A stretch of DNA of 64,000 nucleotides from Haloterrigena sp. KLK7 (GTDB taxonomy: Archaea; Halobacteriota; Halobacteria; Halobacteriales; Natrialbaceae), in the NCBI RefSeq assembly GCF_037914945.1, contig NZ_CP149787.1, positions 3,038,001-3,102,000 on the forward strand, read 5' to 3'. Shown here one piece after another: positions 1 to 64,000 of the stretch (position 1 is its first letter; each line of letters opens with the position of its first letter). The notes below the pieces were generated by a model. The model worked only from the letters and a program-made list of their open reading frames with translations, did not search any database and was not told the DNA's origin. Both the position numbers and the translations under genes were made by a program.

Positions 1-217
1 ATCATCGCCGAATCGGTTGCTCCTTGTTCTCCCATTGCACGTTACGCTCCGGGAATGTCACGAAAGAACGTTTGGGTGCGATTCGTAAACGACCTTCAGG
101 GTTTGAAATCGTTTCGTTCACCGCCGAAACAACGATCAGACGACCGAACGGAGCGGCGCGAGTCCGTCGGAGTCGGTACCGATCGACGGCGCCGTGCGAG
201 CCGCGAGAAGCGGCGGG

Positions 218-1507
218 CTACCGACCGCCTTCGACGACTTCGGTCAACACGTTCGCGATCTCTCGATTGGTCTCGGGGCTGTAGTGGCCGCCTTCGCCGC
301 GCTCGACGTACAGCGACTCGACACCGTCGTCGGGGTCGAGATGGCGGGCCATATCGACCGTCTCGAGGGCGTCGTACTTCTCGCCGAGCCGGTCCACGAG
401 GTCGCCGTAGATCGGACCGTGTTCGGACTCGTACTTCGCGTATCGGAGCTGCTGGACCATCACGAAGACGGGCTGGAAGTCTTGCTCGTCGGCGTAGTCG
501 ACGAACTCCTCGATCAGCGCGTCGAAGAGGTACTCGTGGGTCTCGAACAGCCGCTCGTGGTAGCGCACCCGGGGCTGTTCCATCCGGAGAACCGACTCGG
601 TCTGGGCGGCGTCGAAGTCGACGCCCGGAATCGAGCGGCCGGCCCGGCGCTCGAGTTCCTTACAGCCGGTAATCGCGGCGTACCGGAGATACTCCGGCTT
701 GTCGAGGAAGTCGGTCGTGTAGGGGACCGACGCGAAGTGGGGCTTGAACCAGTGATCGTAGTGGAAGTCGTACTCCCGGAGGAAGTCGGCCTTCGACTCC
801 AAGTCGAGCAGGTCCTCCTTCTCGTCGACGGGGCTGTCGATCCGCTCGAGTTCGCCGTTCTCGAGGACGTACCGGGGCTTGACCGCGAGGATGTTCCCGA
901 ACTCCTGGTAGTGTTTCCAGACGCTCAGGATCCGGGCGATCGAGGAGGCGGTGACGACCACGAAGACGTAGTCGGTCTCCTCCTCGGGGTACTGGCGCTT
1001 CATGCGCATCAGCGCCTGATCGAGCCCGTAGTTGCCGCCGCCGTAGTTGGCGACGTGCGTGTCGAGCTCCTGGGCCATGTAGTGCTGGAAGGTCTCGTCG
1101 TTGTTGACCTCCCGGCAGAAACAGTAGGAGTCGCCGTAGGTCGAGACGGTGACGTCGGACGTCGCGTTCCCATCGGAACGCTCTTCATCGGCGGCTGTCG
1201 CCGCCCCGTCCTCGTCGCGGTCCTTCGCGGGACAGACGCGGCTCCCGTACTCGTCGGTCGAGTAGGTGACCACCGTCCGGAGCTCCTCCCCGGGGAGGTG
1301 GTCGCCGGTGTCCTTCTGTTTCTCCTGGTTCGGCTGGGGCACCCAGCCCAGTTCGGGGTCGAAACTGCTGAACTTGCCGAGGAGTTCCCGGTCGATCTCC
1401 GGGAACTCCTCGGTCGCCACCGCGGGGATCCGCTTGAGCGACACGTACGACACTATCTCGAGGGCGATCGCGAGCGCGATGAGTACGAACACGACGAACG
1501 GAAGCAT
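218..1507 (-). CDS. membrane-anchored SGNH/GDSL hydrolase-like protein
   Basis: The 429-residue protein begins with one hydrophobic segment (about residues 1-22), so it is probably membrane anchored with the domain outside. A GDS block lies at residues 125-127, a glycine- and asparagine-rich NYGGGN block follows near 154-159, and a GHYSP motif sits near residue 407. That arrangement fits the Ser, Gly/Asn and terminal His blocks of SGNH hydrolases, including acyl-transfer enzymes acting on polysaccharides. The substrate cannot be read from sequence. It is a single gene with no obvious operon partner in the window. The SGNH assignment rests on motif placement and would need a profile search to confirm. 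Confidence 0.7.
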   Translation of the reverse strand: MLPFVVFVLIALAIALEIVSYVSLKRIPAVATEEFPEIDRELLGKFSSFDPELGWVPQPNQEKQKDTGDHLPGEELRTVVTYSTDEYGSRVCPAKDRDEDGAATAADEERSDGNATSDVTVSTYGDSYCFCREVNNDETFQHYMAQELDTHVANYGGGNYGLDQALMRMKRQYPEEETDYVFVVVTASSIARILSVWKHYQEFGNILAVKPRYVLENGELERIDSPVDEKEDLLDLESKADFLREYDFHYDHWFKPHFASVPYTTDFLDKPEYLRYAAITGCKELERRAGRSIPGVDFDAAQTESVLRMEQPRVRYHERLFETHEYLFDALIEEFVDYADEQDFQPVFVMVQQLRYAKYESEHGPIYGDLVDRLGEKYDALETVDMARHLDPDDGVESLYVERGEGGHYSPETNREIANVLTEVVEGGR

Positions 1508-1834
1508 TCGACTAGGACTATCAGCACTGGCAGTAAGTCAGTTGCGGTGTAATCGCCCGTTTCGACGGTCGAGGGCGCCGGTAAGCAGCTAATTCGCTCC
1601 GAAAAGAAGCAGCTCTCGAGCGCGATCGACGACCCCCGCCGGGGTCGCGGATGCTCGGACCGCAGTCGCCCATGTCTCTCCACCGGTGCTACGGGACCCG
1701 ACTCGAAGAGGCTGTGCCCCATCAATGCAAGGTATCGACGCGATCGCGACGGATCGCCCCGCAGCCGTCGACTCGAGTCGCGCGGCGCTCGAGTGCCGGC
1801 CTAATCGCGACGCGGATCGTCACCGGGACCGCAG
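1508..1834. other. intergenic region, no gene seen
   Basis: This 327-base gap lies between the SGNH-like gene and the uspA-like gene, both on the minus strand. The open frames in it are arginine- and serine-rich antisense-type frames with no family resemblance. It should carry the promoter of the SGNH-like gene, but I see no clear TATA box. Confidence 0.5.
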
Positions 1835-2266
1835 TTACCGAACGACCGTCACGGGAACCGGCGAGTGTCGCACGACGACCTCCGCGACGCTCCCGAGCAG
1901 GAACCGTTTGACACCCGAGCGGCCGTGACTTCCCATGACGATGTGGTCGACGGCCTCGGTCTCGGCGAACTCGACGATCTCCTGAGTGGGGGTGCCGAGT
2001 CGCGTCCGGGTCTCGATCGGGACGTCGCGCTCGGCGGCGAGCCGTTCCGGGGTCTCGAGGCGCTCCTCGACGTCGCCGAAGACGGTCTCGACCGTCTCCG
2101 CGACCTCGTCCTCGTCGCCGGACGCGGTGTTGGGAATCGCCGGCACCGACGAGGTGTCGACGACGGTCAGGGCGACGAACTCGCCGTTCGGAAACAGGTC
2201 GATGGCGTACTCGAGGGCCTCGCGGGCGCGCTCGGAGTCGTCGAAGGGAACCAGAATGCGCGACAT
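1835..2266 (-). CDS. universal stress protein, UspA family
   Basis: The 143-residue protein has the usual single-domain Usp length and starts with MSRILVPFDDSE, the typical first strand of the family. Near the C-terminus it has GSHGRSG followed by the LLGS segment, which matches the ATP-binding signature G-x2-G-x9-G-[ST]. It is therefore probably an ATP-binding cytoplasmic stress protein. These are numerous in haloarchaea, so the exact role of this copy is unknown. The next gene downstream is a TauE-type transporter about 130 bases away on the other side of its promoter. Confidence 0.9.
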   Translation of the reverse strand: MSRILVPFDDSERAREALEYAIDLFPNGEFVALTVVDTSSVPAIPNTASGDEDEVAETVETVFGDVEERLETPERLAAERDVPIETRTRLGTPTQEIVEFAETEAVDHIVMGSHGRSGVKRFLLGSVAEVVVRHSPVPVTVVR

Positions 2267-2396
2267 GAGATCGGTAAGTACGGTATCGCGCTCCGACGCC
2301 TTGAGTCCTGCACCGTCGCGGTCGATCGGACGTGAACGGTCGTCGATCGTCGTCGGTCTCGTGGCGGCGGCGCCCTCCGCCGGCCAATCGGGCCGC

Positions 2397-3176
2397 TCAC
2401 AGCGCGAGGTACGGGCCGACGCCGAGGAGCACGACGCCCAGCGCGACCTTCAGCTTCTCGGGGTCGATCATGTGGGCGACCTTCCAGCCCGTGACGACCC
2501 CGAGCAGGAGCGGCGTCCCGATAACGACCGCCAACGGGAGGAGCACGTTCCCCTGGAGGGCGTAGCCCGCGGCCGCGAAGGTCGCGATGAAGATCGACTG
2601 GACCTGCGCGACGGCGACGGCCAGCAGCATGGGGACGCCGACCAGTACCAGCGCCGGCACCGCGAGCACCGGGCCGCCGATTCCCAGCAGGCCGCTGCAG
2701 ATCCCCAGTGCGAACCCGAGCCCGGCCAGCGCGAGTTGGCCCTGCCGCTCGAGCGGCTCGAGATCGTAGAGGGCAGTGAACCCGCGGCGCTCCCTGTAGA
2801 GGATGACCCCGCCGACGCTCATCGAGACGCCGCCGAGCAGGACGCCGAACACCGAGCGCGGGACGAAGGCGTTGACGGCGGCGCCGACGAGGGCCCCGAG
2901 GATACTCGAGGCGCTCAGAACGACGGCGATGGCGCGACTCTCGCCGGTCTTCATCTCGCCGGAGTGGAGGTAGGCGGCGCTGCCGACGAGGCCGGTGACG
3001 ACGAACGTCGCGTGGGCGGTGCCGGCGACCTGGCTCGAGGCCAGCGGCGTCAGCGAGTAGAGCGCGATCGTGACGAAGATGCCGCCCGGGCCGATGGTCG
3101 TGATGCCGATCCCCGAGAAGAAGGCGATCGACACGAGCAACAAGACCAGCGAGAGGTCGAAGGGGAGTCCGAGCAT
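2397..3176 (-). CDS. TauE/SafE-family membrane transporter
   Basis: The 259-residue protein is almost entirely hydrophobic, with about eight predicted membrane segments. It shows the two-half arrangement of the TauE/SafE (DUF81) family, including glycine-rich segments such as GLLGIGGPVLAVPAL in the second half. Family members export sulfite, sulfoacetate or related anions, but the substrate here cannot be inferred. The start at ATG 3176 places the first membrane helix right at the N-terminus. It is in the same orientation as uspA and the Nramp-like gene, with gaps too long for obvious translational coupling. Confidence 0.85.
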   Translation of the reverse strand: MLGLPFDLSLVLLLVSIAFFSGIGITTIGPGGIFVTIALYSLTPLASSQVAGTAHATFVVTGLVGSAAYLHSGEMKTGESRAIAVVLSASSILGALVGAAVNAFVPRSVFGVLLGGVSMSVGGVILYRERRGFTALYDLEPLERQGQLALAGLGFALGICSGLLGIGGPVLAVPALVLVGVPMLLAVAVAQVQSIFIATFAAAGYALQGNVLLPLAVVIGTPLLLGVVTGWKVAHMIDPEKLKVALGVVLLGVGPYLAL

Positions 3177-3385
3177 CGCGGGGCGTTATCGGGCCGATTA
3201 GCTCGGGGATTGTGACTCTTCCGATTGACCGTTCAGTGTCGCTACCGGTGAGATATCGGAAATTCGGATGAGAAATCGAGAGCCGAGTTTCGACGCGACG
3301 CGACGAACCGAACGCGGGCCGTCGGCGTCCGACCTCGGGGTCTCGAGTCCGTACCCGGATCTCGTAGCGGATCCCGCGGGGCTAC

Positions 3386-4648
3386 TCAGAGGATCCCGAT
3401 GATCGTCTCGTAGAGCGACTGGATCGTCGTGGCGCTGCCGATCAGCAGGACGAGCCCCGCGGCGACGAACGCGGCGTTTTCGTACCAGTCGACGTCGTAG
3501 AACCGGTTGACGGCGCCGATGAGCGCGAAGACGGTCACCGGCAGACCGATCGCGCCGTTGACCGCGGGCATGATGATAGCCATCTCGACGGGCCCGAAGC
3601 CGGTGTAGACCAGCAGCGGGAGGGCCGTGGCGGCCGAGACGGTGATCAGACCGATGACCGTGCGTCGGAACCGGAAGTCGCCGAACACCGTGTGGCGGCC
3701 GAGCGATTGCGGGATCATGAATCCGGCGCCGAACAGCGTCCCGGTCGCGGAGGTGATGCTCGCGAGGAAGACGGCGATCATGAACACGAGGAGCGCGCCC
3801 TGCCCGAGGATGTCCGCCAGCGGCTGTCCGGGCCCGGTCAGCGTCATCTCGCCCTCCGCGAGCGTCACCGCGGAGACGATCATCACGAAGCTCCCGATGA
3901 GCAGCGTCGTCGCGATCCCGGCGGCGTTGTCCCGGCGGTACTTCCAGACGTCGGTCCACTCCTTGGTCGGCTGGATGCTCGACTGGATGAAGAAGTTCGG
4001 CCAGTAGACGGTCGTCCCGAGCAGGGCGATGACCGTCGTGAGGTAGCCGATATCGCTGTTCAGCGCGGGCTGGAGCCCGGCGGCGACCGACTGCCACGGC
4101 ACGTCCAGGCCAGCCAGCAGGAGGCCGTACGAGCCGAAGACCGCGAAGACGGCGGCCGCGATCGCCGCCTCGATGCGGTCGTAGACCTTCAGCTGGACGA
4201 TGGCGATCCCCGCGCCGCCGGCGAGGACGATGCCGACGATGACGTTGTCGAGCCCCGGCAGGAGCCAGGCCAGCGCCGCGCCCGCGACGGCGTAGTTCGA
4301 GACGGCCCACAGCGCCGACATCAGCGAGATCGAGATCACGAGCACTCGTCCGCCGATCGGGACCGCGTCGACGATGTAGTCCGCCAGCGGTTCGTCGGCC
4401 ACGGCGAGGCGGGCGCTCATGTCGTGGAGCGCGATGTCGATGAGGAAGGCCAGCGGGAGCACCCACAGCAGGGAGAACGCGAAGTTGGCCCCGGCGTCAG
4501 CGAGGATGTACACCGATCCGGCACCGAAGACGTTCGCGGCGAACAGCACGCCCAGCCCGTACCTGTAGAGGGCGCCGTGGATCGTCTCGCCGCCGGGAAC
4601 GACGTCGACGATCGTGGACGTCGAGGAGGGCGCCGACTTCTCACTCAT
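3386..4648 (-). CDS. Nramp-family transporter with altered metal-site motif
   Basis: The 420-residue polytopic protein aligns by eye with Nramp (SLC11) transporters. The segment NFAFSLLWVLPLAFL followed by DMSARLAV matches TM1-TM2 of MntH-type proteins, and LLGTTVYWPNFFIQSS matches TM6. The canonical DPGN metal-binding tetrapeptide of TM1 is replaced by DAGAN-like residues (ILADAGAN), and the TM6 MPH methionine region reads YWPN. The substrate is therefore probably not a standard Mn or Fe ion, or the site has diverged. A small open frame ends at the start codon in an ATGA overlap, but I do not accept it as a gene. Confidence 0.8.
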   Translation of the reverse strand: MSEKSAPSSTSTIVDVVPGGETIHGALYRYGLGVLFAANVFGAGSVYILADAGANFAFSLLWVLPLAFLIDIALHDMSARLAVADEPLADYIVDAVPIGGRVLVISISLMSALWAVSNYAVAGAALAWLLPGLDNVIVGIVLAGGAGIAIVQLKVYDRIEAAIAAAVFAVFGSYGLLLAGLDVPWQSVAAGLQPALNSDIGYLTTVIALLGTTVYWPNFFIQSSIQPTKEWTDVWKYRRDNAAGIATTLLIGSFVMIVSAVTLAEGEMTLTGPGQPLADILGQGALLVFMIAVFLASITSATGTLFGAGFMIPQSLGRHTVFGDFRFRRTVIGLITVSAATALPLLVYTGFGPVEMAIIMPAVNGAIGLPVTVFALIGAVNRFYDVDWYENAAFVAAGLVLLIGSATTIQSLYETIIGIL

Positions 4649-5109
4649 TCGCGATCACCTCCGCGGTCCCGGTCACCGTCGCGTCGGGCCGGCGTGACAG
4701 GGAACGAGTACTCGTACGCGATGCCGTCGTCGTTCGAACGGATGCACGTTTCATGTGTCAGTGAGCGGGAAACGCATCTATCGGCTCCCGTCAGCAACCG
4801 AGCGCGGTCGCATGCGCCAATCCGAGACTCCCCAGTGGCGCGTCGCGTGCCTCGCTTCACTCCGTTCTGGGGATATCCAGCAAGGAGAGTCGCTGCCCGG
4901 CAGGTGAAGGCGCCATATGAAACCGATCCGGTACGAATCGATCGGGCGGTCACGGGAGCGATCCCGAACGAGCGTCCGCCGGCATCGCCGGTACGATGAT
5001 CTCGAGTGCCCGATAAACCACTCACGGCGATACCAATCGTCACCCTCGCGACTCGAGCGGACCAAAAACGTCTTCCCGCCACCGCAGCTACGAACGTGTA
5101 ACCGAATCA
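4649..5109. other. intergenic region between divergent genes
   Basis: This 461-base region separates the minus-strand Nramp-like gene from the plus-strand ABC transporter pair, so it should hold two divergent promoters. The open frames within it are arginine-rich and lack initiation context. I see no RNA gene or repeat. Confidence 0.5.
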
Positions 5110-6258
5110 ATGTGTAGTGAGTCGACGGACCTCGAGGACGGGCGGGAGACCGGTGGGAGCGACGGCGCCGGAACCGACGTCTCTGGAACGGCCGCCGACC
5201 TCGAGAGAGGTGGGGCGAACGACGCCGCGAGGTCCGAGTCGGCGGCGCCGGCGCTCGCGGTCGAGGGGCTCTCGAAGACCTTCGGGAGCGGCGACGAGGT
5301 CGTCACGGCCGTCGAGGACGTCTCCTTCACGGTCGAGTCCGGCGAGGTGATCGGGCTGCTCGGTCCCAACGGCGCCGGCAAGACGACCACGATCAAGTCG
5401 ATTCTGGGACTGCTCCTCCCGGACGAGGGGGCGGTTCGGATCCACGGCATCGACGTCTACGACCGTCCCAAGGCGGCCTACGACCACGTCGACGCTATGC
5501 TCGAGGGGGCGCGCAACGACTACTGGCGGCTCACCGTCCGGGAGAACCTGCGGTACTTCGCGGCGATTCGGGGCCGAAACCCGGACGCCCTCGCGGACCG
5601 CCACGACGAACTGCTGGAGCGACTCGACCTCGCCGAGAAGGCCGACACCGCCGTCCGCGACCTCTCGCGCGGGATGAAACAGAAGGTGTCGCTCGCGAGC
5701 GTCCTCGCGGGGGACGTCTCCGTGGCCTTCCTCGACGAACCGACGCTGGGGCTCGACGTCGAGAGTTCGCTGACGCTCCGGCGCGAACTCGTCCGGCTCG
5801 CCGACGAGCGCGGCCTGACGCTGGTGGTCTCGAGCCACGACATGGACGTCATCGAGGCCGTCTGCGACCGCGTGATCATCATGAACGAGGGCCGGGTCGT
5901 CGTCGACGACACCGTCGAGAACCTGCTGGCGGCCTTCGAAACCCAGGGCTACCGAGTCACCGTTCGCGGCGCCGACGGGTCGGTCCTCGCCGCTCTCCGC
6001 GAGCGGTTCGACGTGAGCGACGTCGAGCGCCTCGAGGACCGCACGCGGTTCGCGGTGGCGGCCGACTCCGAGGCGTTCTACCGGCTGACCGACGCGCTGG
6101 AGGACCACGGGCTCGAGGTCGTCGCGGTCGATACCGTCCAGCCCGACCTCGAGGACGCGTTCGTCGAACTGACCGGCGGAGGCGGGACGGAAGCGGGGAG
6201 CACCGATCGGGCTTCGAATCACGGAGCCGGGGCAGATCTCGGGGGTGAGACGCGGTGA
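5110..6258 (+). CDS. ABC transporter ATP-binding protein (ABC-2 type exporter)
   Basis: The ATPase has Walker A GPNGAGKT at residues 85-92, the signature LSRGMKQK in the middle, Walker B VAFLDEPTLGLD and the H-loop SSHDMD. A C-terminal domain of about 100 residues follows, as in the DrrA/NatA group. The first 45 or so residues are acidic and poorly conserved, so a later start is possible, although ATG 5110 gives a full frame. The next gene encodes the permease and overlaps this stop codon, so the two form a translationally coupled exporter. The substrate (lipid, drug or polysaccharide) is unknown. Confidence 0.9.
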   Translation: MCSESTDLEDGRETGGSDGAGTDVSGTAADLERGGANDAARSESAAPALAVEGLSKTFGSGDEVVTAVEDVSFTVESGEVIGLLGPNGAGKTTTIKSILGLLLPDEGAVRIHGIDVYDRPKAAYDHVDAMLEGARNDYWRLTVRENLRYFAAIRGRNPDALADRHDELLERLDLAEKADTAVRDLSRGMKQKVSLASVLAGDVSVAFLDEPTLGLDVESSLTLRRELVRLADERGLTLVVSSHDMDVIEAVCDRVIIMNEGRVVVDDTVENLLAAFETQGYRVTVRGADGSVLAALRERFDVSDVERLEDRTRFAVAADSEAFYRLTDALEDHGLEVVAVDTVQPDLEDAFVELTGGGGTEAGSTDRASNHGAGADLGGETR

Positions 6259-7055
6259 GCGTCGATGCTCGGTCCGGACGGACGGGTGGCTACTATCACC
6301 TGCTGCGGGCCGTGATCGTCCGCGATCTGCTGATCTGGATCCGGTACCCCGTCAACGCCGGCATGCGACTGTTCATCAACCTGCTGTTCTTCGGGATGGT
6401 GCTGTACGGCGGCACCCTGCTGGCGGGTCAGGCGATCACGGACTCCCTCGAGGGGCTGATCGTCGGCTACTTCCTGTGGACGCTGTCGACCGGCGCGTAC
6501 TCGGGAATCGTCGGCGACATCCAGTCCGAAGCCGGCTGGGGGACCCTCGAGCGCCACTTCGTCACGCCCTTCGGCTTCGGGCCGGTGGTGCTCGCCAAGG
6601 CGGTGGCGATCGTCTTCCGAACGTTTCTCACGTCCGCGGTCGTCCTCGCGGCGATGCTGCTGGCGACCGGGACGCGACTCGACCTCCACCTGCTGACCGT
6701 CGTCCCCGTGGCGACGCTGGCGATCGCCTCCGCGCTCGGACTCGGGCTCGCCATGGGCGGACTGAGCGTCCTGTACAAGCGGATCTCCAGCGTCGTCAAC
6801 CTCCTCGGGTTCGCGTTCGTCGGGCTGATCACGGCGCCCGTCTTCGACGTCCCGTGGCTGGCGGCGCTGCCGCTGGTCCAAGGGAGCGCGCTGCTCCAGC
6901 TGGCGATGCGAGGCGGGGTTCGGCTCTGGGAGTTCGATCCCGCGGCGCTCGCCGTCCTCGTCGCGACGGCCGTCGGCTATCTGGCGATCGGATACGTCGT
7001 GTTCGGGTTGGCGACGAGGCGCGCTCGACGGCTGGGCGTGCTCGGGGACTACTGA
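6255..7055 (+). CDS. ABC-2 type transporter permease
   Basis: The 266-residue membrane protein has about six hydrophobic segments typical of ABC-2 permeases and starts with GTG at 6255, overlapping the stop codon of the ATPase gene by four bases. A cytoplasmic loop with the conserved LERHFVTPFG-type segment, where permeases contact the nucleotide-binding domain, follows TM2. It should form the transmembrane half of a homodimeric exporter with the preceding ATPase. The gene ends about 215 bases before psmA. Confidence 0.9.
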   Translation: MSVDARSGRTGGYYHLLRAVIVRDLLIWIRYPVNAGMRLFINLLFFGMVLYGGTLLAGQAITDSLEGLIVGYFLWTLSTGAYSGIVGDIQSEAGWGTLERHFVTPFGFGPVVLAKAVAIVFRTFLTSAVVLAAMLLATGTRLDLHLLTVVPVATLAIASALGLGLAMGGLSVLYKRISSVVNLLGFAFVGLITAPVFDVPWLAALPLVQGSALLQLAMRGGVRLWEFDPAALAVLVATAVGYLAIGYVVFGLATRRARRLGVLGDY

Positions 7056-7212
7056 CTGCCGTCCGCGCCCCAGTCTCGCGCCGGTCGGCTTCGGCGAATA
7101 TCTCCGGTTCGCTCGCCGAATCGGCGACGGAAACGCGACTCTCCGAGTTATTCCCCGTATCGGGCCGCAAGGAACCAGAGACAATTGCCACCTACAAGCC
7201 GTGTGTCAAGAA

Positions 7213-7222
7213 TTCTTATATA
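7213..7222 (+). promoter_or_regulatory. TATA box of the psmA-psmB operon
   Basis: The AT-rich stretch CTTATATATG stands out in a GC-rich spacer and lies 48 bases before the psmA start. That allows a transcript start about 25 bases downstream and a short leader. This is a sequence-based prediction. Confidence 0.55.
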
Positions 7223-7269
7223 TGGGGGTCCCTTACCCGAGGTGAAGGTCTCCCACGACCAGAGAACCA

Positions 7270-8016
7270 ATGCAAGGGCAATCCCAACAGCAGGCGTACG
7301 ACCGCGGGATCACGATCTTCTCCCCGGACGGACGCCTCTACCAAGTCGAGTACGCTCGCGAGGCCGTCAAACGCGGCACCGCGAGCGTCGGTATTCGCAC
7401 GCCGGACGGCGTCGTGCTCGCAGCAGACCGCCAGGTCAGTTCGTCGCTCATGGAGCCCTCGAGCGTCGAAAAGATCCACAAGGCCGACGACCACGTCGGT
7501 ATCGCGAGCGCCGGTCACGTGGCCGACGCGCGCCAGCTCGTCGACCTCGCTCGCCGACGCGCACAGGGCGAACAGCTCCGGTACGGCCAGACGATCGGCG
7601 TCGAGACGCTGACGCGGGCCGTCACCGACCACATTCAGGAGTACACCCAGACCGGCGGCGCGCGCCCGTTCGGCGTCGCCTTGCTCGTCGGCGGTATCGA
7701 CGACGGCGAGCCGCGCCTGTTCGAGACCGACCCCTCGGGGACGGACTACGAGTGGCAGGCGGCCGCGATCGGTAGCAACCGCAACGAGATCCAGGAGTTC
7801 CTCGAGGAGAACTACCGCCCGGACGCCGACCTCGACGCGGGCATCGAGCTCGCGCTCCGCGCGCTCGGGTCGGCCGACGACGACCCGGTCAGCGCCGAGA
7901 ACGTCGACCTCGCGACGATCGATACGGAAGACGAGACGTTCCAGACGGTCTCCCAGGAGCGACTCGAGTCGATCGTCGCCGAGATCGACCAGCCGGAGGA
8001 GGAGAGCGATGAATAA
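7270..8016 (+). CDS. psmA: proteasome subunit alpha
   Basis: The 248-residue protein starts with MQGQSQQQAYDRGITIFSPD, the haloarchaeal alpha-subunit N-terminus that forms the gating region of the 20S core. The segments GRLYQVEYAREAVKRGT and VVLAADRQ are typical alpha-ring sequences. The C-terminus is long and acidic, as usual in halophiles. It builds the outer heptameric rings of the archaeal 20S proteasome and docks PAN-type ATPases. It overlaps psmB by eight bases, so both subunits are probably translated together. Confidence 0.97.
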   Translation: MQGQSQQQAYDRGITIFSPDGRLYQVEYAREAVKRGTASVGIRTPDGVVLAADRQVSSSLMEPSSVEKIHKADDHVGIASAGHVADARQLVDLARRRAQGEQLRYGQTIGVETLTRAVTDHIQEYTQTGGARPFGVALLVGGIDDGEPRLFETDPSGTDYEWQAAAIGSNRNEIQEFLEENYRPDADLDAGIELALRALGSADDDPVSAENVDLATIDTEDETFQTVSQERLESIVAEIDQPEEESDE

Positions 8017-8722
8017 CTGGACCCAGGGATCGACCCCGCAGGGGGACGACCCGTCGCCGTACGAGCCCGAGCTCGGGTCGCTCCCCGACGATAGCCGGGG
8101 AGACGAGCGCGGCGATACCGTCAACAAGACCGGGACGACGACCATCGGCATCGCGACCGACGAGGGCGTCGTGATCGCGACGGACATGCGCGCCAGCCTC
8201 GGCGGGCGGTTCGTCTCGAACAAGAACGTCCAGAAGGTCGAGCAGATTCACCCGACCGCCGCGTTAACGCTCGTCGGCTCGGTCGGCGGCGCCCAGTCGT
8301 TCATCCGAACGCTGCGCTCCGAGGTCAACCTCTACGGGTCCCGACGCGGCGAGCCGATGCCCATCGAGGCGCTGGCGACGCTGGCGGGCAACTTCGCCCG
8401 CGGCGGCCCGTTCCGAGCGATCAACCCCATCCTCGGCGGCGTCGATAGCGAGGGCAGCCACGTCTACAGCATCGACCCCGCCGGCGGCGTCATGGAGGAC
8501 GACTACACCGTCACCGGCTCCGGGATGCAACTCGCCTACGGCCTCCTCGAACAGGAGTACGAGGAGGGCCTCTCGCTCGAGGAGGCACAGTCGGTCGCGG
8601 CCCGTGCGATCAAGAGCGCCGTCGAGCGCGACACCGGCTCCGGCAACGGCGTCTTCCTCGCCGAAGTCACGGACGAGGGCGTCGACATTCAGGGCCACGA
8701 CGACTTCGACGCGGTCATCTAG
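8009..8722 (+). CDS. psmB: proteasome subunit beta
   Basis: The 237-residue precursor has a propeptide ending NKTG followed by TTTIGIA. Autocleavage after Gly42 should expose Thr43 as the catalytic N-terminal nucleophile. The usual beta-subunit lysine and serine regions follow (DMRASLGG, GSGMQLAYG). The 42-residue propeptide is close to that of other haloarchaeal beta subunits. It forms the proteolytic inner rings with PsmA, and its start lies inside the end of psmA. Confidence 0.97.
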   Translation: MNNWTQGSTPQGDDPSPYEPELGSLPDDSRGDERGDTVNKTGTTTIGIATDEGVVIATDMRASLGGRFVSNKNVQKVEQIHPTAALTLVGSVGGAQSFIRTLRSEVNLYGSRRGEPMPIEALATLAGNFARGGPFRAINPILGGVDSEGSHVYSIDPAGGVMEDDYTVTGSGMQLAYGLLEQEYEEGLSLEEAQSVAARAIKSAVERDTGSGNGVFLAEVTDEGVDIQGHDDFDAVI

Positions 8723-8814
8723 GCGTCCGCGTTCCGTTCTCATCGCGGTTTCCCTCGTCGCCGCGCCGTTCCCCTCACACCGTTTTGGCTCGCGCGCGAG
8801 CGCGTACACGTGAC

Positions 8815-8822
8815 TTTTATTA
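8815..8822 (+). promoter_or_regulatory. TATA-like box before gyrB
   Basis: The AT run TTTTATTA lies 40 bases ahead of the ATG chosen for gyrB, a normal distance for a haloarchaeal promoter with a very short leader. It supports starting the gene at 8855 instead of the in-frame codon at 8810, which overlaps this element. Confidence 0.5.
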
Positions 8823-8854
8823 GGAACGGGCGGCTATCCGAAAGCAGGTTTTAC

Positions 8855-10789
8855 ATGTCCCAGGAAAGCGAGTACGGCGCAGGCCAAATCCAGGTCCTCG
8901 AAGGCCTGGAGGCCGTGCGGAAACGGCCGGCGATGTACATCGGCTCTACTGATTCTCGAGGACTTCACCACCTGGTCTACGAGGTGGTGGACAACTCGAT
9001 CGACGAGGCACTGGCCGGTCACTGCGACGACATCACCGTCGCCATCAACGACGACGGATCGGTGAGCGTCGCCGACGACGGCCGCGGGATCCCCGTCGAC
9101 ACACACGACGAGTACGATCGCCCCGCTCTCGAGGTGATTCTCACGGTCCTCCACGCCGGCGGCAAGTTCGACAACAAGTCCTACCAGGTCTCCGGCGGAC
9201 TCCACGGCGTCGGCGTCTCGGTCGTCAACGCCCTCTCCGAGCGCCTCGAGGCCGAGGTGAAACGCGACGGCGGCGTCTTCCGCCACGCCTTCGAGGCGGG
9301 CGAACCCGTCGGCGACATGGAGCGCGTCCGCGACATGGAGCCCGACGAGGAGACCGGCACGCAGATCCGGTTCTGGCCCGACACGGGCATCTTCGAGGGC
9401 GACGAGTTCTCCTTCTCGACGCTCTCGAACCGCCTCCGGGAACTCGCCTTCCTCAACTCCGGCGTGCGCATCACGCTGAGCGACGAGCGCGAGGAGCTCC
9501 ACGACGAGGACGCGCCGATCGAGGAGACCTACGAGTACGAGGGCGGCATCCGCGAGTTCGTCGAGTACTTAAACGAGACGCGCTCGGCGATGCACGACGA
9601 CGTCATCTACTTCGAGGCCGAAGAGCAGAACATCCAGGTCGAGGTCGCGATGCAGGCCACCGAGGAACTGCAGGGCTCGATCCACGCCTTCGCGAACAAC
9701 ATCAACACCCGCGAGGGCGGCACCCACCTCACCGGCTTTAAGACCGCGTTGACCCGGACGGTCAACGACTACGCGAAGGACAACAACATGCTCGGCGACC
9801 TCGAGGACAACCTCAAGGGTGAGGACATCCGCGAGGGCCTGACCGCCGTCATCTCGGTCAAACACCCCGACCCGCAGTTCGAGGGGCAGACGAAGACGAA
9901 ACTCGGTAACTCGGAAGTGCGGGGCATCGTCGAGAGTTCGATGCACGAGGGGCTGGGCACCTACTTCGAGGAACACCCCGACACCGCCCAGGCCATCGTC
10001 ACGAAGGCCGTCGAGGCCGCGAAGGCCCGCAAGGCCGCCCAGAAGGCCGAAGAGCTGACTCGGCGGAAGTCCGCCCTCGAGTCGACGTCGCTGCCCGGGA
10101 AACTGGCAGACTGCCAGACCAAGGACCCCGACGAGGCCGAACTGTTCATCGCGGAGGGCGACTCCGCCGGCGGCAGCGCGAAACAGGCACGGAATCCGGA
10201 CTTCCAGGCGATCCTCCCCATCAAGGGGAAGATTCTGAACGTCGAGAAACACCGTCTCGACCGCATCCTCGAGAACGACGAGATCCGGAACATGATCACC
10301 GCCATCGGCGCGGGGATCGGCGACGAGTTCGACGTCGAGGACGTCCGCTACAAGAAGATCATCATGGCGACCGACGCCGACGTCGACGGCGCCCACATCC
10401 GGACGCTGCTATTGACGTTCTTCTACCGCCACATGCGTCCGCTGCTCGAGGGCGGCTACGTCTACGCGACCCAGCCACCACTCTACCGGATTCGCTACCG
10501 CGGTGAGACCTACGACGCGATGACCGAGCAGGAACGCGACGAGATCGTCGAGGAGAAATGCGACGGGAACCCGTCGCAGGTCCAGCGGTTCAAGGGACTG
10601 GGGGAGATGAACCCACAACAGCTCTGGGACACGACGATGGACCCCGACAACCGCATCCTCAAACAGATCACCATCGAGGACGCCGCGGCGGCGGACAAGA
10701 TGTTCTCCGTCCTGATGGGCGACGCCGTCGAACCCCGAAAGCAGTTCATCAAGGACAACGCGCCGGAGGCCGAATGGATCGATATCTAA
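8855..10789 (+). CDS. gyrB: DNA gyrase subunit B
   Basis: The 644-residue protein carries the GHKL ATPase motifs EVVDNSIDEA, DDGRGIPVD and GGLHGVGVSVVNALS, then the transducer QTKTKLG. The TOPRIM domain has EGDSAGGSAKQ and the metal-binding DADVDGAHI. It lacks the large insert of proteobacterial GyrB, as expected in archaea. I start at ATG 8855 (MSQESEYGAGQIQVLEGLEA), 15 codons inside the longest frame, because the upstream part overlaps the promoter. It pairs with gyrA downstream to introduce negative supercoils. Confidence 0.97.
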   Translation: MSQESEYGAGQIQVLEGLEAVRKRPAMYIGSTDSRGLHHLVYEVVDNSIDEALAGHCDDITVAINDDGSVSVADDGRGIPVDTHDEYDRPALEVILTVLHAGGKFDNKSYQVSGGLHGVGVSVVNALSERLEAEVKRDGGVFRHAFEAGEPVGDMERVRDMEPDEETGTQIRFWPDTGIFEGDEFSFSTLSNRLRELAFLNSGVRITLSDEREELHDEDAPIEETYEYEGGIREFVEYLNETRSAMHDDVIYFEAEEQNIQVEVAMQATEELQGSIHAFANNINTREGGTHLTGFKTALTRTVNDYAKDNNMLGDLEDNLKGEDIREGLTAVISVKHPDPQFEGQTKTKLGNSEVRGIVESSMHEGLGTYFEEHPDTAQAIVTKAVEAAKARKAAQKAEELTRRKSALESTSLPGKLADCQTKDPDEAELFIAEGDSAGGSAKQARNPDFQAILPIKGKILNVEKHRLDRILENDEIRNMITAIGAGIGDEFDVEDVRYKKIIMATDADVDGAHIRTLLLTFFYRHMRPLLEGGYVYATQPPLYRIRYRGETYDAMTEQERDEIVEEKCDGNPSQVQRFKGLGEMNPQQLWDTTMDPDNRILKQITIEDAAAADKMFSVLMGDAVEPRKQFIKDNAPEAEWIDI

Positions 10790-10840
10790 CGAAATTTTGC
10801 TCTGCGGGCGCGACGTAGCCGCGCCCTCGGCAAAATTTCG
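10790..10840. repeat. long stem-loop after gyrB
   Basis: An 11-base outer arm (CGAAATTTTGC at 10790-10800) is matched perfectly by its reverse complement at 10830-10840. Inside it a second perfect pair of 7-base arms (GGGCGCG at 10805-10811 and its complement at 10820-10826) makes a two-step hairpin. It starts at the base after the gyrB stop, so it could be a terminator, an RNA-processing site or a stability element between gyrB and gyrA. Confidence 0.7.
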
Positions 10841-10887
10841 ATCAAAAGCACTCCTCCCTCCCCTGCGGGTCGGTCGTCGGCCCGCTC

Positions 10888-10910
10888 GCGAGTTCGCTGC
10901 GCGAACTCGC
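10888..10910. repeat. perfect 10-bp hairpin upstream of gyrA
   Basis: The arm GCGAGTTCGC at 10888-10897 is followed by a 3-base loop and its exact reverse complement at 10901-10910. It lies 65 bases before the gyrA start and is the second strong hairpin of the 185-base gyrB-gyrA spacer. Confidence 0.65.
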
Positions 10911-10974
10911 TCACGGATGCAGTGCTTGACACCAACCTCACGCAATCAACGCACCCCACGAAACCCAATGACAC

Positions 10975-13473
10975 ATGAGCTCAGACGTACCCGATCCGAC
11001 TGACGTACAGGCACGAGCGGTAGAGAACGTCCGCATCGAGGACGAGATGGAGCAGTCGTATATCGACTACGCGATGTCCGTCATCGCGGGTCGCGCGCTC
11101 CCCCGCGTCGAGGACGGCCTGAAGCCCGTCCACCGGCGCATCCTCTACGCGATGCACGAAATGGGCGTCTCCTCGGGGAGCAGCCACCGCAAGTCCTCCT
11201 CGATCGTCGGGGAGACGATGGGTGACTACCACCCCCACGGCGACAGCGCGATCTACGACACCCTGGTCCGGATGGCCCAGGACTTCTCGATGCGTTACCC
11301 GCTGGTCGACGGTCAGGGGAACTTCGGTTCGATGGACGGCGACCCGGCCGCCGCCCAGCGATACACCGAGGCGCGCATGTCCTCGATCTCCGAGGAACTC
11401 CTCGAGGACATCGACAAGGACACCGTCGACTTCTCCGCGAACTACGACGACCGCCTGCGCGAGCCCGACGTGCTCCCGGCGGCGTTCCCGAACCTGCTGG
11501 TCAACGGCTCCTCGGGAATCGCGGTCGGGATGTCGACGAACATCCCGCCGCACAACCTGGGGGAGATCGTCGACGCCACGATCGAACTGATCGACGACCC
11601 TGACGCGACGGTCGAGGACCTGATGGAGCACGTCAAGGGCCCCGACTTCCCCACGGGGGCGAACATCGTCGGCCGCGACGCCATCTACTCGGCCTACAAG
11701 ACCGGCCGCGGGCGCCTCCGCGTGCGCGCCGAGTTCGAGGTCGAGGAGTGGAAGAACGGCCGCGAACGGATCGTCGTCACGGAACTCCCCTTCCAGGCCA
11801 ACAAGGCCCGCCTCGTCGAGCGCATCGCCGAGGACGTCAACGAGGGCGAGATCGAGGGCATCTCGGACCTGCGCGACGAGTCCGACCGCGACGGCGTCCG
11901 CGTCGTCATCGAACTCAAGCGCGGCGCCAACACGGAAGTCGTCAAGAACCGCCTGCTCGAGAACCACTTAGAGCGGACCTTCGGCGTCATCAACCTCGCG
12001 CTGGTCGACGGCCAGCCCCGCGTGCTCTCGCTGAAGGAGACCTTAGAAGAGTACGTCGCCCATCGCCGCGAGGTCGTGCGCCGGCGCAGCGAGTACGACC
12101 TCGAGGAGGCCGAGGACCGCGCACACATCCTCGAGGGGCGGCTGACCGCCGTCGAGAACGCCGACGACGTCGTCGAACTGATCCGCAACAGCGAGACCCG
12201 GTCGGACGCGAAGGAGAACCTGCAGGACGCCTACGACTTCTCCCAGGATCAGGCCGACCACATCGTCCGGATGCAGCTGGGCAGCCTCACCTCGATGGAG
12301 ACCGCCGAGATCGAGGAGGAGTACGAGGAGGTCCAGGCCGAGATCGAACGGCTGAACGCGATCCTCGAGAGCGAGGAAGAGCTGCTCTCGGTCATCAAGG
12401 ACGAACTCCGCGAGATCAAGGACGAGTACGGCGACGACCGCCGCACCTCGATCGTCGAGGATCAGGGGACGGTCACCCACGAGGACCTCATCCCCGAGGA
12501 GGAGGTCTTCGTCGTCATGACCGAAGACGACTACGTCAAGCGGATGCCCATCGACCAGTTCGACCCCCAGGGTCGGGGCGGCAAGGGCATCATCGGCGCG
12601 GACGTCAAGGAGGGCGACCGCGTCTCGACGGTGTTCCGCGCGAACACCCACGACTACCTGCTGTGCTTTACCAACCAGGGGAAGGTCTACCAGCTCAAGA
12701 CCTACGAGATCCCCGAGATGGGCCGGACGGCCCGCGGCAAGTCGGCGGTCAACATCCTCGATCTCGACGCCGGCGAGGACATCACGGCCATCGTCGACAC
12801 CGACGCCTTCGGCGACGGCGAGTTCGTGACGATGGCCACCCGACACGGCTACGTCAAGCGAACCGGCGGCGAGGAGTTCGACAACATCCGCTCGACGGGG
12901 ATCATCGCGGCCGATCTCGAGGAAGGCGACGAGCTCGTCGACGTCGAGGTCACCGACGGCTCGCAGGACCTGGTCATCGCCACCGAGGGCGGCATGACGA
13001 TCCGCTTCGACGAGGACGAGGTCCGCGCGATGGGCCGCAACGCCCGGGGCGTCAACGGGATCAAACTCCAGGACGACGACGCGGTCGCGGGACTGGTCGC
13101 GACCGACGAGGACGACGGCCAGGCGCTGCTGACCGTCACCCGGAACGGGTACGGCAAGCGGACTCGGCTCTCCGAGTACCGCACGCAGTCGCGATACGGA
13201 AAGGGACTGATCGACATCAAGACGGGCGACCGAAACGGCCCCGTGACGGCCGTCAAGGCCGTCGACGACGACGATCAACTGGTGATGATGAGCGAGGCCG
13301 GACAGATCGTCCGGACGCGCGTCGACGAGATCTCGACGGTCGGGCGCAACACCATGGGCGTGATCGTCATGGACGTCGAGGACGGCGACGCGGTCGCCAG
13401 CGTCGACGACATCCCGGCGGCCGCGGCGGCCGATGCCGACGACGACGCTGCTACGGACGCCGACGAGAGCTGA
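10975..13473 (+). CDS. gyrA: DNA gyrase subunit A
   Basis: The 832-residue protein begins its breakage-reunion domain with [22 protein letters not shown]. It has the quinolone-region segment [14 protein letters not shown] and the active-site tyrosine in [11 protein letters not shown]. The C-terminal beta-pinwheel contains QGRGGKGI, a GyrA-box sequence that marks gyrase and not topoisomerase IV. The tail is acidic and alanine-rich, as in other haloarchaea. It works with GyrB and probably shares regulation with it, although 185 bases with two hairpins separate them. Confidence 0.97.
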
Positions 13474-13600
13474 TCTCCGCGACGATCGGCCCGGGTGTCG
13501 GGCCGGTCGAGCGGGCTAGCGGAGTTCGCTGTTTTTCCCGATCGAGCGGCCATCTGAATCGGATCTCGAGTCGATGAGCCGAGACTCGAGTCAGCGCGTC

Positions 13601-13640
13601 GGCTCGAGGCGGCTCGAAGCGGCTCGAGACGGCTCGAAGC
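13601..13640. repeat. four tandem decamer repeats
   Basis: Four consecutive 10-base units of the form GGCTCGARRC follow each other without a gap after gyrA, in the 257-base space before the convergent regulator gene. The second and fourth units are identical. Their position between convergent genes suggests a terminator-region or slippage repeat. Confidence 0.6.
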
Positions 13641-13730
13641 GAGTGGGTGCGCGACAGAATATCACGCGAGCGAGCGGTCGCTGGGAACCGCAGAGAGCGG
13701 AGAAATATCGAGAGCGATCGGCGGCCGCCG

Positions 13731-14264
13731 TCAGTGGGACGGCTCTTCGGCGGGGGCGACCATGTCTTCGATCCGCAGGATGAGGATGTTGTTCGTGTCG
13801 TCCTTGCCGTCGACGCGGCCCTCGATGAGGAGCTTCGACAGCGGGGTCGGGCCGACGGTGACGGCGTCGTCCTCGTGGATCTCGCCCATCGATCCCTGCA
13901 TGTGGATCTCGGCGCGGCAGAGTTCGGGGTGGTGGACGCTCGAGAGGTCGATCTCCTCGACGATGACGTCCTCGATGGGTTCGCCCTCGTGTTCGATCGG
14001 AACCGAGGCGGGATCGTCCATCTGCTGGATCTCGAGGGCCTCGTAGGCTGAGGCGGTCGGTTTGTACCCGCCTTTCGGGCCGGGTACGCCCTCTACGAGC
14101 TGGAGGGCTTTGAGACTCTGCATCTGATTGCGGATCGTTCCGGGGTTACGGTCGACCTGTTCGGCGATGTCCTCGCCTTTGATGGCGGCTTCGGACTCCT
14201 TGTGCAGATTCGTCAATGCACGGAGGATTTTCTTCTGGCTGGGGGTGAGTTCGATGGATGACAT
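13731..14264 (-). CDS. winged-helix transcriptional regulator
   Basis: The 177-residue protein has an N-terminal winged helix-turn-helix (about residues 5-75) with the segments LTPSQKKILRALTNL, KGEDIAEQVDRNPGTIRNQM and LVEGVPGPKGGYKPT. The wing resembles Rrf2/TrmB-type archaeal regulators. The C-terminal half is a small acidic beta-rich domain (DVIVEEIDLSSVHHPELCRAE) of unknown ligand. A cysteine and two adjacent histidines there could bind metal, but this is only a guess. The gene is convergent to gyrA and has its own 344-base upstream region. Confidence 0.75.
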   Translation of the reverse strand: MSSIELTPSQKKILRALTNLHKESEAAIKGEDIAEQVDRNPGTIRNQMQSLKALQLVEGVPGPKGGYKPTASAYEALEIQQMDDPASVPIEHEGEPIEDVIVEEIDLSSVHHPELCRAEIHMQGSMGEIHEDDAVTVGPTPLSKLLIEGRVDGKDDTNNILILRIEDMVAPAEEPSH

Positions 14265-14608
14265 ACTGAATCGTTCGTAATTGATTTCCTTAAACCCGAC
14301 GGGTGAGCCGGGAGTAACGCGGTGATTCCGTCGTTAGAACGCGCCCTAGTAAGGTGTTTTGTTTCGGTGATCGACGGCTGGCACGCAACTGCATACCAGT
14401 ACCGATTCGGGCCGCGACGAGTCGACCCTCGTTCGGGAGGGCGACGAGACGTCTCGACGAGCAGCCGGGCGAGAGCGCCGACGGCGACGCTCCGGTCACG
14501 GATCGCCGTCACCGTCGTCGGACACTCGACGCTTCATCGAGAGCGGATTAGAACGAGTCTAAACGAACCGCGGGGGCGGTTCGGTGGACGAGCAGACACG
14601 ACAGCGAA
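14265..14608. other. upstream region of the winged-helix gene
   Basis: This 344-base gap lies between the start of the winged-helix regulator and the stop of the DtxR-type gene. It contains the semi-palindrome TTAGA-N5-TCTAA at 14548-14562, which resembles the operator-like site at 15301. I see no gene in it. The weakly AT-rich stretch near 14276-14292 may be the promoter. Confidence 0.5.
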
Positions 14609-15289
14609 CTACTGTTCGATTTCCCGCGGTTCGGAGACGCGAACGTGATGGGCGACGGACTCGGGCAGCGAGACGTCGGTATCGTGGTCGCTCGAGCGGG
14701 CGGTGATCATCCCGAAGGGGGCGACCTCGACGATCTCGAGTTCGACGCCGGGTCTGACACCGTGCTCGGCGAGATAGGAGAGGACCTCGGCGTCGCGGTC
14801 GGCGACCTCCTCGACGACCACGACGTCGCCCGCCGAGAACGACGTGACGGACTCGCCCTCGGGCCGTTCGGGCGGCTCGAGGTCGGCGCCGGGAATCGGC
14901 GCGCCGTGGGGGTCGACCGCCGGCTCGCCGAGGACGTCCGCGACGCGGGCCTCGAAGTCCTCGCTGATGTGGTGTTCGAGCCGGTCGGCCTCCTCGTGGA
15001 CCTCCGCCCAGTCGTAGTCGAGGTGTTCGGTGAGGTAGGCCTCGAGCAGCCGGTGGTGGCGGACGACCTCGAGGGCGACGGTCTCACCTTCGTCGGTCAG
15101 CGTGACGCCGCGGTACTTCTCGCGGTCGACGAGCCCGCGCTCCTCGAGCTTGTCGAGCATGCTGGTGACGGTCGGCGACGTGACGTCCAGCTCGTCGGCG
15201 ATGGCCGACGTCTTGATCCGCTCGTCGGTCTCGCGCTGGAGCTGGTAGATCGTCTTGAGGTAATCCTCCATCACGTCGCTCAGCATCAT
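14609..15289 (-). CDS. DtxR/MntR-family metal-dependent regulator
   Basis: The 226-residue protein has the full three-domain layout of the iron or manganese repressors. A winged helix comes first (MLSDVMEDYLKTIYQLQRE, DELDVTSPTVTSMLDKLEERGLV). The metal-binding dimerisation domain follows (VVRHHRLLEAYLTEHLDYDW, EADRLEHHISEDFE), and a FeoA-like SH3 domain occupies about the last 75 residues. It should repress metal uptake genes when loaded with Mn or Fe. Two ATG codons are adjacent at the start. A perfect palindrome 12 bases upstream suggests that it controls itself. The divergent neighbour is arginase, a Mn enzyme, which fits but does not prove Mn sensing. Confidence 0.9.
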   Translation of the reverse strand: MMLSDVMEDYLKTIYQLQRETDERIKTSAIADELDVTSPTVTSMLDKLEERGLVDREKYRGVTLTDEGETVALEVVRHHRLLEAYLTEHLDYDWAEVHEEADRLEHHISEDFEARVADVLGEPAVDPHGAPIPGADLEPPERPEGESVTSFSAGDVVVVEEVADRDAEVLSYLAEHGVRPGVELEIVEVAPFGMITARSSDHDTDVSLPESVAHHVRVSEPREIEQ

Positions 15290-15300
15290 CGTAGTCGGAT

Positions 15301-15314
15301 TTAGACGGGTCTAA
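15301..15314. promoter_or_regulatory. palindromic operator candidate
   Basis: The sequence TTAGACGGGTCTAA is a perfect inverted repeat with 6-base arms and a 2-base centre. It lies between the divergent DtxR-type regulator (start at 15289) and arginase (start at 15375), so a protein bound here could affect both promoters. DtxR-family proteins bind such palindromes, so this is a good candidate autoregulatory site. Confidence 0.55.
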
Positions 15315-15374
15315 CCCTAAACCTGTCGCCGTCTCGATCGCCACCGTCAAACCGCCGCGGATCGAACTCGAACT

Positions 15375-16295
15375 ATGAGTACGACCGTCAGGATCATCGG
15401 CGCACCGATGGACTACGGGGCGGACCGTCGCGGCGTCGACATGGGACCGTCGGCTATCAGATACGCCGAAGTGGCCGATCGCCTCGCGGACGCCGACGTC
15501 ACGGCCGTCGACGACGGCGATCTCTCGATTCCGCGAGCCGAGGAGCGCGATCCGAACACCGACGAGCCGATCGAGGGGACGGCGAAGTTCCTCCGAGAGG
15601 TCGAGGATGTCAGTACGCGGCTGGAAGAGCGGGTCGCGGACGCGCTGGCCGACGGCGAGTTTCCGCTCGTGCTGGGCGGAGACCACTCGGTCGCGATCGG
15701 CTCGATGCGCGGCTCGGCCCGCGAGGCGGACCTCGGCGCGATCTGGTTCGACGCCCACGCGGACCTCAACACGCCCGCGACGTCGCCCAGCGGCAACGTC
15801 CACGGGATGCCGCTTGCCGCGACGCTGGGACGAGGCGCCTTCGGCGACCTCTCGTGGGCCCACGCGCCCCGCGTCCGCGAGGCGTCCATCGCCTACGTCG
15901 GCCTGCGGAGCATCGACGAGCGCGAGCGCGAACTCGTTCGAAACAGCGAGATGACGGCGTTCACGATGGCCGACATCGACGAGCGCGGGATGACCGCCGT
16001 CGTCGAGGACGCGCTCGACGTCGCGACCGACGGCACCGACGGCGTCCACGTCAGCCTCGACCTCGACTGGGTCGATCCCAAGACGGCCCCCGGCGTCGGG
16101 ACGCCGGTCCGCGGCGGCGTCACGTATCGGGAGGCCCACGCCGCGCTCGAGACCGTCTCGGAACGCAACGCGGCCGAGGGGATCCTCCGCTCGATGGACG
16201 TCGTCGAGGTCAACCCGATTCTCGACGAGGGCAACGAGACGGCGACCATCGCGGCCGAACTCACCGCGAGCGCGTTCGGGAACCGAATCCTCTAG
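15375..16295 (+). CDS. arginase-family ureohydrolase
   Basis: The 306-residue protein contains the three manganese-ligand signatures of ureohydrolases: GGDHS (His104), WFDAHADLN (Asp126, His128, Asp130) and SLDLDWVDP near residue 220. SGNVHGMPLA around residues 139-148 matches the SGN-x-HGMP element characteristic of true arginases, which distinguishes it from agmatinases and formimidoylglutamases. It should hydrolyse L-arginine to ornithine and urea in the cytoplasm. It is divergent from the DtxR-type regulator and shares its upstream palindrome. Agmatinase remains a less likely alternative. Confidence 0.85.
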   Translation: MSTTVRIIGAPMDYGADRRGVDMGPSAIRYAEVADRLADADVTAVDDGDLSIPRAEERDPNTDEPIEGTAKFLREVEDVSTRLEERVADALADGEFPLVLGGDHSVAIGSMRGSAREADLGAIWFDAHADLNTPATSPSGNVHGMPLAATLGRGAFGDLSWAHAPRVREASIAYVGLRSIDERERELVRNSEMTAFTMADIDERGMTAVVEDALDVATDGTDGVHVSLDLDWVDPKTAPGVGTPVRGGVTYREAHAALETVSERNAAEGILRSMDVVEVNPILDEGNETATIAAELTASAFGNRIL

Positions 16296-16409
16296 CGGAC
16301 AGTTGTCGACGCGGAGATAGTATCCGGCGACTACACGTTGCGTGAGAATACCTACCACGTGCGTGAACGTTCCAACACCTTTGTATCGGAGGGTTTCGGA
16401 ATAGGAGAT

Positions 16410-17579
16410 ATGACTGAGAACGTCGTCGTACTCGGAGCCGGTTACGCCGGTGCCGGTGCGATCAACAAGCTCCAGTCGGAGCTCGGGGGCAACGCACGGC
16501 TGACCTGGATCGCTGACGTCGACTATCACCTGGTTCTTCACGAGTCCCACCGCGTCATTCGGGACCCGGACGTCCGTTCGGACATCACCTTCCCGGTCAC
16601 CCAGATCGCCGACCCGTCGACCCGGTTCATCCAGGACGAGGTCGTCGGCCTCGACGTCGACGACCAGGTCGTCGAACTCGCCGACAGCGAGGACGTCGAG
16701 TACGACTACGTCCTCGTCGGACTGGGCAGCCAGACCGCCTACTACGGCATCCCCGGCCTCGAGGAGCACTCGCTGACGCTGAAGAGCCTCGACGACGCTC
16801 TCGACATTCACGACGCCGTCAAGGCGGCCAGCCAGGAGGCGACCCGCGGCGAGCCCGCACAGGTCGTCATCGGCGGCGCCGGGCTCTCGGGCATCCAGAC
16901 CGCCGGCGAGATCGCGGAGTTCCGCGACAACCACCGCGCCCCCATCGAGATCCACCTCGTCGAAGCGCTCGAGGAGATCTTCCCCGGCAACGATCCGGAA
17001 ATCCAGCAGGCGCTGCGCGACCTCCTCGAGGAGGCCGGCGTCCAGATCCACACGGACGACCCGATCACCGAGGCCACCGAGGACCACATCGAGTTCGACG
17101 AGGGCGAGCCCTTAGACCACGACGTCCTCGTCTGGACCGGCGGCATCACCGGCCGCGACGCGATGGACGACGCCGACCTCGAGAAGGAGCACAACCGCCT
17201 CAACACCGAGGCCAACTTCCAGACCTCCGACGAGCGCGTCTTCGCCATCGGCGACTCGGCGATCATCAACCAGGGCGACCAGCCCGCGCCGCCGACGGCC
17301 CAGGCCGCCTGGCAGGCCGCGGAGGTCGCCGGCGAGAACATCTCCCGGGCCATCGAGAACCGCCCGCTGCGGACCTGGGAGCACGAGGACAAGGGGACCG
17401 TCATCTCCGTCGGCGACAAGGCCGTCGCCCACGAGGTCAAGCCGGCCCTCGGAATCTCGCTGCCCGTCGACACGTTCGGCGGCGTTCCCGCGAAGAACCT
17501 GAAGAAGATGATCGCCGCCCGCTGGATCGCGGACATCACCTCCTGGAACGAGGCCCGCAAGTCCTGGTCGTCGCTGTAA
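16410..17579 (+). CDS. type II NADH dehydrogenase (NDH-2)
   Basis: The 389-residue flavoprotein starts with the dinucleotide fold VVVLGAGYAGAGAINKL. A second nucleotide-binding motif, VVIGGAGLSGIQTAGEIAEF, lies in the middle, and the FAD-binding FAIGDSAI is near residue 290. The C-terminal amphipathic region would dock on the membrane surface. It should oxidise NADH and reduce menaquinone without pumping protons. I start at ATG 16410 because the 24 upstream codons run through the promoter-like spacer. A sulfide:quinone reductase is less likely, since I see no conserved redox cysteines. Confidence 0.85.
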   Translation: MTENVVVLGAGYAGAGAINKLQSELGGNARLTWIADVDYHLVLHESHRVIRDPDVRSDITFPVTQIADPSTRFIQDEVVGLDVDDQVVELADSEDVEYDYVLVGLGSQTAYYGIPGLEEHSLTLKSLDDALDIHDAVKAASQEATRGEPAQVVIGGAGLSGIQTAGEIAEFRDNHRAPIEIHLVEALEEIFPGNDPEIQQALRDLLEEAGVQIHTDDPITEATEDHIEFDEGEPLDHDVLVWTGGITGRDAMDDADLEKEHNRLNTEANFQTSDERVFAIGDSAIINQGDQPAPPTAQAAWQAAEVAGENISRAIENRPLRTWEHEDKGTVISVGDKAVAHEVKPALGISLPVDTFGGVPAKNLKKMIAARWIADITSWNEARKSWSSL

Positions 17580-17699
17580 GCGACGCGGTCAGCGTTTCGA
17601 GTACGATCTCGACCCCTGCTTTTTCCGCCGGTCGTCGCAGTTTCCTCGCGGCTGCGAGCGACCGGCGTCTCCCGATGTGACTCGCAGCCCGTTCGTCGA

Positions 17700-18332
17700 T
17701 CAGCCGTCGGTCCCGTCGGCGGATCCGAGCCCGACGTCACCGGAGTCGGTCTCGTCGTCCCCCGTTTCGCTATCGTCGGCTCCGGAGTCGGCATCCGCAG
17801 CCGTCTCGGCGCTCGCGTCGTCCGCGGCACTCGAGCCGACCGGTTCGGCCGGAACGCCGGCCACGGTCGTTCCCGGTGGCACGTCTCGGGTGACGAGCGA
17901 GTTGGCGGCCACCCGCGCGTTCGCGCCGATCTCGACGCCCGGGAGGACGATCGCGCCGGCGCCGATCATCGCGCGTTCGCCGATGACGACCTCGCCCGTG
18001 CGGTACTCGTCCTGGAGGAACTCGTGGCAGAGGATCGTCGCGTCGTAGCCGACGATCGCCTCGCGCTCGACGGTGATCAACTCCGGCCAGAAGACGTCCG
18101 GCGTGGCCTCGAGCCCCCAGGAGACGCCGGGGCCGACGGTGGCGCCGAGCCGGCGCAACAGCCACCGCTTCAGGCGGAGGCTCGGCGAGATCCGGATCAG
18201 CCAGACGGCGACGTAGGCGATCGCGACCCGGAGCGGGTCGCGCGCGCGTGTCCAGTCGGCGAGCGAGTTGCCCGGCCCCACGGTCGGATGGTGCCGGATG
18301 CGGTCGTGGCGCGAGTCCGTCTCGTCGGTCAC
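17700..18332 (-). CDS. hexapeptide-repeat acyltransferase
   Basis: The protein has an N-terminal amphipathic segment, then left-handed beta-helix hexapeptide repeats from about residue 65 to 150 (for example GEVVIGERAMIGAGAIVLPGV). The closing segment RDVPPGTTVAGVPAEPV is typical of maltose or colanic acid O-acetyltransferases. The last 40 or so residues are an Asp/Ser-rich acidic tail. It probably acetylates a sugar or another small acceptor using acetyl-CoA. No neighbouring gene points to the substrate. Confidence 0.8.
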   Translation of the reverse strand: MTDETDSRHDRIRHHPTVGPGNSLADWTRARDPLRVAIAYVAVWLIRISPSLRLKRWLLRRLGATVGPGVSWGLEATPDVFWPELITVEREAIVGYDATILCHEFLQDEYRTGEVVIGERAMIGAGAIVLPGVEIGANARVAANSLVTRDVPPGTTVAGVPAEPVGSSAADDASAETAADADSGADDSETGDDETDSGDVGLGSADGTDG

Positions 18333-18565
18333 TGTCCGCGACTATGCGGCATCACTACATGAAACCGATCGACTCGGGACGGCCGCCCCTCCGAACCTCG
18401 ACCGTTCCGTGGACGGACGATAACGGAACGTCTCGTTCGTAGTCAAGTCGTGACGAGTCGCGACCGGTACGCTTCCGGGACCGTTCGGTTCGGAAGAACA
18501 ACTGTCCGTTCCCTAACTGGTGAGGCACAATGATTGTTCTGAGTCGTTTCGTTGGAACACTCGTT

Positions 18566-18898
18566 ATGCCGCCCCAGCCTGAGTCACTCGAGCGGGAGAC
18601 CGTTCACTCACTGCTCGCCGATCGCGTTCGCGAGTACCTGCTGTATCACCTCTCGACCGTCGACCGCACGACGGTTCCCGACGCCGCCGAACGGCTCGCG
18701 GTCTGGAGCCGGGAGGCGTCCGAGTTCACCGCGCGCGGACGGGACGGCGTCGCCCTCCAGCTAGTTCACAATCACCTCCCGCGACTCGCCGAGTACGACG
18801 TCGTCGTGTACGACCGCTCGAGCGACGTGGTGGTCACCGGACCGAACTTCGCGGACCTCGAACCGTACGTCGAACCGATCGAACCGCCGCGCGTCTAG
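18566..18898 (+). CDS. small haloarchaeal winged-helix-like protein
   Basis: The 110-residue protein (MPPQPESLERETVHSLLADR) resembles a large haloarchaeal family of short HTH-like proteins in length and pattern. These have an N-terminal LLADRVREYLLYHL helix and a C-terminal strand pair (VVVYDRSSDVVVTGPN) that acts as a wing. It may be a DNA-binding regulator, but no target can be inferred. I start at ATG 18566 because the 12 residues upstream are not typical of the family. Confidence 0.65.
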   Translation: MPPQPESLERETVHSLLADRVREYLLYHLSTVDRTTVPDAAERLAVWSREASEFTARGRDGVALQLVHNHLPRLAEYDVVVYDRSSDVVVTGPNFADLEPYVEPIEPPRV

Positions 18899-18909
18899 GT
18901 CGGGCGGCG

Positions 18910-19749
18910 TCAGTCAGTCGTCTCGGCGGCGGCTTCGTCGGCGGTGAGACGGGCGTGTTCGACCGTCCGGTCGTCCGTCGGCCCGACGCGGCGTCGGAAC
19001 GCGTCCCCTGAGAGCGCACAGCGGTAGGCGGGCTTGTACATCATGTTCTCGCCACCGGCGCGGACGGCCCAGTCGGTCGCGACCTCCTCGCGGAGGTAGT
19101 ACTGCGACCGTTCGTTGCCCGGTTTGGTGTAGTAGTCGCTGAGTCGGATCGGGTGCCGATCGAACAGACCGCCGGGCTCGCGGCCGTCGATCAGGACGAC
19201 CGGTTTCTCGAGGTAGAGCTCGCCGTCTCGGGCGCGTTTCGCGTGGGCGTTGTCCGGGTGCGCTGCCAGGATCGCCTCGCGGTCGGCCCGCGACTGGGCG
19301 GGGTCGACGACGTCGACCCGGTCGACGGTGAAATAACCGATCAGGTAGCGGTGGGCGCGGTCGCCGTCGGGGCGTCGCAGGCCAGTGTAAAACCCGACGA
19401 CGTCGCCTGGCTCGAGGGCCCGGAGGCGGTCGACGTAGCCGCTGGTGCGGTGTTCGCCGTAGGTCAGCGCCGCGAAGTTGGGGTCGCGGTGGAGGGGCCA
19501 CGACTCGAGGGCGTCGCCGGCGACGGTCCGGTCGGCGTCGCCGATCGGCTGGGGGGCGATCCGGGTCGTGAGGTCCGCGGCGGTGCCGTCGGTCGCGCGC
19601 AGGTCCCACGAGCCGAGCGTTTCGGTCTCGTCGGTCTCGGGGGTCTTCTCCGGGATCGGGACGTACTCGAAGCGCCCGTCGTCGTACAGGGGGGCGAGCG
19701 CGCCCAGGTTCGTGGTATCGGCACCGACGCCGGCGAGGACGACCGTCAT
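18910..19749 (-). CDS. putative nucleotide-modification protein (Nmad3-like)
   Basis: The 279-residue protein starts with MTVVLAGVGADTTNLGAL and continues with FEYVPIPEKTPET, which resembles the Nmad3 family predicted to take part in DNA nucleotide modification. Other family-like segments are DPNFAALTYGE, LEPGDVVGFYTGL and YLIGYFTVDRV. The function is not proven biochemically as far as I know. ATG 19749 is preferred over the in-frame codon 12 residues upstream. No restriction or phage genes flank it, so it may have been domesticated. The family call is from memory of sequence patterns. Confidence 0.6.
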   Translation of the reverse strand: MTVVLAGVGADTTNLGALAPLYDDGRFEYVPIPEKTPETDETETLGSWDLRATDGTAADLTTRIAPQPIGDADRTVAGDALESWPLHRDPNFAALTYGEHRTSGYVDRLRALEPGDVVGFYTGLRRPDGDRAHRYLIGYFTVDRVDVVDPAQSRADREAILAAHPDNAHAKRARDGELYLEKPVVLIDGREPGGLFDRHPIRLSDYYTKPGNERSQYYLREEVATDWAVRAGGENMMYKPAYRCALSGDAFRRRVGPTDDRTVEHARLTADEAAAETTD

Positions 19750-19856
19750 CGTGCGAGGGTGTGCGTCGGACGACCCTAACGGCACCGGTTGCCGCGCCGA
19801 ACGCGCCGGGAACCCTCGAGGCGGGCCCGTCGTCCCGCCGGTCGATCGCGCGGTCG

Positions 19857-20114
19857 CTACCGGGTCGACGACCGCGAGGCGTAGAACAGCGGGAGCGACG
19901 GGACGAGAAAGAGCGCGCCCGTCACGGCGATGGCGATCCAGACCGTCGACAGCCAGGCGCCGGGGACCAGTCCGGCGACGTCGAGGACCCAGCGGACGCT
20001 GTCGCAGCCGACGAGCGGCACCGTCGCGACGTAACAGCGCAGGCCCCAGCCGACGACGCGGTAGAGCGCGGTCTTCGTGACCCGGGGCGGACGGACGTCC
20101 TCGAGGTCGACCAT
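19857..20114 (-). CDS. small membrane protein, second of an overlapping pair
   Basis: The 85-residue protein (MVDLEDVRPPRVTKTALYRV) has two hydrophobic segments, about residues 27-48 and 50-78, joined by a short turn. Its ATG overlaps the stop codon of the preceding small gene in an ATGA arrangement, so the two are probably made together. I recognise no family. The frame is open much further upstream, but that part is the shadow of the preceding gene. Confidence 0.55.
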   Translation of the reverse strand: MVDLEDVRPPRVTKTALYRVVGWGLRCYVATVPLVGCDSVRWVLDVAGLVPGAWLSTVWIAIAVTGALFLVPSLPLFYASRSSTR

Positions 20115-20377
20115 CAGCGCACCACCGTCCGATCGAGGACCGCGGCGGCGTCGTCCGCGAGGTGGGTGCGAGCGACGAGTCGGAGTTCGACGTCCCGCGT
20201 CGCGTCCGGGTCGACGTCCTCGCGGACCGTGACCGAGTCGCCGGTCGCCTCGCGTCGCTGGGTCAGTTCGGCGGTCGCCCGGGGCGGCGTCGTCCCCTCG
20301 AGGTCCCCGACGAGAACGGTGCCGAGCGCGGCCGAGCAGCCGACCGCGGCCCCGACGATCACGAGCACGCCCGGCAT
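20114..20377 (-). CDS. small secreted or membrane protein, first of a pair
   Basis: The 87-residue protein starts at ATG 20377 with a hydrophobic leader ending AAVGCSAALG. That could be a loose lipobox with Cys14, or a simple membrane anchor. The rest is an acidic, probably extracellular domain (TAELTQRREATGDSVTVRED). It overlaps the next membrane protein gene by the ATGA junction. No family is recognised, and the pair may form a small surface complex. Confidence 0.5.
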   Translation of the reverse strand: MPGVLVIVGAAVGCSAALGTVLVGDLEGTTPPRATAELTQRREATGDSVTVREDVDPDATRDVELRLVARTHLADDAAAVLDRTVVR

Positions 20378-21098
20378 CGGACTGCGAGCGCGACCGTCGG
20401 GGGAGTCGAGCGGGACGGCCGTGGCAGCCGTCGCTAGTCCCCACTGATCGGGCGGGCTCGAATCTATTCGCCGATCGAACGGCTCGAGCGTCGGGCGACG
20501 GGGTCGACGGTCGCGGGGTCGGAGGGGTAGCTCGAGGTCCCAGCGGACGATACTCTCGGAACGTTTCAATTCCTGTTACAGAGTTATCATAACCGGCAGA
20601 ATTATTATCGAGTCGATCGTTGGATTAATCGATCCCGGAGCCGATATCCTGGACCGCGACCGGGATCGACTCGAGTGGAGCGCCCCTCCATCGAACCCTG
20701 GTCAGATCGTGTCGACGGGTGCTTCACCCGTTTTCGACTGCGGCGTCGGGTCACAGGAGTTCGAAAGTGGTCCGTTGAGGTCGTCGGATGACTCGAGTAC
20801 CGTCCTCTCGAACTGTTCGGAGTCAGCGATACAGTAACACTGCAATGTGGTGGCTCCAATAGCGATGACGGAACAGACGACACACTGACTCCTTCCGCGA
20901 CCGATAGTGGCACCGTGAGATAGCGGCGACGCCGAGGCGCACACTCTCAGCGAAGCCGCCTCGTCCTGGAGTTCTCTGTCTCAAACGACGCGTCGGTCAC
21001 CGCACTCGAGTTCAGTAGCCGCGTGCAGTGATCGACCAAAATGGTTAGGGCCGAAGGTGAATACGTGGCCCGGTGTATCGAGAAATTGGGTGAATACA
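20378..21098. other. gene-poor region at the start of the accessory island
   Basis: This stretch has lower GC than the genes on its left. It holds a pilin-like remnant on the plus strand (20792-20923), described separately. An AT-rich spacer near 20580-20620 may carry the promoter of the small membrane gene pair. I see no other convincing gene. Confidence 0.5.
20792..20923 (+). pseudogene. type IV pilin remnant
   Basis: One reading frame translates as GVSDTVTLQCGG, then DDTLTPSATDSGTV, and ends at a TAG at 20921. This matches the C-terminal region of the two intact pilins downstream (GAGDTVTLECG and SSSDSGTVTF) in sequence and spacing. The pilin N-terminus and its signal are not found upstream in this frame, and a TGA precedes the fragment. 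I read it as the decayed end of a third pilin unit. Confidence 0.45.
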
Positions 21099-21242
21099 AT
21101 GGAAGACCCCGAACGGGTCGTCGCCGTTTGCGACCGTTGCGGATCAGTGTACGCCGCCAAGGTCCTGCTCTCGGGCCAAATCCGTCCGATCGGAACGCAA
21201 AACTGCTCCTGCGGGAACGAAACCTTCCAAAAACTCCAGTAA
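21099..21242 (+). CDS. zinc-ribbon microprotein
   Basis: The 47-residue protein (MEDPERVVAVCDRCGSVYAA) has one CxxC pair near its start and a CSC pair near its end, a spacing that could hold one zinc ion. Haloarchaea encode many such zinc microproteins, and a few have measured phenotypes, but none can be assigned to this one. The start at ATG 21099 avoids a 14-residue extension with no conserved character. Confidence 0.55.
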   Translation: MEDPERVVAVCDRCGSVYAAKVLLSGQIRPIGTQNCSCGNETFQKLQ

Positions 21243-21391
21243 GAGGGATCGCCGCGACGCAGCCTGATCGACGTTCGTCTCCGCGACCGATCCAGACTTC
21301 GTAGCCTCAGCCACACCGATCTCTACGTAAACACCCACCCAATAGAGGGAGCCCGCTAATCGATGTGGGACGGCTCTCTTCTAGTAGAGCC

Positions 21392-21520
21392 ATGAGAGTA
21401 CGATGCCCGGAGTGCGAGACGATGCTGGACGAACCGACTGCGACGACCGCCGTGGACACCACAGTCTACGCGGACGTGGCCTGCGTCGAGTGCGAGACGA
21501 AGTGGTCCCAGCAACTGTAA
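21392..21520 (+). CDS. two-CxxC zinc-finger microprotein
   Basis: The 42-residue protein (MRVRCPECETMLDEP) has CPEC at residues 5-8 and CVEC at residues 33-36, the classical pattern of one four-cysteine zinc finger. It follows the other zinc-ribbon microprotein by about 150 bases on the same strand. The role is unknown, and protein-protein or nucleic-acid contacts are possible. Confidence 0.6.
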   Translation: MRVRCPECETMLDEPTATTAVDTTVYADVACVECETKWSQQL

Positions 21521-21531
21521 CGGATCCCAGT

Positions 21532-21910
21532 TCACCCAGCGGTACCACTTTCAGTGCGACTCGCAGCGCTCGAGGACAGTTGTACCATCGTCTCTATCAG
21601 CCAGTGCAAAACTTGGGTGGAGTCAGCCGTCTTGATCGAACCTCCCGAAAACGCGTTCGCGACGAGGATATTCGGTTCTCGAAATGAGTCCTCAGTGAAC
21701 TCGCACTCGAGCCACCCGTAATCGCGCATATAATCAATTACACGACAGGTTCGGGAGCACGTTCTCGAGCAACCCACGACCAAATCCGGCTACGAGGTAT
21801 TCCCAGTACAGAGGTGTTTGCTGACGATCCCACATCACGACGGGAGGCGTAGTAACTGCGCGTCGATACCGATCGACGATCGACCACGCGTCATCATGGT
21901 TGTCCATCAT
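21532..21910 (-). pseudogene. hypothetical gene, possibly frameshifted
   Basis: Two overlapping minus-strand frames look coding. The upstream frame runs from 21910 to 21734 (58 residues, MMDNHDDAWSIVDRYRR). The downstream frame covers 21783-21532 and contains YMRDYGWLECEFTEDSF. Together they could be one acidic protein of about 120 residues split by a frameshift near 21750. I recognise no family, and two unrelated small genes or chance frames are possible. Confidence 0.3.
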
Positions 21911-22260
21911 CGAAGGTGCGCGCGAGATTTGCTTCGGTTACGAGCGGCACATCAGACACAGATGAGCGATAATATCGGATAGCCATAATAGTTATTGCTC
22001 ATGATTGAATCATCCGAATACAGATGTTTCAGGCGTTTCAAGCACTCACTGGAAGGTTTCTACGGGCCACTGATTATCAGGTTTGAAAGCGTTTCGAGGT
22101 TCCTATATGACATTTTGATGTTCACAATCCCCTACCTATATGTAGTGATGACTGTCTGGTGTAATTCAGCATCCGAAAGGCGGCGACGGAAGGAGTGCGT
22201 CGGGACGGTGTCTGGTAGCCCAATCCCCGGACGCGCATTTCGGTGGTTTCGTACCACTGG

Positions 22261-22268
22261 AATAAGCC
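22261..22268 (+). promoter_or_regulatory. TATA-like element of pilin gene 1
   Basis: AATAAGCC lies 37 bases before the pilin start codon. The identical sequence occurs at exactly the same distance before the second pilin gene (23754-23761), although much of the surrounding DNA has diverged. This conservation supports a promoter role. Confidence 0.5.
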
Positions 22269-22297
22269 TTCCTACCGTTTACGGGTGCGGATAAAAC

Positions 22298-22771
22298 ATG
22301 GACCTCAGCAAATACCGAAATAGGCTGGTCGGAAGTGAAGAGGAACGGGCCGTGAGCCCGGTCATCGGGGTTATCCTGATGGTTGCAATTACCGTCATTC
22401 TCGCAGCAGTCATCGCGGCGTTCGTGCTCGACATGGGCGACGATCTCGGAAGTGAGGCACAGGCCGGTGCGCAGATGAGCTTCGACGAGGATGATGGCGT
22501 AATGTCGATCGAACTGACCTCCGAAGGGAACGCGGACGAGTATGAACTTCGGGGTGACTACCACTATAATGACAGCAGTTCAGTGCCTAGTACCGATTAC
22601 ATCGAACTAGATGGTGCCGGTGATACAGTGACCCTAGAATGTAGCAGTTCTAGTGGTTATCAGCTCAATGGCTCCAGTACTGACTCTGGCACTGTGACGT
22701 TTGTTGCCTCCAACGACGGTGGCGATAGCTGGACCAACGTTGGTAGCCAGGACTGGGACTGCAACCCGTAA
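22298..22771 (+). CDS. type IV pilin (archaeal PilA-like)
   Basis: The 157-residue prepilin starts MDLSKYRNRLVGSEEERAVS and continues with PVIGVILMVAITVILAAVI, the hallmark class III signal and assembly helix of haloarchaeal adhesion pilins. The prepilin peptidase PibD should cut just before the hydrophobic core. The mature part has a conserved segment (GSEAQAGAQMSFDE, TSEGNADEYELRGDY) and a variable Ser-rich head, ending in DWDCNP. A second cysteine in the head (LECSS) could form a disulfide with the final one. It should take part in surface attachment. The second intact copy lies 1.5 kb downstream. Confidence 0.93.
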   Translation: MDLSKYRNRLVGSEEERAVSPVIGVILMVAITVILAAVIAAFVLDMGDDLGSEAQAGAQMSFDEDDGVMSIELTSEGNADEYELRGDYHYNDSSSVPSTDYIELDGAGDTVTLECSSSSGYQLNGSSTDSGTVTFVASNDGGDSWTNVGSQDWDCNP

Positions 22772-23014
22772 TCGCGGGTAATTTCGGCTGCGATTGTTTT
22801 CAATTCTTTTGACTGTATTAGTAGTGCTTGGAATCACAGCAGTTGATAGAGGAAGTGTATTTTCACAGTCACTAGAGTCGGAACTCGTAGACGGTCAGAA
22901 GACCGTTCCGGGTGCGTAAATGTGGCCGGTATGGACTTACTGGCCACTAGGCTCAATCCTCCCAGCGGCCGTATTACCCGACTCGAGATGATCGATAGCT
23001 GGTACGGAAAATAA

Positions 23015-23259
23015 TCAATCTACCAGCAGTGATTCTCCACACTCGTCCGATACCGAAGTCCGATCACCGACGTGTTCGCGATTGAACTCGCCACGAGCAT
23101 CGTCGATATTCTCCTTCGATTCAAGCAGGTGCTGAACCGCCGCGTCGATCACGACCGACATCGGCGGCTCGTCGCGCTGATCACAGCAATCAGTTCACTG
23201 GCGCGCTTGAGTTGGTGTTCGCGTTCGTCAGTGAGTTTCAAACTGGTTCGTCGAGTCAT
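23015..23259 (-). pseudogene. frameshifted small ribbon-helix-helix-like gene
   Basis: Translation from ATG 23259 gives MTRRTSLKLTDEREHQLKRA and on to ELIAV, typical of small haloarchaeal RHH-like proteins, and then meets an early stop. The second frame continues the same protein as DQRDEPPMSVVIDAAVQHLL up to the TGA at 23015. A single missing base near 23182 explains the break. The natural join would read ELIAV then DQRDEPPMS. It lies between the two pilin units and has no intact partner. Confidence 0.6.
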
Positions 23260-23480
23260 GATTTAAACTGGTGTATGCACAGGGGAATTCTAGGTGTCTT
23301 GTGTCGAATAGAGCGAGATGTGCGAAATTATAGAAGATTATTTGCGTAGGTAACCGCTCGTCGGTATTAATCGGCGATCGCGCAAGCATCGTCATGGTGC
23401 CGCCGTCGTAGGTGCGCGAGAGCGTGCTCGGAAATGAGTGATGTAGCAGGCATACCCAGCCGATAGTATCGAGTGGCCAA
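23260..23480. other. spacer between the pilin units
   Basis: This stretch and the DNA after the first pilin (22772-23014) contain no intact gene. The part from about 23390 weakly resembles the DNA around 21890-21980 ahead of copy 1, so the repeat unit may extend further left than I have marked. Confidence 0.45.
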
Positions 23481-23753
23481 AATAGTTATTGCCAAGTTCT
23501 GAACCGGTCGATATCGGCCGCAATGGACGATCCAAGAGAGCATTGAAAGTCTTCTATGGTTTGCTGCTTATCAGATGTGAAACCGTCTCAAGACGGTTAC
23601 CTAACAAATGAACATTCACTATCACATACCTATATATGATGTCGATTCACTGGTTGTGACAGCATCCGAAAGACGGTGACGGAAGGAATGCGCCGGGATG
23701 ATGGCTGGTAGCCCAATCCCCACTACGCAGGTCGGTGGTTCCATGCCACTGGC

Positions 23754-23761
23754 AATAAGCC
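23754..23761 (+). promoter_or_regulatory. TATA-like element of pilin gene 2
   Basis: AATAAGCC lies 37 bases before the start codon, at the same distance as in the first pilin unit. Confidence 0.5.
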
Positions 23762-23790
23762 TTCTCACCGTCCACAGGTGCGTGATACAC

Positions 23791-24288
23791 ATGGATTTGA
23801 GCAAATACCGAAACAAGCTGATTGGAAGCGAAGAGGAACGAGCCGTGAGCCCGGTCATTGGCGTTATTCTGATGGTCGCCATCACAGTCATTCTTGCAGC
23901 CGTGATCGCAGCATTCGTGCTGGATATGGGCGACGACCTCGGTAGCGAAGCACAGGCCGGTGCGCAGATGAGCTTCGACGAGGGCGACGGGAAGATGTCG
24001 ATCGAACTGACCTCCGAAGGCAACGCAGACGAGTACGAGCTTCGTGGTGACTACTACTGGGACGACAGTACTAGCAACGCCTCAGTGAGCAAAAGTGAAT
24101 ATATCTCACTCAACGGTGCAGGTGATACCGTAACGCTAGAGTGCGGAAACTACAACGAGTACAGCAGCAAAAACTACACTCTGACTAATTCCTCAAGTGA
24201 TTCAGGTACTGTGACCTTCGTCGCTTCGAATGACGGTGGCGACACGTGGACTAACGTTGGTAGCCAGGATTGGGACTGCAACCCGTAA
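23791..24288 (+). CDS. type IV pilin, second tandem copy
   Basis: The 165-residue prepilin starts MDLSKYRNKLIGSEEERAVS and shares the signal, assembly helix and conserved core with the first copy. It differs mainly in the variable head (DDSTSNASVSKSEYISLNGA and CGNYNEYSSKNYTL). Both end NVGSQDWDCNP. I start at ATG 23791, as in copy 1, although the frame is open 93 bases further upstream. The pattern of a constant N-terminus with a variable head suggests either two subunits of one pilus or alternative adhesins. Confidence 0.93.
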   Translation: MDLSKYRNKLIGSEEERAVSPVIGVILMVAITVILAAVIAAFVLDMGDDLGSEAQAGAQMSFDEGDGKMSIELTSEGNADEYELRGDYYWDDSTSNASVSKSEYISLNGAGDTVTLECGNYNEYSSKNYTLTNSSSDSGTVTFVASNDGGDTWTNVGSQDWDCNP

Positions 24289-24528
24289 CGACGTTTCTCC
24301 ACACAGCCGGTTTCAATTCTTTTGATGTATTATTGCAAGTGAATCTATGGATGAGTGACTCTTGGGAGGTTACTATTGATAGACAACTACTCAATAAAAC
24401 CCAGTCCAGTTGCGAGACCGTTCACGGGTGCGTGATGGGGCCGTGATGGATGAGACATCATGTTCTGCCAATACATCTGCGCACAACCCCACAGATTGGC
24501 CTCGAGGACCCGATTCCACGGTGCTGGC

Positions 24529-24714
24529 TCACGGCTCGATCCCCTCGACTAACTCGAGGGTCCATTGGCCGTCGCCGACGTGGCGGACATGGAGGTAGTT
24601 CTCGCCGTCGACAACGCCGTGTTCGTCGAGCAGCCCCTCGAGGCGAAGATCGTCTTTCGGGAAGGTGATGCCGGCGGAGTTCTGGTCTCGCTATCAGAGT
24701 TTGTTCAGCGCCAT
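24529..24714 (-). pseudogene. small haloarchaeal protein gene with two nonsense codons
   Basis: From ATG 24714 the frame reads MALNKL, then two consecutive stop codons (TGA TAG), then [20 protein letters not shown] and on to [14 protein letters not shown] before the final stop. The part after the stops looks like a widespread short haloarchaeal protein in which LRQRDQNSAG is expected. Changing TGA to CGA and TAG to CAG restores it. I infer a recently inactivated gene of 61 codons. Confidence 0.6.
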
Positions 24715-24746
24715 GAGACGGGCGGCAATCCGCCTTGGTATGAAGT

Positions 24747-25142
24747 TTGGTGATCCTTGGTTTTCCTGACCCTTTCGTCGGGGCGGGTTATCCGGATGGC
24801 CGTATGGTACTCAGCCTCCCGCAGAACATGGTTCCCAATACGGTCCGTCGGGAGAACGAAATTGACCTCACAGACAGCATCCTCGCGCCGCTGTTCGTCC
24901 TGGTGTCGATCTCGGTCGGCGCCGTCGGGACGCTGCAGTTCTCGACGCCGCTGAACGTCTCGCTGGCCGACGCGCTCTAGGCGTCCAACGGGACGGCGGT
25001 AACGTATGCGTTCATCCTGAGCATGGGTATCCTGCTCGTCGCGTAGCTCACGAACGAGTCGACGCTCGAGGACTGGACCGACGTCGAGACCGTCGTGGTC
25101 TTGCTCGCTGTCACCCTCCACGTCCTGAGCAGTCTCGCGTGA
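24747..25142 (+). pseudogene. membrane protein gene with two internal stop codons
   Basis: One frame encodes [20 protein letters not shown] and on to [13 protein letters not shown], then TAG (24978-24980), [44 protein letters not shown] and a final TGA. The three parts form one membrane protein with three hydrophobic segments. Both TAG codons sit where tryptophan (TGG) would fit well. The family is not recognised, and the true start is uncertain. Confidence 0.5.
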
Positions 25143-25376
25143 GTTTGCGGACGACCGTCGACAGCATGACGCCGTACCGTTCGAAGCCGGCCCGGCTCAT
25201 CGTTCACCTCGCTCAGTAGCCGTATCTACTGTGCAGTTCTCGTTATTCATCCAGACTCTATCCGCTTCCAGATACCCTACACAATTCATCATATTATCAT
25301 AATAGGGACGAAAATCACAAATAGCGTTAATAGGAGAGTTGCCGGGAACACTAATAGGGGGAGAAGATGGGGGAAG
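25143..25376. other. region without a clear gene
   Basis: The first 60 bases could encode on the minus strand the short peptide MSRAGFERYGVMLSTVVRKL, which may be another gene relic. The rest is AT-richer than average, and I see no RNA gene or repeat. Confidence 0.35.
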
Positions 25377-25625
25377 ATGACCGAAAACGAGAATATTGTC
25401 CAGAATGTGGTGAGCGGCGGGAGGTTCACGAAACGGTTCCTTGGCAACCCAATATCTGCGCTGTTTGCGGCGCAGATATATCTGATTGAATACGTTATCG
25501 GTCCTTGGACGTCCAAACCCATGGTCAGTCCTGCACTCGGGGTAGCGATGGGCACTATCACGGAGATCACCGTAGACTCGGCAGAACTGATCCGGGACGT
25601 GTTCTCCGCAGTGCTCGCACGCTGA
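25377..25625 (+). CDS. doubtful small ORF
   Basis: The 82-codon frame (MTENENIVQNVVSGGRFTKR) includes a moderately hydrophobic middle. Its last third overlaps, on the other strand, a frame that looks like a zinc-finger relic (25520-25670), so that part is probably antisense. I keep it at low confidence because nothing else explains 25377-25510. Confidence 0.22.
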   Translation: MTENENIVQNVVSGGRFTKRFLGNPISALFAAQIYLIEYVIGPWTSKPMVSPALGVAMGTITEITVDSAELIRDVFSAVLAR

Positions 25626-25670
25626 CTCGCTGCTGACTGCTGGCCACGGAGCGACCGTCACGCCGATCAC
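25520..25670 (-). pseudogene. zinc-finger protein relic
   Basis: The minus-strand frame reads CEHCGEHVPDQFCRVYGDLR then DSAHRYPECRTD. This resembles haloarchaeal zinc-finger proteins with CxxC, VFGD and HRCPEC elements. The third cysteine is replaced by tyrosine, and the expected C-terminal half is not found. It is probably the decayed N-terminal part of such a gene. Confidence 0.35.
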
Positions 25671-26110
25671 CTCCGGGCGGTCTATCGGCTACGTGGTACT
25701 ATACTGAACTCAAGAGTTGGACTTTCGGCCGGCTCGAGGACATGAGCGGCTACGAGTTGAACACTTGGAGAGTTCGAAGTGGGACCACGGTCGCAGCGGA
25801 GCTGCTCCCTGCTCCCATTTTCCCTCCTCACGCCACAGCGGTCGCTTCGCTCCCTCGTTCGTTGCGTCGCGAAAAGTGGCACAACCGAGGTACCATAACG
25901 TGGCACCTCGTCGTCCCACGTCTTCTCCTCGCTCACAACAGTCGCTCCGCTCCCTTGTTCGCGACGTCGAAGAAGTGGGACCGCCGAGAATTGAACAGAT
26001 GCAAGACGATCCAGCTCGCTCCCGTTGGTCGCTCGCTGGCTGCGACTTGCGTGCTCAATTCTCGGCTTTTCCAGAGTTCTGCCGCTCACGAATTTGCTCG
26101 CGGCAGAATA
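25671..26110. other. tRNA-proximal repeat region
   Basis: No gene is convincing here. Two imperfect copies of an about 55-base segment occur at 25822-25880 and 25924-25979, each with GTCGC-TCGCTCCC-TGTTCG-type sequence followed by AAGTGG. A perfect partial copy of the tRNA-Pro 3' end lies at 25976-25996. The antisense frame here reads FSAVP, as frames crossing tRNA ends often do. It looks like the scar of repeated insertion at the tRNA. Confidence 0.5.
25976..25996. repeat. direct repeat of the tRNA-Pro 3' end (att-like)
   Basis: These 21 bases are identical to 26111-26131, the discriminator base, acceptor strand and T-arm of tRNA-Pro on the minus strand. Integrases commonly recombine at this part of tRNA genes, so this is a candidate attachment-site copy 135 bases from the gene. 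Confidence 0.6.
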
Positions 26111-26181
26111 TGGGACCGCCGAGAATTGAACTCGGGTCCTACGGACCCCATCCGCAGAGGATACCACTACCCCACGGTCCC
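26111..26181 (-). tRNA. tRNA-Pro(GGG)
   Basis: The minus strand folds into a 71-base cloverleaf. The acceptor stem GGGACCG pairs fully with CGGTCCC, followed by discriminator A. The T-arm CCGAG-TTCAATT-CTCGG is perfect. The anticodon stem TGCGG/CCGTA (one G-T pair) closes the 7-base loop ATGGGGT with anticodon GGG. No intron is visible. The gene lies just upstream of cbf5 in genome coordinates, and its 3' end faces the accessory island. Confidence 0.93.
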
Positions 26182-26266
26182 GCATGTAGACCGATGCCCG
26201 TCTGCCGTTTAAGGGTGTCGTTTCGATCCGAGTGCGTCACTGAGTTACGTGCTTCCGCGAGTCGCG

Positions 26267-27181
26267 TCAGACCAGCACGCGCTCGAGGTCGACCGTCACG
26301 TCGCGACTCGCGTCGTCGACGAACTCGCCGAGACACACCGCGGCCCCGTTGGGCGTGTAGCAGGCCACCAGCTCGCCGTCGCGCGCGTCGTCGTCGGTCT
26401 CGAGCACGCCGGGATCGTACACCGGTGCGCCGTTGGCGACCTCTCGGGCCGCGCTCTCGGCGATCACGACGCCGGGGATCCCCTCGAGGATCCGTTCGGC
26501 GGGGTCGACCACGTCGAACAGCGGCTCGGGGTCGTCGTCCTCGCGCCAGTACGCCAGCGCGTCGAGGAAGTCGTGGGCCGAGTAGAGGTCCCGGTCGTCG
26601 AACGGCGAGGTCGCCGTCCGGCGCAGGTGGCCCATGTGGCCGCCGGTGCCGAGCGCCAGCCCCAGATCGTGACAGAGCTTCCGGACGTAGGTCCCGCTCT
26701 CACACCGGATGCGTACCAGGAGCCGGCGCTCGTCGACCTCGAGGACGTCGAGATCGTAAATTTCGCGCACGCGCAGGCGTCGCGCCACCGCGCTCTTGCG
26801 CGGGGGCTTCTGGTAGATCGGCCCCTCGAACTCGGCGACGACCGACTCGGCGTCGGCCGGTACCGGCGCGTGACACTCGAGGACGGCGACGTACTCTTTC
26901 GAGCCCTCGAGGAAGACCTGGGCCAGCCGGGTCGCCTCGCCGAGCATCACCGGGAGACAGCCGGTGACCTTGGGATCGAGCGTCCCGGCGTGGGCCGCCT
27001 GCTCGATCGTCGCGTCGGGGGCGCGGTCGGCCAGCGTCTCGTCGACCGCGTCGCGCAACCAGCCGCTGACCTGGTGCGAGGAGGGCCCCGGCGGCTTGTC
27101 GAGGTTGACGACGCCGAACGTGAGCAGTTCCGCGGGCGTGCGGTCCTCGGGCGGACCGCGGAGGCGAGAGCGATCGGCCAT
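26267..27181 (-). CDS. cbf5: tRNA/rRNA pseudouridine synthase Cbf5
   Basis: The 304-residue protein has the TruB/Cbf5 catalytic motif AGTLDPKVTGCLPV with the catalytic Asp69. An NLDKPPGPSSHQV start segment precedes it, the RCESGTYVRKLCHDLG motif lies in the middle, and a C-terminal PUA domain covers about residues 220-295. As the archaeal dyskerin homologue it should work in H/ACA ribonucleoprotein with Nop10, Gar1 and L7Ae, and also make Psi55 in tRNA. It lies four bases downstream of cmk, so the two form an operon. Confidence 0.95.
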   Translation of the reverse strand: MADRSRLRGPPEDRTPAELLTFGVVNLDKPPGPSSHQVSGWLRDAVDETLADRAPDATIEQAAHAGTLDPKVTGCLPVMLGEATRLAQVFLEGSKEYVAVLECHAPVPADAESVVAEFEGPIYQKPPRKSAVARRLRVREIYDLDVLEVDERRLLVRIRCESGTYVRKLCHDLGLALGTGGHMGHLRRTATSPFDDRDLYSAHDFLDALAYWREDDDPEPLFDVVDPAERILEGIPGVVIAESAAREVANGAPVYDPGVLETDDDARDGELVACYTPNGAAVCLGEFVDDASRDVTVDLERVLV

Positions 27182-27184
27182 CGA

Positions 27185-27760
27185 TCAGAACTCGTCGTCG
27201 ATCTCGACGTAGGCCTGTCCCTCGTCGGCGGCGGCCTCGTACACCTCGACGGCGGTGACGAGCATGTCCAGGACGGCGTCGGGCCCCCAGCGGCCCGTGT
27301 TCACCGAGAGATCGTAGATCGTCAGATCGCGGATGTCGATCCCGTAGTACTCCTGGTAGCGTTTGGCCTCGCTGGCCTCCCGCGCTTTCGTCTCCTCGGT
27401 CGCCCGCGCGGGGTCCTTCTCCTCGCGTTCGGCGATCCGCTCGCCGCGGACTCGAGGCGGGGCGTCCAGCCAGAACCGGAAATCGGCCTGCTCGCCGGCC
27501 AGCCAGCCCGCCAGCCGGGACTCGAGGACCAGATCGTCGCGTTCGACGGCGATCTCGTAGAGCCGACGGTCGAGGTCGCGGTCGATCTGGTCGTTCTCCT
27601 CGGCGAGCTTGTTGAACTCGAGGGGCGTGTAGCCGCGTTCCTCGGCGAGTTCGCGGAAGATGTCGCCGCCGCTGACGTGTTCGAGGTCGAATCGGTCGGC
27701 GAGCAACTCCGCCGTCGTGCTCTTGCCGCTTCCCGGTGGACCGGAGACGGTCAGTAACAT
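27185..27760 (-). CDS. cmk: (d)CMP kinase
   Basis: The 191-residue archaeal CMP kinase has the P-loop GPPGSGKST near residues 7-15, the NMP-binding [14 protein letters not shown] and the lid region AEREEKDP. It phosphorylates CMP and dCMP to the diphosphates. I start at ATG 27760 ([10 protein letters not shown]), since the 28-residue upstream extension is basic and not family-like. It is followed closely by cbf5, as in other haloarchaea, where both belong to the tail of the spc ribosomal array. Confidence 0.95.
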
Positions 27761-28029
27761 ATTCCATCTGCGCGGGGCCGGGTAAAATGGGTTTTGACTC
27801 GCGCGAGACGGTGTGATCGCGTGACGACGATGGCGGATCTCCACCGTCGCTTTTCGGCGATCGGTCCGACGGTGTGGCCGATCGAGCGGTACGGGGCGAC
27901 TGACTCGCTCGAGGCGCGCTCCGCGAAGAGCGATTGCGCGAAACGTGGGAACAAATTGAAGTGTAGTGGGCGTATTTTGTACGAACGGAACTGTCAGAAA
28001 ACAACGGCGCTATCACTGGACCCAACGAG

Positions 28030-28887
28030 ATGCAGGACACGACAATGGCTGAGAGAGCAGATATCGACTCGGTGAGAACAGTGTACGAGACGGTCCACGA
28101 GAAGCTCGTCTCGGCGGGCCGGACGCACGATCAGTGGGGCCTCCGCCACGGCTTCTACGAGGCGGACGTCTCCGAGGAAGCGGCCGCGACGAAACGAATG
28201 CGCGACGCGATGCTCGACCGCGTCGAACTCGACGCGGAGGACCACGTCCTCGATATCGGCTGTGGCTTCGGAACGAGTTCGATCTGGCTCGCCGACACGG
28301 TCGGTGCGACCGTTACCGGGACGAACATCGTCAGGGATCAACTGACGATCGCACGAGAACTCGCCGACCGGCGCGACGTGTCGGACGCGGTCGAGTTCCT
28401 CGAGGACGATTTTCACCGGTTGTCGATCGACGAGTCGGCGGTGGACGTCGTCTGGGCCTGCGAAGCGCTCTGTTACGCCCACCGGATCGAACGCGTACTC
28501 GCGGAACTCGACCGCGTCCTGACCGACGGCGGCCGACTGGTCGTCGCTGACCTGTTTCGCGTCACCGAGCGCGGACGGACCTGCGAACACGTCGCCGAGT
28601 TCGAAAACTGCTGGAAGAGCACGATCGCTCACCGGGACGACATCGTGGAACTGCTCACCGACCGCGGATTCGAGACGACCGTGACCGACGTCACGCCTCA
28701 CGTTCGGCTGACCATCGAACGCCGATACCGGTACGGGCTCTCGCTGCGGCCGCTGCAACGGTTTCGCTACAATCTTGGACGGTGTGATGAGACGGACGTC
28801 GAATACGCTCGCGGCCTGATCGCCGAACACCGCGCCGTCGACCGCGGCACGTTGCGGTACTTCCTGATCACCGCCGAGCGACGGTAG
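28030..28887 (+). CDS. class I SAM-dependent methyltransferase
   Basis: The 285-residue protein contains the SAM-binding motif I HVLDIGCGFGTSS near residues 73-85. Motif II follows (TVTGTNIVRDQ), then the post-motif region VDVVWACEALCYAHR. The layout resembles small-molecule methyltransferases of the UbiE/sterol/glycine-sarcosine group. The N-terminal part (AGRTHDQWGLRHGFYE) is typical of that group. The substrate is unknown. ATG 28045 is an equally possible start, five codons in. It is the first plus-strand insert between cmk and the DUF106 gene. Confidence 0.85.
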   Translation: MQDTTMAERADIDSVRTVYETVHEKLVSAGRTHDQWGLRHGFYEADVSEEAAATKRMRDAMLDRVELDAEDHVLDIGCGFGTSSIWLADTVGATVTGTNIVRDQLTIARELADRRDVSDAVEFLEDDFHRLSIDESAVDVVWACEALCYAHRIERVLAELDRVLTDGGRLVVADLFRVTERGRTCEHVAEFENCWKSTIAHRDDIVELLTDRGFETTVTDVTPHVRLTIERRYRYGLSLRPLQRFRYNLGRCDETDVEYARGLIAEHRAVDRGTLRYFLITAERR

Positions 28888-29155
28888 CCCGTCCGAATGC
28901 GACCGATACGTTTCGCCTCCCGGAACCGACCGTCCACCATATAGGTGACAAATACGTAATTATTGGTGGGAATGTCGCTTGTATTACGTGTAGGCGATGT
29001 CGTAGGCTGGCCGAATTGCTCCGAAGGGAATCGGAACGGAGCCGAGTTCGGATCTCGTCACCCAAAGCAGTCAAAGAACAAGTATATTATACTGTATTTC
29101 TTATTTATATTCTTTAGAAAGCTTTAATAATAACTTCGAATATGTGGGTAGATAT

Positions 29156-29890
29156 ATGAGTTCGAGAACTCATACCGAACCGACCGCTGAGATCACGAAT
29201 CGATTGACCGACCGAACGCCGACAGTACTTCGCCTGTACGATCCAGAGGACGACGACTGTCCCGAGCCGGAAACGCTCGGCTGGATGGAGGGAACGATCA
29301 CCGTCTTCTGGGCGACGGCGGAGTCCGGACTCGTCGACAAATACGAGCGCGCACTGGAAACCGGCGATAAAGCGGCGGCAGCCGACATCAGGGATCGCGT
29401 GTTCGAATCCGCGACCGCCGACGCGGACTGCGAGACGGCGGAAACCGTCGAACTGACCTACGACGGCGAGTCGCTCGAGCGGATCGGCGTCTCGAGCGAG
29501 GAGGAAACGGGTGGGGCGGTCATTCGGTACGATGGCGGCGACCTCGACGAAGAGCGCTTCCGTATCCGAGACTCGAGCGACACGCTCAGCGAGGAGTACG
29601 AGTTCGGCGTGATTCTCGCGCCCCCGCTGCTGAGCGAGGCCGAGAGGGATGCCTCCGAGAACGTTCCCCTCGATGTCGACGCCTCGTCGATGCCCACGGA
29701 TCCGGGGGCTCACGTGGCGACGCTCGCGCCGGCGGCACTGGTCATCGTCTCCGTCGACGACCGGTGTGAAGCGACGACCGATATCGCCCACCAGGTGTCC
29801 GACTGGGAGCCCGAGACGGACGACGGCTGCAAGCCGTCCGTCGACGAACTCGTCGCAGAGTGCGAAGCACAGATCGAGAAGCTGTCGTGA
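29156..29890 (+). CDS. hypothetical acidic protein, first gene of a three-gene cassette
   Basis: The 244-residue protein (MSSRTHTEPTAEITNRLTDR) is very acidic, with no signal peptide or membrane segment apart from a weakly hydrophobic AALVIVSV stretch. It contains four cysteines, two of them near the C-terminus. I recognise no family. An AT-rich promoter region lies just upstream (29090-29150). The next gene starts 86 bases downstream on the same strand, so it probably shares a transcript with the SdpA-like and SdpB-like genes. It may be a regulator, a substrate or an immunity factor of that cassette. Confidence 0.7.
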   Translation: MSSRTHTEPTAEITNRLTDRTPTVLRLYDPEDDDCPEPETLGWMEGTITVFWATAESGLVDKYERALETGDKAAAADIRDRVFESATADADCETAETVELTYDGESLERIGVSSEEETGGAVIRYDGGDLDEERFRIRDSSDTLSEEYEFGVILAPPLLSEAERDASENVPLDVDASSMPTDPGAHVATLAPAALVIVSVDDRCEATTDIAHQVSDWEPETDDGCKPSVDELVAECEAQIEKLS

Positions 29891-29976
29891 CGCAGTGTCG
29901 CGGCGGCGAGGCGTACCGCGGGGGGACTCCCCTTTTCGGAAATGACGACCACGAACGAAGACGACTCAGTTAGCAG

Positions 29977-30549
29977 ATGAATGGATATCAACTATCAGTA
30001 GTCGCAGTACTCGCGTTGTGGACGGTAGCGACGGTAATAAACGGGTTCGAGGGCGGAAAGAAGTGGCTCAGTCAGTATCTCGGCATCGGTTCCCGTCTCG
30101 TCCCACAGTGGAGCTTCTTCGCCCCCGAGCCGGGCCAACACGACTTCCACCTCTTCTACCGGGACCGGTACGTCGACGGGTCCGTCAGCTCCTGGAACGA
30201 GATCTCGGATGTGACCACGGCGCGCAGTCCGACTGACTGGATCTGGAATCCCTATTACTACCGGGCGAAGATCGTGTTCGACGTCACTCAGCCGCTGGTC
30301 GTGAGTCTCAACGATCGAACGCCCGACAAAATCGTCACCGTCGACGACGAGGAGGTCTCGGCGAAGGAAATCGAACAGGTCGAACTCGGTGAACTACAGC
30401 TCAGCCACCGGTATCTGACCCTCCTCGACTACGTCTCCTCGCGGGATCGATCCGACCTCAGCACCGAACGTCAGTTCATGATCATGCGACACTCCCGCAC
30501 GACGGAGTACGAGACGCTGTTCGTCTCACACTTTCACGAACTCCCATAA
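29977..30549 (+). CDS. SdpA-like single-span protein
   Basis: The 190-residue protein has one N-terminal membrane helix (about residues 5-25). It is followed by PQWSFFAPEPGQHDFHLFYR, a W-x-FF-x-P pattern found in SdpA-like and DUF5819-like partners of HTTM membrane proteins. The rest is soluble. Its stop codon shares a base with the ATG of the HTTM gene (TAATG), so the two are translationally coupled. In Bacillus, SdpA and SdpB mature the SdpC toxin. Whether this pair does something similar is inference. Confidence 0.65.
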   Translation: MNGYQLSVVAVLALWTVATVINGFEGGKKWLSQYLGIGSRLVPQWSFFAPEPGQHDFHLFYRDRYVDGSVSSWNEISDVTTARSPTDWIWNPYYYRAKIVFDVTQPLVVSLNDRTPDKIVTVDDEEVSAKEIEQVELGELQLSHRYLTLLDYVSSRDRSDLSTERQFMIMRHSRTTEYETLFVSHFHELP

Positions 30550-31400
30550 TGATCGACGCTGCCCCCGACATCGACCTCGTTTTGCAGGTGATGATCTTCA
30601 TCACCGGCGCTCACACGGTCCTGAACTCGCTCGAACACATCGCCACGAGAGACCGGTTCGAAGAGGACGGGATCCTGAACTGGAACGTCTCGAAGCTGTA
30701 CGTCCGGACGGCGAACCCGCTGGCACCGCTTTTCGAGCCGATACTTCGATACCCACGGTTTCGACTGCTATTGTTCGCTCGACTGCTGAGCGGGCTGGCA
30801 CTCGCCTCGGCGGTCGCGCTGGCCGTCGCAGGGCGGGACGCGCTGCTGTGGACGATCGCACCGTGGCTGCTCCTGTTCGTCTTCTTCACCACGGTCTGTA
30901 GTTGCTTCCGCCATCAGGCCGGATTGAGTGGTGACGATCACATGTCGCTGGTCGTTACCGCGGGGCTGTTCGTCGCGACGGCGTTTCCCGACGGGAGTTT
31001 CGCCCAACTCGCCGCCGTGGTCTTTATCGCCGTTCAGGTGACGCTCTCGTACTTCATCGCGGGCGTCCACAAACTGTTCTCCACGACGTGGCGCGACGGC
31101 TCGGCGCTGGAAGGGGTCATGTCGACCAAGACGTGGGGCCACTCCGGGTTACACGCCCTTTTCCAGCGATATCCGCGGGTAAACCTGCTGGCGGCGTGGA
31201 CCGTCATCGGTTTCGAAGTGCTGTTCCCCCTCTGGATCCTCACGTCGCCGGACGTGACAGTGCTCTTCCTGGCCGCCGCGTTCGCGTTCCACGTCGGGAA
31301 CGCGGTCTTCATGGGTCTGAACGGCTTCCTCGTGATGTTTCCGGCAGCCTACCCCGCCGTCTACTATATCAGCAACGGGATCGATTCGCTGCTCGTCTAA
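30549..31400 (+). CDS. HTTM-domain membrane protein (SdpB-like)
   Basis: The 283-residue protein has about seven or eight hydrophobic segments. It carries the HTTM-type segment SYFIAGVHKLFSTTWRDGSA, followed by HVGNAVFMGLNGFLVMFPAA near the end. HTTM proteins are related to vitamin K-dependent gamma-carboxylase and include SdpB. The start overlaps the preceding SdpA-like gene by one base. It should be the membrane core of the pair, with an unknown substrate. Confidence 0.75.
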   Translation: MIDAAPDIDLVLQVMIFITGAHTVLNSLEHIATRDRFEEDGILNWNVSKLYVRTANPLAPLFEPILRYPRFRLLLFARLLSGLALASAVALAVAGRDALLWTIAPWLLLFVFFTTVCSCFRHQAGLSGDDHMSLVVTAGLFVATAFPDGSFAQLAAVVFIAVQVTLSYFIAGVHKLFSTTWRDGSALEGVMSTKTWGHSGLHALFQRYPRVNLLAAWTVIGFEVLFPLWILTSPDVTVLFLAAAFAFHVGNAVFMGLNGFLVMFPAAYPAVYYISNGIDSLLV

Positions 31401-31606
31401 CGACCGATCGAACGATGTGGACCGTTAGGCCCGACTGCAGCGACCCTGTCGAAGTTCGTTTCATATCCACGAGGCCTTTCGAGCGGTTCCGCTGCGGTCC
31501 GTTCGGTCTCGGCCTAGAGAGACTCTGCGAGAGGAATTGGTCGAGAGAACGTTGATAGCGTCGCAAGGCGCCTCGAGCCACCGGAGAGAACGCGGCGATC
31601 GGCCGC

Positions 31607-32560
31607 TCAGGCCGACGAGGGGCTCATATCGATGTTCAGCGCCTTCCGCAGCAACTGGGAGAAGCTCATCGAGCAGAGGAAGTACCAGATGATCCAGGCC
31701 GACATCGGCCCGACCGCTTGCGAACTCCACTCCGTCATCCCGATCAACGGCATGATGACGGTCGCTTCTGCCTCAGCGAGGCCGACGCCGTGGACTTTCC
31801 AGTACATCCAAAGGAACAGCGGGATGGTCAGCAGCATGATCCAGACCATCGGTCGGATCTGCTCTTTGAACATCCCGAGGTTCTCGGCCATGGCCTCCAT
31901 CTGCTCCTCGCGGACCTCCTCGAGTTCGTCCTCGAGGCGCTCGATCTCGGCCTCGCTGGCGCCGCGCTCCTCGGCCTCCTGCTTTCGCTCGCGGACGTCC
32001 TTCTGTTTCTCCTGCATGGCCTGCATGCGTTCCTGGTACTTGCCCATGACTTCGGGGTTCATCAGGTTGGCTTGCAGCAGCGCCGAGTACAGCCCCGTCA
32101 GCAGCGCAACCGAAAGGATCACGGCGTAAAACGGCAGCGCCGCGTTCAGGGGCCCGAGCACGATATTGACGACTCCGCCGACCGTCGACTGAATGGAGTC
32201 GAACCAGTATCCGGGCATCAACAACAGGGCGGCGATGCCGGCTATCTTGTCCCACTGCGACCAGCTGGACTGTTCGTCGTCGATCTCGACATCGGCGGCG
32301 GCGCTTCCGCCGTCGCCGTCACCGTCGAGGGCCTCGTCGTACGCCTCGCGGTCGGCGATCTCGAACCCTTCGTCGCCGTCGACCAGTACTCCTTTCTCGA
32401 TCAACCGGCCCCATTGACCGCTCGTCAAGTCGTCGTTGACGTCGGCCCAGTGGACCTCGCCCCCGTTCCGGTCGGCTGCCTCGCGGATGGCCTCGAGGGC
32501 CGCCGTCATGGAGGAGTCCTCCCGGACGAGGTCGTTGATTTTCTCCGCTGTACGCGTCAT
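31607..32560 (-). CDS. DUF106/EMC3-type membrane insertase of the Oxa1 superfamily
   Basis: The 317-residue protein starts with a soluble acidic domain (residues 1-105). A membrane segment comes next, then the Oxa1-like core with a long charged coiled coil between TM segments (YQERMQAMQEKQKDVRERKQ through EEVREEQMEAM, about residues 180-230). Two or three C-terminal helices follow. The helix order and coiled coil match archaeal DUF106 proteins related to EMC3, TMCO1 and YidC. It should insert small membrane proteins, possibly next to SecY. In other haloarchaea it sits between adk and cmk, and here it lies between them with plus-strand genes inserted on both sides. Confidence 0.9.
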   Translation of the reverse strand: MTRTAEKINDLVREDSSMTAALEAIREAADRNGGEVHWADVNDDLTSGQWGRLIEKGVLVDGDEGFEIADREAYDEALDGDGDGGSAAADVEIDDEQSSWSQWDKIAGIAALLLMPGYWFDSIQSTVGGVVNIVLGPLNAALPFYAVILSVALLTGLYSALLQANLMNPEVMGKYQERMQAMQEKQKDVRERKQEAEERGASEAEIERLEDELEEVREEQMEAMAENLGMFKEQIRPMVWIMLLTIPLFLWMYWKVHGVGLAEAEATVIMPLIGMTEWSSQAVGPMSAWIIWYFLCSMSFSQLLRKALNIDMSPSSA

Positions 32561-32801
32561 CTGCTTTGGACTAGGTCGCGTTCGGTATACAAGTGTTTAT
32601 CTTCGGTGGGCCGATGGGAACTGTGGTCTGCCGTCGTCTACCCGCAGACCCGCGTTCGGGCGAATACGTTGGATACGACGTGGCCAGCGGCAGGATCCGA
32701 CATATCCTACATAAAAGTAATACAGAGGTAGATTGCATAAACTGTCGTGAAGTATGTGTTCGATCGATTGTATTATGAGGATGACAGTCAAGTAGACAGA
32801 T

Positions 32802-34325
32802 ATGAGTGTGCCGCGTGGGGCCGGAACGGGGATATTGTCTGAGCGGGGCCAGTCGACGCTGATGGGGATGGTACTGTTGATCGGAATGGTCGCAGCCGGT
32901 AGCCTCGGTCTCTTTCTGATCGCTGGCGACGCGATTACGGGTGCGGAACACCAGTCCGAGCAGGAGCGAATCGAACAGGCGTTCATCGAGTTGAGCAACA
33001 GCATCTCGTCGTCGGCAGCGTCCGGCGACGTCTCGCAATCGATGGAACTGCACGCCGGTAAACAGGGAGCGATCGCCCATCACGACTCGGCGACATATAA
33101 GGTCTGGACGCAGAACTATAACAAGACAAACAGTACGATGGTCGCAAACGGTTCGATCGGGACCATCGAGTACGAGGACGACGACGGGACGAAAATCGCG
33201 TACGAGGGTGGTGCCGTTTTCCGTGAAACGGGGAGACAAACGCGAGTGCTCTCCTCTCCCCCACTCGATTACAATCACGAGACGAGTACGCTATCGTTTC
33301 CCGTCTTCGGACTCACCGAAGACAAAACGATCAATTCCGGGGATATCACGATCAAACAGACCAACGTCGATCGCGAACCGACCAATTACATCCAGAACGA
33401 TCACGTGTTCGTCGAAATCCACAGCGAGTACTGTCGCGGATGGCAGCAGTACTTCGTCGAGCAAGCGGGCGATACGACCCTTCAGGAGCCGTGTTACGGC
33501 GGTGAGAACGAAGAGGGAACGGTGAAAGTGAGACTCGGCTACGACGATATTTCGAACGCGTTCACCTCCGGTGTGGCAGTTCCCTCTGAAGACAATATCA
33601 ATGACAAGAAAAACACGTTCGACGATATCTCGACTGGCAAGCAGTATCAGCCGATGGATGGGACGATACTGCAACTGACGGATGATTTCGAAAACGGGTC
33701 GGCTGAGCAAATCGACGGAACCGGGACGTATACCGCCGGAGAGTACTACGCTGACGAACTGATCGACCCCAACCTCAATTTCGATCTCTCCGACGGCGAT
33801 GCGGTTCTCGCCGTGGATGGAGACGTTCGAATCGATAGCGGTGGTATCTCCGTCTCTAACTGTGGACCGTCCGGAGAGAACCAACTGAAGATCTACGTCG
33901 AAGGCGATTTCACTATGAGTAAGGGCGAAGTCCAACCGAACTGTGGCGGAGACGGTGGCGTCGAAACGATACAGGTCTACGGGATGTCCACGACGGGTAT
34001 CGATTTCCACTCGAATCCGACGTTTAACGGACTGATCTACGCTGCGAGCGACAAAGATCCCGCAGACGATGACTTCAGCGGATGGCCGGTCGAAGGAACG
34101 AAAAACCGCGACGATAACTATCAGCTAAACTTCCAGGGCGCGAATGAGTTCAAGGGATCCGTTGTCGTGCATTCGATAAACACGGATAGTAATCTAAAGG
34201 GCGTCGACGACGTGACCCCTGAGGACGACGCGGTAATCGAACCGATACCGGATGGGTACGCGCCCGCACCGCAACTCACCTATCTCAACCTCGCCGAATA
34301 CGAGATCGAGATCAAAAACGACTGA
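32802..34325 (+). CDS. large surface protein with pilin-type signal (DUF7289-like)
   Basis: The 507-residue protein carries an archaeal pilin-like N-terminus, ERGQSTLMGMVLLIGMVAAG at about residues 14-33, so it is probably processed by PibD and exposed outside. A long extracellular region follows. A glycine- and polar-rich part near residues 330-470 (DGDVRIDSGGISVSNCGPSG, FHSNPTFNGLIYA) looks like beta-solenoid repeats. Such proteins are common in haloarchaea, and their function is unknown. It is convergent to adk, which starts its downstream side, and is inserted between adk and the DUF106 gene. Confidence 0.75.
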   Translation: MSVPRGAGTGILSERGQSTLMGMVLLIGMVAAGSLGLFLIAGDAITGAEHQSEQERIEQAFIELSNSISSSAASGDVSQSMELHAGKQGAIAHHDSATYKVWTQNYNKTNSTMVANGSIGTIEYEDDDGTKIAYEGGAVFRETGRQTRVLSSPPLDYNHETSTLSFPVFGLTEDKTINSGDITIKQTNVDREPTNYIQNDHVFVEIHSEYCRGWQQYFVEQAGDTTLQEPCYGGENEEGTVKVRLGYDDISNAFTSGVAVPSEDNINDKKNTFDDISTGKQYQPMDGTILQLTDDFENGSAEQIDGTGTYTAGEYYADELIDPNLNFDLSDGDAVLAVDGDVRIDSGGISVSNCGPSGENQLKIYVEGDFTMSKGEVQPNCGGDGGVETIQVYGMSTTGIDFHSNPTFNGLIYAASDKDPADDDFSGWPVEGTKNRDDNYQLNFQGANEFKGSVVVHSINTDSNLKGVDDVTPEDDAVIEPIPDGYAPAPQLTYLNLAEYEIEIKND

Positions 34326-34337
34326 CTGTCGACCGAC

Positions 34338-34985
34338 CTACGCCGCGTCTTCGATCGTCGCCTTCACGTCCTCCCAGACCTCGTCGGGCGCTCGCTCGCC
34401 GTCGACGCGCTCGAGGTCGCCCTGCTCGTCGTAGTGTTCGATGACGGGTTCGGTGTTCTCTCGGTAGACCTCGAGGCGCTCGCGGACCGTCTCCTCGGTG
34501 TCGTCGTCGCGCTGGATCAGTTCGCCGCCGCACTCGTCACAGACGCCCTCCTCTTCGGGCTGGTCGTACTCGACGTGGTAGTTGGTTCCGCACTCGGAAC
34601 AGACGCGGCGACCGGTGAGCCGGTCGACCAGTTCCTCCTGGCTGACGTCGAGCATGAGGGCGACGTCCAGATCGGTCATACCCTCGAGCTCCTCGGCCTG
34701 CTCGAGATTCCGCGGATAGCCGTCGAGGACGAAGCCGTCGGCCTGGGAGAGGGCCTCCTCGACGATGGCGTTGACGACCGCGTCGGGGACGAGTTCGCCG
34801 CGGTCCATGTACTCTCGCGGGGTGTCGTACTCCGTGTCCATGTCGGAGATGTCCATGTCCTTGTTCCCGCGGAGGGCGTCGCCAGTGGTGATGTGGTCGA
34901 CGTCGAACTCCTCCGTGATCTTCGCGCTCTGGGTCCCCTTTCCTGCCCCGGGCGCACCCAGGATCAGAATTCGTGGCTGTGCCAT
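34338..34985 (-). CDS. adk: adenylate kinase
   Basis: The 215-residue enzyme has the P-loop [10 protein letters not shown]. Its AMP-site segment reads [10 protein letters not shown], followed by [13 protein letters not shown]. It has a long lid with four cysteines (CSECG and CDECGG) that should bind zinc. It converts ATP and AMP to two ADP. The length is typical. In archaeal spc arrays adk follows secY. Here it has the same strand but lies about 16 kb away. Confidence 0.96.
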
Positions 34986-35044
34986 GTCCGCCCGTTCACC
35001 GGCGTCACATAAAGGCTTAAAGAAATGGCCACGTCCGTTCCGGT

Positions 35045-35467
35045 ATGACGCGTTTCGACGCAGCCGAGGCGACCGAACGACGGAAACTGTACGTCGATGC
35101 CATTACCGCCCACCGCGAGCGCGGACGCGGCTTCCTGACCTTCGAGGCCGACGAGACCGCCCTCGAGAGCGACGATGACGGCGCCGAGCCGTCCGACTCG
35201 GCGCTGGGCGCCCCCTGGATTCAGTTCGCGGACGGCACGATCAACGTCGACTGTACCGACGACGAACTCGATACCCTCAAATCCGTCCTCGGGGAGTTTC
35301 CGGCGTTCAAGATCGACGAGATCAATCGACCCGAGGACGCAGCGGGCGTCAACGTTCGGGTGAGCGCGAAGGCCGATCCGAACCGAATCGCTCAGTGCCT
35401 CGACGCGATCTTTCAGCGGGTATACGAACTCCCCGACGACGTTCGGGTCTGGGTCGTCGAACTCTAG
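35045..35467 (+). CDS. conserved haloarchaeal protein of unknown function
   Basis: The 140-residue protein ([20 protein letters not shown]) is acidic and soluble. Its C-terminal segment [20 protein letters not shown] and the ending [10 protein letters not shown] look conserved in haloarchaea, as I recall similar small proteins. It is divergent from adk, with only about 60 bases between the starts, so the two promoters overlap. No motif suggests a function. Confidence 0.7.
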
Positions 35468-35885
35468 TCGGGAGCTCGTCGCAACCCCGATCCGCTCGCC
35501 GATCGGTCGATCGGTATCCGATAGTCCGGTCCGAAAATACGCCGCGCGTGCGCGAAACGCGCCTTCGATTCGGCCCTTCGTCCGACGGTGAAAGGTACCG
35601 GCGGGATCCCTCGGGCGCGATGGTCCGAACACGTTCGCTCTCGGGCGGACGAACAGTCGATAAGCTGTCCGTGCGAGAACACGATTTCGACGGACAACGA
35701 CAGAAAAAAGACCCTCGACTCTAACCGAATGTTGAGGGACTGAGAGGTGATGGCACGATGCAACGAAACCGGGACGGTCAAATTCACCGGACGGATGCCC
35801 GGTGAGCGGCGACAACCGGGCCGTTTCCAAATAGATAAGTGCTCCCGGCCATCATCCTCCGACATATAAGCGGTCTTCAAACGAG
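35468..35885. other. upstream region of the cytochrome oxidase operon
   Basis: This 418-base spacer holds no gene. A hairpin with 7-base arms (TCACCGG at 35784-35790, complement at 35799-35805) lies about 80 bases ahead of coxB. An AT-rich TATA-like GACATATAAG is at 35861-35870, 16 bases before the GTG start, consistent with a nearly leaderless transcript. Confidence 0.5.
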
Positions 35886-36911
35886 GTGAACACAATTTAC
35901 AGCGCACTAACGACCCCGATTCCGTTGCAGGAGACACGCGTCGACGTGTTCGAGGACATCTTCCTGGTGTTTCTCGGACTCGGGACGCTCGTCGGTGTCG
36001 TCGTGGTCTCGTATGTCTTGTACAACGCGTACAAGTATCGGGACGACGGCGAGGCGAAAGACGACGAGTCGCTGCCGACAGTCGGGGAACTACCGACAGG
36101 TGGAAAGGGTGGAAAGAAGCTGTTCCTATCGTTCGGTATCAGCGCCGTCATCGTCATTTCGCTGGTGATCTGGACGTACGGGATGCTCCTGTACGTCGAG
36201 GATCCCCAGGACGAGTTCGACGAGGAACCGGTCGAGATCGAAGTCACCGGCGAGAACTTCGCCTGGTACTTCGAGTACGCGAACGGCATCGAATCGAGCA
36301 CCACAATGCGCGTTCCGGCCGATCACCCGGTCGCAATCGAGACGACGTCAGGAGACGTCTGGCACACGTTCGGCGTACCCGACTTACGGGTGAAAGCCGA
36401 CGCAATTCCGGGCGAGTACGACGAGACGTGGTTCATGGCCGACGAAGCCGGCACGGAACACGAAATCAAATGTTTCGAACTCTGCGGTCGAGGACACACG
36501 GCCATGACCGGTACGGTTCAGGTCATGGAAGAAGAGGCGTTCAACGAGTGGCTCAATAACCAACTGACGCTCGAGGTCACGATCGAGGATCAGAACGAAA
36601 CGCCGGTCACCGAGGGCTACGAGATGACCCTCGAGCACACCGAGAACGCCCAGTACGAGGAGGACCTCGTGCACAACTACACCGCCGACGACTTCGACGA
36701 GAACGGGACGATCAGTCTCGACCACGAGGACCTCCAGCAGGGCGGTGAGTACAACGTGACGATCACGTTCGAGGACGACCAGTACGAGACGATCGAGGAG
36801 ACGACCGAGATCACCCGTCCTTCGAGCGAGACCTTCACGGTCGGAAGTGCTAACGAAACGGATAATGGAAACGGAAACAACGAGAGCGCAGACGGAGGTG
36901 GCGGCGAATGA
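35886..36911 (+). CDS. coxB: cytochrome c oxidase subunit II
   Basis: The 341-residue protein has two N-terminal membrane helices (about residues 24-50 and 78-102) and then the cupredoxin domain. The CuA ligands are visible: a histidine in DVWHTFGVPDL, then CFELCGRGHTAM with both cysteines, the histidine and the methionine. A halophilic C-terminal extension of over 100 acidic residues follows, ending in an Asn/Gly-rich tail. I use the GTG at 35886, which fits the TATA-like box. It overlaps coxA by four bases (ATGA) and accepts electrons from a copper protein or cytochrome. Confidence 0.95.
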   Translation: MNTIYSALTTPIPLQETRVDVFEDIFLVFLGLGTLVGVVVVSYVLYNAYKYRDDGEAKDDESLPTVGELPTGGKGGKKLFLSFGISAVIVISLVIWTYGMLLYVEDPQDEFDEEPVEIEVTGENFAWYFEYANGIESSTTMRVPADHPVAIETTSGDVWHTFGVPDLRVKADAIPGEYDETWFMADEAGTEHEIKCFELCGRGHTAMTGTVQVMEEEAFNEWLNNQLTLEVTIEDQNETPVTEGYEMTLEHTENAQYEEDLVHNYTADDFDENGTISLDHEDLQQGGEYNVTITFEDDQYETIEETTEITRPSSETFTVGSANETDNGNGNNESADGGGGE

Positions 36912-39382
36912 GTGATCTACCGCCGATGACGTCGGTCAAGCGATGGCTGGTCACGACCAACCACAAGGACGTCGGGATCCTCTATATCGCCACAGCCTTG
37001 TTCTTCCTCCTGCTCGGAGGGGTGCTCGCGCTGCTCTTCCGCGCCCACCTCTGGGTGCCCGGCGGAACGGGACTGCTCGAGAACATGGAGTTCAACCAGG
37101 CCGTCACGGCCCACGGGCTGTTGATGGTCTTCTGGTTCCTCTCGCCGATCGCGTCCGGATTCGCGAACTACTTCGTCCCGCTACAGATCGGCGCGAAGGA
37201 CCTCGCGTTCCCCCGACTGAACGCCCTGAGCTACTGGTTCTACCTGTTCTCGGGGATTCTGATGGGCGTCTCGTTCTTCCAGGGGAAGACGTTCGCCGGC
37301 GGCTGGACGATGTACGCGCCGCTGAACGTTCCGTCGTTTAACACGGTGATGGAGGCGACGGCCGGCGGGAACGCGACGGTACTCGCGCTCCTGCTGTTCG
37401 TCATCTCGATCACGATCGGGACGGTGAACTTCCTCGTCACCATTCACCGTTCGCGTGCGGAGGGCCTCGGCCTGTGGAACATGCCGATGTTCACGTGGTC
37501 GTGGCTGCTGACGATCTGGATGATGCTGTTCGCGTTCGCGGCGCTGCTCGCCGCGCTCCTGTTGCTGTCGATCGACCGCGTCATGCTCACGCAGTACTTC
37601 TCGACCGATCAGGGCTCGAGTCTGCTGTGGGCGCACCTGTTCTGGTTCTTCGGGCATCCGGAGGTGTACATCGTCTTCTTCCCCGCGCTGGGGATCATGT
37701 TCGAGACGTTCCAGACGTTCACGGGACGCCGCCTGGTCGGCCGCAAGTGGGTCATCATCGCGATGGTCCTCGTCGCGGTCCAGTCGTTCCTCGTCTGGAT
37801 GCACCACATGTTCCTGACGGCGATCAACCTCGAGATCAAGACGCTGTTCATGGCGACGACCATCGGGATCTCGCTGCCCTTCGACCTGATGGTCTTCGCG
37901 CTGATCTACACGATGGTCAAGGGACGCGTACGGTTCACCACGCCGTTCCTGTTCAGCCTCGGGGCACTCGTCCTGTTCATCCTCGGCGGCATCACCGGGG
38001 TCTTCCTCGGCGCCGTCGTCCTGGACTACGAGTTCCGGGGCACCTACTGGGTCGTCGCTCACTTCCACTACGTGATGGTTTCGGGAGTCACCGCGCTGGT
38101 CGCCGGGATCTACTACTGGTGGCCGAAAATCAGCGGGAAGATGTACTCCGAGACCCTCGGAAAGATCAACTTCGCGGTCTACTTCATCGGGTTCAACCTG
38201 CTGTACTTCCCGATGTTCCTCGCCTGGGAGACGCCCCGTCGCGTCTTCGACTACAGCGAGGGCGCACAGATCTACCACCAGGCGTCGACCGTCGGGGCGT
38301 TCGTTCTCGGCGCGTCGTTCCTGATCATGTTCTTCACGCTCGGGAAGAGCCTGCTCACAGGGCCCGACGCACCCGATAACCCCTGGGAGTACTCCCGCAC
38401 CGCCGAGTGGGCGATCCCCTCGCCCCCGCCGCTGGAGAACTGGACCGACCGACCCAGCTACGCCAGCGGCCGCCTCGAGTTCGTCGACGACGCGGCGGCC
38501 GCCACCGACGGCGGCGTCGCGACCGGACACGAAGCGACCGCTGCGGACACGGCCCACGAGGAACACGCCGATCACGCCAGCATCTGGCCGCTGGGGATCG
38601 GACTCGGAACGTTCGTGTTCTTCCTCGGGCTGTCCGGAATGACCCCGTACGTCTACGAGTTCATTCAGGGAACCGATCACCCGCCGGAGCACCTCGCCGA
38701 CGCCGCAGTCGATCCGAGTATCACGTATCCGATCCTGACGCTCCTCGGCGTCGGGATCCTCGGCGTCTCGCTGTTCAAGTTCGGCGTCGAGGAGTTCAAC
38801 GTGCCCGAGACGGCCATCGCCGAACGCTGGCCGTTCGGCGGCGTCGGTAACACGAAGTTCGGCGTCTGGGTCTTCCTCGCGTCGGACGTCGTCGTCTTCG
38901 GCGGCGCCATCGGGGCGTACGTCTTCATGCGCCTCCACGGCGGCTGGGATAACTGGCACCTCGACACGATCACGATGGCAGGGCTGTTCAACACCTACGT
39001 CCTGCTGACCTCGAGTTTCACCGTGATCCTGGCGCTCGCCTTCGCCGAACGGAAGAACAAGAAGGCCATGCTCGGCTCGATGGTCGCGACGGTCCTGTTG
39101 GCGTTCGTCTTCATGGGCGTCAAGGCCTTCGAGTACAGCAGCAAGTTCGCCGACGGTCACTACTGGTTCAGCGGGATCGATTACTCGATCTACTTCGTCA
39201 CGACCGGGCTGCACGCGCTGCACGTGCTCCTCGGCGTGCTCGTCGCGCTGTTCATGATCTACCGGATCGTCAGCGTCGACGCCTATCTGGAGGACCACCG
39301 GCCGGTGGAGTTCTTCGGCCTCTACTGGCACTTCGTCGACATCGTCTGGGTCTTCCTCTTCCCGCTGTTCTACCTGATGTAG
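36908..39382 (+). CDS. coxA: cytochrome c oxidase subunit I fused to subunit III
   Basis: The first 510 or so residues are subunit I: AHGLLMVFWFLSP (haem a ligand), GHPEVYIVFFPALG (CuB His with the crosslinked Tyr), WMHHMFLT (two CuB His) and AHFHYVM (haem ligands). A linker rich in His, Ala and Asp follows. From about residue 555 to 824 comes subunit III, with FLASDVVVFGGAIGAYVFMR and LYWHFVDIVWVFLFPLFYL. The total of 824 residues is the length of a fused I-III subunit. The HPEVY tyrosine marks a type A haem-copper oxidase that reduces oxygen and pumps protons. Confidence 0.97.
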   Translation: MSDLPPMTSVKRWLVTTNHKDVGILYIATALFFLLLGGVLALLFRAHLWVPGGTGLLENMEFNQAVTAHGLLMVFWFLSPIASGFANYFVPLQIGAKDLAFPRLNALSYWFYLFSGILMGVSFFQGKTFAGGWTMYAPLNVPSFNTVMEATAGGNATVLALLLFVISITIGTVNFLVTIHRSRAEGLGLWNMPMFTWSWLLTIWMMLFAFAALLAALLLLSIDRVMLTQYFSTDQGSSLLWAHLFWFFGHPEVYIVFFPALGIMFETFQTFTGRRLVGRKWVIIAMVLVAVQSFLVWMHHMFLTAINLEIKTLFMATTIGISLPFDLMVFALIYTMVKGRVRFTTPFLFSLGALVLFILGGITGVFLGAVVLDYEFRGTYWVVAHFHYVMVSGVTALVAGIYYWWPKISGKMYSETLGKINFAVYFIGFNLLYFPMFLAWETPRRVFDYSEGAQIYHQASTVGAFVLGASFLIMFFTLGKSLLTGPDAPDNPWEYSRTAEWAIPSPPPLENWTDRPSYASGRLEFVDDAAAATDGGVATGHEATAADTAHEEHADHASIWPLGIGLGTFVFFLGLSGMTPYVYEFIQGTDHPPEHLADAAVDPSITYPILTLLGVGILGVSLFKFGVEEFNVPETAIAERWPFGGVGNTKFGVWVFLASDVVVFGGAIGAYVFMRLHGGWDNWHLDTITMAGLFNTYVLLTSSFTVILALAFAERKNKKAMLGSMVATVLLAFVFMGVKAFEYSSKFADGHYWFSGIDYSIYFVTTGLHALHVLLGVLVALFMIYRIVSVDAYLEDHRPVEFFGLYWHFVDIVWVFLFPLFYLM

Positions 39383-39624
39383 CGGCCCCCGCGGCTCGCT
39401 ACGCGATTCGGTCGATTTTTTCGAGACGCGCTCGCTCGAGTGACGGTATCGTGAGCCGCGTGTCCTGACGGGAATCAGTTACCGGCCCGTCGCCGTTCGC
39501 CGATAGCCGAGAGAACGGTCGTGCAAGAGACGGTCGACGGCGACTGTGACTCGAGTAATGGAACGAATACGGTACCCTCGACTCGAAACGCTGTTGGACC
39601 ACTAACTGAGATCGAGTGCGCCTG

Positions 39625-40198
39625 CTACGCGTCGTCGCGATCGAACGAGAGCGCCGACCGGAGGACCCAGAGGTCGACCGCGGCGACGACCGCCACACCG
39701 CAGCGAAGCGGAGCGAGGCTCGACTGAGACTCCGCGGTGCTCGCGTCCTCCGATTCGCCACCGGTCGTCCCGACGGAGCGCTGGTCGCTTCTCGTGAACC
39801 GCCTCGACTGCCGAGAACCGAGCGAACGTCTCGAGGTCGATCCGATCGGTGTCGACGGTGAGCAAGACGGCGTTGGCCACCCAGAACTCGGTCTCGACGC
39901 TGACTCCCGACGTTCGATCGGCGTAGTCGAGCAACGGTTCCTGCGTCTCTTCGGCGTAATCGATGAGGTACGCGTCGGCGTCGTCGGTCGGGACCGCGTC
40001 GGGAACCGTCGGCTCCTCGAGTCGAACCACGGCCTCGACCGTGTCGTCGGCCGACTCGAGCGAGTCATCGATCCTGATCGACTCGTTTGCCGAGATCTCG
40101 TTGTCAGCGTGGCCGTCGACCGGCGTCGCAGTGGCCCCACCCTCGGAGCCGAGAGCGGGAGCGATACCGCCGGCGAGGACGGGTGTCGAGAGCAGCAT
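39625..40198 (-). pseudogene. subtilisin-propeptide (I9)-like protein, frameshifted
   Basis: The frame from ATG 40198 encodes a signal-like start (MLLSTPVLAGGIAPALG) and a domain resembling the inhibitor propeptide of halophilic S8 proteases. The key segments are VEAVVRLEEPTVPDA, FWVANAVLLTVDTDRIDL and SAVEAVHE. After this point the frame becomes Arg-rich. The next frame continues plausibly as a linker (TTGGESEDASTAESQ) and one membrane segment (CGVAVVAAVDLWVL) to a stop at 39625. A frameshift near 39790 is likely. No catalytic protease domain is present in the window. Confidence 0.45.
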
Positions 40199-40373
40199 CG
40201 TCGCGTCAGACTGGCGAGTGCGAGGGATCGCAACCGATCGCCCCGACTCGGGTCCGGAAAGAGAGGCGCCAGGCTACCGTCAGTGGCAGTCGCTGAATAA
40301 CGATGTTCTGGCGGGCAGACAGTCGTCGCGACGAGACGGCCGGTCCAACGCTTCGGTCGAGTTGCCGAATCGG

Positions 40374-40691
40374 TCAGCCGGCCCAGACGAGCGCGTAGAT
40401 GAAGGTGAACAGGAAGTACGTGAGGAACACGGAGACGGCGGCCTTGACGTGGAACGTGAAGAGTTCGTGCTGTTCGTCGTCGCGGACGTCCTCGACGGCC
40501 GCCCGCTCGTCGTCGCTCAGCTCGTCGGCGTGTGCGACATCGAGGTGGTACGTCGCGTACCGCTGGTCGCGAAACGGTCGGCCGCAGTAGGGACAGGTCG
40601 CTTCGGGCGTCTCGTCGGCCGGGACGTCGTACTCGTACTCCGTCACCGGTTCGGGACGCAGGTCGACGTCGGTAAGTTGCCCGGCGGTCAT
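40374..40691 (-). CDS. C2H2-type zinc-finger membrane protein of the oxidase locus
   Basis: The 105-residue protein has a C2H2-like motif CPYCGRPFRDQRYATYHLDV ending with AH. A charged segment and one C-terminal membrane helix (AAVSVFLTYFLFTFIYALVW) follow. I start at ATG 40691. Small proteins of this kind sit next to cox genes in haloarchaea and may help assembly or metal delivery, but this is inferred from position. Confidence 0.7.
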   Translation of the reverse strand: MTAGQLTDVDLRPEPVTEYEYDVPADETPEATCPYCGRPFRDQRYATYHLDVAHADELSDDERAAVEDVRDDEQHELFTFHVKAAVSVFLTYFLFTFIYALVWAG

Positions 40692-40799
40692 TCGTTGGCC
40701 TCGCGTTGGGAGCACGCGAAGAAGTGTCTACCGGTGTTCGCCGAACGCGTGGCCCCTCGAGTCGCGATCGGTGCGGTGGCGCGGACCGACTCCTCGCGG

Positions 40800-42203
40800 T
40801 CAGCTCGGCACGTACGCCGCTTCCGCGCCGGGCACCGAGACGAGGTACAGGCTGACCATCGTAAAGAAGACCATGACGACGATGAAGGGGTACTGGCTCC
40901 GGATCGCCTGCAGTTTGCCGGGGAACAGGTCGAACGAGACGGTGTGGGAGAGCCAGACCGCGAGGATGTGACCGATCAGGATCCCGGCGATCTCGACGTA
41001 GCCGAACCACGACGTCAGGGCGTACTCCGTCGGGTTCTCGGGCGGGTTCAGCGGCGCGGCGACGGTATCGATCAGCGACGGCCACAGCGAGATCGAGAAG
41101 CCGGCGTAGTGGGCGAAGTGATAGCCCGCGGCGATCGCGAGCAGCGGTGCCGCGAATCGGAGTCCGAGGTATCGCCGCGAGAGGTACGTCTCGGCGCGCT
41201 CCCGGGTGCGTTCCGCGGCGATCCAGTAGACCGCCCAGAAGAGACCGAACCCGGCCAGCAACAACGCGAGATAGACGAGCCGCGGCGGGAAACCGAGCTC
41301 GACCAGCGCCGTGACGGTCCGAGCGCCGGGGGCGGTCACGACGAAGCCGCTGTAGGTCAACTCCCAGACTAACGCGAGCACGAACGCGACCAGCGAGACG
41401 TCGGTCACCACGTCGTCCTCGCCCAGCCTCGCGCCCGGATACCGCAGCTCGAGGCCGTCGTCGGTCCGCTGAATCGGCGCGACGGCGCCGTAGAGCCGGA
41501 ACCAGACCGAGAGCGGGTCGCCCTTCCGGAACCACGTCTCGGGGGTGAAGGCGACCGCACCGGCGATCGTGAACGCCGAGTAGGCGACCACGACGGCCAC
41601 GAGCGCGCGCGGCGAGCTACTCAGGGGCGCGACGAGCTCGAGCCAGACGAGCGCGAGCAACGCGCCGACGGCGGGCCAGGAGCCGAGTCGGTCGGGATAG
41701 GTCGCGTAGCCGTTGGGGAGAACGGTCGCGATTCGCCGCCACGGGTTGAGCGCGGGCCACGGGTTGCCGACGGCGTACGTGAAGAGCGTCAGCAGCGCGC
41801 GGCCGCCGACGAACGTCAACAGGACGGCCGCGCTGAAACTGCCGTTCGACGGGCCGATGAGCCCGACGACGACGACGAACGCGAGCGCGCCGACGCCGGC
41901 AGTTCCGAGGAGCAACGAGCCGGCCGCCCGGAGCCGCTCGACCGGCAGGGAGAGCGTGTCGTCGTGGAACCGACCGATGGTCCGCCGATCGGTCACGAGC
42001 ATCGTCAGCACCGCGGAGGCGCCGATGACGCCGCCGCCGGTCGCGAGGTACAGCCACGTCGGCACCGACGTGTCGCCCCGGCTGCCTCCGAGTCCCGCCG
42101 CGACGTTACTCGCCGCGACGATGCCGGCGCCAGCGGCGACGGCCAGTACTGCGAGCGCACAGGCGATCCCGACCCGGCGGGCGAACACCGAACGTCCACT
42201 CAT
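40800..42203 (-). CDS. polytopic membrane protein of the oxidase locus
   Basis: The protein of 467 residues (476 if it starts at 42230) has about twelve hydrophobic segments. The segments NPWPALNPWRRIATVLPNGY and YAGFSISLWPSLIDTVAAPL are notable. Several loop histidines and tryptophans could line a cofactor site. I do not recognise the family. It is divergent from the subunit IV gene and flanked by oxidase genes, so a role in oxidase assembly or electron transfer is possible. Confidence 0.7.
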   Translation of the reverse strand: MSGRSVFARRVGIACALAVLAVAAGAGIVAASNVAAGLGGSRGDTSVPTWLYLATGGGVIGASAVLTMLVTDRRTIGRFHDDTLSLPVERLRAAGSLLLGTAGVGALAFVVVVGLIGPSNGSFSAAVLLTFVGGRALLTLFTYAVGNPWPALNPWRRIATVLPNGYATYPDRLGSWPAVGALLALVWLELVAPLSSSPRALVAVVVAYSAFTIAGAVAFTPETWFRKGDPLSVWFRLYGAVAPIQRTDDGLELRYPGARLGEDDVVTDVSLVAFVLALVWELTYSGFVVTAPGARTVTALVELGFPPRLVYLALLLAGFGLFWAVYWIAAERTRERAETYLSRRYLGLRFAAPLLAIAAGYHFAHYAGFSISLWPSLIDTVAAPLNPPENPTEYALTSWFGYVEIAGILIGHILAVWLSHTVSFDLFPGKLQAIRSQYPFIVVMVFFTMVSLYLVSVPGAEAAYVPS

Positions 42204-42346
42204 TAGTGAACGGTTGGACTGGGCTCCCATCTACGTGTCGCTTCCCTCGAGAGAGGGCCGCGAGATCGCATCGAGGCCGGGCCGTAATGCGCCGCCGTCG
42301 ATCGTTTGAGGAAGGTATAAGTGGCCGTCATCCGCATTGTACACCA

Positions 42347-42610
42347 ATGGCTGACATCCGGACGTACACCCTCATATACATCGCACTGGTGGCGCTGGCG
42401 ACGGGGAAGTTCGTCTTCTTCCACCTCGAGGCGTTCACCTACCAGATGGCGCTGATCGGAACGATCATCCTGGCGATCATCAAGGTCGGGCTGATCGCCG
42501 GCTACTTCCAGCACCTGAAGGAGGAACCGCGGTCGATTAGCTATATGATGGCGACCGCCGTCTTCATGGTCTTCCTGCTGACCATCGCGGCGGGCTACTC
42601 CATCCAGTAA
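42347..42610 (+). CDS. cytochrome c oxidase subunit IV-like protein
   Basis: The 87-residue protein (MADIRTYTLIYIALVALATG) has three membrane helices. HLKEEPRSISYMMATAVFMV between the second and third is typical of prokaryotic oxidase subunit IV (CoxD/CyoD type). It should stabilise the oxidase complex. I start at ATG 42347, since the 47 upstream codons of the open frame are Arg-rich. It lies 3 kb from coxA with the divergent membrane gene in between. Confidence 0.85.
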   Translation: MADIRTYTLIYIALVALATGKFVFFHLEAFTYQMALIGTIILAIIKVGLIAGYFQHLKEEPRSISYMMATAVFMVFLLTIAAGYSIQ

Positions 42611-42753
42611 TCGCGTTCGCCGCCACCGACGACGGCGTACCCACCACCCGCACTGTCCGCCATCGGTCTCCGATTCTCCTCGACTCGGTTTTCGTCCGAT
42701 CGCACTCCGCTCGAGTCGCGCGTCTCTCGTGACCGCTCGAGAAGCGGCGGTCC

Positions 42754-42871
42754 TCAGACCGGTTCGAACCACGGTCGGAGCGAAGCTCCTCCCTGATTCG
42801 AACCGGCTTCACGTCTGCGTCTGTCGCTCACGGGTGTTCGCGACAGAACAGGGATCAGACCGGTTCGAACC
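42754..42871. repeat. 17-base direct repeat around the end of the DUF35 gene
   Basis: TCAGACCGGTTCGAACC occurs at 42754-42770 and again at 42855-42871, where it forms the last codons and stop of the DUF35-type gene. The second copy is part of a perfect 16-base palindrome (42859-42874). The copied gene end suggests a local duplication. Confidence 0.55.
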
Positions 42872-43232
42872 GGTAGCCGTCCCAGTCCTGGCTCTCGGGC
42901 TCGCGGATGCCGGCATCGGGCTCGCGGAGTTCCTCGACGTACACGGGTTCGACTTCGTCGCCGGTCTCGATGTCGTCGGTCGTCACTTGACCGATCGCGC
43001 GGACCGACCGGCTCTCACCGTCGGACGTCTCTCCGATCTCGAACTCGACGACGGCGAGGGTATTCGGTTGGCGGACGCCGGGGGGCGTCGCCGTGCTCGT
43101 CGTCCAGGTGATGACTTCACCGGTGTACTCACTGAGGTCGATCGTCTCCACCGGTTCCGCACCGCCGCGACTGCGCGGGTGGCCGGGGTAACTGATCGAA
43201 CCGTCCTCGTAGCGGATCGCTTCCATCGTCAT
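42855..43232 (-). CDS. DUF35/OB-fold protein, partner of the thiolase
   Basis: The 125-residue protein has the OB-fold part of DUF35 proteins (TGEVITWTTSTATPPGVRQP, LAVVEFEIGE). I do not see the N-terminal zinc-ribbon cysteines of classical members. It overlaps the thiolase stop in an ATGA junction. In archaea, DUF35 proteins bind thiolases and can bridge them to HMG-CoA synthase, so a complex with the upstream gene product is likely. Confidence 0.8.
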   Translation of the reverse strand: MTMEAIRYEDGSISYPGHPRSRGGAEPVETIDLSEYTGEVITWTTSTATPPGVRQPNTLAVVEFEIGETSDGESRSVRAIGQVTTDDIETGDEVEPVYVEELREPDAGIREPESQDWDGYRFEPV

Positions 43233-44398
43233 CGTGCTGCCTCCATGATGGTCGTGATAACGCAGTTACCGAAGCCGCCGACGTTACAGCAGAGGCCGAC
43301 GTCCGCGTCGACCTGTCGCGGCCCCGCTTCTCCGATCAACTGTTCGTAGATCTCGACCCCTTGTGCGACCCCGCTGGCGCCCAGCGGGTGACCCTTCGAC
43401 TTGAGTCCACCGGAGGTGTTGATCGGCAACTCTCCGGTGTCACGCTCGGTGTAGCCCTCCTCGACGAGTTTCCACGCTTCGCCCTGCTCGGCAAAGCCGA
43501 GTCCTTCCATCTGGAGGAACTCGAGGATAGTGAACATGTCGTGGAGTTCGGCGACGTCGATATCGTCGGGGCCGTAGCCGCTCATCTCGTAGGCGCCCTT
43601 CCCGCTCTCGACGACGCCGCCCATCACGGTCGGATCCTCGCGCTCGTGGACGACGTGGGTGTCCGTCGCGCCGTCGACGCCCGAAATGACGACGTAGTCG
43701 TCGGTGTACTCCCGAGCGGTCTCCTCGGAACAGAACAGGAGGGCGGCCGAGCCGTCGGTGACCGGACAGAAGTCGTACAGCCGCAGCGGATCGGCGATGA
43801 TCGGCGACTCGAGGATCGTCTCGACGTCGACCTCCTTCTGGAACTGCGCGTGGGGGTTGTCGACGCCGTTCCTGTGGTTCTTAGCGGCGACCCACGCGAG
43901 GCTCTCTCGGGGCCCGTCGAACCGCTCGAGGTAGTTGCGCGCCGTCAGCCCGGCGAACGAGGGGAGCGTGACGCCGTGTTTGTACTCGACGGGGTGCCCG
44001 ACGGAGGCGATGATGTCGGTCGATTCGCCGGTCGTCCGATGAGTCATCTTCTCGCCGCCGACGAGCAGCGTCATATCGCTGGCGCCGCTGGCGATCGACT
44101 GCCAGGCAGCGTACATGCCTGCGCCGCCGCTCGAGCTGGTCTGGTCGACGCGCTGGGTGTACGCCGGCATCGCGCCGAGGTCGTGAACGAGGGCGTTCAT
44201 CACGCCCGTCATGCCCTCGAACTCGCCGCTGGCCATATTCGACACGTACAGATGGTCGACGTCGCTGGCGTCGGCACCCGCGTCCGCCAGACACTCGAGG
44301 CCGGCCTCCGAAAGGAGGTCGAGGATCCACTCTCCCTCGCGTTGCCCGAACTGGGTCATCGATGCGCCGATGACTGCTACATCTTGTGCTGTTGTCAT
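43229..44398 (-). CDS. thiolase-family protein with Cys-to-Ser at the nucleophile
   Basis: The 389-residue protein has the thiolase layout: an N-terminal VAVIGASMTQFG, a catalytic-loop region, an HDMFT histidine region, GGLKSKGHPLGASG and a C-terminal CCNVGGFGN with cysteine. The position of the nucleophilic cysteine reads VDQTSSSGGAG, with Ser88 where CASG or CSSG is normal. It may be non-canonical or use another nucleophile. It is an operon with the DUF35 protein, as with archaeal acetoacetyl-CoA thiolases. I start at ATG 44398. Confidence 0.85.
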   Translation of the reverse strand: MTTAQDVAVIGASMTQFGQREGEWILDLLSEAGLECLADAGADASDVDHLYVSNMASGEFEGMTGVMNALVHDLGAMPAYTQRVDQTSSSGGAGMYAAWQSIASGASDMTLLVGGEKMTHRTTGESTDIIASVGHPVEYKHGVTLPSFAGLTARNYLERFDGPRESLAWVAAKNHRNGVDNPHAQFQKEVDVETILESPIIADPLRLYDFCPVTDGSAALLFCSEETAREYTDDYVVISGVDGATDTHVVHEREDPTVMGGVVESGKGAYEMSGYGPDDIDVAELHDMFTILEFLQMEGLGFAEQGEAWKLVEEGYTERDTGELPINTSGGLKSKGHPLGASGVAQGVEIYEQLIGEAGPRQVDADVGLCCNVGGFGNCVITTIMEAAR

Positions 44399-44851
44399 CC
44401 CGTAGACGACGAGTACCACGAAGTTCAGCGTAAAAACACGGCCTTGCGACAGCAGGTGAGACGGCGCAGAAGCTATTTACTTCCGTTCGGTCACCGCTCG
44501 AGACGATCATCTGGCGGGCATCGTCTCGAGACGGACGGTGGCGCCTCGACTCTCGGGGAACGCACCGAGCGCCGTCGCTGGTGGGTGTCGAGAACGGCGA
44601 GAAGAAATGGAGTCCGTTGGTCGCCGCCGAACATCTCGCGCATCAACCGATAAAAGCCAATAAAATCTAAAAAGAAGGTGAATATTTCCGCATTTAAATC
44701 GACGGTTCAACGCCGGGAGAGATTCCTCATGGATGTCATCAATATAGCCGCGTAGCTCGTCATGACCGTCTTGAATGGAGTGAAGATCAACGTCTACATG
44801 CCTGTGTTATTGGCTTTGACGCTGCTCTGCAGAATCTACCCATTGACTCTT
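44399..44851. other. intergenic region at the edge of the GH16 insert
   Basis: This 453-base gap marks a drop in GC content, from typical haloarchaeal sequence at its left end to AT-richer DNA from about 44650. A minus-strand frame near 44640-44770 could encode DLHSIQDGHDELRGYIDDIH and may be a gene relic. I see nothing else in it. Confidence 0.4.
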
Positions 44852-45793
44852 CTAACCTTCAGAATCGCCGGATTCTTCGGCGAGGTCCCACACTCGTACC
44901 CAATCAATTACCATCTCTTCGATCCATTCTTCGTTTAGGTTTGCGTTGCCGAAGCGGTTGACATGGTTCGAGAAGATGAGTCCAAACGGGAGGGCGGCCC
45001 CATTGTTTAATGTCGCAAACAGTTCTGATGGACCATCTCGTGTGTTGATGTGGTCTCCGTTAAAGTACCATTCAATGCGGTCTTCGAACCACGCACAACC
45101 ATACGTGTTGAACGTCTCGGTAAGATCGATCTCTGTTTCCGTTGAGTGCGTGTCGTGGGCATGTGTATCCTGATCGCCGGGCTCAGTGCTCTGCGTCCAG
45201 TGGGCGTCCGTTTGGAAGGTTTGTCGCTCGCTTTCAGGAGTATCTCCTTGCTGAAAGAGTTCAACCACGTCAATCTCGGGCGGCCAATTCGTATTCGCAG
45301 GCATCGCCCAGAACCCGGGAAGGATGCCGGTTCGGCCGGGCATCTGCATTCGCGCTTCCATATACTGTCCCCCGCCGCCCTTCACTGGATTCACTGGAAT
45401 TCCTTCTGGGGGGTGCCAGTCCAGTCCGTAGGTGCTGGAATTGAGCACCCCCTGATAGCAGCCATCTGGTCCAATTCCCTGTGATTCGACCTGGAGGCGG
45501 CACTGATTACCATCCACGACAACGTGATCTTCGCTCACGGCTGCGTCGTCATCCGGAATCGCATTGCTGTTATCAATAAAGCTGATTGCCCAGCGTGAGC
45601 GGTCTAATTCGTTTCCGTCCCATTGTTCGTCGAGACGAAGCGTCCAGTTTTCCTCTTGGCGTTCTGGTGGTGGGGCCAAATCGCTGGTAGCGACATCGTT
45701 GTTGAGGCGACGGTTTGCGAACCAGCCGATGCCCGCGAGAGTTGAAACCCCGACAGTGCCTTTCACGAGGACGTTTCGGCGGCTGGAAGTCAT
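44852..45793 (-). CDS. secreted glycoside hydrolase family 16 protein
   Basis: The 313-residue protein has a twin-arginine signal (SRRNVLVKGTVGVSTLAGIG). The GH16 domain covers about residues 50-305, with catalytic motif EIDVVE: nucleophile Glu173, Asp175 and acid/base Glu178. GH16 enzymes cleave beta-1,3, beta-1,3/1,4-glucans or galactans, or transglycosylate. It starts 74 bases after the stop of the GT2 synthase gene, so it is probably in one transcript with it. A second GH16 gene lies 2 kb upstream. The GC content is lower than in the neighbouring genes. Confidence 0.9.
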   Translation of the reverse strand: MTSSRRNVLVKGTVGVSTLAGIGWFANRRLNNDVATSDLAPPPERQEENWTLRLDEQWDGNELDRSRWAISFIDNSNAIPDDDAAVSEDHVVVDGNQCRLQVESQGIGPDGCYQGVLNSSTYGLDWHPPEGIPVNPVKGGGGQYMEARMQMPGRTGILPGFWAMPANTNWPPEIDVVELFQQGDTPESERQTFQTDAHWTQSTEPGDQDTHAHDTHSTETEIDLTETFNTYGCAWFEDRIEWYFNGDHINTRDGPSELFATLNNGAALPFGLIFSNHVNRFGNANLNEEWIEEMVIDWVRVWDLAEESGDSEG

Positions 45794-45866
45794 TGGAGTA
45801 GACGTTGGGGCTGCCTTTGTTTACGCATTATCCAACGGGATTGAGAGGGTATAGCGTAATTGGGTA

Positions 45867-47129
45867 TTACTTGGGAGTCACCTCGAACGTTAGCGTTCGC
45901 TTTTGGATCGTGGCCTTGAGCGCGAACAGGATCGGGAACGTCCACAGCGTCGCGTACAGGAGTTGCGTGAGGATGTTGGAGAGCGAGTAGAACTTGATGG
46001 CTTGGGTGGTACTCTCGAAGTCTATCGCGCGCCTGCTCTCGCTGTAGGAGCGATAGACGTGGTGGAGCCAGACGAGGAGGTTCGCCGTTACGATTCCCGT
46101 CACGACAAGCGGAAGTGCTGGTGCGCTTCCAAGGAGCGTGAGAACGAGGACAGCAATGCCAACCGGAACTCCGATGATATTGGTCATAGAGATAATCTGG
46201 CTCGTTACAGTGTAGTTCATGAACTGGAGTTTCTCCCGCCAATTCAGCAGCGACGCGGTGAGTACTTCGTATGGCCCGTGCACCCAGCGCGTTTTCTGGG
46301 TGAGCCATGCATCGAGCGTTTTCGGACACAAGTCTTCGATGTACACGTCGATGATTCCGTGCGAGAATCCGTGTTTGTACGCTTCGATGCCGAGGTACAT
46401 GTCCTCCGTGATGGTGTAGGGATTCCAGCCACCTAGCTCGTAGAGATCCTCCGCGCGGAGGAAATATGCCTTGCCGAGCAGTTGGTACGGTTTCGTTGAC
46501 GTCCGCTCGTACACTGTCTTACACCACGTTGCAACGCCCATCGATTCGAGCATCGGCAACCACCCGTCGCCAATATTCCGGACTGTTTGTTTCGCCTGCA
46601 CGATATCGTAATCCTCGAGCCCAACAACACCATGTTTGAACAGCCCCGGATCGAATCGAGTGTCCGCGTCGAGGACGGTGACGATCCCCTCGAAGTCGCG
46701 TGTGTACAATGTGTACGTGAGGGCGCGGGCCTTGTTGCGTGGCATTGTCACTGCTTCTTTTCCCCGCTCTTGTTCGATACGCTCCCACACTGGATCATCT
46801 TCCTTGACCAGCACTGTCTCAATATCGAGGTCGGACGCGTATTCGCCGATCACGTCGTCGTTTTCCTCGTAGATCAGGTACGCCGTGACACGGTCGGCGG
46901 GATAGTCTGCCGCGTGGACGTCTTCGAGGGTGTCCTCGATTATCTCTCGTCGCTCTTTATGTGCGGCGATCAGTACGTTGACGTGGGGGTACTCGTCTGG
47001 TTCGCGGGTGGGGACGATCTCTTTCGGTTTGAGATATAATGAAATGACCCCGAGGTTATTGACGAAGTAGATTCCTTGTGTAATTATAAACAATACAACG
47101 ATTGATTCGTACAGGTTTAAACCGATCAT
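45867..47129 (-). CDS. membrane family 2 glycosyltransferase (polysaccharide synthase)
   Basis: The 420-residue protein has one N-terminal membrane helix, a GT2 domain and about four C-terminal helices. The key motifs are VLDAD (residues 152-156), TED (240-242) and QKTRW (277-281). These are the D, DxD, TED and QxxRW signatures of processive synthases such as cellulose, hyaluronan and curdlan synthases. It probably polymerises and extrudes a beta-glycan. It lies between two GH16 genes and is transcribed with the second. The GC content is low, suggesting transfer. Confidence 0.9.
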   Translation of the reverse strand: MIGLNLYESIVVLFIITQGIYFVNNLGVISLYLKPKEIVPTREPDEYPHVNVLIAAHKERREIIEDTLEDVHAADYPADRVTAYLIYEENDDVIGEYASDLDIETVLVKEDDPVWERIEQERGKEAVTMPRNKARALTYTLYTRDFEGIVTVLDADTRFDPGLFKHGVVGLEDYDIVQAKQTVRNIGDGWLPMLESMGVATWCKTVYERTSTKPYQLLGKAYFLRAEDLYELGGWNPYTITEDMYLGIEAYKHGFSHGIIDVYIEDLCPKTLDAWLTQKTRWVHGPYEVLTASLLNWREKLQFMNYTVTSQIISMTNIIGVPVGIAVLVLTLLGSAPALPLVVTGIVTANLLVWLHHVYRSYSESRRAIDFESTTQAIKFYSLSNILTQLLYATLWTFPILFALKATIQKRTLTFEVTPK

Positions 47130-47230
47130 GCTCTAGGATTTTCTGTCATACAATCGAACTTTCGAGATACAGCACGGCCGTCGCAGACGCTACACGCCTG
47201 CACTGTGATCAGAGATAGGCCCTCCATTCG

Positions 47231-47389
47231 CTAGTCGTTCTCAGAAGGGGTGGTGATGTTCTTCTTCCCGGACCACAGTTCCCTACCGCACTCGACACAG
47301 AGACAGCCTCCATCGGCTGTCAGGGTTGTCGGCGCGCCACATGGGAGGCATTTGACCAGTGCGTTTCGGGTATTCCGGGGGCGACTCAT
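47231..47389 (-). CDS. zinc-finger microprotein
   Basis: The 52-residue protein (MSRPRNTRNALVKCLPCGAP) has CLPCG and CVECG pairs, 17 residues apart, enough for one zinc site. It lies upstream of the GT2 gene on the same strand, separated by about 100 bases. The role is unknown, and the genes around it suggest a link to the polysaccharide locus. Confidence 0.6.
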   Translation of the reverse strand: MSRPRNTRNALVKCLPCGAPTTLTADGGCLCVECGRELWSGKKNITTPSEND

Positions 47390-47816
47390 TGTGCACTCTC
47401 CTGCTGACGAAGCTCAGTCCGCGTACTATCAAGCGTCACTATCACCAGCCTGCCGCGCTATGTGTTAAAAACGAGAAGGACGTTACAAGGTGTAGTCTTG
47501 CGGTGGGCAGATGAAACTCTTCGTGATTTCGACCGTTTACGAAAACTCTCATCATTGTATATCTCACCAGTTATGATAGGGAATCTTCACATAGACATAA
47601 TATAAGCTTGGTTGCCGAGCAATATTTTTTGCGAGCATTAAGAGTGGCGTTTTACTGGAGAACAACGATATTGCGCTCAAGACATATCCTCCTTCTCTCA
47701 ACTAACCAGCGGAGAATTCGACAACATCCACTCAAACAGCAAAAAGAGACGGTCCCTCTGCCCGGTCACTCATTCCCGCCAACAGCAAAAAGCTAAGTTT
47801 ACTGGGTAATGATCGA
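47390..47816. other. AT-rich spacer between the GH16 gene and the microprotein
   Basis: This 427-base region is clearly AT-richer than the genome average. No convincing gene is seen, and the one 62-codon frame is not protein-like. It should contain the promoter of the zinc-finger microprotein and GT2 genes. Confidence 0.45.
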
Positions 47817-49391
47817 TTACGGTGTCCGAACCCGCACTTCATCGATATAGACACCACCGGTGTCAATATCGAAGTGCAGAACGCCGCCGTCGTAGCTCGA
47901 ATCCGCAACGGTGATCGTACCGTCGGTCTCACCATCTACCCGGATGCGGATCTCTTCCTCACTGAATTTGATTTCTGCAGTATATAACTCAAGCGCAGTT
48001 CCGTTCGCGTATGTGCCATCGCCACCGAGCCAGCCCCATCCTGCAGTATCGAGCAGTGCGATCTGATCACGATGAATATCCAATCGGTAGCAGTCGCCGA
48101 CCACCCTGCTCGCGTCACCGAAGCGGCAGTTCAATTGCTGTGTATCCGAGTGATCGAACGCGAAGTCAAACTGCAGCGTTGTCCCGCGTTCGAACGCAGG
48201 TTGACCGTCCCATGTCAATACGGACCATGGGATATTGGTGACGGCTGAGTGCGATCCAGACGACGCCACATCACTGCTGACGCCCCATGCGCCCGTTGTG
48301 TACCACTCTCCGAACTCTCCTCCGTCGAAATTGTCGAGGATTATCCACTCGTCAGATTCGTCCGTCTCGTTGGTCTCTTCCGAGCTATTTTCATCGCTTT
48401 CACCGTCGAAATCCCAGACACGAACCCAATCGATTACCATCTCCTCAGTCCACGGGTCGTAGAGGTCGGCTTCGCCGATACGATTCACGTGATTTGAGAA
48501 AATTAATCCAAACGGCCGGGCGTCCTCGTGGTTCAACGTCTCTAGCAGTTCATCGGGCGAATCCCGCGTGATGACGTGTTCGCCATTGAAATACCATTCA
48601 ATGCGGTCTTCGAACCACGCACAGCCGTACGTGTTAAATGTCTCAGTGAGATCAATCCCCGTCTCAGTCGCGTTACCATTGTGGAGATGAGTATCCATAT
48701 CTCCCGGTTCGGTGCTTGAGGTCCAGTGGGCGTTCGTATGCAGCGTTTGGCGCTCGCGCGATGGGTTGTCGCCATACTGGAACAGTTCGACAACGTCGAT
48801 CTCCGGTGGCCAGTTCATGTTCGCCGCGTGGCCCCAAAATCCGGGAAGAATACCCGTTCGACCGGGCATCTTGATTCGGGCTTCCATGTACTGCCCTCCT
48901 TCTCCCGCGGCGGGATCGATCGGAACGCCTTCTGATGGATGCCATCCTTCACCTCCCGTACTCGAGTTGATCACTCCTTGGTAACACCCATCTGGCCCCG
49001 TTCCTGTAGATTCAATCAAGAGACGGCACTGATTATCCTCGACGACAACGTGCTCGGGGCTGACAGATGCATCGTCGTCTGGAATCCAGTCCTCGTGGTC
49101 GATAAACCCGACCCCCCAACGAGAGGTATCGAACTCGTTCCACTGTTCGTCGAGGCGAAGCGACCACTCTCCCGCGGGGCCGTCGGGATTGTCCCCAGTC
49201 ACGAAATCTGTTTGCTCTTCTTCCACAATATCGGTGTCGGACGACTCATCTGTTGTTCCCTCGTCCTCACTCTTTTTCCAGTCTTTTCCTTGCGATTTTT
49301 TATATTGCTTTGCGGCGGCACAACCGATTCCAGTTACGGAAAGCACGCCGACGGCGGATTTTAGAAGTGCACGTCTTCGTGAGTCATTCAT
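47817..49391 (-). CDS. secreted GH16 protein with C-terminal accessory domain
   Basis: The 524-residue protein has a twin-arginine signal (DSRRRALLKS) with a lipobox-like GIGC at residues 21-24. A low-complexity acidic linker follows, then a GH16 domain (about residues 75-335) with EIDVVE at 197-202 (Glu197, Asp199, Glu202). A second acidic linker leads to a C-terminal beta-sandwich-like domain (about 354-524), possibly carbohydrate binding. The GH16 part is a close paralogue of the downstream gene. It could trim or remodel the glycan made by the GT2 synthase. Confidence 0.9.
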   Translation of the reverse strand: MNDSRRRALLKSAVGVLSVTGIGCAAAKQYKKSQGKDWKKSEDEGTTDESSDTDIVEEEQTDFVTGDNPDGPAGEWSLRLDEQWNEFDTSRWGVGFIDHEDWIPDDDASVSPEHVVVEDNQCRLLIESTGTGPDGCYQGVINSSTGGEGWHPSEGVPIDPAAGEGGQYMEARIKMPGRTGILPGFWGHAANMNWPPEIDVVELFQYGDNPSRERQTLHTNAHWTSSTEPGDMDTHLHNGNATETGIDLTETFNTYGCAWFEDRIEWYFNGEHVITRDSPDELLETLNHEDARPFGLIFSNHVNRIGEADLYDPWTEEMVIDWVRVWDFDGESDENSSEETNETDESDEWIILDNFDGGEFGEWYTTGAWGVSSDVASSGSHSAVTNIPWSVLTWDGQPAFERGTTLQFDFAFDHSDTQQLNCRFGDASRVVGDCYRLDIHRDQIALLDTAGWGWLGGDGTYANGTALELYTAEIKFSEEEIRIRVDGETDGTITVADSSYDGGVLHFDIDTGGVYIDEVRVRTP

Positions 49392-49580
49392 TTATCGTCA
49401 TACACCAGTTATATAGTGAAGAAATTGCATACGTGAATATCTTTCTATTGATATATTCACTTATTATGAGGTGTTCCATACCGCGCTCAGCGTCCATGTG
49501 GTCAATATCAAACCCGCCAATGCGATCAAACGCCACCTCCACACCGGACTGAGAGTCCCAATACAGGTGATTTCTGGCAT
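49392..49580. other. upstream region of the large GH16 gene
   Basis: This short AT-rich stretch should hold the promoter of the GH16 gene. The minus-strand frame across it (up to 49620) is not recognised as a protein. Confidence 0.35.
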
Positions 49581-50192
49581 GTGGATACACTGGCGTACTT
49601 CGCAGGTGCGTTACCACCACTGAGGTTCATCTGCGAAGAATTCGAAGCCGCTACCGAAGAAAGACCATTACAGCAACGAACGCGACTTCCGTATCACGTA
49701 CAACCAACGCAGTTCACCTCCGTCCCCTGCTGGTCAGGCGACGATGTCGGACTTCTCCTCACCTCACTTCCTGACGATTATCGCAAACTGGAGTGTGGTC
49801 CCTTCCACACTCGTCGACGGCTCTATCTCTTCAGCCGCGCGACCAGCGGCGAATATGGCATGATCTTGACCTCCACTGCACCCCGATGCGCCGATACCAA
49901 CAATCACTCCCCACACATTCACTGTTACGAAGCAGAAAAACACTCGATTGACAGCGCTCGCGCTCGTTTTCGTCGTGTTGTACGTGATGTTCGCACTCAC
50001 GGACTGACTCGAGGCGAGAGATTCCTACACGCCCGTGAATTCTACAGCGATCAGAATCAGAATAAGAGGTGTACTGAGGAGTACTGCAAGTATAGAGAAA
50101 CCCAAATAGAAGGTTTATCGACACGGACGTTCGTTCGAATCTTCCGCATAAACGTAGTTAATATGCTCAAAGGAATACATCCAGTTTCGTAA
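49581..50192 (+). CDS. doubtful 203-codon ORF, no family recognised
   Basis: The frame (MDTLAYFAGALPPLRFICEE) is open for 203 codons in DNA of about 50% GC, which is longer than most chance frames there. It shows no domain, signal or halophilic acidity. On the other strand, 49764-50114 contains a frame with hydrophobic helix-like segments (FYLGFSILAVLLSTPLILIL) broken by TAG at 50025. Only one of the two readings can be the former gene, and I cannot decide between them. Confidence 0.25.
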   Translation: MDTLAYFAGALPPLRFICEEFEAATEERPLQQRTRLPYHVQPTQFTSVPCWSGDDVGLLLTSLPDDYRKLECGPFHTRRRLYLFSRATSGEYGMILTSTAPRCADTNNHSPHIHCYEAEKHSIDSARARFRRVVRDVRTHGLTRGERFLHAREFYSDQNQNKRCTEEYCKYRETQIEGLSTRTFVRIFRINVVNMLKGIHPVS

Positions 50193-50221
50193 CCCAACAG
50201 CAAACAATGCTGCGGACTCGT

Positions 50222-50752
50222 TCACGAAAATCCTACCAAGGAGCGTATTCCCGGCCAGTTCTCCCATAAAATCATACATTTCCCCAACTCCAGTAGCATA
50301 CTTAATATTCTAGTTATTATTCCTATAGGACTATCATCTGATACGATCTCTCCCTGGAACTCGGGTAGAACCTCAGTTATCCCGAAGAATTCCTCGAATC
50401 CAAGAAATAAGGAGCCAAACACAATGAAAACCCCAGCACTGATCCCAAACCAAATTCGTGCCTTCCTCTCGGCTTCACCGAACACGTCTGCCACTGATTG
50501 ATCAGCAGTTTTTGTTTCGATTCTCGGTTCCGTATGCACGTGTGGTGGGGTATGGCCATTCCAATACCGTGGCAAGGTTTTCTGGAATCAATATAAGATG
50601 CGATGGAAGTACACAGCCAAACTTCCAAGCAGAAGCACGAATGTGGCCATCACATCCATATCGAGAAAAATGGTGACCCACCAGGATTGATCAGATCGAA
50701 ACGTGGGAATATCGGCGATACTCTCGATGAGACTGACGGTGAATATAGGGAG
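50222..50752 (-). pseudogene. membrane protein gene interrupted by one stop codon
   Basis: A continuous minus-strand frame encodes IFTVSLIESIADIPTFRSDQ, a hydrophobic segment with MATFVLLLGSLAVYFHRILY, a TGA at 50588-50590, then FQKTLPRYWNGH. A second helix (WFGISAGVFIVFGSLFLGFE) and a third near the end follow, up to a stop at 50222. The part after the TGA could also be a separate 117-residue protein starting with TTG 50575. The reading on both sides looks coding, so I infer a nonsense mutation, perhaps in a tryptophan codon. Confidence 0.4.
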
Positions 50753-50923
50753 GATTCAAGGGCAAGAGCAGCTGAGAGTCCTACGTATCGACGCCCCCAG
50801 AGACCTAGAACGCCCCGAACGGTTTCACGAGCCGGGAGATACGGCCCGAAAATGCGCGTGAGAATTCCTCTGCCTCTGCCTCTACCTCAACTTAGCGGCA
50901 AGGGGTGCCGCGTTGAGTAGGGG

Positions 50924-52426
50924 TTAATCCCCTCCTCCAAACATCTCGCGCATCATCGGGTGCATCTCCATCATCTGCTCTTCGGCGATCTCCTCGTAGA
51001 GCTTGTAGGTGATGGAGACGGCCAGCAGCAGGCCGGTCCCGGTGACGCCGCCGATGGTACCGAGCATGTTCGCCCAGACGGCCAGCAGGCCGACCAGCGC
51101 GCCACCGATGACGGTCACTTGCGGGATGTACCGCTCCATGACCTTCTCGATGACGCCGACGTTCTGTCGGAAGCCGGGGATCTGCATCCCGGAGTTCTGG
51201 ATCTGTTTCGCGGTGGCTTCGGGGCCCATGTTGGTCGTCTCGACCCAGAAGATGGCGAACACCGCGCCGCCGACGACCATGAACGTCACGTCGATGGACA
51301 TCCGGATCAGCACCTGCCAGGCCTCTTGGCCGACGTCGGCCGTGAACCACATCCAGTCGGCCGGCGAGTAGATCGGCGCGAAGTAGTAGAAGAACCCGCC
51401 GTCGGGCTGTCCGTTAGAGTAGGTGCCGAGCCACGCCAGTTCGCGTCCGAACAGTACGATCGGCCCTTCGCCGTTGCCGCCGCCCTGCGTGGCGAGGATC
51501 TGGCCGATGAACTGCAGGTTGGCCTGCAGCGCGCGAACGAGGATCATCGGCAGGACGCTCGCGTAGATGAGCTTCACGGGGAAGCGACCGCGGGCGCCCT
51601 TGACGCGGGCGTGACTGAGCGGGATCTCGACCCGCACGGACTCCGCGTAGACGACGATCCCGAAGATCAGCAGCGTCGTCAGCAGCGCGATGAGCTGTCC
51701 GCCCTGGTCGGTGACCAGGAGGGTCATCAGCCCGTCACTGGAGACGAGCGAACCGACCTGGATTTCGCCGGTGAAGATCATGTACCAGTTGTAGAAGAAC
51801 CCGCCCTGGGTCGGCTGCAGGAACCCGGTGACGAGGCTCTGGCTCACGCTGGCGATGATGAACAGGCCGATCCCGCTACCGACGCCCCACTTGCTGACGA
51901 CTTCGTCCATGTACAGCAGGAGGATCCCGCCGGCGAAGATCTGGGCGAAGATCAGCAACTGGACCTGCGTCTGATCGAACTGGAGACCGCCGAGGCTCAA
52001 CGACTGCATGGCCGGAAGGAAGTCGCCGGCGAACACCATCGGGAGCGCGGTCAGCGCCGTCATGATGACGACGAGCAGCTTCTGCAGTCCCTGGTAGAGC
52101 ACCTGATCACGCGGGTCGTCCGTGTCGAGACCGAGCAGGTTCGCTCCACCGAGCAACTGCAAGACGATGCTCGCGGTGACGATCGGTCCGATACCGACCT
52201 GCAGGATCGAGCCCATCTCGCCGGCCAGTACCGAGCGGAACTGGCCGAAGAGGTCGTTGGCCCCTCCGGTTTGCACCCCGAGCAGCGCGATGTTCGTGAG
52301 GAAGAAGTACAACACGAGGATGCCGGCCGTCCACATGAGCTTGCGCTTGAAGGGAACGTGTCCCTCCGGACGGCGCACTGTGGGCATCCGCGTCAAGACC
52401 GGTTCGGCGGCTTCCTTCCATCCCAT
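50924..52426 (-). CDS. secY: preprotein translocase subunit SecY
   Basis: The 500-residue protein has ten membrane helices. The plug and pore segments are visible after TM1 (GVQTGGANDLFGQFRSVLAG), and GMQIPGFRQNVGVIEKVMER lies in the loop before TM9. The acidic GW-KEAAEPVLTRMPTVRRPE start is typical of haloarchaea. It forms the protein-conducting channel with SecE and Sec61-beta. It is the last gene of the unbroken ribosomal run and starts four bases after rpl15. Confidence 0.97.
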   Translation of the reverse strand: MGWKEAAEPVLTRMPTVRRPEGHVPFKRKLMWTAGILVLYFFLTNIALLGVQTGGANDLFGQFRSVLAGEMGSILQVGIGPIVTASIVLQLLGGANLLGLDTDDPRDQVLYQGLQKLLVVIMTALTALPMVFAGDFLPAMQSLSLGGLQFDQTQVQLLIFAQIFAGGILLLYMDEVVSKWGVGSGIGLFIIASVSQSLVTGFLQPTQGGFFYNWYMIFTGEIQVGSLVSSDGLMTLLVTDQGGQLIALLTTLLIFGIVVYAESVRVEIPLSHARVKGARGRFPVKLIYASVLPMILVRALQANLQFIGQILATQGGGNGEGPIVLFGRELAWLGTYSNGQPDGGFFYYFAPIYSPADWMWFTADVGQEAWQVLIRMSIDVTFMVVGGAVFAIFWVETTNMGPEATAKQIQNSGMQIPGFRQNVGVIEKVMERYIPQVTVIGGALVGLLAVWANMLGTIGGVTGTGLLLAVSITYKLYEEIAEEQMMEMHPMMREMFGGGD

Positions 52427-52429
52427 ATG

Positions 52430-52930
52430 TTATTCCTCGTCCTGTTCGGCGTCGGCGTCCGCTTCGGAGTCGTCCTCAGCGTCAGCCTGCGCTCGTTCCG
52501 TAAGCACCGCCTCGCCGCCGGCGGCCTCGAGTTTCTCCTCGGCTGCATCCGAGAAGGCGTCCGCCGTTACCTCGAGGGCGTTGCGGACCTGTCCGGAACC
52601 GAGGACTTTCACCTTGTCGACCTCGTGGCCGTCCTCGACGACATCGCGGGCGTCGATCGCGTAGCCGTCGTCGGTCTCTTCGGCCTGCCCCTCGGCGACG
52701 TAGAGGATCGCGTCCTCGTCTAACTTCTGGACGTCGATCTCCGCGACCTCTTCGCGGATGTCGTGGGGGCGCTTGAAGCCGTGTTTCCCCTTCGGTTCGT
52801 AGTTGTGGAATTCGTGTTTGCTGCGTCCGGCACGGCCGCGACCACCGCGGTGGCCCGCACCGCGTCGGTTCTTGTGGGAACCGCCGCTGTGCGTTCGCGA
52901 TCCGCGCTGGCGTCGTTTTTTACTCGTCAT
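52430..52930 (-). CDS. rpl15: 50S ribosomal protein uL15
   Basis: The 166-residue protein has the basic N-terminal region SKKRRQRGSRTHSGGSHKNR with GAGHRGGRGRAG typical of uL15. An acidic C-terminal tail of about 25 residues (SEADADAEQDEE) is a halophilic feature. It sits in the large subunit core near domains II and V of 23S rRNA. It lies between rpl30 and secY in the usual order. Confidence 0.96.
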   Translation of the reverse strand: MTSKKRRQRGSRTHSGGSHKNRRGAGHRGGRGRAGRSKHEFHNYEPKGKHGFKRPHDIREEVAEIDVQKLDEDAILYVAEGQAEETDDGYAIDARDVVEDGHEVDKVKVLGSGQVRNALEVTADAFSDAAEEKLEAAGGEAVLTERAQADAEDDSEADADAEQDEE

Positions 52931-52932
52931 GG

Positions 52933-53400
52933 TTATCGCATCGATTCTAGCAGGTCGTTAATCTGCCCCGTTGTATGCTTTCCGAGTTGACCGCCCTCGG
53001 CCGTCGGTTTCTTGATACCCTCGTGACCGCCACGCGGGGGGTGGAGTCGCAGCGTCGGCGACAGCCCCTGCTCGCGCAGCGTCGTCTCCTCGGCCAGGAG
53101 CGCGTCGGCCAGGTCACCGAAGTCGTCGTAGTCGGTGTTGTCGGCCAGCCACTCCGCGTCGACGTCCGACTGGTCGCCCTCGAGGGGCTCGGCGCGCTTT
53201 TCGAGCACGGTCTCGAGCACCTCGGCGTCGGGTTCGCCGTGGGCGACGTAGTCGTTGACCTTGTGGATCATCCCCGTGTAGGTGTCGGTCTCGGGGACGA
53301 GCGCACAGTGGTTGACGCTGTGGATGTTGAGCATCTGCAGCGTGTCCTCGACGTCTTCCTGTCGGTTCACCTCACCGCGTACCTGCACGACAGCCTTCAT
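52933..53400 (-). CDS. rpl30: 50S ribosomal protein uL30
   Basis: The 155-residue archaeal-length uL30 starts [20 protein letters not shown] and ends in a rRNA-binding C-terminal part with LRLHPPRGGHEGIKKPTAEG. Bacterial L30 is only about 60 residues, so the extra half is the archaeal/eukaryotic extension. Its ATG shares a base with the rps5 stop codon. Confidence 0.96.
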   Translation of the reverse strand: MKAVVQVRGEVNRQEDVEDTLQMLNIHSVNHCALVPETDTYTGMIHKVNDYVAHGEPDAEVLETVLEKRAEPLEGDQSDVDAEWLADNTDYDDFGDLADALLAEETTLREQGLSPTLRLHPPRGGHEGIKKPTAEGGQLGKHTTGQINDLLESMR

Positions 53401-54059
53401 TACTCACTCACCTCGGCTTCGTCTCGAGCGGCGCTCCGCCGTCGCGGGTGACGCGACTGGGAGGCGTTCTCGAGCGCGTTGAACGTCGCTTTCGCGAGGT
53501 TGACCGTCGTTCGAGTGTTGCCGTGGCTCTTGGTCCAGGCGTTCTCGATGCCGGCCAGCTCGAGGACGTGTCGAACCGTGTCGCTGGCGGCCAGTCCCAG
53601 CCCCTCGGGGGCGGGGATGACCTCGACCTCGACGGAGCCGGCCTTGCCGGTCGTCTTTCGGGTCAGCGAGTGGGGTCGGTCCGAGCGGTCCTCCCACGAC
53701 CCGGAGCCGCGGGGCACCTTGATCATGTTCAGCTTCGCGATACCGATCGCCTTCTGGATGGCGGAACCGACCTGATCGTCTCGGCCCTCCGCGTAGCCGA
53801 CGTAGCCGTCGCGGTTGCCCACGACGACGACACATCGGAACTTCACGCGGCGTCCGGAGTCGGTCATGCGCTGGACCATGTTGATGTCCAGCACTTCGTC
53901 GTCCAGCCCCGGCAGGAGCTGGTCGACGATCTCGGGCTCCTTCAGCGGGAGGCCCGAAGCGAGGGCGTCGTCCATCGTGTCGATGTCGCCCTCCTGGACC
54001 ATCCGGCCGAGACGGGTGACCGGCTGCCATCCGTCGTCGTTGTAGTCGTTTGCGCTCAT
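53400..54059 (-). CDS. rps5: 30S ribosomal protein uS5
   Basis: The 219-residue protein shows the uS5 double-stranded RNA-binding region with [20 protein letters not shown] and the C-terminal domain [20 protein letters not shown]. It lines the mRNA entry channel and affects decoding fidelity. It overlaps rpl18 by four bases, so translation is coupled. Confidence 0.97.
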
Positions 54060-54604
54060 TCGAGGATCGCCTCTCGTACCTCGTCGAAGTGTTCTGGTAG
54101 ATCCGTTGCGTCGAAGTCACCGCTGTAGAGCGGCTCGTCTCGCTGCTCGGCGTACTCGGCGATGTGTTCGCCGCGGGTACGCGACCAGTCCGCGAGCACG
54201 CTGTCGTTGTGCGGGATCTCGAGGCCGGCGTCGATCGCCCCCTCCTGTACCGCGAACACCTTGTTGCCGGGCGTCGCGGTGTTGAGACCGATGTCGAGTA
54301 CCGCTTCCTCGACACCCGCCTCGACGGCTCGCTGGCCGGCCAGCAGGCCGGTCAGGTAGGCCGCGGAAATGTTACTCGTGGGTGCTTCCCAGCCGTACTC
54401 CTCGAGATCGCTCGAGTGTGCGCTCGCGAGCGTCTCGTCGCCCTGTGGTCCGGGGGTGATCAGCTGCGCCGTAGTGTGCTTGTTGCTCTTGCGAGCGACG
54501 AGGCGCGGTTTGCCCGATTTCAGCAGGCGCAACCTCTGATGGTAGTCCGTCCGGACCTCACGGCGACGCCGCATCGGAACTTTGTATCGTGGTCCTGTCG
54601 CCAT
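54056..54604 (-). CDS. rpl18: 50S ribosomal protein uL18
   Basis: The 182-residue archaeal uL18 starts [20 protein letters not shown] and contains [20 protein letters not shown], then [20 protein letters not shown]. It binds 5S rRNA in the central protuberance. It overlaps both neighbours by one to four bases. Confidence 0.97.
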
Positions 54605-55053
54605 TATTGGTCACCGTAGTTGTCGTCGATGTAGTTCATCAGGTACCGGACGCTACGGAACTCTCCGCCGCCAGCCTTCTTGTAGAGCTCGCGGTACTGC
54701 GTGGGCGTGATTTCGCCCTTGTCGCGGAGGTCACGCAGCTTCCGTCGCTGTGCGCGAATCTTGTCCTGCCACTCTTCCTTCTCGTTCTGGCGGGCGCCCT
54801 TCTTGCCGCGGCGCTTGCCCGGGCCCTTGCGGTGGCCGTAGGCGCGCTTCTCGTTGCGTTCGCGAGCGCGGCCGCGGGAATTGCCCTTCGCGTCGTCGGC
54901 CTGAATGCGACCCTCGTCGACGAGTTCGCGTATCTCGTCGCGAGTGATCGCCTCGGCGATGTCGCTCTGGGCTTCGGGGTCGAGCCAGACGCGGTTCTCG
55001 CCGACGTCGAGGACGTCGGCTGCGAGTCGCTTCTGTGCGGAGAGATCAGTCAT
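54604..55053 (-). CDS. rpl19e: 50S ribosomal protein eL19
   Basis: The 149-residue protein ([20 protein letters not shown]) is the archaeal/eukaryotic eL19, with the basic long-helix region [20 protein letters not shown]. It contributes to an intersubunit bridge. Its start lies inside the end of rpl32e by eight bases. Confidence 0.96.
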
Positions 55054-55756
55054 TGGATTCCACCTCGACTTCCTCGTAAGTCGGGTTCAGGACGCGAACG
55101 CCCTGTTCCTCGGCCTGCTCCTCGATCCGTTCGCGCTTGCGCGCGCCGACCGAGGAGGCGATTCGGACCGCCTCGCTGTCGCCGTCGACGCCCTCGAGGT
55201 CGTCCGTGTTCTCGACGTAGACTTCCTCGAAGCCGCTGGGGTGTTTGCCCCGGACGGCCGTGGGCGTGCGGTAGCCGGCCTGGACCTTCGGACCCTTGCC
55301 CTTGACGCCGCGGCGCTGCTTCGACAGCTGGCCGCGCGGGCGTCGCCAGGATTCGGGCGTCCGCTTTTTCTTGTGGTAGTCCTGTCGGTTGAACTGCGGC
55401 TTGCCCTCGCTCTTGCGGCGGTTGAGCAGCCGTTGTTCGTCCTCGGAGAGATCGGGCGTCTTCTCGGTCAGCCCGCGGGGCTGAAGCTCCGTCTCGACGT
55501 CCTCCTCCGGCGCTTCCTCCTCGGCGCCCTCGTCCTCGATCTCGGCCTCGGTCTCCTCGGTGACCTCGAGGTCACCGACGTCGGCCTTGATACGTGCGGC
55601 GAGTGCGTTCCCGATACCGTCGGCCTCGGCCAGGTCGTCCTGGTCGGCCTCTTTGACGTCCTCGATGGACTCGAAGCCGGCATCGCGCAGTGCGTCGGCC
55701 TTACTCGCGCCGACGCCGCTGATGTCCTCGAGTTCCTGTGGTTCTTCGTCTGCCAT
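55046..55756 (-). CDS. rpl32e: 50S ribosomal protein eL32 with N-terminal helix-hairpin-helix
   Basis: The 236-residue protein has the eL32 domain in its C-terminal half ([40 protein letters not shown]). The first 62 or so residues form helix-hairpin-helix motifs ([31 protein letters not shown]). A very acidic linker joins the two. This extension is typical of haloarchaeal eL32 and absent from shorter homologues. Confidence 0.96.
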
Positions 55757-55759
55757 CTA

Positions 55760-56293
55760 TCAGGCACCTCCGGTCGCGGGTTTCTCGGTGATGTAGACCC
55801 CGTCCTGGAAGATGCGGGTGTCCTTGCCGCTGACGCGCGTCAGCTGCTCGATGTCGGCCGCCGTCTGGCCGACGTCTTCCTTGTTCGGACCCGAGAGGAC
55901 GACGACTTCGTCGTCGACGTCGACCTCGGTGTCACCGTGGATAGTCGTTCGTCGCGCTGCCTTTTCGCCGAGGAAGTTCTCGATGACGACCTCGTCGCCC
56001 TCCACGCGGACCTGCATCGGGAAGTGAGAGTAGAAGACTTCCATCTTGTACTCCCAGCCCTCGGTCACGCCGTGGAAGGCGTTGGTGAGGTGGCTCTCGA
56101 AGGTGCCGACGGTCGCGTTGGTCTTCGCGTCCTCGGACTCGCTTTCGATTACCACGCTGTCGCCTTCGACGTCGACGCTCACGTCGGGGTACCAGAGGCG
56201 TCGCGTGACGCTCCCCTCCGGTCCCTCGACGGTCACGTCGAGGTGGTCGATCTCGACGGTTACGTTGTCAGGGGTTTCCAGTTCGACTCGCAT
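55760..56293 (-). CDS. rpl6: 50S ribosomal protein uL6
   Basis: The 177-residue protein (MRVELETPDNVTVEIDHLDV) has the two uL6 repeats, with VTEGWEYKMEVFYSHFPMQV and DKEDVGQTAADIEQLTRV-type segments. It sits near the factor-binding site of the large subunit. It ends three bases before rpl32e. Confidence 0.96.
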   Translation of the reverse strand: MRVELETPDNVTVEIDHLDVTVEGPEGSVTRRLWYPDVSVDVEGDSVVIESESEDAKTNATVGTFESHLTNAFHGVTEGWEYKMEVFYSHFPMQVRVEGDEVVIENFLGEKAARRTTIHGDTEVDVDDEVVVLSGPNKEDVGQTAADIEQLTRVSGKDTRIFQDGVYITEKPATGGA

Positions 56294-56295
56294 TG

Positions 56296-56688
56296 TTAGT
56301 AGACGTATGCGATCACCTGGCCGCCGATTCCCTGCTCACGCGCCTCGTAGTGGCTCATGATGCCACTGCTCGTCGTGACGACGAGCGCACCGAAGTCTCG
56401 AGCGGGGAGATAGCGCTTCTCCCACTTCTCGAAGTCCTCGGCACCGACGCTGTAGCGGGGCTTAACGGGGCCACACTCGTTGATCGCTCCTTTCAGTTCG
56501 ACCTCGAACTGACCGGCTTTGCCGTCGTCGACGTACTCGAAGCCGTCGATGTACCCGCGGTCGTAGAAGACCTCGAGCACGCTGCCGATCTCGTTCGAGG
56601 CGGGCGTTACCTCGTGGCTGAGATGTCCCACACTCTCGGCGTTGTCGAGTCCCGAGAGCGCGTTGCTGAGTGGATCGTTTCCAGTCAT
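56296..56688 (-). CDS. rps8: 30S ribosomal protein uS8
   Basis: The 130-residue uS8 starts at ATG 56688 ([20 protein letters not shown]), although the open frame extends 34 codons upstream into rps14. The C-terminal domain contains [20 protein letters not shown], the conserved 16S rRNA-binding segment. It is a primary binding protein of the central domain. Confidence 0.96.
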
Positions 56689-56689
56689 G

Positions 56690-56884
56690 TTATCGATACT
56701 TCTTGAATCCCATGTCACGAGCGATCTCGCGGAAGCACTGTCGACAGAGGTTAATGTCGTACTTGCCGACGAGCCCCTGTTTGCGGCCACAGCGCTGGCA
56801 GGCCTCTTCCTGCCCGGTCCGCTTCGCCGCGTGCTCGCCCGTGCGTTCGGTTTCTACGTCGCTTTCGGTTTCGCTTTCACTCAT
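56690..56884 (-). CDS. rps14: 30S ribosomal protein uS14, zinc-binding type
   Basis: The 64-residue protein has the zinc-binding pattern CQRCG and CRQC in its C-terminal half and ends MGFKKYR. The N-terminal 27 residues are an acidic extension of halophilic character. It overlaps rpl5 by eight bases. Confidence 0.95.
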
Positions 56885-57416
56885 CGTCTGCCTCCTCGAC
56901 GGTCACGTCGAAGTTCGCCTCGAGGAACGCGATGGCGTCCTCGGGCGTCAGTCGGTGTCGCGACGGGATCGAGCGGGTGGCCTTGTCGCGCTTGGAGACG
57001 CGGTAGCCGGGACGCACCATGTTGACGGTGACGTCCAGCCCGTAGATCCCGACGTTCGGGTCGTACTCCTGGCTCGGGAACTCCGTGTGTTCCTCGACGC
57101 CGAAGCTGAAGTTGCCCGTGTCGTCGAACTGCTTCGCGGAGATGTCCGCGAGCGGCAGTGACTTCTCGAGGAACTCGTGGGCGTCGTCGTCGCGAAGGGT
57201 GACCTTCGCGCCGATCGGGTCGCCCTGGCGAATACCGAAGTCGGGTTCGGTCTTTTTCGCCTGGGTCCGGACGCTCTCCTGACCCGTGATCTCCTCGATG
57301 ATGTCCTCGGCGCGGCCGAGTTCGCGACCGCCCTGACCGACGCCCATGTGGACGACGACCTTCTCGACGGACGGTTCGCGCATTTCGTGGAACTCGCCGG
57401 CGTCAGCCTCGCTCAT
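56877..57416 (-). CDS. rpl5: 50S ribosomal protein uL5
   Basis: The 179-residue uL5 has [20 protein letters not shown] near the start and the P-site loop region [20 protein letters not shown]. It binds 5S rRNA and contacts P-site tRNA. Its ATG overlaps the rps4e stop. Confidence 0.96.
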
Positions 57417-58114
57417 TCGTCATCACCCGTGAAGTTCTCGTCGATCACGACGATGTACTCCTGGATCGTCTCGAACCCGTCGTCGTCCGTGGAGACGCCG
57501 ACGGTGTTCGGGCCGCTGCCCGGCGTGATGTCGATCGCGTCGATCTCGCCGATCTTGCCGCCGTGGTTGCCACGGACGGCCGTCACGAGCGCGCCCTCTT
57601 CGAACGGGAAGTGGGCGACGATCGACTTGTCGTCGTTGTCGACGACGATCGAGTCCGTCGTGTCGTACTCGCTGCCGTCCTCGACGAGGACGTTCGTGCC
57701 GTCGTGGAGGGTCAGCTGCGTGTCCCCGCCGGGGACCTGCTGCTTGCCCTCGATCTTGCCGAGGCGGCTGCCTGCGGCGTCTTCGTCGATTTCGGTCAGC
57801 GCGAGCCGGCCGCCCTCGTCGGGGAAGACGCGGAAGTACTCCGATCGACCGGGGAACGCGATGATGTCGAAGATGCCGATCGGTCGCTTCTCGTCGTTGA
57901 TCGGCTCGCCGTTGACGAGGATCGCGTCCTCGCTCAGGGCGTATCGCGCTTCCTTCTTCGAGTCGACGTAGCCGAGGACGTCCCGCAGCAGGACGACGAG
58001 GGGGACTCCCTCTTCGCCATGCGGGCCGGCGCCGGCCTTGACCGTGAACGTCTCGGTCTTGCGTTCGACCGGCCAGGACTTCGGTACCGACAGTCGTTTC
58101 TGGTGTTTCGTCAT
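57413..58114 (-). CDS. rps4e: 30S ribosomal protein eS4
   Basis: The 233-residue archaeal/eukaryotic eS4 starts [20 protein letters not shown]. It carries an S4-type RNA-binding segment ([20 protein letters not shown]) and a KOW-like C-terminal domain ([20 protein letters not shown]). It overlaps rpl24 and rpl5 by four bases each. Confidence 0.96.
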
Positions 58115-58467
58115 TCGCTATCACCTTCGAGGCGTGCCTCGCGACGCTCGTCCTCGAGGTCGAGCTCCGTGATACGAACGTTCGACGGGTCGAGCGGCCG
58201 CGGCACCTCTTCGCCGTCGGCCGTCTCGACGGTCACGTCCTCGACGTGAATCGTTCCGTCTTCGAGGATCGCTCGCAGGACCTCGCCGGTCTCGCCGGCG
58301 TGGTCGCCGCGCATGACCTCGACCGTGTCGCCCGCGTTGACGCGGGTTCGACGGGTGTCGTACTCCTCGCGGAGCTCGTCGGACAGCGTCGCGTGGAGCT
58401 GCTTCTGTCGCTTGTGCAGCGGTGCACGCTCCGTCTGATTTCGCTGTTTGGATGGTTGTTCGCTCAT
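58111..58467 (-). CDS. rpl24: 50S ribosomal protein uL24
   Basis: The 118-residue protein ([20 protein letters not shown]) has the KOW motif region [20 protein letters not shown]. It is an early-assembly protein near the polypeptide exit. The C-terminus is acidic and Arg-rich. Confidence 0.96.
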
Positions 58468-58471
58468 AGTT

Positions 58472-58870
58472 CTATACGATCATCGTCGCCGTGGAGGCGA
58501 TTGCTCCGAATCGTTCTGCGACCTCGCGGGCGATCGGCCCCTTGATCTCCGTGCCGCGGGGCTCCTCGTTCTCGTCGATGATGACGGCCGCGTTGTCCTC
58601 GAACTTGAGGCGGGTGCCGTCGGGCCGGCGGATCGACTTCCGCTGGCGCACGATGACTGCCTCGAGGACCTGACGGCGCATCTCGGGGGTACCCTTCGTG
58701 ACCGAGACGGTCACCTTGTCACCGAGTCCCGCCTTCGGCTGGCGGTTCTTGGTGCCGTGGTAGCCCGAGACGCTGATGACCTTCAGTTCGCGCGCGCCAG
58801 TGTTGTCGGCGCACGTGACCAGAGAGCCCTTCTTCAGGCCCTGCGTGACGTCGGCTTTCATTGCCTCCAT
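58472..58870 (-). CDS. rpl14: 50S ribosomal protein uL14
   Basis: The 132-residue protein starts [20 protein letters not shown] and has the conserved uL14 segments [20 protein letters not shown] and [19 protein letters not shown]-like C-terminal part. It forms an intersubunit bridge. I choose ATG 58870, whose A is also the last base of the rps17 stop. Confidence 0.95.
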
Positions 58871-59304
58871 CACTGATCACCCTCGTCTTCGCCGGCGAAG
58901 TCCTCAGCCGACAGCTCCGGCTCAGGCTCGGCCTGACCGGTGAGGTCGGCGACGTCCTCCGGGGTCGCTTCTTCGGTTACTTCGACGACCACGTGCGATT
59001 TGGTCTTCGACAGTGGTCGGGTCTCTGCGATCTTGACCGTGTCACCGACCGAGAGCGGCTCGAGCACGCCCGGCACGTGAGCCGGAATGCGCGAGCGTCG
59101 TTTCATGTAGCGGTCGTATTTCGGAACCGCTACGTCGTACTCTCGTTCGACGACCACGGTCTTGTCCATGTCCGTCGAGACGACGGTTCCCTCGAGGATC
59201 TGGCCTCGAACGGGAAGGTCGCCGTAGAACGGACAGGTCTCGTAGTCGTATTCCTCCGGGTTCTCTGGTTCCGGAGGGGTTTCAACGTCTAGTCCTATTG
59301 CCAT
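58870..59304 (-). CDS. rps17: 30S ribosomal protein uS17
   Basis: The 144-residue archaeal uS17 has the core [20 protein letters not shown], followed by [20 protein letters not shown] and [10 protein letters not shown]. Halophile-type acidic extensions occur at both ends. It binds the 5' domain of 16S rRNA. Its start overlaps the end of rnp1 by ten bases. Confidence 0.96.
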
Positions 59305-59759
59305 GGTGAGTCACCATTCGTTTCCGTGCGTCGGGCGGGTCGTGAGAGCAGCCGCGATCCATCGACCGTAACGTAGGCCACGTCCTCGCCAGCAGCGTGG
59401 CGGTGGTCCCGCGAGGGATCATCGCCGCGACAGCTGTCGGTATCACCGACAGCTCCGTCCGGAGTGTCCGATTGCTCGGTGTCGCCGGGTTGAGTGTTGG
59501 CCAGTTTGGACGCGGTCCCCGACACCTTGGCGGCGTCGGCGGCTTCATCTGTGATCGCGAACTCGAACGTCGAGCCCGATTTCGGTACCATCACCACCCG
59601 AGACTCGCCGCTCTCACGGATCTCTATGGAGAGGGTGTTGGTCGTCTCGATGACGACTCGCCCCTCCAGACCCACCCGCGAGGAGTCGTCGCTCTCGACG
59701 ACTCGCACGGGGAGTCCGTTGAGTTCGTGTCGCGGCAGCGTCTCGGGTGTCAGTGGCAT
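59295..59759 (-). CDS. rnp1: ribonuclease P protein component 1 (Rpp29)
   Basis: The 154-residue protein starts at ATG 59759 ([20 protein letters not shown]) with the Rpp29/Pop4 Sm-like core ([30 protein letters not shown]). A Ser/Asp-rich insertion of about 60 residues (about 75-130) separates the core from the last strand ([17 protein letters not shown]). The insertion is longer than in typical archaeal Rpp29. It helps RNase P mature tRNA 5' ends, and it sits between rps17 and rpl29 as in other archaea. Confidence 0.92.
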
Positions 59760-59766
59760 CTGTGTG

Positions 59767-59991
59767 TTATTCCGCTTCGGCTTCGTCCTCGAGGTCGCCT
59801 TCCTCGCGCTGGATCGTCTTGATCCGCGCGATGGTGCGACCGAGCTCGCCGATACGGCCCGGGTTCTCCGGGGCGCCACCGGCGGCGAGGACGGACTTCT
59901 GGTTCAGCAGTTCGGTCTCGAGCTCCTCGAGCTCCTCCTGCCGTTCGGCGGGCGTCATGTCGCGGATCTCTTCGACGTGGAGGATCGCCAT
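59767..59991 (-). CDS. rpl29: 50S ribosomal protein uL29
   Basis: The 74-residue two-helix protein ([20 protein letters not shown]) shows the uL29 pattern with [20 protein letters not shown] at its end. It lies near the exit tunnel, where chaperones and SRP dock. Its start shares the last base of the rps3 stop. Confidence 0.95.
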
Positions 59992-60950
59992 CAGGCGTCA
60001 CCTCCCTCGTCTTCGTCCGCGTCGGCGTCAGCTTCGGCCTCTTCCTCGTCCATCTCGGCGACGAGCTCCTCGGCCTCGGCTTCGACGTCCTCCTCGAGTT
60101 CGTCGAGGTCCTCCTCGATCGGGGCCTCGTCGGGGACGTCGACTTCGTCCTCGTCCGCACCGGCCGCGACCTCTTCCTCGATGACTTCCTCGACGGCCTC
60201 CTCGTCGATCTCGGGTTCGGACTCGGCGGCCTCGTCGGTCGCTTCGGCGCCTTCGGCGGCGGCCTCGGCGTCCTCGGGTTCGCCCTCGAGGAGCTCCTCG
60301 ACGCCCTCGGCCTCGTTGGCCTCGACGGCATCGGGGACGAGTTCCTCGGGGTCCATCTCCTCGTGGATCTCGAAGTCGTCGGGGAGTTCGGCTCCCGGCG
60401 GGATGATCTTGACGTCGACACCGATGGTGCCGAGCTTCATGACCGCGACGCCCTGGCCGTGGTCGACGACCTCTTCGGCGGGCTCGCCGTTGTGCTTGAT
60501 GTAGCCGCGGTTGAACTTCTCGACGCGCGATCGAGCGCCGGTGACCTTCCCGGAGAGGACGATCTCCGCGCCGAGCGCGCCGGCCTCCATGATCCGGTCG
60601 ATCGTCGTGTGACCGGCCTTCCGGAAGTACCAACCGCGCTCGAGCGCGTTGGCCAGTCGGTCCGCGACGATCCGCGCGTTGAGGTCGGGTTCGTCGACCT
60701 CCTGGACGTCGATCTGGGGGTCCTCGAGGTTGAACTTCTCCTCGAGGGCCGTCGTGACCTTCCGGATGTTCTCGCCGCCCTTGCCGATGACCATCCCGGG
60801 CTTCTCGGCCTTGAGGACGATCTGCGTTCCCATCGGCGTCTTGGCGACGTCCATGCCACCGTAGCCCGCGCGGCCGAGCTCTTCCTGGAAGAACTCGTCG
60901 ATCTGGGACCGCTGCAGGCCGTTTTCGATGAACTGTTGTTCGTCAGCCAT
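59991..60950 (-). CDS. rps3: 30S ribosomal protein uS3 with long acidic tail
   Basis: The 319-residue protein has the KH domain with [13 protein letters not shown] and the C-terminal domain with [20 protein letters not shown] and [15 protein letters not shown]. After about residue 205 a tail of over 100 residues is almost only Glu, Asp, Ala and Val. This is longer than in many archaeal uS3 proteins. It forms the mRNA entry site with uS4 (here elsewhere) and uS5. Confidence 0.96.
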
Positions 60951-61429
60951 TAGCTATCACCGTCTTCGTCCTCTGGTTGCTCGCTGACCACGATCTCGAC
61001 GTCGACCTCCGGCGTGTTCCACGACGACGCCCGCCCCATCGCGCGGGGCTTGCGGCCGACGGACTCGCCGACCTTGTGGGCGGCGACGTGAACGATCTCC
61101 ATCGACGCGCCGTCGAATCCCTGGTGGTCGGCGTTGGCCTCGACGTTCTCGAGCAGGTCGAGGAACTCCCCCGAGACCTTCTCGGGGTACTTGCCGGCGT
61201 CCCAGCCGTCGATGTCCGATCGGTGACCGGCACCGGCGTTGTGGGACTTGAACGGGACCGACTGCTCTTCGTCGATGACGCTCTGGAGGTACTCCTGGGC
61301 CTCCTCGACGGTGCGGCCCTTGATCGCGCGAGCGACCTCCTTGCTGTGCTTGTTGCTCATGTGACGCTCCCGGAGCATCGCTTTCGCGGTCTTGTCCGGG
61401 TCGGCGTCGACTGAGTAGTTGATTCCCAT
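60950..61429 (-). CDS. rpl22: 50S ribosomal protein uL22
   Basis: The 159-residue archaeal uL22 starts [20 protein letters not shown]. It contains [20 protein letters not shown] and the tunnel-loop end [20 protein letters not shown]. It lines the exit tunnel. It overlaps rps3 by one base. Confidence 0.96.
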
Positions 61430-61436
61430 ACGATGA

Positions 61437-61859
61437 TCACTTCAGTGGGACGAACTTCGAGGATCGAGTCGCGCCGATCCCGGCCTGTCCGTGCTCGACG
61501 GACGTGCGGGTCAGCTGGAACTCGCCGAGATAGTGTCCGATCATCTCGGGTTCGACGCGGACGCGCTCGAACGCCTGACCGGTGTAGACCTCGAAGGTCA
61601 GGCCGACGAACTCCGGCAGGATCGGCATGTCCCGCAGGTGCGTTCGGATCGGCGCGTTCGCCGTTTCCTCTTCTTCTTTCTCGCGGGCCTCCTCGAGCAG
61701 CTTCTGCTTCTCGACGGAGAGACCGCGTTCGATACTTCGCCGCTGGCGAGCGGGGAGCAGCTCCGCAACTTCCTCGAGCTCCATCGCCTGCAGCTCCTCG
61801 AGCGTGTGACCGCGGTAGGTGAACTCACCTTCGCGGCCGGTTCGGTACTCCTGACTCAT
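61437..61859 (-). CDS. rps19: 30S ribosomal protein uS19
   Basis: The 140-residue protein has the uS19 core [20 protein letters not shown] and [20 protein letters not shown]. An N-terminal archaeal extension (about 60 residues, with [20 protein letters not shown]) precedes it. It lies in the head of the small subunit. Confidence 0.96.
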
Positions 61860-62578
61860 TTGTTGCCACCTCGACCGGTGCGTCGGGACGAGATGTCACC
61901 GACCTTCCGTCCCGGCGGGGCGTCCCGCGAGACGGACTTGGGCTTGCCGGGGTGCTGGCGGCCGCCGCCACCGAAGGGGTGGTCGACGGCGTTCATCGCC
62001 ACACCGCGGACGCGGGGCCACTTGGTCCCGCGGGCTTTCATCTTGTGGTGCTTGTTCCCTGCCTTGACCATCGGCTTCTCCGTGCGGCCGCCACCGGCGA
62101 CGACGCCGATCGTGGCGCGACACTGCGGATCGAGGCGCTTGACCTCGCCGCTGGGAAGCTGGATGACCGCGGCGTTGCGGTCGTGGGTGATCAGGTCCGC
62201 GTTGACGCCCGACGCGCGAGCGAACCGACCGCCGTCGCCGGGGTTGGCTTCGACGTTACAGACCGGGACCCCTTCCGGGATCTCCGCGAGCGGGAGCGTG
62301 TTGCCCGGCTTGATCTCGGCCGAGACGCCGACCTGAATCTCTTCGCCGACGCCGATGCCTTCCGGCGCGAGGACGAGACGCTGCTCGCCGTCCTCGAACT
62401 CGATGGCGGCGACGGGCGCCGATCGCGCGGGGTCGTGTTCGATGTCCACGACCGTCCCGCGAACGACGTCGTCGTCCTCGGACTTCTTGTGGTCGAGTTT
62501 CGCCTTGTAGCGGTGCGAAGGGGCACGGAACGTCGAGGTCCCGCGACCACGTCGCTGTCCTTGAATGCGTCGTCCCAT
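61856..62578 (-). CDS. rpl2: 50S ribosomal protein uL2
   Basis: The 240-residue protein starts [20 protein letters not shown] and has the highly conserved C-terminal [20 protein letters not shown] needed for the peptidyl-transferase region. It is essential for subunit joining. It overlaps rps19 by four bases. Confidence 0.97.
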
Positions 62579-62580
62579 TC

Positions 62581-62835
62581 TCAGAACACCCCGATTCGCG
62601 AAGCGACTTCCTGTGCGTCGTCCTCCTCGTCGAGGCGGACGACCGCTTTCTTTTTGCCGTTCATCGTTACCTGCGTGTTGATGTCCCGTACCGAGATCTC
62701 GAAGCGCTCTTCGATCTCGTCACGGATCTCCGGTTTGGACGCGTCCGGGTTGACGACGAACTGGAGCTTGTTCTCGAAGTCCATGTCGTTCATCGCCTTC
62801 TCGGTCACGAGGGGGTGTTCGATGATCGAACTCAT
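62581..62835 (-). CDS. rpl23: 50S ribosomal protein uL23
   Basis: The 84-residue protein (MSSIIEHPLVTEKAMNDMDF) has the short archaeal uL23 layout and ends with VRLDEEDDAQEVASRIGVF. It docks SRP and chaperones at the exit. It overlaps rpl4 by four bases. Confidence 0.96.
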   Translation of the reverse strand: MSSIIEHPLVTEKAMNDMDFENKLQFVVNPDASKPEIRDEIEERFEISVRDINTQVTMNGKKKAVVRLDEEDDAQEVASRIGVF

Positions 62836-63584
62836 CGGTCGGCCACCTCCTCGAGCGCGCTCTCGGTCCAGACGGTCAGTCGACCCGGCTGTGCGCCGGG
62901 CGCGAGCGCTTCCGCGTTGACCTCCGCGGCCGTCGTCACGTCGGCGCCGGCGAGGTTCCGGGCCGCGCGGGACGGGCCGGTCTCGCTGGAGGTGACGAAG
63001 AGGATCGACGTCGGCGTCTTGTACTTTCGGCCACGGGCCTTCCCCTGACCGGAGCGGACGCTTCGACCCTCGTCTGCGCGTTCGATGTCGTCCGCGAGGC
63101 CGGTGGCCTCGAGGAACTCGACGACCTCCTTGGTCTTCTGGAGGTCCTCGAACTCGTCGTCGACGACGACGGGCAGCTCGAGGTCCGCGTCGAACTCGTG
63201 GCCGCGCTCGGCGACGAGGTCGGCGTCGGTCGTCGCAGCGATGGCGCTGCGGACGGCCAGCTTCTTCGCTTTCGTGTTGATCGATTCGGACTGGTCCTTC
63301 TCGGCCTTCGGCGGGTGGGCCTTGCGTCCCTTGACGGTCTGGGGAACGCGGCGACCGCGTCCCTCCTGTCGGGGCACGTGGGCCATCCCGCGGCCGCTAC
63401 CGAACGACTCGGCCGGCGTTCGAAGGCCGGCGAACTCGTCGGCGCCGTAGTCCTGTTTCCGGTTTGCCTGGGCGACGCGAACGGCGCGGGCGATCAGGTC
63501 CGGGCGGTACTGCGTCTCGAAGACCGCCGGGAGCTCGACCGAGTCCGCCTCGGTGCCGTCCAGGTTGCGTACTGTTGCTTCCAT
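62832..63584 (-). CDS. rpl4: 50S ribosomal protein uL4
   Basis: The 250-residue protein has the tunnel-loop segment QDYGADEFAGLRTPAESFGS with GRGMAHVPRQEGRGRRVPQT. The eukaryote-like C-terminal half includes KKLAVRSAIAATTDADLVAE. It binds 23S rRNA early in assembly. It follows rpl3 directly. Confidence 0.97.
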   Translation of the reverse strand: MEATVRNLDGTEADSVELPAVFETQYRPDLIARAVRVAQANRKQDYGADEFAGLRTPAESFGSGRGMAHVPRQEGRGRRVPQTVKGRKAHPPKAEKDQSESINTKAKKLAVRSAIAATTDADLVAERGHEFDADLELPVVVDDEFEDLQKTKEVVEFLEATGLADDIERADEGRSVRSGQGKARGRKYKTPTSILFVTSSETGPSRAARNLAGADVTTAAEVNAEALAPGAQPGRLTVWTESALEEVADR

Positions 63585-63587
63585 GTG

Positions 63588-64000
63588 TTATCCCTGGTTA
63601 GATGCGGTGGAGACGTACCGGACCTCGGGATCGAGGCGCGGCTGGTCTCCGGGTCGGATCGCCGGACGGAAGCGCACGAGGCGCTGTTCCGGTCCGGGGA
63701 GCGAGCCCTTGATCAGCGCGTGCGGTCCGTCGACTTCGCCGTAGTTGACGAAGCCGCCGTCGACCGTCGCGTCGGCGCCGTCGCCGATGTCGACGAGGCG
63801 CTTGTTCAGTTCCGTCCGCTGGTGGTAGCCGGTCTGCCCCTGCTGGGGGACCGTCGACCGAACGCGGGACGGGTTCCAGGGACCGAGGTTCCCGATGCGG
63901 CGGCGCCATCCCTGCCGGGCGTGCTTGCCCTTTCGTTTCTGGACGCCCCATCGCTTGACGGGACCCTGCGTCCCCTTCCCTTTCGTGACGCCGCTGGCGT
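63588..64000 (-). CDS. rpl3: 50S ribosomal protein uL3, C-terminal part
   Basis: The minus strand from the window end encodes [40 protein letters not shown] and a C-terminus ending TASNQG before the stop at 63588. This is the conserved C-terminal 60% or so of archaeal uL3, including the basic extension that reaches the peptidyl-transferase centre. The N-terminal part lies outside the window. Confidence 0.95.

Follow-up and report, generated by a model that had tools for sequence, protein, structure and literature searches.

Organization of the locus

In the window, by which we mean the whole 64,000-nucleotide stretch analyzed, a membrane GT2 gene (GT2a) lies between two GH16 genes (GH16A and GH16B); all three are intact, full-length and on the same (minus) strand. 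This is the arrangement that an earlier note on the sequence had described, and its coordinates, Pfam families, motifs and Tat-type N-termini were all confirmed. The features of the locus and its flanks are:

43229-44419, minus strand: thiolase-like gene (Pfam), in the flank outside the module, beyond the distal end of the island
44624-50955, no strand: inserted low-GC island of ~6.3 kb at the 3' end of secY (empty site in congeners; GC profile)
44624-44645, plus strand: 22-bp direct repeat, distal copy, the old secY 3' end, now decayed (repeat search, sequence comparison)
44852-45793, minus strand: GH16A, 313 aa; Tat-type N-terminus without a lipobox Cys, EIDVVE catalytic motif
45867-47129, minus strand: GT2a, 420 aa; membrane GT2 with DxD, TED and QKTRW
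47126-47227, minus strand: candidate 33-aa ORF overlapping the GT2a start (ORF listing)
47231-47389, minus strand: ORF for a 52-aa CxxC/CxxC zinc-finger-like microprotein (ORF listing, relatives search)
47817-49391, minus strand: GH16B, 524 aa; GH16 domain between a Tat-type N-terminus with Cys24 and a ~170-aa C-terminal domain
49528-49626, minus strand: C-terminal remnant, ~32 aa, of a second GT2 family, GT2b, upstream of GH16B (tblastn, blastn)
50924-52426, minus strand: secY, the insertion target at its 3' end (translation, C-terminus MFGGGD)
50934-50955, plus strand: 22-bp direct repeat, secY-side copy (repeat search, sequence comparison)

The GT2a stop and the GH16A start are separated by 73 bp (45794-45866), a gap as short as had been claimed although not the 74 bases given. 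The zinc-finger microprotein reported upstream of the GT2 gene is present as a CxxC...CxxC ORF ~100 bp upstream of GT2a. Its relatives are scattered (14/100 genomes in a genome search, its own included) and are not tied to GT2 or GH16 carriers; the microprotein is therefore not established as part of the system, and we dropped it as a conserved component. GC content falls from ~0.65 to 0.45-0.57 between ~44.5 and 50.9 kb of the window. The drop noted at both borders is thus present, with its borders at the ends of a 6.3-kb insertion and not at the ends of the GH16 genes. Beyond secY, ARAGORN called a tRNA-Pro at 53194-53286 inside a ribosomal-protein-like frame on the opposite strand (52933-53400), a call that is probably false; a second tRNA-Pro (ggg) lies at 26111-26181.

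The locus lies on an island inserted at secY

The DNA of secY is 89-94% identical in five congeners, and the thiolase-like gene adjoins secY in congeners too, which marks a conserved neighbourhood. In the congeners L217, L218 and L220 the site is empty: sequence matching the window up to 44645 runs straight into secY at 50923, the two window positions overlapping when placed on the target. L219 and L221 lack the island at this site as well, but in them the sequence beside the secY stop differs. On the secY side the window reads TTTGGAGGAGGGGATTAA where its relatives read TTCGGCGGCGGCGACTAA; as translated, the island-side sequence rebuilds the MFGGGD* end of secY with synonymous, apparently element-derived codons. 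The 22-bp repeat has only two exact matches in its own genome, one at each island end. Flanking direct repeats and an empty site in relatives, the marks of an integrative element, are thus both present, and the island is horizontally acquired.

In Thaumarchaeota, elements that insert into the 3' end of a protein gene and restore its ORF have been described (PMC6563490). The secY island shares with the integrated mobile elements of archaeal protein-gene 3' ends treated there the short repeats, the empty site and the restored target ORF; it differs in having no recognized integrase, and secY is not among the targets named. No integrase or transposase was recognized on the island in Pfam and PHROG scans of a selection of its small ORFs or by tblastn with a Haloarcula plasmid integrase. 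Because it is horizontally acquired and contains gene remnants, the island may be decaying.

The GH16 proteins

GH16A and GH16B matched Pfam PF00722 with 40.8 and 43.2 bits (2e-10 and 4e-11) against a gathering cut-off of 22. The EIDVVE catalytic motif, of the ExDx(x)E type, was read in both translations, and E173, D175 and E178 are invariant in 13 aligned haloarchaeal GH16 sequences. The best NCBIfam match of both proteins was EglC (NF052454), at 66.5 and 59 bits; the cut-off is 700, and neither protein belongs to this equivalog. Among solved structures the GH16 family profile best matched Pyrococcus furiosus LamA (2vy0; 1e-32), and it is also close to bacterial laminarinases.

The twin-arginine N-termini of the two proteins read SSRRNVLVKG and DSRRRALLKS. 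A lipobox-like Cys is present in GH16B and absent from GH16A, which, judging by its N-terminus, has lost it; we count this against the module reading developed below. Most members of the GH16 clade carry RR together with a lipobox-like Cys (LAGC, LTGC, VAGC and similar). In three that seemed to be without a lipobox such a sequence was found upstream, with a GTG start in the Haloarcula sp. GH36 protein, without a standard start in L190 and with a frame change in L189. Because most members carry both signals, the predicted site of GH16 is the outside of the cell membrane, at the point of exit of a nascent chain.

GT2a resembles polymer synthases and is not linked to GH16 elsewhere

GT2a belongs to Pfam Glyco_trans_2_3 (2.6e-19), and its translation contains DADT (DxD), TED and QKTRW, the combination of DxD, TED and QxxRW typical of processive membrane GT2s of the BcsA/HAS/NodC kind. 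Its NCBIfam scores are far below the cut-offs (CelA, 49 against 699 bits; PgaC, 27 against 422; NodC, 25 against 550), and a sequence search returned weak matches that include cellulose synthase structures. An AlphaFold (AF2) model built with 14 haloarchaeal sequences (pLDDT 87.7) has one N-terminal TM helix, a GT-A core and C-terminal TM helices. The best PDB fold matches were BcsA and hyaluronan synthases (HAS), with TMq up to 0.62 and BcsA first by E-value; the archaeal mannosyltransferase PcManGT was a top match too, at a TM-score of 0.66 by target length, and it also matches GT2a by sequence. In the alignment the first nucleotide-binding Asp region reads YE..D across the GT2a family. Because cellulose and hyaluronan synthases lead the matches in sequence and fold, with PcManGT also close, GT2a is on sequence and model a polymer-synthase-like enzyme. 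Grouping with protein N-glycosylation transferases, which the earlier note had named as an outcome against its proposal, was not seen, since cellulose and hyaluronan synthases led the matches; we accordingly do not favor a GT2 of N-glycosylation.

Relatives of GT2a occur in 25/392 Halobacteriales genomes (at 1e-20). None of the inspected loci of these relatives, with flanks of ~1.5-7 kb, has a GH16 neighbor, and co-occurrence with GH16 in the same genome is at the level of chance (3/25 including its own genome, P 0.22). Neither co-conservation of the GH16 genes with this GT2 nor conservation of the gene order, both named earlier as points to check, was borne out: to date the order GH16-GT2-GH16 has been seen in this genome only. 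Being unique and on an inserted island, it is not a conserved haloarchaeal locus. With no GH16 neighbor seen elsewhere, a partnership of GT2a with GH16 is suggested by gene position in this single genome. In Haloterrigena and its relatives (L059, L060, L061, L154) a paralogue of GT2a has DxD, TED or QxxRW altered in several genomes and is possibly a pseudo-enzyme, as its sequence suggests.

A second GT2 family, GT2b, recurs beside GH16

Searches returned GH16s with 48-57% identity from Halorubrum, Natronocalculus, Haloterrigena salina (our name for genome G001, from its matching locus) and others. In the GH16 tree a 17-member clade (support 100) holds all GT2b-linked GH16s. GT2b proteins are ~420 aa long, with DED, TED and QRRRW (alignment A3). 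Leaving the window genome aside, the clade has 12 chromosomal loci, at 10 of which GT2b adjoins GH16, as it also does on one plasmid; the pairs are mostly on the same strand, GT2 first, with a gap of 0-140 bp or an 8-bp overlap. The chromosomal arrangements are:

GT2b then GH16, same strand: L058, L062, L063, L068, L189, L190, L191
GT2b then GH16, same strand, 8-bp overlap: L050
GT2b and GH16 convergent: L066
GH16 first, then GT2b: L070
Solo GH16s of the 17-member clade: L065 and L067/L069

The plasmid pair, in Haloarcula sp. GH36 (L323 3775-8873), was found by its GH16 and likewise has GT2b followed by GH16; as GT2b its GT scores 681 bits. The pair lies 1.7 kb from a phage-integrase-like gene, and the GH16 start as annotated leaves out the Tat/lipobox signal that lies upstream. 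Among core GT2b genomes 10/11 have a GH16 (P 3e-12), or 4/5 (P 3e-5) once the genomes used to build the profile are set aside; one core GT2b genome, N. versiforme (G246), has both genes unlinked. In the H. salina copy that follows GT2b (L050 11928-12599) the segment with the catalytic motif is lost and the frame is still open. A sequence search with the GT2b profile found no solved structure, and the fold comparison applies to GT2a alone, the AlphaFold model of GT2b having a pLDDT of 45.

The window GH16s lie within the clade of GT2b-paired enzymes (support 100). In the window genome GT2b is represented by remnants and no intact copy adjoins GH16, the neighbor in the window being GT2a. The earlier idea of a synthase paired with a secreted beta-glycanase therefore gains from the conserved GT2-GH16 adjacency, but GT2a does not share in that support, the adjacency involving the GT2b family. 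Literature searches found no archaeal GT2-GH16 system.

Remnants and trees point to synthase exchange

The window genome contains a third GH16 (L049 9466-10479), which shares 83% identity with GH16A in the aligned region and is preceded by a C-terminal GT2b remnant of ~170 aa. In a tblastn search this remnant matched the tail upstream of GH16B (48% identity, E 0.001), and blastn aligned window 48391-49627 with L049 9249-10466 at 77%. The DNA of the L049 gene resembles GH16B upstream and in the N-terminal part (77%) and GH16A further on (85%), and for this reason the GH16 copies of the genome look recombined. The simplest history that we infer is that GT2b was lost here and GT2a installed.

The third copy lies on a second insertion (L049 8781-10864), with the truncated GT2b, at the 5' end of a replication factor C-like gene (rfcL, named from its sequence), flanked by a perfect 23-bp direct repeat whose copies are 2,061 bp apart. 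No attachment site common to both islands was found: the genome has only two exact copies of the secY repeat, and the rfcL repeat differs.

In the GH16 tree, GH16A, GH16B and the L049 GH16 group together (98) within the 17-member clade; GH16s from exopolysaccharide (EPS) clusters fall outside it and bacterial GH16s further out. The linked GT2bs do not form one clade. They fall into ~4 separate lineages of the GT2b tree, in which long branches leave the exact joins unsure: the core group, H. alkaliphilum, H. distributum, and H. salina with the remnant of the window genome. The hydrolase therefore stays while the synthase changes, and because the lineages are separate, the GT2b-GH16 link is better accounted for by a functional tie than by inheritance of a single block from one ancestor, as far as trees can tell.

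Context of haloarchaeal GH16s and a viral homologue

Natronocalculus amylovorans, the owner of L068, has a putative GH16 beta-glucanase gene and showed no growth on beta-glucan, lichenan, curdlan or pachyman (PMC9726719), which counts against a catabolic role. Haloarchaeal GH16s that are more distant occur within EPS clusters, in the company of genes for a flippase, GT1/GT2, FemAB-like proteins and polysaccharide deacetylase. On the strength of this growth result and this context, action of GH16 on a self-made glycan is favored.

The IMG/VR contig L235, of a tailed virus of haloarchaea, encodes (5431-7374) a 647-aa tail-module protein that combines GH16 with the C-terminal domain of GH16B; it aligns with GH16B (34%, 2e-70) and with the H. 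salina GH16 (38%, 1e-78), and the C-terminal domain (~170 aa) is common to all three. Its gene neighbors encode a tape measure, baseplate hub and baseplate wedge, and one L235 tail protein matches haloviruses PhiCh1, phiH and ChaoS9. The viral GH16 joins the tree just outside the GT2b-linked clade (95, on a long branch) and is likely, by its domains and neighbors, a tail depolymerase. Profile scans of viral contigs found no relatives of GT2a or GT2b.

Interpretation of the locus

The arrangement is real, intact and strain-specific, and is built from a conserved, mobile haloarchaeal GT2-GH16 pairing: the intact genes and motifs, the recurrent GH16-GT2 adjacency elsewhere, the exchange of GT2 lineages and the insertion at secY are established observations. 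We consider it somewhat probable that what we see is a recombinant version of a mobile module by which haloarchaea make surface polysaccharide, consisting of a membrane GT2 and a Tat-exported GH16 endo-beta-glycanase, the latter usually lipid-anchored, to judge by its signals. A processive-type GT2 would build the polymer from a nucleotide sugar on the cytoplasmic side and move the growing chain across the membrane; outside, GH16 would cut the chain, setting its length, freeing stalled chains or releasing the polymer. In this strain GT2a would now replace the decayed GT2b partner. Processivity of the GT2 and trimming by GH16 are both inferred roles, and from the GH16 type the product would most likely be beta-glucan-like, with beta-1,3 or mixed linkage.

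Were the GH16s instead nutritional laminarinases acting on algal or microbial beta-glucans, GT2a would be an unrelated neighbor on the island. The closeness of the GH16 profile to LamA and bacterial laminarinases and the lack of co-conservation of GT2a with GH16 agree with this, but GH16 recurs beside GT2b, no sugar transporter or beta-glucosidase was recognized on the island, and both the Natronocalculus growth result and the EPS clusters around other haloarchaeal GH16s oppose it, so that we regard it as quite unlikely. Chance may instead have assembled GT2a and the GH16s as cargo of a decaying integrative element, without joint function in this strain. However, none of the three main ORFs is truncated or has a broken motif, the intergenic gap is just 73 bp and one genome retains three GH16 copies; against these stand the insertion with its 22-bp repeat, the GT2b remnants, the H. 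salina copy without its catalytic segment and the unique GT2a-GH16 order, and this account seems unlikely. That GT2a makes a glycolipid or lipid-linked sugar in the manner of PcManGT, with GH16 acting on unrelated glycans, appears improbable: the fold and sequence matches to PcManGT and the YE..D region suggest it, whereas the retained QxxRW and TED and the first rank of BcsA by E-value do not.

Beyond the recombinant surface-polysaccharide module, a wider reading, tentative and on balance doubtful, is a plug-in system for surface polymers that moves horizontally: its constant part would be a Tat-lipoprotein GH16, the GT2 would be swapped and surface glycans would vary between strains, the viral GH16 being a matching tail depolymerase. 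Since tailed viruses carry the same GH16 and C-terminal domain, virus attack may then drive synthase exchange. The GH16-GT2 pairing and the viral tail homologue point to an unstudied surface polysaccharide, for which the conserved GT2b-GH16 pairs offer small two-gene targets; the homologue also hints at the material that some haloviruses may cut through on the way to their host.

Comparison with known systems

Pairs of a synthase and a hydrolase for secreted beta-glycans are textbook knowledge in bacteria, as in BcsA/BcsZ. Common to that system and the present locus is a membrane GT2 (DxD, TED, QxxRW) beside a secreted endo-beta-glycanase that processes the product, a role that here is predicted. 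The archaeal GT2 differs in having only 420 aa and no PilZ domain by Pfam, and the hydrolase is a GH16 with Tat-lipoprotein-type export, not a GH8. Pyrococcus furiosus LamA, a GH16 endo-beta-1,3-glucanase, shares the ExDxxE-type motif and is distant in sequence. The rhizobial endo-1,3-1,4-beta-glycanase EglC, although the best NCBIfam match, is ~30% identical over the catalytic half only, and no GT2 is annotated within 7 kb of eglC at the S. meliloti locus that we viewed. Also close in kind on the synthase side, by description, are RiGT2 of Romboutsia ilealis, which unlike GT2a has a PilZ domain, and BgsBA of Sinorhizobium meliloti; both are GT2s with D,D,D,QxxRW and bacterial (1,3;1,4)-beta-glucan synthases (PMC10374906), whose product is a beta-glucan that GH16-type enzymes could cut.
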